Virus record (IMG/VR): IMGVR_UViG_3300023174_000557
Span: 1-27,096 of that record
Source: a virus
Strand: one strand, 5' to 3'
DNA: 27,096 bases
The notes under the pieces were generated by a model. The model was given only the letters and a program-made list of their open reading frames with translations. It was not told the origin of the DNA and made no database searches. Both the position numbers and the translations under genes were made by a program. This document shows positions 1 through 27,096 of this stretch, piece after piece (position 1 is the stretch's first letter; each line of letters begins with the position of its first letter).

Positions 1-484
1 CAGATTCATTTAATTCAGATAAATAATTTTTTAAATTACTGTTTGCAACCTCAACAATTTTCTCTATTGGTAAATTAATTATATTAGATTTGAATTCTTT
101 TTTTGTTAAATTATTAATTATTGAATTTTTAGAATTAATTAAATTTTCAATAATTAAAGTATTTTTACCTATAACAACATCAATTTGTTTATATTGATTT
201 TCACAAGTAATATTTTTTGTCCATTCATTAATTTGTGATATTGATTTTTTTGTTAACTGTATTTTACTAAATAAATCAATACATTCATTAACAAAATCCT
301 CTGCAAATTTTTTGTCAAAACCTTTGTTTTTACTTAATTCATTATATATGTGATAAGCCCTACTTACATTAGGATTGTTTAATACTATTTTCTTAAACAC
401 TTTAATTTCTTCACTTAAAGTGTTATTTGAATAGGCTCTTGCTAATTTTTCTTCTATTTTTGATTTTAAAATTCCAAATTCCAT
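1..484 (-). CDS. Unknown phage protein, N-terminal part, runs off the window
   Basis: An open frame begins at the ATG at 484-482 and stays open for 161 codons to the window edge, so the C-terminus is missing. It starts MEFGILKSKIEEKLARAYSN and is lysine-, asparagine- and isoleucine-rich. It has no signal peptide or obvious catalytic motif and looks helical. It follows the portal gene in the same direction, separated by a 23-nt gap. A coding-strand AATATTTAT box at 501-509 overlaps the portal stop and is the likely promoter. In T4-type gene order this is where small head proteins, the prohead protease and the scaffold follow the portal, so a head-assembly role is plausible. I do not recognise the family. 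Confidence 0.8.
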   Translation of the reverse strand, partial: MEFGILKSKIEEKLARAYSNNTLSEEIKVFKKIVLNNPNVSRAYHIYNELSKNKGFDKKFAEDFVNECIDLFSKIQLTKKSISQINEWTKNITCENQYKQIDVVIGKNTLIIENLINSKNSIINNLTKKEFKSNIINLPIEKIVEVANSNLKNYLSELNES

Positions 485-500
485 ACTAATATATTTTATA

Positions 501-509
501 ATAAATATT
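501..509 (-). promoter_or_regulatory. Late-type box AATATTTAT upstream of the 484 gene
   Basis: Coding-strand AATATTTAT ends 16 nt before the ATG at 484 and overlaps the portal stop codon. It is one of 15 copies of the RTATTTATW motif placed just upstream of starts in this window. Confidence 0.45.
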
Positions 510-2358
510 AGTTATTTAGTAGTTTATTCAAATGTACTTCCATTTCACCTAAATAATTTTTTCCTTTAGATAAATCAATAATTTCATCTTCAATTAAAAA
601 ATCATCACTTTCTAATAAAATATTATAATTTGAATCTTTTTTTGATTCGGGTGTTACTGATGCTTCTTCTCCCGCAGGTGGTGCCCCTCCTGCCTCTTCT
701 CCACCTGGCGGTGGTCCACCAATATCACTACCTGATGATGGTGGTGCTCCTAATCCAGCGGGTTCTGAACCTCCCATCTCACCTGATTCTGCTCCTGCAG
801 TTGTGCCTGATGTTGAGCCATATAATTTATCAATATTATCAAATATACCTGTTTTAACAATAATTGTTGATGTATTTTCAAGTTCTTTAGCAACCGCTTT
901 TTCAATTCTTTGTTGTTGTATATCAAGTTTAATCTCTTCATCCGAAAATCCTAAAACATGTTTTTTAGCCCAAGAATGTGATACAGGTGCAATACCTTCA
1001 ACAGCGGCGGTTGCATCTTTATATAATAATATCTTTTCTTTCCAAACGTCAATCTTAAGTAAATCCGCTTGAGTTGACGGGTTAGTTAATGATAAGGTGA
1101 AATTAGATAATTCATCTTCAAATCCTAATAGGAATAGGTGTATAATGGCAATTTTATTCATTTCCGCCAACATACTTTTTTGGATTCTATTAATTGTTCT
1201 TGCAAAACGAATATCCTGTAATGATAAATTTTTACCGTCACCTGTAACTTCTTCAAACCCTAAAAACGCCTTTGGAACACGTAGAGCAGTTAATAGTTTT
1301 TTCTGAATATATTCAATATCCGCAATCTCAGATAAATTTTGAGCTCCTGGTAAAGTTTCAATTGGGGAAGCTTGAGCTGGGTCTCTTACAGGTATAAAAT
1401 AATCTTGGTCTACCGCCATCTGATTAAAACGTAAATCTACGTTACCTGATTTATGGTCAACAACTTGGTCTCTTTTAAATTTATTAGCAACACGTTGTAC
1501 ATATGGTTCAACGTCCTTATCGTCCATATTACCAACAAAAACTTTAAATACTCTTCTTTCAGGTGCCCTAGATGTTCTATATATTAACATAGCATCTTCT
1601 GATAATAATAATTGTTTCCAAATTCTTCTTGCTTTTTCTAACATAGAGGTACCATAAGGTAACTTTCTATCATCACCTAATAATCTAAAATGAGCAATTT
1701 CCCAAGTATTAAATTCTAAATCTCTATTTTTCCAATTAAATCTAAGTCCTTTTTGTTCTGATTCGTTATTATCTAAATTAGATTTACCCTTCATACTTTT
1801 TTCAATTCTTTCAATTTCAATGTTAGGTAACTGTAAACAACCTACAATTCCTTTTTCTGGGTCAAGTTTTAAATACACAAAATTATCACCATATTTACAC
1901 ACATTCCTAGTCCACATTACTAAGTTAGTATTAATATCTAACGAATTGTTAAATAAATCCGTCAAAACAGATTTAATACGTTTTGATTCGGAATATATTT
2001 GAAGTATATAACCATTTTGATTTGGTGTTGTAGATTCTTCAGCATAAATGTCTAAAGCTGCCGATATTTCAGGTGTGTATTCCATACTTTCATAATCATA
2101 GTATGACGCCAATCTAGTTGGTTCAAAGTAAACACCCTGTGTATAAAGATTATTTTCTATTTTTGTCCACTGTTGAGCAAGATATACAGTTTGTTGTGCT
2201 TGTAATTTTTGTTTTTCAAACTCTTGCTTATTTGTAGTTTTAAGTAATTCTTTTTTATCATATCTGAATGTAGGATAGTCCTGATTCAATAATGAATTTG
2301 GCCCAAAAGTTTGTGATAACCTTTGCCATATTGTTAAATTTTGATTATTTTGTTCCAT
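508..2358 (-). CDS. 20: Portal vertex protein, T4 gp20-like
   Basis: This 616-aa protein is recognised as the portal of T4-type phages, the dodecameric ring at the head-tail vertex through which DNA is packaged. The diagnostic block is residues about 250-400: a RIWKQLLLSEDAMLIYRTSRAPERRVF stretch (family core: W-K-Q-L, ED, YR-x-x-RAP-x-RRVF), then a YFIPVRD segment, the TLPGAQN loop and the ALRVPKAFLGF helix, all matching the gp20 pattern. The last 120 residues contain a Gly/Pro/Glu-rich low-complexity stretch, absent from T4 gp20, before a short acidic tail. The gene lies directly after the terminase gene. The sheath and tube genes (gp18, gp19) that separate the two in T4 are missing here. 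The ATG at 2358 lies 28 nt downstream of a GTATTTATA box. Confidence 0.95.
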   Translation of the reverse strand: MEQNNQNLTIWQRLSQTFGPNSLLNQDYPTFRYDKKELLKTTNKQEFEKQKLQAQQTVYLAQQWTKIENNLYTQGVYFEPTRLASYYDYESMEYTPEISAALDIYAEESTTPNQNGYILQIYSESKRIKSVLTDLFNNSLDINTNLVMWTRNVCKYGDNFVYLKLDPEKGIVGCLQLPNIEIERIEKSMKGKSNLDNNESEQKGLRFNWKNRDLEFNTWEIAHFRLLGDDRKLPYGTSMLEKARRIWKQLLLSEDAMLIYRTSRAPERRVFKVFVGNMDDKDVEPYVQRVANKFKRDQVVDHKSGNVDLRFNQMAVDQDYFIPVRDPAQASPIETLPGAQNLSEIADIEYIQKKLLTALRVPKAFLGFEEVTGDGKNLSLQDIRFARTINRIQKSMLAEMNKIAIIHLFLLGFEDELSNFTLSLTNPSTQADLLKIDVWKEKILLYKDATAAVEGIAPVSHSWAKKHVLGFSDEEIKLDIQQQRIEKAVAKELENTSTIIVKTGIFDNIDKLYGSTSGTTAGAESGEMGGSEPAGLGAPPSSGSDIGGPPPGGEEAGGAPPAGEEASVTPESKKDSNYNILLESDDFLIEDEIIDLSKGKNYLGEMEVHLNKLLNN

Positions 2359-2386
2359 TTAATAAATTTAATCTAATTGTTTTTTT

Positions 2387-2395
2387 TATAAATAC
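2387..2395 (-). promoter_or_regulatory. Late-type box GTATTTATA upstream of portal
   Basis: The coding-strand nonamer GTATTTATA ends 28 nt before the portal ATG and touches the terminase stop codon. It is a member of the window-wide RTATTTATW set. Confidence 0.45.
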
Positions 2396-4164
2396 TATCT
2401 TCTACCTCCAAATAACCATCCATAGTTTTCATAGTCTTTTTTTGATGGTTCATTGTTAAATCTTTGATTTCCCATCATTGGTCCCGAAGGTACTACTGGA
2501 TTAAATGTTATTGATTTTGAAGATTCTTCGTTGTTATTTACTTGCCATGAATTTAACATCGCCTTTGTTTGTTCTGTTACTTTTTGTAATTGATTAAAAG
2601 AATTTTCACCGACATAAGTGGCCATGGCAATACCCATAATTAAATCATCGTGATGTCCTTTTTGATGGTCGGGTCTACCATTAATATAAATAAAGGTATT
2701 CATTTCATTATATAACCTACTACTCTTTATTTTAAATCCATGTCTAAGAGCCTCCTCAAATGATGCAATAATTTGAACTCTTTTATTGTTAAAATTAATT
2801 CCTGGTATCTTATCTAACGCCTTTGCATTGTATTTCCAAACATTAGAAGTGTCTATACCATCAATGTATAAGTTTTTATAACCCATTTCTTGTAATTTTC
2901 TCGCACTTGATACTCCCATACCTCCTGTAATATCAATAACTATAAACGCACTATACATCATCCCCCATTTATAGGCAATTTCCGCAGCTACGTCAGGAGG
3001 GACTTTACCAAGGTATTCTGCGACTTGTTCTCTTTCATCAAAGTCTACTATAACCAACGATGTAAAGTCCTCAGAATCACCTCTAGATACATCCATACCC
3101 ATAATATACTTATGACCCTCAACAGGTTCTTTCCAAATCCATAAAGCACCTCCCATCATTTTATTATCAGGGTCTTTTAATTGATTTTGATGTATATCCT
3201 GTAATAATCTAGAATCAAACACATTATCACCAGAACCTAAGAAATTACACTCCAACTCTTGAGAAACTTTTCTTTTATCAAATTTTAACTTTTTAACCAT
3301 TCCTTCAAACCAACTTGAACTAGGTTTGAAACCTTGTGAAATTATTTCTTTTATTTTTTCATAATCTCTATCTTTAAATGGTATTTCATTATAATCAATA
3401 ATTTCAGGAGTTTTATAATCATCTCTGTTTAAAAAATAATGAATTAAATCATCTACTTTAATAAATTTTAAATCTTTTGTATATCTTGGGTCTCTATACC
3501 AAAACATTTCAGAAATTTTAAATTCATTCATATTTCTTAATGCTTGGTCATATATTTCATAATATATCGGGTCAAATCCGTTTGGTGTTGAGATAACTAT
3601 AACTTTACCTCCTGTAGATAGAGAGGCCATACAAGCAGACCAGAAATCACTATCGGCTTCAATATATGCCGCCTCATCAAAAATGAGTATTGTTGGAGTA
3701 TATCCACGAAGAGCATCTTTTGATGTTGCAACTGCCTTTACCTCACAACCATTATTTAATTTATAATGTCTTTGAGAATCTTTTTCTTTTGAAAAGTCAA
3801 TACCTGTCCACTTAGGCCATTGTTGTGTAAAGGCCCTAACTTTATTGGCCATCTCAATTGCGGTATCTAATTTGTTTGCAATAATCAAAATCTTTTCAGG
3901 TTTCTTTTTTGATGCAAATGCAAGTCTTTTAGATGCCCATGCCGCAGTTACGGTTGTCACGCCAGCCTGTCTGTATTTTAACGCGATATTTTCATTATGT
4001 GCTTCATAATCCTCAAGTAAGGATACTTGGTCAGGAAATAACTCCAAAGGAACATACTGTGACACTGTATTGTCGTAAGTCTGTAAATACGTTCTTAACG
4101 CATATGGAGTATTTTTAACACATTTAGTGTATTCTAAAATTAATTGTTCTTTTGATAAACTCAT
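2395..4164 (-). CDS. 17: Terminase large subunit, T4 gp17-like
   Basis: This 589-aa packaging motor has ATPase and nuclease domains. The ATPase part has a degenerate Walker A, RQAGVTT (residues 65-71, compare the SRQLGKTT form in T4), a Walker B TILIFDEAA (158-166) with its catalytic Glu, and the coupling motif VISTPNG (190-196). The nuclease part has the RNase H-fold acidic residues: D358 in MGMDVSRGDSEDFTS, D411 in FIVIDITGG, and the C-terminal GHHDD (503-507). It therefore looks complete and active. The protein acts at the portal, cutting concatemeric DNA and driving it into the prohead. No small terminase is visible in the window. The ATG at 4164 has only four bases between it and an ATATTTATA box, and a hairpin lies just upstream, so this is probably the first gene of a transcript with little or no leader. 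Confidence 0.96.
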   Translation of the reverse strand: MSLSKEQLILEYTKCVKNTPYALRTYLQTYDNTVSQYVPLELFPDQVSLLEDYEAHNENIALKYRQAGVTTVTAAWASKRLAFASKKKPEKILIIANKLDTAIEMANKVRAFTQQWPKWTGIDFSKEKDSQRHYKLNNGCEVKAVATSKDALRGYTPTILIFDEAAYIEADSDFWSACMASLSTGGKVIVISTPNGFDPIYYEIYDQALRNMNEFKISEMFWYRDPRYTKDLKFIKVDDLIHYFLNRDDYKTPEIIDYNEIPFKDRDYEKIKEIISQGFKPSSSWFEGMVKKLKFDKRKVSQELECNFLGSGDNVFDSRLLQDIHQNQLKDPDNKMMGGALWIWKEPVEGHKYIMGMDVSRGDSEDFTSLVIVDFDEREQVAEYLGKVPPDVAAEIAYKWGMMYSAFIVIDITGGMGVSSARKLQEMGYKNLYIDGIDTSNVWKYNAKALDKIPGINFNNKRVQIIASFEEALRHGFKIKSSRLYNEMNTFIYINGRPDHQKGHHDDLIMGIAMATYVGENSFNQLQKVTEQTKAMLNSWQVNNNEESSKSITFNPVVPSGPMMGNQRFNNEPSKKDYENYGWLFGGRR

Positions 4165-4168
4165 ATAC

Positions 4169-4177
4169 TATAAATAT
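4169..4177 (-). promoter_or_regulatory. Late-type box ATATTTATA at the terminase start
   Basis: Coding-strand ATATTTATA ends 4 nt before the terminase ATG. If it acts like a T4 late -10 box, transcription would begin at or next to the start codon. Confidence 0.5.
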
Positions 4178-4178
4178 T

Positions 4179-4210
4179 AAACCCCTCACATTTATCCAAT
4201 GGAGGGGTTT
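4179..4210 (-). terminator. Hairpin terminator after the four-gene virion operon
   Basis: An AAACCCCTC/GAGGGGTTT nine-base-pair stem with a 14-nt loop follows the 4229 gene. On the minus strand the tail is only TTTAATATTTAT. The plus-strand tail (TTTTTATTATT) is better, so it could work in both directions. The hairpin abuts the terminase promoter box. Confidence 0.65.
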
Positions 4211-4228
4211 TTATTATTATTAATTGGT

Positions 4229-5491
4229 TTATTTAGGTCTACTAATTCCTAATCCACCTAAAAAATCACCTAATCCATCATCGTCATCACCGCTATCATC
4301 ATCATCTTCATCTCCCATGGCTTGATTATATTCATCACTTCTTAAATCAGCAACGATTTCATCAACCATATCTTGGATGTATTTTTTTCCTGATGGTTTA
4401 CCCGATAAAATATCTTTAGCCAAATCTAAAAATTCTTGAGCACTTAACATTGAGAATCTTGAAATAAGATAATTTTGAATCATCTTTTGGTCTTCTTCAA
4501 ATAACTTATCAGGGAAAGTTTCTAAGAACTTTTCCCAAAAAATTGGTCCTAATCTTAAATCCCAAACTTCTGCAGGTAAAGTATCTTCAGAACCTTTAAC
4601 CATTTCAGCTTGTCTTGGGTCATCAGGTAATCCATGAGAACCTAAAATATCATAAACACCTTTCAGTAATTCGTGAACTAATATTGGAAAACTAGCACCT
4701 TTAGCTTTAACTGTTGGTGGGTCTGTTTGTAAATCAACTTCTTCTTGTCCTGCCTGACCTTGTCCTGACGCTGACATACTCATTACCATATCTTCAGGAT
4801 ACATCCAATATAAATAATCTAAAATTGACATAGAAAGACCATACATATTCATTAGTTGTGGATTAATTCTTTCAATTTCACCTCTAACTAACTCAAACAT
4901 GTAGTGACCTTTTTTTGCAGCACCTTGAATTAATGAATTCATGAATCTTCTTTTGGCTTTTTCCATATCGAACTTTTCAAACGCATCCTCAAAGTCTTGT
5001 AATTCTTGAGCATGTTCTCCAAAAGCATCTTCAATATCTTCATCAGAAAATTCTTCACTCTGTCCTTGCATTGTGTCAGCAGCTTCAATAGCACCCATAG
5101 GAACTAATTCGGCAATAAAATTAATCTTACCTTCAGGAATACCCATTTCTTTTTTAACCAAATCAACTGCAAGTTTTTCAAAATATGCTTTGTTTTTTTG
5201 TTCTATATTAGCAATATTTTTCATCATCTGCATTGCACTCATCATTAAGTTCATAAATGCATTTGGATGTCGTAATTGGTCTCTCGAACCAGCATATCTT
5301 GCGAACTTATCGACAACATCTTTAAATCTTTTAGATGCCACTATTTGGTCAAAACTTTTTTCACCTTCAGGCATTGCTGGATGTTTAGAATATGGAGTTT
5401 CTCCTCTTTCTAACTTACCTTGTATACTTGGGTGCATCCTTTCAGGATAATCACCGTAATCAACTTGTTCTTTAACTCTTTTACTTTTCAT
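4229..5491 (-). CDS. Unknown probable virion protein, acidic C-terminus
   Basis: This 420-aa protein is of a family I do not recognise. It opens with a charged segment (PERMHPSIQGKLERGETPYS) and continues with Met-rich helical stretches (residues about 75-95) and an acidic helical block around 145-170. It ends in an Asp-rich tail (DEDDDDSGDDDD) followed by a Gly-rich end. There is no signal peptide or enzyme motif. Its ATG shares one base with the stop of the preceding gene (TAATG), so translation is coupled. It is the last gene of a four-gene set that ends at the hairpin just before terminase. Position and composition suggest a structural or assembly role; function is unknown. Confidence 0.85.
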   Translation of the reverse strand: MKSKRVKEQVDYGDYPERMHPSIQGKLERGETPYSKHPAMPEGEKSFDQIVASKRFKDVVDKFARYAGSRDQLRHPNAFMNLMMSAMQMMKNIANIEQKNKAYFEKLAVDLVKKEMGIPEGKINFIAELVPMGAIEAADTMQGQSEEFSDEDIEDAFGEHAQELQDFEDAFEKFDMEKAKRRFMNSLIQGAAKKGHYMFELVRGEIERINPQLMNMYGLSMSILDYLYWMYPEDMVMSMSASGQGQAGQEEVDLQTDPPTVKAKGASFPILVHELLKGVYDILGSHGLPDDPRQAEMVKGSEDTLPAEVWDLRLGPIFWEKFLETFPDKLFEEDQKMIQNYLISRFSMLSAQEFLDLAKDILSGKPSGKKYIQDMVDEIVADLRSDEYNQAMGDEDDDDSGDDDDGLGDFLGGLGISRPK

Positions 5492-6396
5492 TATTTTTTG
5501 AATTTGATTCCTAAATTATTAAATGTTAACCAACTCGGTAACTTTTTTCTAGCCTTTGGATTTGGTTGTTTGTGTGGTTCTGGTTTAAACGGGTCTTTTG
5601 TTTTTGGTTTTGGTGGTGTTTTAGTACCTGGTGTTACCTTTGGTTCTTTTGTTGGTGCTGGGGCATCCATCACAAACTCTTTAGTTTCATGTTTATGATG
5701 ATGTTTTTTTGGTTCGTCATGATGAGCCTTTGGTTTTGGGTTTTTATGTGGTTCTGGTTTAAACGGGTCTTTTGTTTTTGGTTTTGATGGCGTTTTAGTA
5801 CCTGGGTCTTTTACAGGTGCCTCTTTTTCCTTAGTGTTTTCACTAACTGATATTTTTTTACCTAATAAATCCATTAAATCTCCTTTTGTCATTTTTGGTT
5901 TTAAATGTTTCTCCACCAAAGATAAGATTTTATTTTCTAAAATCACAGAAAAAGGATTTTTTCCTTCATTCATCGATTGTTTAATTGCCTTAACACATCT
6001 TTCAAACTTAGGTGTTTTTTTAGGACCTAATTGTGAATGACAAATTCTCCATGGATTTATTTTACCATAATCATCTTTTTTTGATTTTGATTCTGACATT
6101 TCACCATCCTTAATAACATCGTTTTTAGGTGCACTTTTACTACCATTATTTAATGTTATTTTTTTTGTGACAGGGTCAACTTTAACACCTTTTTGAGCTA
6201 ATTTTTTTTGGTCATCAGCATTTGATGTGTCGTAAGTACTTTGAACTACAGTTTGTTTGGTTTCTTCTTTAGTTACACGTTTCTTATTCTCAATAAGATT
6301 TTTATGTAATCTATTAATTTCAGATTCATTTAATGACATTAAAGTTTTTGGCTTCAACCCAAATTTAACTAAGTCTACATATTTGTTAGTTTTCAT
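5491..6396 (-). CDS. Unknown Lys/Pro-rich protein with internal duplication
   Basis: This 301-aa protein is very basic and proline-rich in its second half. Residues about 195-285 carry two copies of a roughly 27-residue unit (core KPKTKDPFKPEPHK) separated by a His-rich linker (HHDEPKKHHHKHE). An 80-bp direct repeat in the DNA (5552-5631 and 5726-5805) encodes these units. The N-terminus holds NESEINRLHKNLIEN, which resembles leader-like segments in other proteins of this window. A central KINPWRICHSQLGPKKT stretch has the pattern of small conserved phage proteins, but I cannot name it. It overlaps the upstream gene by 11 bp. The basic repeats could bind DNA or the acidic tail of the next protein; this is inference only. 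Confidence 0.85.
   Translation of the reverse strand: MKTNKYVDLVKFGLKPKTLMSLNESEINRLHKNLIENKKRVTKEETKQTVVQSTYDTSNADDQKKLAQKGVKVDPVTKKITLNNGSKSAPKNDVIKDGEMSESKSKKDDYGKINPWRICHSQLGPKKTPKFERCVKAIKQSMNEGKNPFSVILENKILSLVEKHLKPKMTKGDLMDLLGKKISVSENTKEKEAPVKDPGTKTPSKPKTKDPFKPEPHKNPKPKAHHDEPKKHHHKHETKEFVMDAPAPTKEPKVTPGTKTPPKPKTKDPFKPEPHKQPNPKARKKLPSWLTFNNLGIKFKK
5552..5631. repeat. 80-bp direct repeat, copy 1
   Basis: Nearly identical to 5726-5805 over 80 bp, including the unbroken run GGTTCTGGTTTAAACGGGTC. It encodes the duplicated KPKTKDPFKPEPHK unit. Confidence 0.85.
5726..5805. repeat. 80-bp direct repeat, copy 2
   Basis: Second copy of the repeat at 5552-5631, in phase with it (spacing 174 bp, a multiple of three). 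This is consistent with an in-frame tandem duplication followed by divergence. Confidence 0.85.
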
Positions 6397-6796
6397 ATAC
6401 TACTTTTTTTTCGAATTCTAGAACGACATCTCGTTCGTATAATTTATCTTTTACTATTTTTTCTGATTCTCCAAACCTAAAAACTAATCTTTTTGTTGTT
6501 GTAAAATCAATATCTTCACTTTCTTTTTCCCAAGCCAATGCAACGACATCATCCATACTATCTGTAAAACTAAAAAAATCAGAGTTTTGAATCAAATCAA
6601 ACTCAATTGACGTGTCTTTCAATACTCCGACTTTCTTAACATATTCTAAATTCGGTGGTTTGGGATATCCATTAGATGGTTTTGAATTCCAAGTATCATC
6701 CCAAACATTTTTAATATCGTCCGAAAAAATAAATTCATACATGTTATCTCCTTTATAGTTTGGTCCCAGTCCATTAACATATATTAAATAACTCAT
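6386..6796 (-). CDS. Unknown 136-aa phage protein
   Basis: The protein begins MSYLIYVNGLGPNYKGDNMY and contains alternating beta-like segments (IYVNGLG, EFIFSD, KRLVFRFGE, DVVLEFEKKVVYE), so an all-beta or alpha/beta fold is likely. It has no signal peptide, Cys pairs or catalytic motif. It overlaps the upstream gene by 4 bp (ATGA) and the downstream gene by 11 bp. This tight coupling fits proteins made in fixed ratio for one structure, such as a tail, baseplate or neck component. I do not recognise the family. Confidence 0.8.
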   Translation of the reverse strand: MSYLIYVNGLGPNYKGDNMYEFIFSDDIKNVWDDTWNSKPSNGYPKPPNLEYVKKVGVLKDTSIEFDLIQNSDFFSFTDSMDDVVALAWEKESEDIDFTTTKRLVFRFGESEKIVKDKLYERDVVLEFEKKVVYEN

Positions 6797-8178
6797 AAAA
6801 TTATTCCTTCTGGTGATATTTTAAATTGTTTATCTTTAATTTCAAATATTAAATTATTTTTATTGGTTTTACCAACTAATTTAGCACCTTCTTTCTCTTT
6901 GAGAAATTTTATTGACGATATCTCTTGTTTTACAGACTCAGAAAGTCTTTTTATTTCATTTTCAACCTCTTTTGATGTTATTTTTTTAACTATCTTTCTT
7001 TTAGCCTCAACTTCTTTATTAAATCTTTTTTCACTTTCATTAATAACGAAGTAATTTGAAAGAATATTCTCTACTTTATTTTCAACAAACATTTCATCAG
7101 CAATTCTACTTATATGATGGTGAGGATTGTCAATATCTTCTTCTTCATTAAAATTATTAGGAGTAATACCTTGAGCAATTCTTTTTGATGCAATATCAAA
7201 TCCTAAATCGGCCCAACTTTCACCCATTTCTTCAGGTGTTGTTTCACTATCTCCACCACTCATAATATCATCATCCATTCCTTCATCATCCATTCCTTCA
7301 TCATCCATTCCTTCATCACCCATTCCTTCGTCACCCATATCTTCTTCCCCATCAAACTTATTCATAATCTCTTCTTTATCATCTTCATCAAGAGAATCTA
7401 AACTTAATGCCGATAAAATAGAATTAATAACATACTTAACATCTTTAGATGACATAGGTTCATCACCTTGTGATTCTAAAGCTCTTAGTTTTTGACCTAA
7501 TTTACCTGTTAATTTTTGTATTGTTTTAAATGTTACTCCACCTTGTTCGTGCTCTTCACCTCCCATTTCATCATCGTCTCCTGGAGGAGGTGGTGGCATG
7601 TCATCTCCACCTTCTTCATCACTTGGTGGCGGTGGTGGCATATCGTCTCCACCCATACCGCTTGGTGGTGGAGGTGGTGCTCCTACATCTCCCATTGGCG
7701 GTGGCGGTGGTGCTCCTGTGTCTCCCATTGGTGGTGCTGGAGGTGGGGGAGGAACGTTTTCTATATCAGACTCTGGTTCAGAATTTTTTTTTTCTGAATT
7801 AGGAGTTTTTAAAACAAACTTTTTTTGTTCCGAAAATAATGAAATACCATCTTTATTCTCAAAAAGAGTATTTGTTTCTTTAACCATTAAATTTAATCTT
7901 TTTAATGCTTGCGAATATGATGAATAATATTTCCTATTTTTCATAGGTTCAATATAGTCAGTAGTGCCTTCAGATATTGTTTTTTTAATAATATAACCCG
8001 TTTTTTCTTTAACTATCTTATACTCATTACCATCTGCCAAAGTTAAGTTATATTCGTTTCTTGATGTTTCATTAACAGGATTTGGAGAATTTTCTTTAAA
8101 TCTTGCAATTTCAAGAATTCTATTTATTTTGTCCATTCCTTGTAATTTTTCACTTCCAAGTGGTTGTAAATCTGCCAT
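6793..8178 (-). CDS. Unknown virion or scaffold-like protein with poly-Pro and acidic repeats
   Basis: This 461-aa protein has clear zones. The N-terminal domain (1-125) contains a GMDKINRILEIARFKEN leader-like helix and a small beta region. A central zone (about 140-215) has repeated blocks of five or six prolines alternating with MGD and Gly/Asp. Next come a helical segment (VTFKTIQKLTGKLGQKLRALES) and an acidic pentapeptide tandem repeat (DEGMD) at about 280-303. The C-terminus is Lys/Glu-rich with coiled-coil character and ends in a short beta segment. Poly-Pro and acidic low-complexity zones with a helical tail are typical of disordered scaffolding or linker proteins, but the family is not recognised. 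It starts a four-gene coupled set and follows the 61-aa gene by 25 nt. Confidence 0.85.
   Translation of the reverse strand: MADLQPLGSEKLQGMDKINRILEIARFKENSPNPVNETSRNEYNLTLADGNEYKIVKEKTGYIIKKTISEGTTDYIEPMKNRKYYSSYSQALKRLNLMVKETNTLFENKDGISLFSEQKKFVLKTPNSEKKNSEPESDIENVPPPPPAPPMGDTGAPPPPPMGDVGAPPPPPSGMGGDDMPPPPPSDEEGGDDMPPPPPGDDDEMGGEEHEQGGVTFKTIQKLTGKLGQKLRALESQGDEPMSSKDVKYVINSILSALSLDSLDEDDKEEIMNKFDGEEDMGDEGMGDEGMDDEGMDDEGMDDDIMSGGDSETTPEEMGESWADLGFDIASKRIAQGITPNNFNEEEDIDNPHHHISRIADEMFVENKVENILSNYFVINESEKRFNKEVEAKRKIVKKITSKEVENEIKRLSESVKQEISSIKFLKEKEGAKLVGKTNKNNLIFEIKDKQFKISPEGIIL
7269..7338. repeat. 15-bp tandem repeat, about 4.5 copies
   Basis: The unit CATCATCCATTCCTT is repeated with few changes and encodes the DEGMD acidic pentapeptide array. 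Such in-frame minisatellites can change length between isolates. Confidence 0.8.
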
Positions 8179-8203
8179 TTTATTTCTATTTAATTTTTTT
8201 TAT

Positions 8204-8389
8204 TTAACTATTTAAACCATTAGGTCCACCTAATGTCACCATTTGTAACTGAACAACAACGTCTCCTTCATTATTTGTATAGTAAGGGTGTGGAGTATTT
8301 AATGCCTTAGATGTTGTTGTGGTCGAACCTGATGTACATTCTAAACATATATAAGATACAAAAGTTCCCGCCGAATATGTTGTTGCCAT
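8204..8389 (-). CDS. Small 61-aa protein, unknown
   Basis: It starts MATTYSAGTFVSYICLECTS and is Thr/Ser/Gly-rich with one CxxC-like pair (CLEC). It has no membrane segment. The gene is supported by an ATATTTATA box at 8404-8412, clean spacing between two larger genes, and no competing frame. It probably shares a transcript with the 8178 gene. The beta-prone, Thr-rich makeup would suit a small decoration or fibre-associated protein, but this is a guess. Confidence 0.65.
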   Translation of the reverse strand: MATTYSAGTFVSYICLECTSGSTTTTSKALNTPHPYYTNNEGDVVVQLQMVTLGGPNGLNS

Positions 8390-8403
8390 AATCTTTTTTA
8401 CTT

Positions 8404-8412
8404 TATAAATAT
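8404..8412 (-). promoter_or_regulatory. Late-type box ATATTTATA before the virion operon
   Basis: Coding-strand ATATTTATA lies 14 nt upstream of the ATG at 8389. It is probably the promoter for the 8389 to 4229 gene set. Confidence 0.5.
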
Positions 8413-8418
8413 ATCAAT

Positions 8419-9177
8419 TTATCCATTTGTTATATTATATTCCGATAATGAAAGTGATTTATCCATCAATTTATTTTCAAAATCATATAATTTTTCAATA
8501 TAACCATTTCTTCTTAAAAATTTAAAGACTAAATTTTCATTAGAGTATTCTCCCTTCTTTTCTAAACCTGATGTTCTATATTTCTTTAATTTTTCTTTAA
8601 ACTTCCCTATTAATTCTTTAGCCTCTTCTAATTCTTCATGGGATGCGTGTTTCATAAGAATATCAATATCGTTCATCCACTTTTTAGCTTTATTTTTAAT
8701 TAAAACTTTATCAATATTTACTGATTCTTTTTCAGGTGTTTCTATCCACTCGTCATATAATATAGAATACATACCACTACTAAAATGAGACTCACTTGAA
8801 TCTTGACAATATAACTCAACGTCAAATTTTTTTATTGTGATATTATGATTTTTATTAAATAAAAGTTTTTTAATATTAAATAATTCTTTATATATATCAA
8901 CTTGGTCTTTTGGAAACTGTGTATAGTCAATCATTAAATGTAAATCAACATCTGAAAACTCAGACCAATTGTAATTACATAATGAACCTGTCATTACAAT
9001 ATCCTCAATAAAAACATTTACTTTAAGAAATTCAATAAATTGATGTGCGATTTCTAACAAAGATTCTCTAATCTCTGTTTTCATTTTAGTATCTTTAGAT
9101 TTTGAATTAACCCAAATTTTAGGATTTAACTCATTTCTAATTGTAAAACTTTGTAATATACTAACACTTTTATCCAT
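8419..9177 (-). CDS. Nucleotidyltransferase-fold protein (Pol beta superfamily)
   Basis: This 252-aa protein has the hallmark of the Pol beta-type nucleotidyltransferase fold. MTGSLCNYNWSEFSDVDLHL gives G64-S65, then D76-x-D78, and a third acidic residue follows in KFDVELYC (D119). All three metal-binding carboxylates are present, so it looks catalytically competent. The C-terminal part (about 150-240) is helical and Lys-rich. The substrate is unknown. Members of this superfamily add NMPs to tRNA, antibiotics, proteins or other nucleotides; the length is close to minimal NTases with a helical partner domain. It sits among late genes with its own box 4 nt from the ATG, so it may be made late or packaged. 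Confidence 0.85.
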   Translation of the reverse strand: MDKSVSILQSFTIRNELNPKIWVNSKSKDTKMKTEIRESLLEIAHQFIEFLKVNVFIEDIVMTGSLCNYNWSEFSDVDLHLMIDYTQFPKDQVDIYKELFNIKKLLFNKNHNITIKKFDVELYCQDSSESHFSSGMYSILYDEWIETPEKESVNIDKVLIKNKAKKWMNDIDILMKHASHEELEEAKELIGKFKEKLKKYRTSGLEKKGEYSNENLVFKFLRRNGYIEKLYDFENKLMDKSLSLSEYNITNG

Positions 9178-9181
9178 TAAG

Positions 9182-9190
9182 TATAAATAT
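9182..9190 (-). promoter_or_regulatory. Late-type box ATATTTATA at the nucleotidyltransferase start
   Basis: It ends 4 nt before the ATG at 9177, the same geometry as at terminase. It overlaps the stop of the KTSC gene. Confidence 0.5.
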
Positions 9191-9432
9191 CAAATTCTTT
9201 TGTATTTGTAAGTTTTTGATATTTCAGTATTAAAAAATTTTCCTTGGGACTCGGCCATTCTAAATTTTGTGTAGATATTGTGAGGAACTTCGTCATATTC
9301 GTATTTGGTCCCATTTTTAAATTCAACTACAAGTTTTTTACTTTCAACATCATATTCTGTTTTAGATAAATTACTTGAATCAATTTCATTGATTATTTTA
9401 GTTCCTTCAATTATTTCTTTTTTTACTGCCAT
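9190..9432 (-). CDS. KTSC domain protein
   Basis: At 80 aa this is essentially a single KTSC domain. The recognisable pattern is SSNLSKTEYDVESKKLVVEF, then a NGTKYEYDEVP strand-turn and the FNTEISKTYKYKRI end. KTSC domains are short beta-rich modules common in phages and bacteria, with no settled biochemical role; they may bind nucleic acid. The start is set by a clear Shine-Dalgarno AGGAGG six bases upstream of the ATG, inside the 3' end of the previous gene. This is one of the few good SD sites in the window and fits an internal operon gene without its own promoter. Confidence 0.88.
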   Translation of the reverse strand: MAVKKEIIEGTKIINEIDSSNLSKTEYDVESKKLVVEFKNGTKYEYDEVPHNIYTKFRMAESQGKFFNTEISKTYKYKRI

Positions 9433-9433
9433 A

Positions 9434-9736
9434 TTATTCCTCCTTTTTGTCTAATGGGGTCTCATCGTTTATTTCTTTCATTTTATTTTGAATATAATCC
9501 ATATAATCAGATAATTCAATATTTCCAAAATAAGATTTAACTTCAATTCCTAATTTTTTTTGTTCAACTCCAAATTGTTCAAATAATTCCATAATTTTTC
9601 TAGTATAATATGGAGGTTTTTCTAAATCTTTTTCTGACCATCCCTCTTTTTGAAATTCTTTTCTTAGTTTACGATAGACATCTAATAATTTTTCATCAGC
9701 ATTTAATTGTGAAATATATTTTTTCCAAGCTTCCAT
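9434..9736 (-). CDS. Unknown 100-aa helical protein
   Basis: A charged, mostly helical protein (MEAWKKYISQLNADEKLLDV at the start, acidic KKEE end) with Tyr/Trp-rich spots (PPYYTRKIMELFEQF). No motif is recognised. Its stop lies one base before the KTSC start, so the two are co-transcribed and probably coupled. An ATATTTATT box ends 3 nt before its ATG, after a hairpin terminator, marking it as the first gene of a transcript. Confidence 0.75.
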   Translation of the reverse strand: MEAWKKYISQLNADEKLLDVYRKLRKEFQKEGWSEKDLEKPPYYTRKIMELFEQFGVEQKKLGIEVKSYFGNIELSDYMDYIQNKMKEINDETPLDKKEE

Positions 9737-9739
9737 ACA

Positions 9740-9748
9740 AATAAATAT
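9740..9748 (-). promoter_or_regulatory. Late-type box ATATTTATT before the 9736 gene
   Basis: The coding-strand box lies 3 nt from the ATG and directly follows the 9759-9782 hairpin. The terminator-box-start order is the same as at terminase. Confidence 0.45.
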
Positions 9749-9758
9749 ATTAAAATGA

Positions 9759-9782
9759 TAAACCCTCCAATCGGAGGGTTTA
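9759..9782 (-). terminator. Hairpin terminator after hsp20
   Basis: A TAAACCCTCC/GGAGGGTTTA ten-base-pair stem with an AATC loop, 5 nt past the Hsp20 stop. The downstream minus-strand tail TCATTTTAATAT is only moderately T-rich. Confidence 0.7.
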
Positions 9783-9786
9783 TAAA

Positions 9787-10173
9787 TTAAAGAAGACTAA
9801 TTCTTTTTTTCTTTTCTGATTTCTTGTAATTGTGTACGAACACTGTTAGAATTCCGTCTTCAATTGTTGCTTCAATGTTATCAGGGTTGTATTCTTGACC
9901 TATTTTGAATTTTTGTGAGATAACTTTTTCAGCGTCCTCACCATTTAATTTATAGGTCCTTTTTCCATCTACGTATAATACCCCTCCCTCAACCTCAACT
10001 TTTAGGTTTGATTTGTTAAACCCTGGAACTTCAAAAAATAAATAAGCACCATCTTTAGTGTAATTAACCTCATAAGGCTCTTTATCGGAGTTTTTTAAAG
10101 CCATGTTACTGTAAGTGGGTTGGTTAAAAAACCCGTCAAATAATCTGTCAAAGTGTGAATTCATGTAAATCAT
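9787..10173 (-). CDS. Small heat-shock protein, Hsp20/alpha-crystallin family
   Basis: This 128-aa protein has an alpha-crystallin domain. FFEVPGFNKSNLKVEVEGGV gives the VPG and beta-strand pattern, and IEDGILTVFVH supplies the conserved G-x-L strand. It is an ATP-independent holdase that keeps unfolding proteins soluble. Hsp20 genes are known in T4-like phages of cyanobacteria. ATG codons at residues 1 and 4 are both possible; no SD distinguishes them. It is divergent from the Clp-like gene, so the two chaperone genes share a 192-nt promoter region. A TTG-N20-TAAATTTA pair lies upstream. Confidence 0.93.
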   Translation of the reverse strand: MIYMNSHFDRLFDGFFNQPTYSNMALKNSDKEPYEVNYTKDGAYLFFEVPGFNKSNLKVEVEGGVLYVDGKRTYKLNGEDAEKVISQKFKIGQEYNPDNIEATIEDGILTVFVHNYKKSEKKKRISLL

Positions 10174-10192
10174 AATTTTTTTGTTTTTTTAT

Positions 10193-10223
10193 TAAATTTA
10201 TTTTTTTATTTCGAATAAGTCAA
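10193..10223 (-). promoter_or_regulatory. Possible host-like promoter for hsp20
   Basis: Coding strand TTG (10221-10223), 20-nt spacer, then TAAATTTA (10193-10200), one mismatch from the Bacteroidetes -7 element TAnnTTTG. It is a weak match. Confidence 0.35.
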
Positions 10224-10316
10224 CTAAATTTGTACCAATAAAAAAATGGTGAAAAAATAACAGATGTGACTGACATACTGACATATTTTTTATTTATAAT
10301 ATGACAAATAGTCAAT

Positions 10317-10348
10317 ATTGTATTTTTAGAATAAATTTTGTATCTTTT
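10317..10348 (+). promoter_or_regulatory. Possible host-like promoter for the clp gene
   Basis: ATTG (10317-10320), 20-nt spacer, then TATCTTTT (10341-10348), one mismatch from TAnnTTTG, 17 nt before the ATG at 10366. The rest of the 10174-10365 gap holds no ORF. Confidence 0.45.
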
Positions 10349-10365
10349 AACTAAAATAAAAACAT

Positions 10366-12387
10366 ATGATAGAATCAATGGATAATGACAACCCAAGAGA
10401 GTCAAAAAAAACATACGACTCAAAAACACCCGCATTAGATAATTTCAGTAGAGACTTAATTAAGTTAGCTGAAGAAGGTAAACTTGACCCTGTTGTAGGT
10501 AGAGAAAAAGAAATTCTTCGAATTGCACAAATCTTATCTCGTAGAAAGAAAAATAATCCAATTATTATTGGTGAACCAGGTTGTGGTAAAACCGCAATTG
10601 TTGAGGGTCTTGCCATGAAAATTTATGAAGGAGATTGTCCTAGAAATCTTGCCGATAAAAGAATACTTTCACTTGAAATGACTTCAATAGTTGCTGGTAC
10701 AAAATATAGAGGTCAATTCGAAGAAAGGATGAAAGTGATTATTGAAGAACTTCAGGCTAATCCAGATATCATAATTTTTATAGATGAAATACATACCATA
10801 GTTGGAGCGGGAAATTCTTCGGGTTCATTAGACGCTTCCAATATCTTTAAACCAGCTCTTGCTCGCGGTGAAATACAATGTGTTGGTGCCACTACTCTTG
10901 ATGAATATCGTAAAAACTTTGAAAAGGATGGTGCGTTAGAACGTAGATTCCAAAAAGTAATTGTAGATGGTGCGACTAAGGAACAAACGATGGAAATCCT
11001 AAAAAATATTAGAAATAAATATGAGAGTTACCATAAAGTTATGTTTAGTGATGAAGTATTAAATGCTTGTGTTAACTTGGCGGAAAGGTATATTACTGAC
11101 CGAGAATTTCCTGATAAAGCTATCGATATATTAGATGAAGTTGGGGCTAGATGTCAAGTAGATATGAAATTACCTGATATTATTGAGGAATTAAAATCTA
11201 AAGCCCTTGATATAAAAAATCAAAAGATTGATGTTGTTAAACGCCAAAAATATGAAGAGGCTGCCGAATTGAGAGATAAAGAAAGAAAGATTTTAATAAA
11301 ATTAGATGATGAAAAGAAAAAATTCGAAAATGATATTAATGTCAAAAAGAAAGAAGTTTCAATAGAATTGGTATATGATGTTGTTTCTAATATGACTAAA
11401 ATACCTGTAAGTAAACTAAACTCGGACGATACCAAAGCTTTGGTTGATTTAGATAAATCATTAAATGATAAAGTAATTGGTCAAGAAGATGCGGTAAAAC
11501 GTATTGCCAAATCTATTCGTAGAAATCGTCTTGGGATTAAGGACCCTAATCGTCCTATTGGTTCTTTTATCTTTCTGGGGTCAACAGGTGTTGGTAAAAC
11601 ATACTTAGCAAAACAATTAGCTAAAGAAGTTTTTGGTAGTGAAGATGCTTTAATTCGTATGGATATGTCCGAATATCAGGAAAAACACACTGTATCTCGT
11701 TTGGTTGGTGCTCCTCCAGGATATGTTGGATATGATGAAGGTGGCCAATTAACCGAACAAGTTAAAAATAAACCATATTCTGTAATCTTATTTGATGAAA
11801 TTGAAAAGGCGAATAAAGATATCTTCTCTTCATTATTACAGATGTTAGATGATGGTCATATGACAGATGGTTTGGGTCGTAAAATTAATTTTAAGAATTG
11901 TATCATAATCATGACCTCAAATCTTGGTATTAAGAAAATGCAAGACTTTGGTGCTGGTATCGGTTTTACAAATGCAAATAACGTATTTGCAAATGAAGAG
12001 TTGAGGAAAGAAACGTTACACAAAGAACTTAAAAAATTCTTCTCTCCTGAATTTTTAAATCGAATAGATGATGTGGTTGTATTTAATTCATTAAAACAAA
12101 ATGATGTAGATAAGATTGTAACTATTGAATTATCTAAGTTAAAATCAAGATTGGATGGCCTTAAGTATTTTATTAATTTTGATAAGTCAATTGAAGAAAT
12201 GATATCTAAAGTGGGATTTGATGAAATGTATGGTGCAAGACCATTAAAAAGAGCCATTCAGGATAAAGTTGAGGATTTCATTTCTGAAGAAGTTCTTAAG
12301 GGTAATATTAAAGAAGACACACGATATACTCTAAAAACAACTGATGGGGATACATTGCAAGTGTCTAAAACAAAAAAAGGGAGTTAA
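10366..12387 (+). CDS. ClpC/ClpA-type AAA+ unfoldase without N domain
   Basis: This 673-aa protein has two complete AAA+ modules. D1: Walker A GEPGCGKT (69-76), Walker B IIFIDEIH (136-143), and an Arg-finger region LERRF. D2: Walker A GSTGVGKT (405-412), GYVGYDEGG pore loop (452-460), Walker [11 protein letters not shown], and sensor 2 GARPLKR. Between them is a short UVR-like coiled segment ([15 protein letters not shown], about 293-307) as in ClpC, not the long ClpB M domain. The GAGIGFTN loop (529-536) matches the IGF/LGF-type loop with which ClpA/C/X dock on ClpP. The usual N-terminal adaptor-binding domain of about 150 residues is absent. It therefore probably unfolds substrates into host ClpP with altered substrate choice. 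No clpP gene is present in the window. Confidence 0.92.
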
Positions 12388-12400
12388 TCTCCCTTTTTTT
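12372..12400. terminator. Bidirectional terminator between convergent genes
   Basis: Seven A, GGGAG, TTAAT loop, CTCCC, seven T. The clp stop codon lies inside the loop and the minus-strand gene ends at 12401, so one hairpin serves both directions. Confidence 0.85.
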
Positions 12401-13660
12401 CTATTGGTATCCATGAATTGCCCTTAAATACATGTCTAAATCTTTAAAGTATTGATTGTTAGATGTTATACCAACGTTTTCAGGAGTTTTAATAAACCAA
12501 GTATCTGAGATTAATACTCCATCTTTATATAATTTACCAAATCCAGGTATTACAAACCATTCTCCATTCTTTTTACCTGTTGTTTCTGTATTTGAACCGC
12601 TTGATTCGTAACATAATATTTTTTCTCCTTTTGATAATTCAATTTCAAAAACATTTCTCCCTGTAATATATTGTTTACCTATAATTTTTATTTTTGTTTG
12701 GTCAAATGTTTCACCTTTATATCTATCACATTTATTTACTAATTCATTAATTAATTGATATTGTCTATTCATTAAATCATTTGGCGATTCATTCGGGATA
12801 GTATCTATCCTCCAGTTTTCTCTTAAATCCATAGGTGGGACTTTTGATAAATCAAACTCAGGTATATCTTTTTCAATAATTGTTTTAATTTTTAATCTAA
12901 ATTCTGTACCATTGGATAACTTTGTTGGTAACTTAGATAAATTATCATTTAATCCTACATCATGTCCACTAACATGACCTTTTATATACCAATCTAAATA
13001 TGTTGTTGGGGTTAGCGTGCCGTCTTCAGAAACAAAATAAGATTCTTGTTTTTTTGTTTTTGGGTTCCATTCGAAATGGTAATTACGTTCGTTTAAGGTT
13101 AATTTTAGGAAATTCTCAAGTTCATTTTTAACTTTAGTATCTTTTATTGTCATAATGACCCTATTGGATATTATGTCGCTTAGTTTTAACGGACTTTTAT
13201 TTAAATTTAAAAATAAATTCCAAGATTCTTCACCAAAATTATATTTAACAAATTTTTCAAGTTTATTAGGATGTGTTTTATATACTTCTTTCCATTTTGG
13301 AAATTTTTTTAAAACAAAATTATTTCTAAAATTTACTGATGTTTTAACTTGAGTAGAAACTAGTTCCGCTAGCATTTCAGACTCTGATTTAGTTAAAGTT
13401 ATTTTTTTTATTATATTACGTATCCATTCTACAAATCTTTCTTTAAATGGTCTACTATCTTTAACTAAGTATTTTTCTAAGGCTATTTCACCTTCTCTAT
13501 CAATCCATTTTTCAAAATTAGATTCTATACTTTTAAATAATTCTTTATAATTATTTTTTAATTGTTCTGTTATAATTTCTGGCGACTCATTTATGGTTCT
13601 ATAACCATAATTTTTATGCATAGATAAAATTCTTTGTTTTTCTTGTTCAGAAATAATCAT
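12401..13660 (-). CDS. Unknown 419-aa phage protein with leader-like N-terminus
   Basis: It begins MIISEQEKQRILSMHKNYGY, a short amphipathic segment resembling those in the 6396 and 8178 proteins, followed by TINESPEIITEQL, which contains I/L-x-E sites. Residues 40-200 are helical and basic. The C-terminal half (about 215-419) is richer in beta segments, with a WNPKTKKQESYF turn, a GKQYITGRNVFEIEL stretch and a GEWFVIPGFGKLYKDG end. There is no signal peptide or catalytic motif that I recognise. It has an ATATTTATA box and no SD. It could be an internal virion protein; function unknown. Confidence 0.82.
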   Translation of the reverse strand: MIISEQEKQRILSMHKNYGYRTINESPEIITEQLKNNYKELFKSIESNFEKWIDREGEIALEKYLVKDSRPFKERFVEWIRNIIKKITLTKSESEMLAELVSTQVKTSVNFRNNFVLKKFPKWKEVYKTHPNKLEKFVKYNFGEESWNLFLNLNKSPLKLSDIISNRVIMTIKDTKVKNELENFLKLTLNERNYHFEWNPKTKKQESYFVSEDGTLTPTTYLDWYIKGHVSGHDVGLNDNLSKLPTKLSNGTEFRLKIKTIIEKDIPEFDLSKVPPMDLRENWRIDTIPNESPNDLMNRQYQLINELVNKCDRYKGETFDQTKIKIIGKQYITGRNVFEIELSKGEKILCYESSGSNTETTGKKNGEWFVIPGFGKLYKDGVLISDTWFIKTPENVGITSNNQYFKDLDMYLRAIHGYQ

Positions 13661-13674
13661 TTATATTATTTTAA

Positions 13675-13683
13675 TATAAATAT
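13675..13683 (-). promoter_or_regulatory. Late-type box ATATTTATA before the 13660 gene
   Basis: The coding-strand box ends 14 nt before the ATG and overlaps the end of the peptidase gene. Confidence 0.5.
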
Positions 13684-14513
13684 TACCAATATCTAAATGA
13701 TTCTGATTTTTCAATACTCTTATGGTATTTCGTATACCCTAACAATTCAATCATTTTTTTACCCATCTCAATTCCATTAAAAGTATCCTCAACCACAACG
13801 TATTCATTTTTTGTATGATAATCATAATAACCTATTGAGAAATTAATACAAGAAAAATCAAATTTAGCCTTTAATGCGTATACATCTGTATAAGGATGTC
13901 TCATATATTGACGTTTTTCATTCATATTTTCATTTAATATCTTATCACACTTTTGAAAAAACTCACTCTCTCTGTCAAATAATTTGGCCCCAAAACAGGT
14001 TTCAGTAATCATCCAATTCTCAGGAGCATCAAACTGTATGGCATATCCAACATTAGTGAAAAACTTTGGGTCGGCTTGTTTTGAACCATGACAACCTGTT
14101 TCTTCGGATACAAAAAATGCCGCTTTAAGATACGGTAATTCTTTTAATAATTCAAGACATGCAAAAACACCACATTTATCATCACCACCAATTCCTGTTG
14201 GTTTACCTTCATCGTTATATGCTTTTAGGGATAATTTTAATTCTCCATTAGAGTTAGGTTTCATTTCTTCTCTAACATTAATTGTATCAATTCTATGAAC
14301 AGTATCTGTGTGGGCAATTACACAAGGGAAAATAAAATTATCAGGAACTTCTCCTGTTTGTTTAATAGCGTACACATTAAGATATTCATCAACATAATGT
14401 TCAATTTTATTTTCAGTTAACCAATCTGAAATAAATTGAACCATTCTATCTTCTTCGTATGTTACGGTTGGAACTGATAATACTTCTTTTAGTAATTCTA
14501 AATTTCTTGACAT
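13683..14513 (-). CDS. M20/PepT-like metallopeptidase, compact
   Basis: This 276-aa co-catalytic zinc peptidase has all expected ligands: IAHTDTVH (H68, D70), GIGGDDKCG (bridging D111), FVSEETGCHG (catalytic E137 and ligand E138), IQFDAP (D162) and YHTKNEY (H233). The order and the HTD motif fit M20 peptidases, near peptidase T, which trims tripeptides and other short peptides. It is shorter than PepT (about 410 aa), so the dimerisation domain seems to be missing. It lacks a signal peptide and should act in the cytoplasm. Such an enzyme is unusual in a phage. Its promoter is host-like (TATCTTTG), unlike the neighbouring genes. Recycling of peptides from proteolysis, or processing of one specific peptide, are both possible. 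Confidence 0.88.
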   Translation of the reverse strand: MSRNLELLKEVLSVPTVTYEEDRMVQFISDWLTENKIEHYVDEYLNVYAIKQTGEVPDNFIFPCVIAHTDTVHRIDTINVREEMKPNSNGELKLSLKAYNDEGKPTGIGGDDKCGVFACLELLKELPYLKAAFFVSEETGCHGSKQADPKFFTNVGYAIQFDAPENWMITETCFGAKLFDRESEFFQKCDKILNENMNEKRQYMRHPYTDVYALKAKFDFSCINFSIGYYDYHTKNEYVVVEDTFNGIEMGKKMIELLGYTKYHKSIEKSESFRYW

Positions 14514-14529
14514 TTTATATCTTTTTTTA

Positions 14530-14560
14530 CAAAGATACTAAATTAATTTGACATTTTAAA
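14530..14560 (-). promoter_or_regulatory. Host-like promoter for the peptidase gene
   Basis: Coding strand TTTA (14557-14560), 19-nt spacer, TATCTTTG (14530-14537), 16 nt before the ATG. The -7 element is a perfect TAnnTTTG; the -33 element has one mismatch. Confidence 0.65.
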
Positions 14561-15581
14561 ATAATTCTGGTTGAAATAAAAATAAATTAAAATTTTTTAA
14601 ATCTGATTTACCTTTTTTAAAATCCATGGTATTTTTTATTTTATATTCATATAAAATATGATTTGTCGTTGGGTCAACACCTATTATCTTAAACATTTTA
14701 TTCTTATCTTTTGGTAAATCATACCATTTCTTAAAAGTAAATTTACTTAAAATTTCTCTAATTTTTTTAAACTCCTCTATATCTTTAAAATTATCTGAAT
14801 CAAAAAGCTCTTCCTTAATCTTTTCAAGATTCCAATTTACAGTCCTATTAAAACTTCCCTCATCAAAGTTATCGTGATAGTGATACTCATACCAATCATT
14901 ATATTCATTATTATCCACACCTTTTTCCTCTCCTAATTTTTCTAATAATCCACTAATATTTGATGTTTTATCATTAAATCTATCATATAATTTTATTAAA
15001 TTATCTACTGTAGTATAGTATTTGTAAAAACAACTATTTCCTATTTGGTATATACCATCTGTCATAAAAATATCACATAAATCTTCTCTGGCAGCTTCTT
15101 TAAGAGTAGTTTCAATTGCGGCATCCATCTCACCACTATAGTCCCCAGTAATAATTCCAATTCTATTAGTGAAAGTATCGTCTAATAATTTACAAAAACT
15201 AATCAAATCGTTATTCTCATTCAAGTCTAATTCAGGTGACAGATATTGTTTAATTTCCTCAAATAATTCTTTATTTTCGTTATTAAAATAATTGTATAAA
15301 TACCCCTGTCCCCAATCTTCAGAGGCGGTATAAGAATCGAAATATTCATAACCACCTCCGTATGATGAGAACATATCTGACAAATGTCTAATTGTATATT
15401 CATTAAAACCAAAAAGCTTAAAATAATCCGAATTATCATCAAACCTTAAAACTAATATACCATTATCTCTAAGTTCAAAAATTAAATCATCTTTTATGTG
15501 TACTGCAGCAAGAAGACCTTGTTTAAACATGTGTAATTGCATATATAACCAATCTTCTTTCGCTTCTTTTATAATTCTCAT
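14556..15581 (-). CDS. Unknown 341-aa acidic protein
   Basis: It starts MRIIKEAKEDWLYMQLHMFK. The first residues contain the IIKE leader-like pattern shared with other accessory proteins here. It is Asp/Asn/Tyr-rich with an acidic middle (GVDNNEYNDWYEYHYHDNFDE shows the composition, about 225-245) and no transmembrane segment. It has no recognised catalytic motif. It is monocistronic with a GTATTTATA box 13 nt upstream of the ATG and lies divergent from the tmRNA gene. I do not recognise the family. Confidence 0.82.
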   Translation of the reverse strand: MRIIKEAKEDWLYMQLHMFKQGLLAAVHIKDDLIFELRDNGILVLRFDDNSDYFKLFGFNEYTIRHLSDMFSSYGGGYEYFDSYTASEDWGQGYLYNYFNNENKELFEEIKQYLSPELDLNENNDLISFCKLLDDTFTNRIGIITGDYSGEMDAAIETTLKEAAREDLCDIFMTDGIYQIGNSCFYKYYTTVDNLIKLYDRFNDKTSNISGLLEKLGEEKGVDNNEYNDWYEYHYHDNFDEGSFNRTVNWNLEKIKEELFDSDNFKDIEEFKKIREILSKFTFKKWYDLPKDKNKMFKIIGVDPTTNHILYEYKIKNTMDFKKGKSDLKNFNLFLFQPELF

Positions 15582-15594
15582 GAAATCTTTTTAA

Positions 15595-15603
15595 TATAAA
15601 TAC
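15595..15603 (-). promoter_or_regulatory. Late-type box GTATTTATA before the 15581 gene
   Basis: The coding-strand box ends 13 nt before the ATG and is back-to-back with the tmRNA promoter. Confidence 0.5.
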
Positions 15604-15611
15604 CAATTTTG

Positions 15612-15642
15612 TTTGGAAATTAAATATTTATTCGTACATTTG
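15612..15642 (+). promoter_or_regulatory. Host-like promoter of the tmRNA gene
   Basis: TTTG (15612-15615), 19-nt spacer, TACATTTG (15635-15642), an exact fit to the Bacteroidetes consensus. Expected transcription start is near 15647, about 16 nt before the mature 5' end. The -7 element sits inside an inverted repeat GTACA-TT-TGTAC. Confidence 0.75.
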
Positions 15643-15662
15643 TACAAGTTATTTGAAATTAT

Positions 15663-16085
15663 GGGGTAGGTATAGGCATTTGATTTCAGATATCAGGGAT
15701 AAATGGCACGTAGTCGGATGTCATCTACGACTTGAATCCACGGTGGTAAAATTTAAACGGCAACGTTTTGAACAAAATGTCTCTTGCTGGTCTTATTAGA
15801 CAAGACGAGACTGTATCTGTAGCTTAATTGTTATGATACCTTCGGGTCGGGAAGCATATAACCTAGGAACAGCAGCTTCGTAAGGTTTGACATATACCAG
15901 TAAAATGTGTCGGGAGTGACGGGTCAGAGCTCTTTAAAATAATTCTGAGACCAAGTTGTTTGCAGGTGGGTTTCTCACATATATCAAACCTGATATTTCG
16001 GAACATTGAGAACTAATGTTGTACTAAACGTGTAGTCATTTATTGTTGAATCGGAAAGACCGCAGTTCGAATCTGCGCTACTCCA
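15663..16085 (+). ncRNA. ssrA: Phage transfer-messenger RNA (tmRNA)
   Basis: This 423-nt gene frees stalled ribosomes and tags the nascent protein. The ends form an alanine-tRNA-like acceptor: GGGGTAG (15663-15669) pairs with CTACTCC (16078-16084), including the alanine-specifying G3-U70 wobble. The T-arm is CGCAG-TTCGAAT-CTGCG (16061-16077). The 3' part ACTAAACGTGTAG matches the ACUAAACAUGUAG block I recall from Bacteroides tmRNA. Two crossing helix pairs support H-type pseudoknots: GAAGC/GCTTC with AACCT/AGGTT (15851-15887), and TTCTCA/TGAGAA with AACAT/ATGTT (15972-16020). The segment before the tag, AAATTTAAACGGC, aligns with AGTTTAATTGGC of bacteroidal tmRNAs, placing the resume codon at GGC 15759. 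The reading frame then runs 22 sense codons to TAA at 15825, ending Val-Ser-Val-Ala, much longer than the usual 8-12. CCA is not encoded. It has its own promoter and terminator. Confidence 0.93.
15759..15827 (+). other. tmRNA tag reading frame, 22 codons, unusual end
   Basis: Predicted from the resume codon GGC to TAA. The tag begins Gly-Asn-Val-Leu-Asn and ends Asp-Glu-Thr-Val-Ser-Val-Ala. It lacks the usual ALAA/LAA end read by ClpX. The frame also contains inverted repeats (GTCTC...GAGAC), so part of it is probably folded. The other two frames stop early or lack an Ala-type end, but the resume site is inferred by alignment only. Confidence 0.65.
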
Positions 16086-16097
16086 CATCCACAATTA

Positions 16098-16134
16098 AAT
16101 CCCGTCATCTCCATTAAATTTGACGGGATTTTTT
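16098..16134. terminator. tmRNA terminator, shared with the HNH gene end
   Basis: AATCCCGTCA (16098-16107) pairs with TGACGGGATT (16121-16130), followed by TTTT on the plus strand. The last codons and stop of the minus-strand HNH gene lie inside the hairpin. Confidence 0.88.
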
Positions 16135-16671
16135 ATTCATATTTTCACATATAATTTTACATAATTCCCAAACCTCTTCATCTGTCATTGTATTTTTCAT
16201 ATAGTTAATTGGTTTGGAAACCCACCTTATATTACCTTTTTCATATCCTTTATTACTATCTATTCTATCTAATGATGCGGAATATATTTGACTTGGTTTA
16301 TCTTTACTATAAGACATAAGTTCTAATTTAACACCCGAATAATAACATATACCACCTTGTATATCCCATTGTTCTTTCAAATCTTCTATGGTTACATTAT
16401 AATTTTTATTTCTTTTTTTAATAGTTCTAAAATGGTAGTTAAATCCCGTATTTTCACTTTTTCTGTTGTTAGAATGTTGTGTAATATCATATCTATTTTT
16501 AACATTTAATAAATTTTTACTATTATTTACCCCAACACAAATTCTAGAACAAAAGTTTTTTCTACCTAATTTTTGATTCCTTTTAATTTCCGAAATTGGT
16601 TTTTCAAATTCTATCCCACAGTTATCGCAACTGCATTTTCCTAATTTTCTATCATAAGTTCTTATTCTCAT
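16114..16671 (-). CDS. HNH homing endonuclease
   Basis: This 185-aa free-standing endonuclease has an N-terminal Cys cluster (CSCDNC at 13-18, CSRIC at 41-45) that probably forms a zinc knuckle. The C-terminal nuclease module has GGICYYSGVKL, SASLDRIDSNKGYEKGNIRW and SKPINYMKN. The DRID...GNIRWV...N pattern is that of the HNH subfamily spread by phages as homing genes. It lies convergent to the tmRNA gene, and its C-terminal codons run through the tmRNA terminator, suggesting insertion next to the tmRNA, perhaps because the tmRNA locus is or was its target. It has an ATATTTATA box 21 nt upstream of the ATG. Confidence 0.9.
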   Translation of the reverse strand: MRIRTYDRKLGKCSCDNCGIEFEKPISEIKRNQKLGRKNFCSRICVGVNNSKNLLNVKNRYDITQHSNNRKSENTGFNYHFRTIKKRNKNYNVTIEDLKEQWDIQGGICYYSGVKLELMSYSKDKPSQIYSASLDRIDSNKGYEKGNIRWVSKPINYMKNTMTDEEVWELCKIICENMNKKSRQI

Positions 16672-16692
16672 AAATTTTATATATTTTATATA

Positions 16693-16701
16693 TATAAATA
16701 T
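16693..16701 (-). promoter_or_regulatory. Late-type box ATATTTATA before the HNH gene
   Basis: The coding-strand box ends 21 nt before the ATG at 16671, in a very AT-rich leader. Confidence 0.4.
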
Positions 16702-16751
16702 GTGGATGTTTGGGAAAAGATTGTGGAGACGGAAAAAACTTTTTCAAAAGA

Positions 16752-16785
16752 TTTGACATTTTTGTTAGATTAAACTATATTTATA
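16752..16785 (+). promoter_or_regulatory. Composite promoter of the lipoprotein gene
   Basis: TTGACA (16753-16758), 17-nt spacer, TATATT (16776-16781) is a near-perfect sigma70 promoter. The same bases give TTTG-N20-TATATTTA (Bacteroidetes form, one mismatch) and ATATTTATA (16777-16785, late-type box), 39 nt before the ATG. It could be used by several RNA polymerase forms. Confidence 0.7.
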
Positions 16786-16824
16786 AAACAGAAATAAAAA
16801 CTTAAACAATTAAAAAAAACAGAC

Positions 16825-17010
16825 ATGAAAAAAGTAATTTTGGCTTTGGCAGTAGTAACTGTATTGGCATCTTGTGGTGGTAGCACAACTGGAACTGAAT
16901 CAACTTGCGACACTTGTGTTGTAAAAACTGACTCAACAGTTGTTGTAGATACTACTAAGACTACTGTAGATACTACTAAAGTTGTTGACTCGACTAAAGA
17001 AGTTAAGTAA
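16825..17010 (+). CDS. Small phage-encoded lipoprotein
   Basis: This 61-aa protein has a classic lipoprotein signal: MKK, a hydrophobic core ILALAVVTVL, and the lipobox LASC with Cys17 as the acylated residue. The mature chain of 45 residues is Thr/Val/Asp/Lys-rich with an imperfect repeat (VDTTKTTVDTTKVVDSTK) and one extra Cys pair (CDTC). It should be anchored in the periplasm or outer membrane of the host. Small phage lipoproteins such as T5 Llp block receptors and prevent superinfection; that is a reasonable guess here but not shown. The gene is monocistronic with its own strong promoter and terminator. Confidence 0.85.
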   Translation: MKKVILALAVVTVLASCGGSTTGTESTCDTCVVKTDSTVVVDTTKTTVDTTKVVDSTKEVK

Positions 17011-17036
17011 TTTTCATTACTAACTTAATCTTATTT

Positions 17037-17062
17037 AAAAACCCTCAAAAGAGGGTTTTTTT
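17037..17062. terminator. Bidirectional terminator between lipoprotein and M23 genes
   Basis: AAAACCCTC-AAAA-GAGGGTTTT followed by a further T run. It serves the lipoprotein gene (plus strand) and ends at the stop of the minus-strand gene. Confidence 0.88.
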
Positions 17063-17063
17063 A

Positions 17064-17759
17064 TTATTTAAAATTTTTGAAAAAATCATACAATCCTTTT
17101 ACAAAACTTGTAAAATCATCCTCAACATCGGTTATTAACTCTTTAATTTTTTTACCACCGAAATCAGAATTTAAAATTTTATCTAATAGCGATTTTTCTT
17201 CTTCTGTGGACGATGAAGATGGTACCTCAGATGTCTCAATAGGTGAACCAACACTAATTGATTTACCATTACATTTTATCTTACCTTCTTTAGTTAAAAA
17301 TTCTCTGATGTCGTGTCCATATTCAACACCAATATGTACATGGTCATAACTACTATTAGGGAAGTCCATAACAAACCCTAATAATTGACCACACTTTACA
17401 CGGTCTCCCTTTTTAACTTTGGCATCTTTTAAGTGAGTATAGTAAACATCAGGAAGACCTCCGTCACTATCAACCGTAAACCCAATACCAAATAATGTTT
17501 TTCCTCCTACATGTACTGGTTTTTCCCCATAGTCTCTAAATGTTTCTAAAACACCATCTGCAATAGCATAAACAGGGGTTCCTATATCTGTTGGGATATC
17601 CCAAGCATTTTCACTTTGCCATCCAGTTTGTCCCGCATGAGAACCATTTGCTGGTATATTAACTTTAGAACCTCCAAAAAGAGTATCACTTGATGTAAGA
17701 GTTGTTTCTGAAATCAGATTTTTAACTCTTGAAATTTCTTGTTTTATTTTTCTTTCCAT
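17064..17759 (-). CDS. M23-like peptidoglycan endopeptidase, altered zinc site
   Basis: This 231-aa protein has an LytM/M23 fold core. SENAWDIPTDIGTPVYAIADG carries D54 and the GTPVYA strand, YYTHL gives H109, and DHVHIGVEY gives the HxH pair H140/H142. The first zinc ligand, normally His four residues before D54, is Glu here (E50), within the NAxD variant of the family. Zinc binding is therefore possible but not assured. The first 20 residues (MERKIKQEISRVKNLISETT) form a basic amphipathic leader with an LISE site. The tail (185-231) is helical and basic. No signal peptide is present, so it probably reaches the cell wall as part of the virion or after lysis. It starts 5 nt after an ATATTTATT box. 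Confidence 0.82.
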   Translation of the reverse strand: MERKIKQEISRVKNLISETTLTSSDTLFGGSKVNIPANGSHAGQTGWQSENAWDIPTDIGTPVYAIADGVLETFRDYGEKPVHVGGKTLFGIGFTVDSDGGLPDVYYTHLKDAKVKKGDRVKCGQLLGFVMDFPNSSYDHVHIGVEYGHDIREFLTKEGKIKCNGKSISVGSPIETSEVPSSSSTEEEKSLLDKILNSDFGGKKIKELITDVEDDFTSFVKGLYDFFKNFK

Positions 17760-17764
17760 AATCT

Positions 17765-17773
17765 AATAAATAT
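17765..17773 (-). promoter_or_regulatory. Late-type box ATATTTATT before the M23-like gene
   Basis: The coding-strand box lies 5 nt from the ATG, divergent from the plus-strand box at 17798. Confidence 0.45.
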
Positions 17774-17797
17774 CTGGTACTCATTTAATGTAAACTA

Positions 17798-17806
17798 GTA
17801 TTTATA
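17798..17806 (+). promoter_or_regulatory. Late-type box GTATTTATA before the CxxC-repeat gene
   Basis: The coding-strand box ends 11 nt before the ATG at 17818. It shows that the motif keeps its coding-strand orientation on plus-strand genes too. Confidence 0.5.
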
Positions 17807-17817
17807 AATAAAAAAGA

Positions 17818-18675
17818 ATGAGCTTAACAAGTATATATGCTATTGCCAAAAGTATTCAACCTTTTATAAAAGGAGGTGGAACTATTACACTTGAAGGAGT
17901 TTATAAAATAATAATGACAAATACTCATTTGGAATTTATTAAAAAAATTATATCTCTTAACAATATACCAGTCTTAGTTTTTGTTACTTATGAGATTGCA
18001 AATGGTAACCATGATGAAACTATTGTAGGTAAAGTAAAAAATAATTTATTCGGATTTAATACGTTTGAATTTGGCGATACTGTAAATAATGTTGATTGTG
18101 ATGAGTGTGGAGGAAGTGGTGAACATAGTTGTGATTATTGTGATGGTAATGGATATCAATCATGTGATGAATGTGATAGGACAGGAGAAGTGGATTGTGA
18201 TGAGTGTGGAGGATACGGAGAAGATGAGGAAGGAAATTCTTGTAATGAATGTCAAGGTGGTGGGAAACTTGAGTGTAGTAATTGTTCAGGGGAAGGAACT
18301 GTAGATTGTGACCAATGTAGTAATGGAAATGTTGGATGTGAAAAATGTGATTTAAACGGTTCTATAGAAATACATGACACAGTACCATATGTTCTTTCAC
18401 AATATGTTTCATATGATTTAAAATTACATGATGAATTACAATCATTAATAACTCAAAATAAAGATATTGACAGTAATTTAAATGATAAAACATTAACAAT
18501 TTTCACTATAGAGTATTTAGCCAATGATGGTGAGGCCGAGGACGTAAATTTAGAATATGCCAATAAAAATTATATTGGTAGAGTAATAGATATTGAAGAC
18601 TCAACAATAACTCTGAGAAGAGATAAATTATTTATTTTTGATTTAGATTATCTTGAAGAAAGATTTGAAAAATAA
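17818..18675 (+). CDS. DnaJ-type zinc-knuckle protein without J domain
   Basis: Residues 94-178 of 285 hold eight CxxC pairs (CDEC, CDYC, CDEC, CDEC, CNEC, CSNC, CDQC, CEKC), most followed by G-x-G turns, as in the cysteine-rich domain of DnaJ. DnaJ has four such pairs binding two zincs; eight would bind four. There is no J domain with an HPD motif and no Gly/Phe linker. The N-terminal 90 residues include a hydrophobic beta segment (IPVLVFVTYEI). The C-terminal 100 residues look alpha/beta with acidic loops. It may hold unfolded or assembling proteins, as the DnaJ zinc domain does, but the partner is unknown. Its stop lies directly against the stop of the next, convergent gene with no terminator between. 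Confidence 0.85.
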   Translation: MSLTSIYAIAKSIQPFIKGGGTITLEGVYKIIMTNTHLEFIKKIISLNNIPVLVFVTYEIANGNHDETIVGKVKNNLFGFNTFEFGDTVNNVDCDECGGSGEHSCDYCDGNGYQSCDECDRTGEVDCDECGGYGEDEEGNSCNECQGGGKLECSNCSGEGTVDCDQCSNGNVGCEKCDLNGSIEIHDTVPYVLSQYVSYDLKLHDELQSLITQNKDIDSNLNDKTLTIFTIEYLANDGEAEDVNLEYANKNYIGRVIDIEDSTITLRRDKLFIFDLDYLEERFEK

Positions 18676-19278
18676 TTACTTTCCACTATCCATTAAAACA
18701 CCTCCTAAAGTCGCTGAGTAATTAGACATATGTGAAATATCCGTTGGTTCTAATCTTGTTTTTCTTTTTGTAAAATCAACACCCAAAATTCCAACAAATT
18801 TATCGTCAATAGATTTTATTGAGAACAAATATGCTGACTTACATCCAGTATCTTCGGCAATGTATTTTAATCCGTAGGTAGCGATAGTTTCATCTTTAAA
18901 ATCAGAAATTTCTATTGTGTCTTTTTCTAATAATTGATTAATAGACCTACTAAATAAATTAACTGGAATACTTTGAAAATTAGACTGTATTGATGTTACT
19001 CCAACATTAACCACTTCATAAATAATACTAAATTTAGCCATTGATTTTCCTGTTGGGTAATAATTACCGCCATTATGAAATTGTGCAACCCAAACTCTAT
19101 CAGCTTTAAATTCTTCTTTAATATTTTCCAACTTAGTTACAATAAGTTCACCTTCTTTTAGAGTTTCTTTTATAATGTCAGGTTTTTTCTTATTTTTATC
19201 AAAATATTGTTTAATTAATAATAAAGATACAGGACCTAATATACCTGTAATAAATGCAACAATAACTTCAGAACTCAT
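18676..19278 (-). CDS. Membrane-anchored GAF-like sensor protein
   Basis: This 200-aa protein begins with one hydrophobic segment (VIVAFITGILGPVSLLLI, residues 5-22) followed by a basic stop (KNKKK). The cytoplasmic part, residues about 50-195, has a GAF-like layout: RVWVAQFHNGG, then an EVVNVGVTS strand, a linker helix, and GCKSAYLFSIK with FVGILGVDF as the closing strands. No ligand-binding residue can be assigned, and no output domain follows. The gene may sense a metabolite or simply use the fold structurally. The N-terminal membrane hairpin style also resembles small phage membrane proteins near lysis genes, so a holin-associated role is an alternative. It has an ATATTTATA box 29 nt upstream. 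Confidence 0.7.
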   Translation of the reverse strand: MSSEVIVAFITGILGPVSLLLIKQYFDKNKKKPDIIKETLKEGELIVTKLENIKEEFKADRVWVAQFHNGGNYYPTGKSMAKFSIIYEVVNVGVTSIQSNFQSIPVNLFSRSINQLLEKDTIEISDFKDETIATYGLKYIAEDTGCKSAYLFSIKSIDDKFVGILGVDFTKRKTRLEPTDISHMSNYSATLGGVLMDSGK

Positions 19279-19307
19279 AGGTTTAACGATTTCAAATTTT
19301 ATATGTT

Positions 19308-19316
19308 TATAAATAT
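19308..19316 (-). promoter_or_regulatory. Late-type box ATATTTATA before the GAF-like gene
   Basis: The coding-strand box ends 29 nt before the ATG at 19278. Confidence 0.4.
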
Positions 19317-19346
19317 TGTTATAAATAAAAAAGTCCTATTTTTAAT

Positions 19347-19355
19347 ATATTTATA
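19347..19355 (+). promoter_or_regulatory. Late-type box ATATTTATA at the 19361 gene
   Basis: The coding-strand box ends 5 nt before the ATG; a T4-like start distance would give a leaderless message. Confidence 0.5.
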
Positions 19356-19360
19356 TTAAT

Positions 19361-19771
19361 ATGAGTTTAAAAAAATTAATTAAAGAACATTTAATACTTG
19401 AAAAAAGAATTGGTCAAATCTCATCAAAAATAGAAGTTATTTTTTCATTTGATGTTGATAGAACAAACCACGCTTATGATAGAAAAACTAGAAATGATAT
19501 TGAATTATACGATGATAGAGAAATATCTAATTCAGAAATAACTGAAGTTATTAGTTTCGCTAAAAAAGAAATTGCTGAATATATTGTTAATGGTGAAATA
19601 ACTGAAGATACTAATTTTGTTGTTAGGTCGAGTAAATGGGGATTAGCAATTGCTATTGTTGCTAAACATATGGGTGGAACTTATTGGAAGTTATTAGTAA
19701 GGACTGTCTTTAGAGAATCAGGTCTTAATCCTTTTAGAGTTGGTAGAGACCAACTAGTTATTGATGTATAA
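19361..19771 (+). CDS. Unknown 136-aa protein with leader-like N-terminus
   Basis: It starts MSLKKLIKEHLILEKRIGQI, a basic amphipathic leader with LIKE and LILE sites of the (I/L)-x-E type cut by T4-like prohead proteases. The remainder has a TNHAYDRKTRNDIE segment (His-x-x-x-Arg), an acidic helix (EITEVISFAKKEIAEYIVNG), and two beta strands (WGLAIAIVAKHM, KLLVRTVF). This order loosely recalls small DUF4258/RelE-like RNase folds, in which a conserved His and Arg precede the sheet. That is a weak resemblance and I would not assign activity. It is monocistronic and ends at the small-RNA terminator region. Confidence 0.75.
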   Translation: MSLKKLIKEHLILEKRIGQISSKIEVIFSFDVDRTNHAYDRKTRNDIELYDDREISNSEITEVISFAKKEIAEYIVNGEITEDTNFVVRSSKWGLAIAIVAKHMGGTYWKLLVRTVFRESGLNPFRVGRDQLVIDV

Positions 19772-19814
19772 AAAAAGAGTAAGACTTTGTATCTGAATCG
19801 TTTCTGTCTCACTC
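19771..19814 (-). terminator. Terminator of the small RNA
   Basis: On the minus strand GAGTGAGAC (19806-19814) pairs with GTCTTACTC (19777-19785, one G-U pair), followed by TTTTTT. In the plus direction it may also end the 19361 gene, but no T run follows there. Confidence 0.8.
19786..19803. repeat. 18-nt direct repeat, copy 1
   Basis: Plus strand TTGTATCTGAATCGTTTC (from 19787, preceded by an extra T), in the loop of the terminator hairpin. An identical copy lies near 19857-19874. Confidence 0.85.
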
Positions 19815-19856
19815 TGAATTAGAATTTTTTCGCTCTAATTATTGTGACCGAATAAT

Positions 19857-19874
19857 TGTATCTGAATCGTTTCA
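19857..19874. repeat. 18-nt direct repeat, copy 2
   Basis: Plus strand TTGTATCTGAATCGTTTC, in the upper part of the 5' hairpin of the small RNA. The flanking bases differ from copy 1. Confidence 0.85.
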
Positions 19875-19887
19875 ATCAATCACAACA

Positions 19888-19918
19888 CAAAGATAATAAT
19901 TATTCTTGAACTACCAAA
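19888..19918 (-). promoter_or_regulatory. Perfect host-like promoter for the small RNA
   Basis: Coding strand TTTG (19915-19918), exactly 19 nt, TATCTTTG (19888-19895). It overlaps the 3' end of the gene ending at 19900 and can only serve the non-coding segment below it. Confidence 0.75.
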
Positions 19919-20391
19919 TCTTTTTTAAACCAATTTGGAATTTCTCTATTTTTCCATGTAGTAAATCCCGACTTAGCCCCCAAGTAGTAATTTCTATACG
20001 ACTCAATTGCGTCGTTAACTTTATATTCATCAGGCATAGCTAAAGCTGGTTTAGTTAAACCTTTGTCACAAATTTGTGCTTTATTTGTTACACACCACTC
20101 AATAACATCCTGTGATTTGTGTCGTTTACCGTAACGATAAGTATATTCTTTACAAAGTTCTAAACCAAGTTCACACAAGTATAGATAATTGGTTAATGAT
20201 TCTCTTGCCCATATCGCACAAGGGTGATTTTTATGGGATAACTTATATGGAACTTGAGGGGTGACTTGGGGGGTCATATGATGAACCCCACACAATAATT
20301 GTGCGGTCTCAAGTATCATCTTAACAACATGTTTGTCACAATGATATTCTGCACATTTTTTAACGTCCCAATCTAACAAAAATATATTCAT
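19900..20391 (-). CDS. Conserved phage protein, unknown function
   Basis: This 163-aa protein is of a type I recall as frequent in tailed-phage genomes but without a known activity. Conserved-looking blocks are AEYHCDKHVVKMILETAQLL near the N-terminus, SHKNHPCAIWARES, EYTYRYGKRHKS, ALAMPDEY and YRNYY...FTTWKNREIPNWF. Several His, Cys and acidic residues could form a metal or active site. No signal peptide is present. Its ATG follows the SPFH stop with one base between, so the two genes form one transcript driven by the promoter at 20956-20986. Confidence 0.8.
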   Translation of the reverse strand: MNIFLLDWDVKKCAEYHCDKHVVKMILETAQLLCGVHHMTPQVTPQVPYKLSHKNHPCAIWARESLTNYLYLCELGLELCKEYTYRYGKRHKSQDVIEWCVTNKAQICDKGLTKPALAMPDEYKVNDAIESYRNYYLGAKSGFTTWKNREIPNWFKKDLVVQE

Positions 20392-20392
20392 A

Positions 20393-20935
20393 TTAAACAG
20401 TTTCAGTATTAATTATAGGTGTTTGTTTACTTGAATCGGACATAATACGATAAGTATTAACAATACCCAAATCAGTTAGTGTGATACGCTCGATAGTAAT
20501 ACCCCAATTACCAACAGTATCTTGAACTTTATTTTCTAAATGTTCACTTATATCGTACAAGTCAACCCAATTATACCCCTCAACGGTATCTCTAATAATC
20601 CCTTGGGTTGTGTCAACAAGGACATCAGACGCATGCATAACATTCAGTAAGAATTTCTGAACATCATGTACATGGTATCTAACAATAGATTTAAGAACAA
20701 TACCCTTCTCATCTAATGTAGTTAGAGTCTGAGGTTGTAAATGAACAGTTTGAGTAATAACCTCATGTGTCCAAATCTTATCAACAAATGGTATCTTAAA
20801 TGTTAATCCAGGACCAACTACTTTAATGAATTTACCAAATCTCAAGTAAACACCTTTTTCCCAAGAATTAACAACATGAAATGGAAGTACATCAGAAATA
20901 AAATGAATTATAAAATCAATTAATTTGTCAAACAT
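20393..20935 (-). CDS. SPFH/Band 7 domain protein (HflC/stomatin-like)
   Basis: This 180-aa protein has the start of an SPFH domain: a hydrophobic stretch (residues 6-20), then VNSWEKGVYLRFGKFIKVVGPGLTFKIPFVDKI, typical of the prohibitin/HflK/C group (G-V-x-x-R-F-G-K, P-G-L-x-F-K-I-P), then TTLDEKGIVLKSIVRYHV and a helical region ending in the ITLTDLGI strand. It stops where the long oligomerising coiled coil of stomatins should start, so it is essentially the SPFH domain alone. Host HflK/C relatives cage and restrain the FtsH protease, so a phage version might disturb that complex. This is inference. Confidence 0.88.
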   Translation of the reverse strand: MFDKLIDFIIHFISDVLPFHVVNSWEKGVYLRFGKFIKVVGPGLTFKIPFVDKIWTHEVITQTVHLQPQTLTTLDEKGIVLKSIVRYHVHDVQKFLLNVMHASDVLVDTTQGIIRDTVEGYNWVDLYDISEHLENKVQDTVGNWGITIERITLTDLGIVNTYRIMSDSSKQTPIINTETV

Positions 20936-20950
20936 ATATTTTGGTTTTGT

Positions 20951-21223
20951 TTACACAAAGATACGAAATTTACTTGACTTGGCAAAACCTTTTATTTTAT
21001 AGTAACACATTACAGAAACAACAAATAAGTTAAAAGTATAATTTATTAATAATGGGATTTCTTTTAAATCAAATCCGTAGAATAAACAAAATACCTCCCC
21101 AAATAACCACATAGATAAAAACCCCCACCCTAAATGGCATTTCTTATCTTTAATGGTTCTATATAATTCTGGAACCCCACAAAATGTTAGTAATAAACTA
21201 CCAATTAATCCTATTGTATTCAT
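20951..21223 (-). CDS. SemiSWEET/PQ-loop-like three-helix membrane protein
   Basis: This 90-aa protein has three hydrophobic segments (about 4-18, 32-50 and 56-76). The first helix ends GVPELYRTIKDK, in the place of the PQ-loop (x-P-Q-x-x-x-x-x-K-x-K), with Glu in place of Gln. The spacing, the central GWGFLSMWLFGEVF helix, and the Asn in INYTFNLF fit the SemiSWEET triple-helix bundle, which dimerises to move sugars or similar small molecules across the inner membrane. Phage copies are unusual. It abuts the 21225 gene and forms an operon with it. The PQ motif change leaves some doubt about transport. Confidence 0.7.
   Translation of the reverse strand: MNTIGLIGSLLLTFCGVPELYRTIKDKKCHLGWGFLSMWLFGEVFCLFYGFDLKEIPLLINYTFNLFVVSVMCYYKIKGFAKSSKFRIFV
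20956..20986 (-). promoter_or_regulatory. Perfect host-like promoter for the SPFH operon
   Basis: Coding strand TTTG (20983-20986), 19-nt spacer, TATCTTTG (20956-20963), 20 nt before the ATG at 20935. It lies inside the 3' end of the SemiSWEET-like gene. Confidence 0.78.
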
Positions 21224-21224
21224 A

Positions 21225-21686
21225 TTAAATTATTTGATATGCGTCGTGAACAATCTTTTTCATTGATGATGCATCACCTTTATTACCAATCACCGCACCA
21301 TTTTTCAAGGTAAAAGCATGTCCCCTAACAATAAGGATATAAGTCCCTGTTGGATACTTTTTAATGAATTGATTAAGTGTAGTTCTTTTCATTTTATAAG
21401 TCGTGTTATCATAAGTTCTCAACTTATCAATAGGATTTATTGACTTGTTGTTAAACTTATAACCGCTTGAGGCCATTGTTGCCATTTTACAAGATACAGC
21501 CATAGTTCCTTTTCTATTTTGTCTATTGAATTTTTCTTTAACCCAAGTATGCGCATTATCATATGGGATTTCATATGCAGATGCGACGGCTCTTACGAAA
21601 CAATCATTAGTTTCATTTTTAGCAATTGCAGATTCTGTGTAGCCAATAATTCCTTTTGTTCGGTTGATGTATGGTAGTTGTTTCAT
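21225..21686 (-). CDS. Predicted papain-like cysteine peptidase
   Basis: This 153-aa protein carries NDCFVRAVASAYEIPYDNAH with Cys29 in an N-D-C-x-x-R-A context, a typical nucleophile helix of small papain-fold (C39-like) phage proteins. Later RGHAFTLKNGAVIGN supplies His123 on a strand followed by a strand with Asn135. The order Cys, His, Asn fits the fold. It has no signal peptide and no propeptide. Substrates are unknown; some relatives cleave peptides or ubiquitin-like tags, others are inactive. It is the first gene of an operon with the SemiSWEET-like protein. Confidence 0.7.
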   Translation of the reverse strand: MKQLPYINRTKGIIGYTESAIAKNETNDCFVRAVASAYEIPYDNAHTWVKEKFNRQNRKGTMAVSCKMATMASSGYKFNNKSINPIDKLRTYDNTTYKMKRTTLNQFIKKYPTGTYILIVRGHAFTLKNGAVIGNKGDASSMKKIVHDAYQII

Positions 21687-21690
21687 AATG

Positions 21691-21722
21691 TAAAGGTATA
21701 TAATAGTTGTGAGACCACCAAA
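21691..21722 (-). promoter_or_regulatory. Host-like promoter for the 21686 operon
   Basis: Coding strand TTTG (21719-21722), 20-nt spacer, TACCTTTA (21691-21698), one mismatch from TAnnTTTG and only 4 nt from the ATG, so the leader is very short or absent. Confidence 0.55.
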
Positions 21723-21728
21723 TTTATT

Positions 21729-22070
21729 TTATAAACTTCTTGTCATCCAATTACATATAGCGTTTGACATTGATATATTATCCTTTGACATATCCATAAT
21801 TTCTTCATACGTCTTAACCTTCACATCACCATATGATTGAATTTCATGATTTGGGTTGTTGGTATAAACATCCACAATCCCGTTGTCTCCATAAAATTCA
21901 TTACATAAGTCCTGAACGGAGAACTCATTATTATGGGTTTGCCAACTTAGGGAACCATAACACCTTAAACAAGTTACATATAAAAACCCATCAGAGGTAT
22001 TTAATATCTCCTGATAAAGTTTGTTAGCTTTATTTCTAGCCCTCTCATATTTTTTAATTAACTCTTTCAT
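21729..22070 (-). CDS. Unknown 113-aa phage protein
   Basis: It begins with a basic helix (MKELIKKYERARNKANKLYQ) and continues with a Cys pair (CLRC) and acidic, Asn-rich loops. I recognise no motif. The ATG lies 5 nt after the stop of the 22480 gene, so the two are co-transcribed from the promoter at 22500-22530. Function unknown. Confidence 0.7.
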   Translation of the reverse strand: MKELIKKYERARNKANKLYQEILNTSDGFLYVTCLRCYGSLSWQTHNNEFSVQDLCNEFYGDNGIVDVYTNNPNHEIQSYGDVKVKTYEEIMDMSKDNISMSNAICNWMTRSL

Positions 22071-22075
22071 ATTAT

Positions 22076-22480
22076 TTAGTTCTTTACTGTTTTATAATCA
22101 ACACTTTTTGCCTTTATACGATAACGGTCAATAGAAAATATTCCTGACAATGATTGTAATTCTTTTTCAATAACATATCTAATTCTATTGTTAACACCTC
22201 TAACATTTGAACTTGTTACCGATGTAACGTCTTTCAATGCCTTTTTTTTAGTTGAGTAATCAACCCAAATTTCTTTTTGTAATTTAATAACTTTAATAGT
22301 TACTGAATAATCTCCATATAATCCGTTCTTTGGTGGTATAATGTTTTTAATCTTAACAACCCCGCGATAGTTATATACGATGAATTCAAATTCTTTATCC
22401 TTAATTAATTTTGTAAAATTAGTGGCAATAAACTTTTCAAGTGATACTCTTTCTTTGTATGGTATGTCGTTAATATTCAT
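22076..22480 (-). CDS. Unknown 134-aa phage protein
   Basis: I choose the ATG at 22480 (MNINDIPYKERVSLEKFIAT). An in-frame ATG at 22522 exists, but it lies between the -33 and -7 elements of a perfect promoter, upstream of any transcript start. The protein is basic with beta segments (EFEFIVYNYRGVVKIKNI, YSVTIKVIKL) and a C-terminal helix-turn region. No family is recognised. First gene of a two-gene transcript. Confidence 0.75.
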   Translation of the reverse strand: MNINDIPYKERVSLEKFIATNFTKLIKDKEFEFIVYNYRGVVKIKNIIPPKNGLYGDYSVTIKVIKLQKEIWVDYSTKKKALKDVTSVTSSNVRGVNNRIRYVIEKELQSLSGIFSIDRYRIKAKSVDYKTVKN

Positions 22481-22499
22481 TTGTAATTGTTTTGTAAAA

Positions 22500-22530
22500 C
22501 AAAAATACAAAACAATATCCAAACCGCAAA
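22500..22530 (-). promoter_or_regulatory. Perfect host-like promoter for the 22480 operon
   Basis: Coding strand TTTG (22527-22530), 19-nt spacer, TATTTTTG (22500-22507). It begins four bases after the terminator of the OmpA gene and fixes the start of the next gene at 22480. Confidence 0.75.
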
Positions 22531-22534
22531 ATAA

Positions 22535-22556
22535 AAGGTCAGAAATTTCTGACCTT
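22535..22556 (-). terminator. Terminator after the OmpA-like gene
   Basis: A perfect 22-nt palindrome (arms AAGGTCAGAAA and TTTCTGACCTT), followed on the minus strand by TTATTTTG. It lies 26 nt past the stop. Confidence 0.82.
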
Positions 22557-22582
22557 AATTATGTTATGGGAGGGTTTTAACT

Positions 22583-23950
22583 TTATAATATTTTAATTTC
22601 CACCCTACGATTCAATTGTCTATTCCCATCATTGTTGTTTGGCATTATTGGTTTTTTATTACCATATCCGACAGTAATTAAATTCTCAGGTTTTAATCCC
22701 CTACCAATAAGATACGATTTAACTGACATTGCTCTTTCTTCTGATTGTATATCATTTCTTTTATCTTGTCCAATTGCATCTGTATGCCCACCAATTTCAA
22801 TTTTCATATCAGGATTATTACGTAATAATCTTACAATAACGTCTAATTGATGATACGCTTCTGGTCTTAACACTGAACTCCCAAAGTCAAAAAGTATTCG
22901 TCCTTTATTATATTCTTTTTTTAATCTTTCATCACTCATAGTATCTAAAGAATCACAAGGTATAACTTTGGTAATAAAAATAGTATCAATTTTAAAAATG
23001 GTATCTTTTTTAGGTTCAATTATTATTTTTTTCAATATTGGACGAAATGATTCAGGTATTGTTGTTGTTGCAATATCAGAACCCCCTTTTTCACCACGTA
23101 AATTATATTTAAAGTTACTTGATACGTATGCGGTACTATCATTTTCCCCTATTGAAAAATAAGCATCCCATCTTTTAGTATTGATAGGTTTACCTATATT
23201 AACAGGTACTGACCAATGTAACCAAGTATTATCTAATCTACGTGTCATCCAAATATCAAAATTACCAAGACCTCCTTTTTTATTTGTCGAATAATAAAGT
23301 GTTTCGTTATCAGGTGCAATATAAGGACTTATTTCATCTTCATCTTCATTACTTAATTCAGTTAACATAATTGGTGTGGAATACTCATTAGTTGTATCGT
23401 TTAAATAACTAATCCATAAGTCATTCCAATCCCCATTTCTTTCGTCATCAAAATAAAATATCATCACTTTTTCATCAGGAGATAATGTTACACCTGTAAA
23501 TTTACCTTGTGATAATTTATTATAGTCACGAATTTTTATTGGTTGTGGTGTTCCCCACACACCATTAAATTTACTAACTATAGAATAACCTCTACGAATA
23601 ATTCCATTAGTTGTACCATCCTTAGCCCCTCTAATTATTATTCTATTCCCATCAGGTGATGACCAAAAAACACCGTTATACCTTTCACAGTTTATATAAT
23701 CAGGTAATCTCTCAGCTTTACCCCACTCACCTGAATCAGTACGTTCAGATAACCAAATGTCTTGACCATCTTTATATTTATTAATAGGATTACCCTCGAC
23801 TGTAAAGAATAAATAATGACCGTTCGCGGATACCACGGGTCTAAAATCTTGATATTTTGAGTTAACATCTTTACTTAAGAATTGAAGTTGTGCGTTAACT
23901 CCTACTGTTGTAAAAACAGTTAAAAGTAGTAAGTAAAATAATTGTTTCAT
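22583..23950 (-). CDS. Secreted PD40 beta-propeller/OmpA-family protein
   Basis: This 455-aa protein has a Sec signal peptide (MKQLFYLLLLTVFTTVGVNA, cleavage before Q21). Residues about 25-300 form several PD40/TolB-like propeller blades (repeated patterns such as SPDGNRIIIRG, SPDEKVMIFYFDD, APDNETLYYSTNKKGGLGNFDIW). Residues about 345-455 form an OmpA C-terminal domain with the peptidoglycan-binding signature IEIGGHTDAIGQ...N...S..RA..V..YL and the end NRRVEIKI. This architecture is common in the envelope of Bacteroidetes cells, usually tied to outer-membrane or gliding-related complexes, and is very unusual in a phage. It was probably acquired from a host. It may anchor at the cell wall to alter the infected cell surface. 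No host-like or late-type promoter is obvious upstream. Confidence 0.92.
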   Translation of the reverse strand: MKQLFYLLLLTVFTTVGVNAQLQFLSKDVNSKYQDFRPVVSANGHYLFFTVEGNPINKYKDGQDIWLSERTDSGEWGKAERLPDYINCERYNGVFWSSPDGNRIIIRGAKDGTTNGIIRRGYSIVSKFNGVWGTPQPIKIRDYNKLSQGKFTGVTLSPDEKVMIFYFDDERNGDWNDLWISYLNDTTNEYSTPIMLTELSNEDEDEISPYIAPDNETLYYSTNKKGGLGNFDIWMTRRLDNTWLHWSVPVNIGKPINTKRWDAYFSIGENDSTAYVSSNFKYNLRGEKGGSDIATTTIPESFRPILKKIIIEPKKDTIFKIDTIFITKVIPCDSLDTMSDERLKKEYNKGRILFDFGSSVLRPEAYHQLDVIVRLLRNNPDMKIEIGGHTDAIGQDKRNDIQSEERAMSVKSYLIGRGLKPENLITVGYGNKKPIMPNNNDGNRQLNRRVEIKIL

Positions 23951-23989
23951 GTTATTAATATTTTATATATTAATAAGTATTTCACTTTT

Positions 23990-24032
23990 AAAAAAAAATA
24001 ACACCCTCATTTATCCAACTCACAGGTGTTTC
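23990..24032 (-). terminator. Terminator of the tRNA/ncRNA transcript
   Basis: On the minus strand AACACC pairs with GGTGTT across a loop containing TTGGATAAATG, followed by ATTTTTTTTT. It ends the tRNA-Asp/structured-RNA unit. Confidence 0.82.
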
Positions 24033-24195
24033 GGCTGTCCCCCGAGATGGGGTTAGGAATAATCATTCGTCTTCACGAAGTCGGGCTGACTTGCCCTGAC
24101 GTTCTACCTATACGTCAATGTACGTTCCCATACGGACATCACTCCGTTTCTCATCGTGTAGGGTACACTATCCGTTGTCATGTTTCGGAACGTGC
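24003..24195 (-). ncRNA. Structured non-coding segment after tRNA-Asp
   Basis: A GC-rich island in AT-rich DNA with no credible ORF. Read on the minus strand it holds a chain of short perfect hairpins: GTGT/ACAC, ACGGA/TCCGT, GACGT/ACGTC, GGGC/GCCC, CTTC/GAAG, CCCC/GGGG, then the terminator stem. It follows tRNA-Asp directly and ends at a strong terminator, so it is probably released by tRNA processing as an RNA of about 190 nt. No known family is recognised; it lacks hallmarks of RNase P, SRP or 6S RNA. Confidence 0.5.
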
Positions 24196-24266
24196 GGTCT
24201 ATCACGGACTCGAACCGAAAATGCCACCGTGACAGGGTGGTGTGATAACCATTTCACTAATAGACC
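24196..24266 (-). tRNA. tRNA-Asp (GTC)
   Basis: Acceptor GGTCTAT/ATAGACC, anticodon arm CCACC-CTGTCAC-GGTGG, anticodon GTC. 71 nt; the T-stem has one mismatch and one G-T pair; CCA is not encoded. Confidence 0.9.
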
Positions 24267-24275
24267 TTGAAAAAA

Positions 24276-24312
24276 GGAAAACAGAAGATGGGCGAGTGGA
24301 CATCTGTTTTTA
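24276..24312 (-). terminator. Hairpin before tRNA-Asp
   Basis: On the minus strand AAAACAGATG pairs with CATCTTCTGTTTT, followed by CCTTTTTTC. It looks like a terminator but lies between the upstream segment and tRNA-Asp, so it may be a leaky terminator or a processing site. Confidence 0.5.
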
Positions 24313-24411
24313 TGATTGGCCTTACTTGAGATTTCTCCCCTCCTCAGCTCATACACCATAGGGGGCTTGCGACCCATGATATTCTGTTTGTGTCTTCGGC
24401 TTTCCCAATCA
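24313..24411 (-). ncRNA. Possible structured RNA downstream of the GIY-YIG gene
   Basis: A GC-rich segment of about 99 nt closed by a perfect seven-base-pair stem (TGATTGG at 24313-24319, CCAATCA at 24405-24411), with an internal CAT-GGG/CCC-ATG hairpin and a TGAG/CTCA hairpin. No ORF here is credible. Function unknown. Confidence 0.4.
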
Positions 24412-24419
24412 ACCTTTTT

Positions 24420-25058
24420 TTATTTTATAATTCTACCCTTACTCCAACCTTCAGGTATTAAACTATCTTTTTTTATTTTTTTGTTTTCATCACCATTTGT
24501 TATCCAACAAGTACCGTATTGTGAATTTTTTTCACCATTTTGTTTTATTTTATTTTTATCTCCTATTTTTCTTTTATGTTCCTCACTAATATTTTTATTT
24601 TTAGTGGTACTATAATTTATGACACCTTTTTTATGGTTTTTTATAGTATTTTCTATTAAAATCTTGATAATTTTTTTTCTAAAATCATTGTTTTTCCATT
24701 TCTCTATCATATAGTCAGACGCTCCTTTACGAATCTTATCTAAAGTTTTTTTTGGTAACCCAATTAATCCTCCAGTTCCACCCTCTTTTAGATTCATACA
24801 TAATTCATCATTAACTAAATCAATATTCACTATTTTTTTTTCATGTTCAAGTAACGATTCTCTTGAATCAAAAAAATTTAAAATTTTTTTAGAATGATTC
24901 TCAATACCATATTTTCTGATACTATATCTTAATCTTTTCCCACTACCTAAATAACCATCATCAATATTTGTTGTCGAATGAATTCCAATATAAAATCTAT
25001 TGGTTATTTTACAGGTTGTTTTATACATATAATGTATTTTCTTTTTTTGTCTTGGCAT
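24420..25058 (-). CDS. GIY-YIG homing endonuclease
   Basis: This 212-aa endonuclease has the GIY-YIG core in variant form: IHYMYKTTCKITNRFYIGIH (the MYK and YIG positions), then GSGKRLRYSIRKYG with the conserved Arg, and HEKKIVN carrying the likely catalytic Glu. The C-terminus, YGTCWITNGDENKKIKKDSL followed by IPEGWSKGR, is the DNA-binding tail typical of phage free-standing GIY-YIG and HNH homing enzymes. It sits inside the tRNA cluster between tRNA-Glu and tRNA-Asp. An ATATTTATT box lies 13 nt upstream of the ATG. Confidence 0.92.
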   Translation of the reverse strand: MPRQKKKIHYMYKTTCKITNRFYIGIHSTTNIDDGYLGSGKRLRYSIRKYGIENHSKKILNFFDSRESLLEHEKKIVNIDLVNDELCMNLKEGGTGGLIGLPKKTLDKIRKGASDYMIEKWKNNDFRKKIIKILIENTIKNHKKGVINYSTTKNKNISEEHKRKIGDKNKIKQNGEKNSQYGTCWITNGDENKKIKKDSLIPEGWSKGRIIK

Positions 25059-25071
25059 AATTATCTTTTAT

Positions 25072-25080
25072 AATAAATAT
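25072..25080 (-). promoter_or_regulatory. Late-type box ATATTTATT before the GIY-YIG gene
   Basis: The coding-strand box ends 13 nt before the ATG at 25058. Confidence 0.4.
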
Positions 25081-25105
25081 GCACAAGGTACAAAAAAGTT
25101 CAGGG

Positions 25106-25177
25106 TACCACGGACGGGAATCGAACCCGTGACTCTTCCGTGAAAGGGAAGCGTCTTAACCCCTTGACCACCGCGGC
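25106..25177 (-). tRNA. tRNA-Glu (TTC)
   Basis: Acceptor GCCGCGG/CCGTGGT, anticodon arm CTTCC-CTTTCAC-GGAAG, anticodon TTC. A host-like promoter starts 11 nt upstream, so this tRNA begins a transcript. Confidence 0.93.
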
Positions 25178-25187
25178 ATTTGTTTCA

Positions 25188-25219
25188 CAAAGATAATAAA
25201 CCTTTTTCAAACAAACAAA
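25188..25219 (-). promoter_or_regulatory. Host-like promoter inside the tRNA cluster
   Basis: Coding strand TTTG (25216-25219), 20-nt spacer, TATCTTTG (25188-25195), just upstream of tRNA-Glu. Confidence 0.72.
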
Positions 25220-25231
25220 ACTTTTTTTAAG

Positions 25232-25304
25232 AGCCCAAGATAGGAATCGAACCTACAACCTTCACTTTACAAAAGTGCTGCTCTGCCAATTGAGCTACTC
25301 GGGC
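25232..25304 (-). tRNA. tRNA-Thr (TGT)
   Basis: Acceptor GCCCGAG/CTTGGGC, anticodon loop TTTGTAA with anticodon TGT, T-loop TTCGATT. 73 nt. Confidence 0.93.
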
Positions 25305-25311
25305 GTGTTAG

Positions 25312-25383
25312 TGTGACAGTGGGATTCGAACCCTAATTAACTGAACCACAATCAGTCGTGTTAACCTTTACACTACAGTCACC
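25312..25383 (-). tRNA. tRNA-His (GTG)
   Basis: Anticodon arm CTGA-TTGTGGT-TCAG, anticodon GTG; acceptor GTGACTG/CTGTCAC with one T-T mismatch. A G at position -1 is encoded (25383), the identity base for His. Confidence 0.9.
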
Positions 25384-25388
25384 ATGTG

Positions 25389-25480
25389 CGGAAAGCAGAG
25401 GACCCGACCCCCAATCCCGTATAAGGGGATGCCAGATTTTCAAGACCTGTCGCCACTCCGATGTAGCCGCTTTACTTTCC
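25389..25480 (-). tRNA. tRNA-Ser (TGA)
   Basis: Acceptor GGAAAGT/GCTTTCC, discriminator G, anticodon arm CAGGT-CTTGAAA-ATCTG with anticodon TGA, and a long variable arm (CATCCCC...GGGATTG). 92 nt. Confidence 0.92.
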
Positions 25481-25485
25481 TTATG

Positions 25486-25557
25486 AGGTCTCACAGGGAT
25501 TCGAACCCCGACTCAATTCGTCCGTAGCGAATCGTTTTTCCATTAAACTATAAGACC
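25486..25557 (-). tRNA. tRNA-Arg (ACG)
   Basis: Acceptor GGTCTTA/TGAGACC, anticodon arm ATTCG-CTACGGA-CGAAT, anticodon ACG, which needs host TadA to make inosine for full CGN reading. Confidence 0.93.
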
Positions 25558-25562
25558 GTCTG

Positions 25563-25634
25563 CACGCACGTAAGGACTCGAACCTTCATCTTCGCTTTTG
25601 GAGAGCGACATTCTACCAATTGAACTACGCACGC
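25563..25634 (-). tRNA. tRNA-Trp (CCA)
   Basis: Anticodon arm TCGCT-CTCCAAA-AGCGA, anticodon CCA, discriminator G. The acceptor GCGTGCG/CGTGCGT contains several G-T pairs. Confidence 0.9.
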
Positions 25635-25643
25635 ATTTTATTG

Positions 25644-25715
25644 AGGTCAGAATCAGATTCGAACTGATGTAAGAGGTTTTGCAGACCTCCGCCTAAGCCA
25701 CTCGGCCATCCGACC
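25644..25715 (-). tRNA. tRNA-Cys (GCA)
   Basis: Acceptor GGTCGGA/TCTGACC, anticodon arm GAGGT-CTGCAAA-ACCTC, anticodon GCA, discriminator T as expected for Cys. Confidence 0.93.
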
Positions 25716-25721
25716 ATTTTG

Positions 25722-25792
25722 TTCCCCCGTCAGGAATCGAACCTGAACACCTCGGTTAAAAGCCGAGTACTCTACCTTAGAGTTGCGAGGGA
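25722..25792 (-). tRNA. tRNA-Lys (TTT)
   Basis: Acceptor TCCCTCG/CGGGGGA, D-stem ACTC/GAGT, anticodon arm CTCGG-CTTTTAA-CCGAG, anticodon TTT. 71 nt. The 59-nt gap to tRNA-Phe shows no promoter or gene. Confidence 0.9.
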
Positions 25793-25851
25793 GTTCTGTT
25801 TGTTATACTTGTCACTTTCCATAGTATTCTGTTTTAATCGTTTATTTTTAG

Positions 25852-25924
25852 TGGTACCCCTCGGTTCCGAGCCGAGTCCTTCAGATTTTCAGTCTGACGC
25901 TTCTACCAAGTTAGCTTGGGCACC
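25852..25924 (-). tRNA. tRNA-Phe (GAA), odd T-loop
   Basis: Acceptor GGTGCCC/GGGTACC, anticodon arm TCAGA-CTGAAAA-TCTGA, anticodon GAA, discriminator A. The T-loop is CTCGGAA rather than TTCGAAT, changing T54 to C and A58 to G together. Confidence 0.88.
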
Positions 25925-25929
25925 TTATG

Positions 25930-26002
25930 TGTTCGGAGTAAGATTCGAACTTACAACCTTTCGCGTATCAGGCGAATGCTCTCACCGTTGAGCTACCCGA
26001 AC
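25930..26002 (-). tRNA. tRNA-Ile (GAT)
   Basis: Acceptor GTTCGGG/TCCGAAC, anticodon arm TTCGC-CTGATAC-GCGAA, anticodon GAT. 73 nt, five bases from tRNA-Phe. Confidence 0.94.
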
Positions 26003-26008
26003 ATTATG

Positions 26009-26081
26009 TGGACCGTGAGATAATCGAAATCTCCCAAAAACCTTGCAAAGGTTCTTCGCCAACCTTGGAACATTACAGCCC
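26009..26081 (-). tRNA. tRNA-Ala (TGC)
   Basis: Acceptor GGGCTGT/ACGGTCC keeps the alanine-specifying G3-T70 pair; anticodon arm GAACC-TTTGCAA-GGTTT, anticodon TGC; T-stem GAGAT/ATCTC perfect. The D-stem is weak, mostly G-T pairs. Confidence 0.82.
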
Positions 26082-26087
26082 ATAAAC

Positions 26088-26118
26088 AAAAAACCCCGAG
26101 ATTTTGTCCCGAGGTTTT
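26088..26118 (-). terminator. Hairpin between the 33-aa ORF and tRNA-Ala
   Basis: On the minus strand AAAACCTCGGGA pairs with TCTCGGGGTTTT (two G-T pairs), followed by a T run. It is seven bases from tRNA-Ala, so it either ends the small-ORF message or limits read-through into the tRNA cluster. Confidence 0.72.
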
Positions 26119-26139
26119 CTGAAATGTTATATATAATTT

Positions 26140-26241
26140 TTAGTTATAAAACAAGTTTGAACCTTGGGACATAGCAATATCACGAATCTCCGCCCACTTA
26201 GTGCAGATTGTAAACGACATCGTATGTTTTTGAGTTCTCAT
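26140..26241 (-). CDS. Small 33-aa protein with its own promoter
   Basis: A short frame starts MRTQKHTMSFTICTKWAEIR and ends with the residues SNLFYN. It lies between an exact TAnnTTTG promoter (26266-26295) and a terminator-like hairpin, which makes it a real transcription unit. It has no signal peptide or membrane segment and no SD; the leader is A/T-rich in the Bacteroidetes manner. Function unknown. Alternatively the unit makes a small RNA and the ORF is incidental. Confidence 0.55.
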   Translation of the reverse strand: MRTQKHTMSFTICTKWAEIRDIAMSQGSNLFYN

Positions 26242-26265
26242 TGTTTTAATTTTTTAATTGTTACA

Positions 26266-26295
26266 CAAATATACTATAAGTATTTGAATAATCAA
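26266..26295 (-). promoter_or_regulatory. Host-like promoter for the 33-aa ORF
   Basis: Coding strand TTG (26293-26295), 19-nt spacer, TATATTTG (26266-26273), 24 nt before the ATG at 26241. It may also feed the downstream tRNA cluster by read-through. Confidence 0.7.
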
Positions 26296-26314
26296 GAAAA
26301 TCTTTTTTTTATTT

Positions 26315-26776
26315 TTAAATTCTAACTAAATGGTTAGCGGCATATGTTATCATAGCCCCAAGATGTTTGTATCTAACCTGATATCCCATTCCCTCTACAA
26401 GTCCAACCGCCTGCCTTAAAACAGAATTTGATTTATACTTAGGGTCAGGATTTAGGTCAATATCAATCCATTTTGGTTTCGGTAAACCATTTTCACGAAG
26501 ATATTCGGCTATCTCAATTGATTTCCAAACCTCGGTCATTAACCTAACCGCAGTATTTTTTTCCATAGGCATCGACTCACGACTACACAATACGTGAGCA
26601 CCTTTACCTGGTGTGTAAAGTGCAATAACCGCACCATAAACTGTTTTAGTGTTTCTATAACATTGAGAATCGGAACCAACCAATATTTCAACATCTTTTC
26701 TTGTGGATACATAATCTTTAATGTATTCTATCAAGTTTTCAATTTGAACTCCGTGAAGAGTCATAAACTGTCTCAT
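26315..26776 (-). CDS. YkuK-like RNase H-fold protein (DUF458 type)
   Basis: This 153-aa protein matches the YkuK-type RNase H-like fold. EILVGSDSQCY starts the first strand with D36, followed by the paired strands TVYGAVIALYTPG and AHVLCSRESMP, a long helix, and KPKWIDIDLNPDPKYKSN with further acidic residues (D105, D107, D111). The end is YKHLGAMITYAANHLV. The family has the acidic residues of a nuclease, but activity is not established. The start is fixed by a perfect SD, AAGGAGGT, six bases before the ATG. It directly follows tRNA-Ser(GCT) in the same direction and probably shares its transcript, so an RNA-processing role would fit. Confidence 0.82.
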   Translation of the reverse strand: MRQFMTLHGVQIENLIEYIKDYVSTRKDVEILVGSDSQCYRNTKTVYGAVIALYTPGKGAHVLCSRESMPMEKNTAVRLMTEVWKSIEIAEYLRENGLPKPKWIDIDLNPDPKYKSNSVLRQAVGLVEGMGYQVRYKHLGAMITYAANHLVRI

Positions 26777-26805
26777 ATGGACCTCCTTTTTTTATAAGTA
26801 TCTCG

Positions 26806-26890
26806 CGGAGAGAGTTGGATTCGAACCAACAGACGAGTTTCCCCGTCACAGGTTAGCAACCTGCTCCTTTAACCATTCAGGCACCCCTCC
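26806..26890 (-). tRNA. tRNA-Ser (GCT)
   Basis: Acceptor GGAGGGG/TCTCTCC with discriminator G, anticodon loop TTGCTAA (anticodon GCT), long variable arm GACGGGGAAACTCGTC. 85 nt. Confidence 0.93.
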
Positions 26891-26897
26891 GATTATG

Positions 26898-26968
26898 TTA
26901 CCGCAGCTGGGTTCGAACCAACAATAACAGAATCAAAATCTGTTGTGTTACCATTACACTATGCGGCA
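26898..26968 (-). tRNA. tRNA-Gln (TTG)
   Basis: Acceptor TGCCGCA/TGCGGTA with the U1-A72 pair typical of Gln, anticodon arm ACAGA-TTTTGAT-TCTGT, anticodon TTG, T-loop TTCGAAC. Confidence 0.92.
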
Positions 26969-27096
26969 ATAGAGAGGGACACGTTATTTATCCGATTAAG
27001 GGATTCCTCTCAGACCCTGTTGGAACTTCTAGAGGTATTCCAACTGCTAGGTGACTTAATGCAAATCGTTACCTACGTGCTAACCTAAACCACGAT
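26969..27096 (-). ncRNA. Structured non-coding segment upstream of tRNA-Gln
   Basis: GC-richer than its surroundings and without an ORF. On the minus strand it shows TAGGT/ACCTA, a seven-base-pair GTTGGAA/TTCCAAC hairpin, and a long-range GAGAGG/CCTCTC pairing that ends next to tRNA-Gln. It runs off the window edge. It may be a further RNA or the leader of the tRNA transcript; unrecognised. Confidence 0.4.

Follow-up and report, generated by a model that had tools for sequence, protein, structure and literature searches.

The locus described here is, as judged by sequence comparison, a member of an undescribed family of phage RNAs, the unit of which is a hairpin with a variable but covarying stem and a near-invariant loop core, ACGAUUYAGAUAC, placed at a fixed distance behind a promoter. 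The RNA is predicted from sequence, and we infer the function of the family. The window (by which we mean the whole 27,096-nucleotide stretch analysed) is a 27-kb virus record that codes for a portal, a terminase large subunit, an M23 peptidase, a pyrimidine-dimer glycosylase and a Band-7 protein, together with 12 tRNA genes and one tmRNA. The tmRNA (15663–16088, plus strand; RF00023, 63 bits) was missed by ARAGORN, and tmRNAs are also present in the contigs L031, L167 and L174 (RF00023, 75–99 bits). The host is probably a member of the Bacteroidota, to judge from the promoter type only. All records used here are metagenomic, and most are fragments.

The small-RNA locus runs from 19918 to 19769 on the minus strand (Table 1). 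The gene at 19900–20391 (minus strand), which matches pyrimidine dimer glycosylase, overlaps the -33 box with its 3' end, and a plus-strand gene for a 136-aa protein (19361–19771; no PHROG or Pfam match) converges on the small RNA from the other side. The 18-mer GAAACGATTCAGATACAA is present in exactly two copies in the window; 0.05 matches with up to three mismatches are expected per window by chance, and two copies were seen in none of 100 shuffles. Folding of the minus strand gives three hairpins (-28.3 kcal/mol, z = -2.8), and each 18-mer copy forms the apical loop of its own hairpin, the stems of hairpins 1 and 3 being different; an earlier sequence-only reading had described the same arrangement, and its non-coding stretch of roughly 110 nt ending in a terminator corresponds to an RNA of about 115 nt in which hairpin 3 is followed by seven T residues. 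The single-sequence fold also contains a possible 5-bp pairing inside the loop of hairpin 1, which the alignment of relatives does not support.

Table 1. Features of the small-RNA locus, in window coordinates.
Feature	Position	Strand	Basis
Small RNA, ~115 nt, non-coding	19773..19887	-	Start assigned just behind the -7 box; covariance model and covariation
Promoter TTTG-N19-TATCTTTG, Bacteroidota type	19888..19918	-	Sequence
-33 element TTTG	19918-19915	-	Sequence
-7 box TATCTTTG	19895-19888	-	Sequence
Hairpin 1, loop shows GAAACGATTCAGATACAA	19840..19887	-	Fold; helix 1 paired in 92.6% of cells
18-nt loop sequence, copy 1	19856..19873	-	Sequence
Hairpin 2, short, middle, AATTAGAGCGAAAAAATTCTAATT	19817..19840	-	Fold; 6/8 pairs with double changes
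Hairpin 3, loop shows copy 2; stem is the terminator stem	19777..19814	-	Fold; 5/5 pairs with double changes
18-nt loop sequence, copy 2	19787..19804	-	Sequence
T-run of the intrinsic terminator (TTTTTTT)	19769..19776	-	Sequence

The promoter that had been read as pointing into this stretch is present as described, and the sequence after its -7 box is TGTTGTGATTGATTGAAACGATTCAGATACAATTATTCGGTCACAATAATTAGAGCGAAAAAATTCTAATTCAGAGTGAGACAGAAACGATTCAGATACAAAGTCTTACTCTTTTTTT. Among 49 distinct loci, the gap from the end of the -7 box to the loop core is exactly 17 nt in 33 and 20 nt in 12 (45 of the 49), with a further locus at 16 nt; by comparison, only 6.6% of random positions have any -7 box within 30 nt. 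Locus counts include near-identical contigs, the 49 being the distinct contexts among 96.

Structural support for the family comes from an alignment of 23 distinct three-hairpin RNAs, in which the 22 consensus pairs are 92% formed and 14 of them show double-sided changes. Covariation in the alignment scores 0.446; shuffled alignments score 0.240, slid versions never exceed 0.128, and none of 500 shuffles scored as high; the stems thus covary in homologous loci, the structural check that the sequence-only reading had proposed. A covariance model (R1) scores the window RNA at 106 bits (E 8e-19), although the window is one of the 23 seed sequences; E-values from this model are rough, and its best matches are its own seeds. 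Mean pairwise identity is 96% in both 13-nt cores, whereas the hairpin 1 and hairpin 3 stems reach 69%, and hairpin 2 and the other unpaired positions 65% each, so that the pattern of a kept loop and changing stems, first noted in the window, extends over the whole family. The core ACGATTYAGATAC (ACGAUUYAGAUAC) is invariant over 91 hairpin units save at position 3, where A replaces G in 3 units, and position 7, which is C, T or, once, A; the changes tolerated are mostly transitions. By comparison, 61 different 5' stem sequences occur among 70 distinct units. The relatives keep the terminator as well as both loops and the promoter; loss of the loops and promoter would have told against the earlier reading.

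The exact 18-mer is found in 37 IMG/VR stretches; 81 contain the variant GRAACGATTCAGATACNA and 44 the T variant, with overlap between the sets. Most of these matches share the anatomy seen in the window; the rest, many of them GC-rich and within genes, are chance or coding matches, and four that lie inside a coding gene (L029, L054, L059 and L080) were set aside as coding coincidences. We also rejected a conserved peptide as the source of the repeat: one frame reads ETIQIQ, but a change of CAG to TAG is frequent in relatives, and in many of them the copy spacing is not a multiple of three. Three architectures are present: a three-hairpin form with copies 67–71 nt apart (the window, L001, L002, L020 and others), a short two-hairpin form lacking hairpin 2, with copies 40–53 nt apart (the L044 group, L010, L040, L095, L097 and L047), and a single-hairpin form (L005, L014, L031, L061, L078, L091, L101, L113, L114, L167, L174 and L281). 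The covariance model finds one stand-alone RNA per carrier genome, and none in three GOLLD-bearing phages that lack the motif. A scan of 84,980 bacterial and archaeal genomes gives only five occurrences of the pattern, none in a comparable setting and none as an intergenic hairpin, and this near-absence indicates that the motif belongs to phages; a covariance-model search of 148 Bacteroidota genomes for host copies, run with stricter filters and no positive control, likewise found none. No cultured or annotated phage was found to carry the motif, the one public record that does (LR745206.1) being unannotated, and the exact 18-mer was not found in the literature searched.

The single-hairpin forms connect the family to GOLLD, an RNA that to our knowledge has had no known function since its discovery. 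In L031, L101, L114/L132, L113/L133, L167 and L174 a single hairpin lies right behind a promoter, 0.5–0.9 kb upstream of the GOLLD 3' domain (RF02032, >320 bits); the L078 contig ends inside a recognisable GOLLD 5' domain, and the near-identical L061 stops before it. A 195-kb phage (G003) has a tandem pair of hairpins before GOLLD and a three-hairpin RNA 24 kb away, and leader hairpin and stand-alone RNA are both present in G006, G021, G022 and G024. In LR745206.1, a huge-phage record of 634,780 bases, the hairpin is located between tRNA genes and upstream of GOLLD (287 bits), and in L005, L014, L091, L105 and L108 it lies about 280–365 nt upstream of tRNA arrays. Over all motif loci, closeness to tRNA genes is not above chance within loci (9 of 36, with 7.8 expected). 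GOLLD is present in 9 of the 34 motif-bearing records checked, and in most GOLLD loci a different promoter-proximal hairpin, followed by GTTCTTTGA, stands where the motif loop would be; the motif is thus an optional companion that GOLLD does not need.

Several other elements were seen in the same leaders. A promoter-proximal hairpin with a conserved loop, ATTTGAAACTTATAGGTGATGAAAGATACTCGGTATTCAAAT, occupies the same position as the motif hairpin in L138, L141, L146, L148, L162, L168, L186 and L190, and is also present in L078 and L101; GOLLD leaders look like chains of promoter-plus-hairpin modules. A second conserved non-coding stretch of about 150 nt (CAGTCTAGGTCCGTAGGGCTACTGTTG...ATATTACC; no Rfam match) is found in the leaders of L113 (about 790–620, minus strand) and L174, and many phages have, directly upstream of GOLLD, a gene for a small conserved protein of about 45–60 aa, of the type MSEGTEVIENFIFYY...YGTKSVFIEK (e.g. 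L143, L160, L166 and L177). The sequence GTTCTTTGANATATT before GOLLD resembles GTTCATNGANATATTG of Bacteroidota rrn leaders (L284–L295), a resemblance that suggests possible rrn-type antitermination of GOLLD.

Our favoured reading, which we hold with about even confidence, is that an RNA-binding factor recognises the loop, acting in cis where the hairpin is part of a GOLLD or tRNA transcript and in trans through the free RNA, which would be a decoy or carrier. The factor, either phage-encoded or a host protein, would read the loop as single-stranded RNA; in cis the hairpin would bring it to untranslated phage transcripts, with consequences for stability, processing or read-through, and in trans the free RNA, having two sites and its own terminator, would titrate or carry the same factor. 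Since it has its own promoter, its own terminator and a convergent gene behind it, the window RNA should, from its anatomy, act in trans. Predicted GOLLD and tRNA-array transcripts begin with this hairpin too, which agrees with its being the recognition site of a factor that deals with phage RNAs that are not translated. A loop recogniser would accept hardly any alteration of the 13 unpaired letters, even between phages that differ greatly. The many GOLLD loci without the motif and the chance-level closeness to tRNA genes count against this reading. The sequence-only reading had proposed a repeated binding site, either for pairing with an mRNA or for titrating a protein; a recognition site fits our observations and protein titration has become the leading reading, while pairing with mRNA is unsupported.

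A comparison of gene presence and absence aimed at a partner gene identified no binding factor, which also counts against the favoured reading; it mainly reflected common descent, since eight of the nine carriers used come from one syntenic phage group. A NusG domain (PF02357) was found in only one of 14 records (G001), which is also the only record with a Ro60 homologue, and both were rejected as shared partners. This 385-kb phage encodes the NusG-domain protein and a Ro60/TROVE-domain protein at 343775–344089 and 113095–113841. We regard as quite doubtful a narrower version of the factor-recognition reading, in which the loop hairpin and GOLLD belong to a single phage RNA system: a shared factor would read ACGAUUYAGAUAC on both GOLLD transcripts and the free RNA, and the small RNA, acting in trans, would thereby control or load the cage that GOLLD forms, or the cargo of that cage.

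An alternative explanation, unlikely but still a substantial possibility, is that the RNA is a base-pairing regulator whose two loops are copies of one seed for a host or phage mRNA. A terminator together with identical, accessible loops on separate hairpins is typical of trans-acting regulators, and transitions of the kind seen in the core can preserve pairing to a fixed target through G-U pairs. However, the loop complement near start codons, which the sequence-only reading had suggested looking for, was not conserved in phages: across 60 phage ortholog families (each in at least 4 of 8 genomes), start-codon regions showed no excess complementarity relative to 60 shuffled seeds. Host mRNA complements were sought by pattern only in 198 Bacteroidota genomes; in 64 of these the 15-mer complement, taken in both orientations, has no match even when one mismatch is allowed. 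Pairing with GOLLD itself fares no better, complementarity being not above shuffles and similar in motif-bearing (mean z -0.52) and motif-free (-0.65) phages, and identical seeds in very different phages would demand an identical target. Host-specific mRNA targets of the loops are possible.

We consider it rather unlikely that the hairpin is a nascent-RNA element of the nut, put or LoaP type that loads elongation or antitermination factors for long untranslated RNAs, with the free RNA a decoy or by-product. The fixed distance of the hairpin from the promoter and the single hairpins that begin predicted GOLLD and tRNA-array transcripts are both in keeping with it, as is GTTCTTTGA, which follows immediately after the hairpin in G003 and is similar to the GTTC-A/T-TNGANATATTG element located about 150 nt before 16S in host rrn leaders; by general analogy with rrn leaders we take TNGANATATTG- and GTTCTTTGA-type elements to be boxA. 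But in the stand-alone RNA the hairpin itself forms the terminator and a convergent gene lies behind it, which leaves nothing to read through to. In addition, stand-alone RNAs lack GTTCTTTGA, most GOLLD leaders lack the loop, and no NusG-like gene is common to the carriers. Antitermination is attractive for the leader forms but leaves the terminated stand-alone RNA unexplained.

We think it very unlikely that GAUUYAGAUAC imitates the helix-24 (790) loop of 16S rRNA, GAUUAGAUAC, with one extra pyrimidine, and titrates a factor that binds the 30S subunit. Both are hairpin loops, CAGGATTAGATACCCTG is present in all Bacteroidota 16S sequences checked, and an equally good match to 16S is reached by only 2.2% of shuffled cores, although a value of 2% is weak given that several such comparisons were tried; moreover, all 91 units retain the extra position. 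A tRNA anticodon-loop mimic was also considered and rejected, there being a partial likeness to Ile GAU and Leu NAG loops but no anticodon stem. That the repeat is a DNA-level element or a chance repeat with no RNA function is extremely improbable: the RNA is known here from sequence alone, but covarying stems, a strand-specific promoter and terminator and conservation in distant phages all oppose such an origin.

The presence of the loop hairpin before GOLLD and tRNA arrays goes beyond what the sequence-only reading saw and is the most informative fact to emerge; the link to GOLLD is also the part that specialists would not expect. A near-invariant loop that the free RNA has in common with the beginnings of GOLLD and tRNA transcripts could serve directly as bait for a binder in infected cells, and offers a practical handle on the function of unexplained phage RNAs. 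Should the RNA prove to act as a decoy or in recruitment, large phages would have a new way of handling their own non-coding RNAs; irrespective of mechanism, the RNA constitutes a new and well-supported structured RNA family missing from Rfam. Rfam 15 gives no match at 19769–19918, the best permissive hit being potC at 17.4 bits against a threshold of 44, and none at the corresponding RNA in L010, L020, L038, L044 or L083.

Judging by the features tested in sequence, the RNA is not a member of the CsrB/RsmY, guanidine-II, ToxI or GOLLD families. It differs from the RNAs of type III toxin–antitoxin systems (ToxI-like) in that its copies are 40–71 nt apart with different flanks and no ToxN-like toxin gene is adjacent. 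Guanidine-II (mini-ykkC) RNAs similarly have two hairpins with matching conserved loops containing ACGA/ACGR, but in the present family the conserved loop measures about 18 nt, the main form is not a transporter-gene leader and there is no Rfam call. The single-hairpin forms resemble nut, put and LoaP leaders in following closely on the promoter of a long operon that is in part untranslated, some with a boxA-like element behind them, whereas this family also includes a stand-alone terminated RNA and no NusG-type antiterminator protein common to its carriers was found. GOLLD, too, is non-coding and occurs in large phages, commonly close to tRNA islands, and in several cases its leader holds the motif hairpin. 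It exceeds 800 nt and forms a 14-subunit cage (PMC12286853), in contrast to the 115-nt window RNA, which has no GOLLD domain and no RF02032 match. CsrB/RsmY-type RNAs also display the same short motif in several hairpin loops of one RNA, an arrangement suited to protein titration, but what is invariant in this family is the 13-nt core ACGAUUYAGAUAC and not GGA, the site of CsrA; the sequences are unrelated, and the bases before the core vary and need not contain GGA. By analogy, we rate the RNA as one that would work like a multi-hairpin titrating RNA and that represents a new RNA family.
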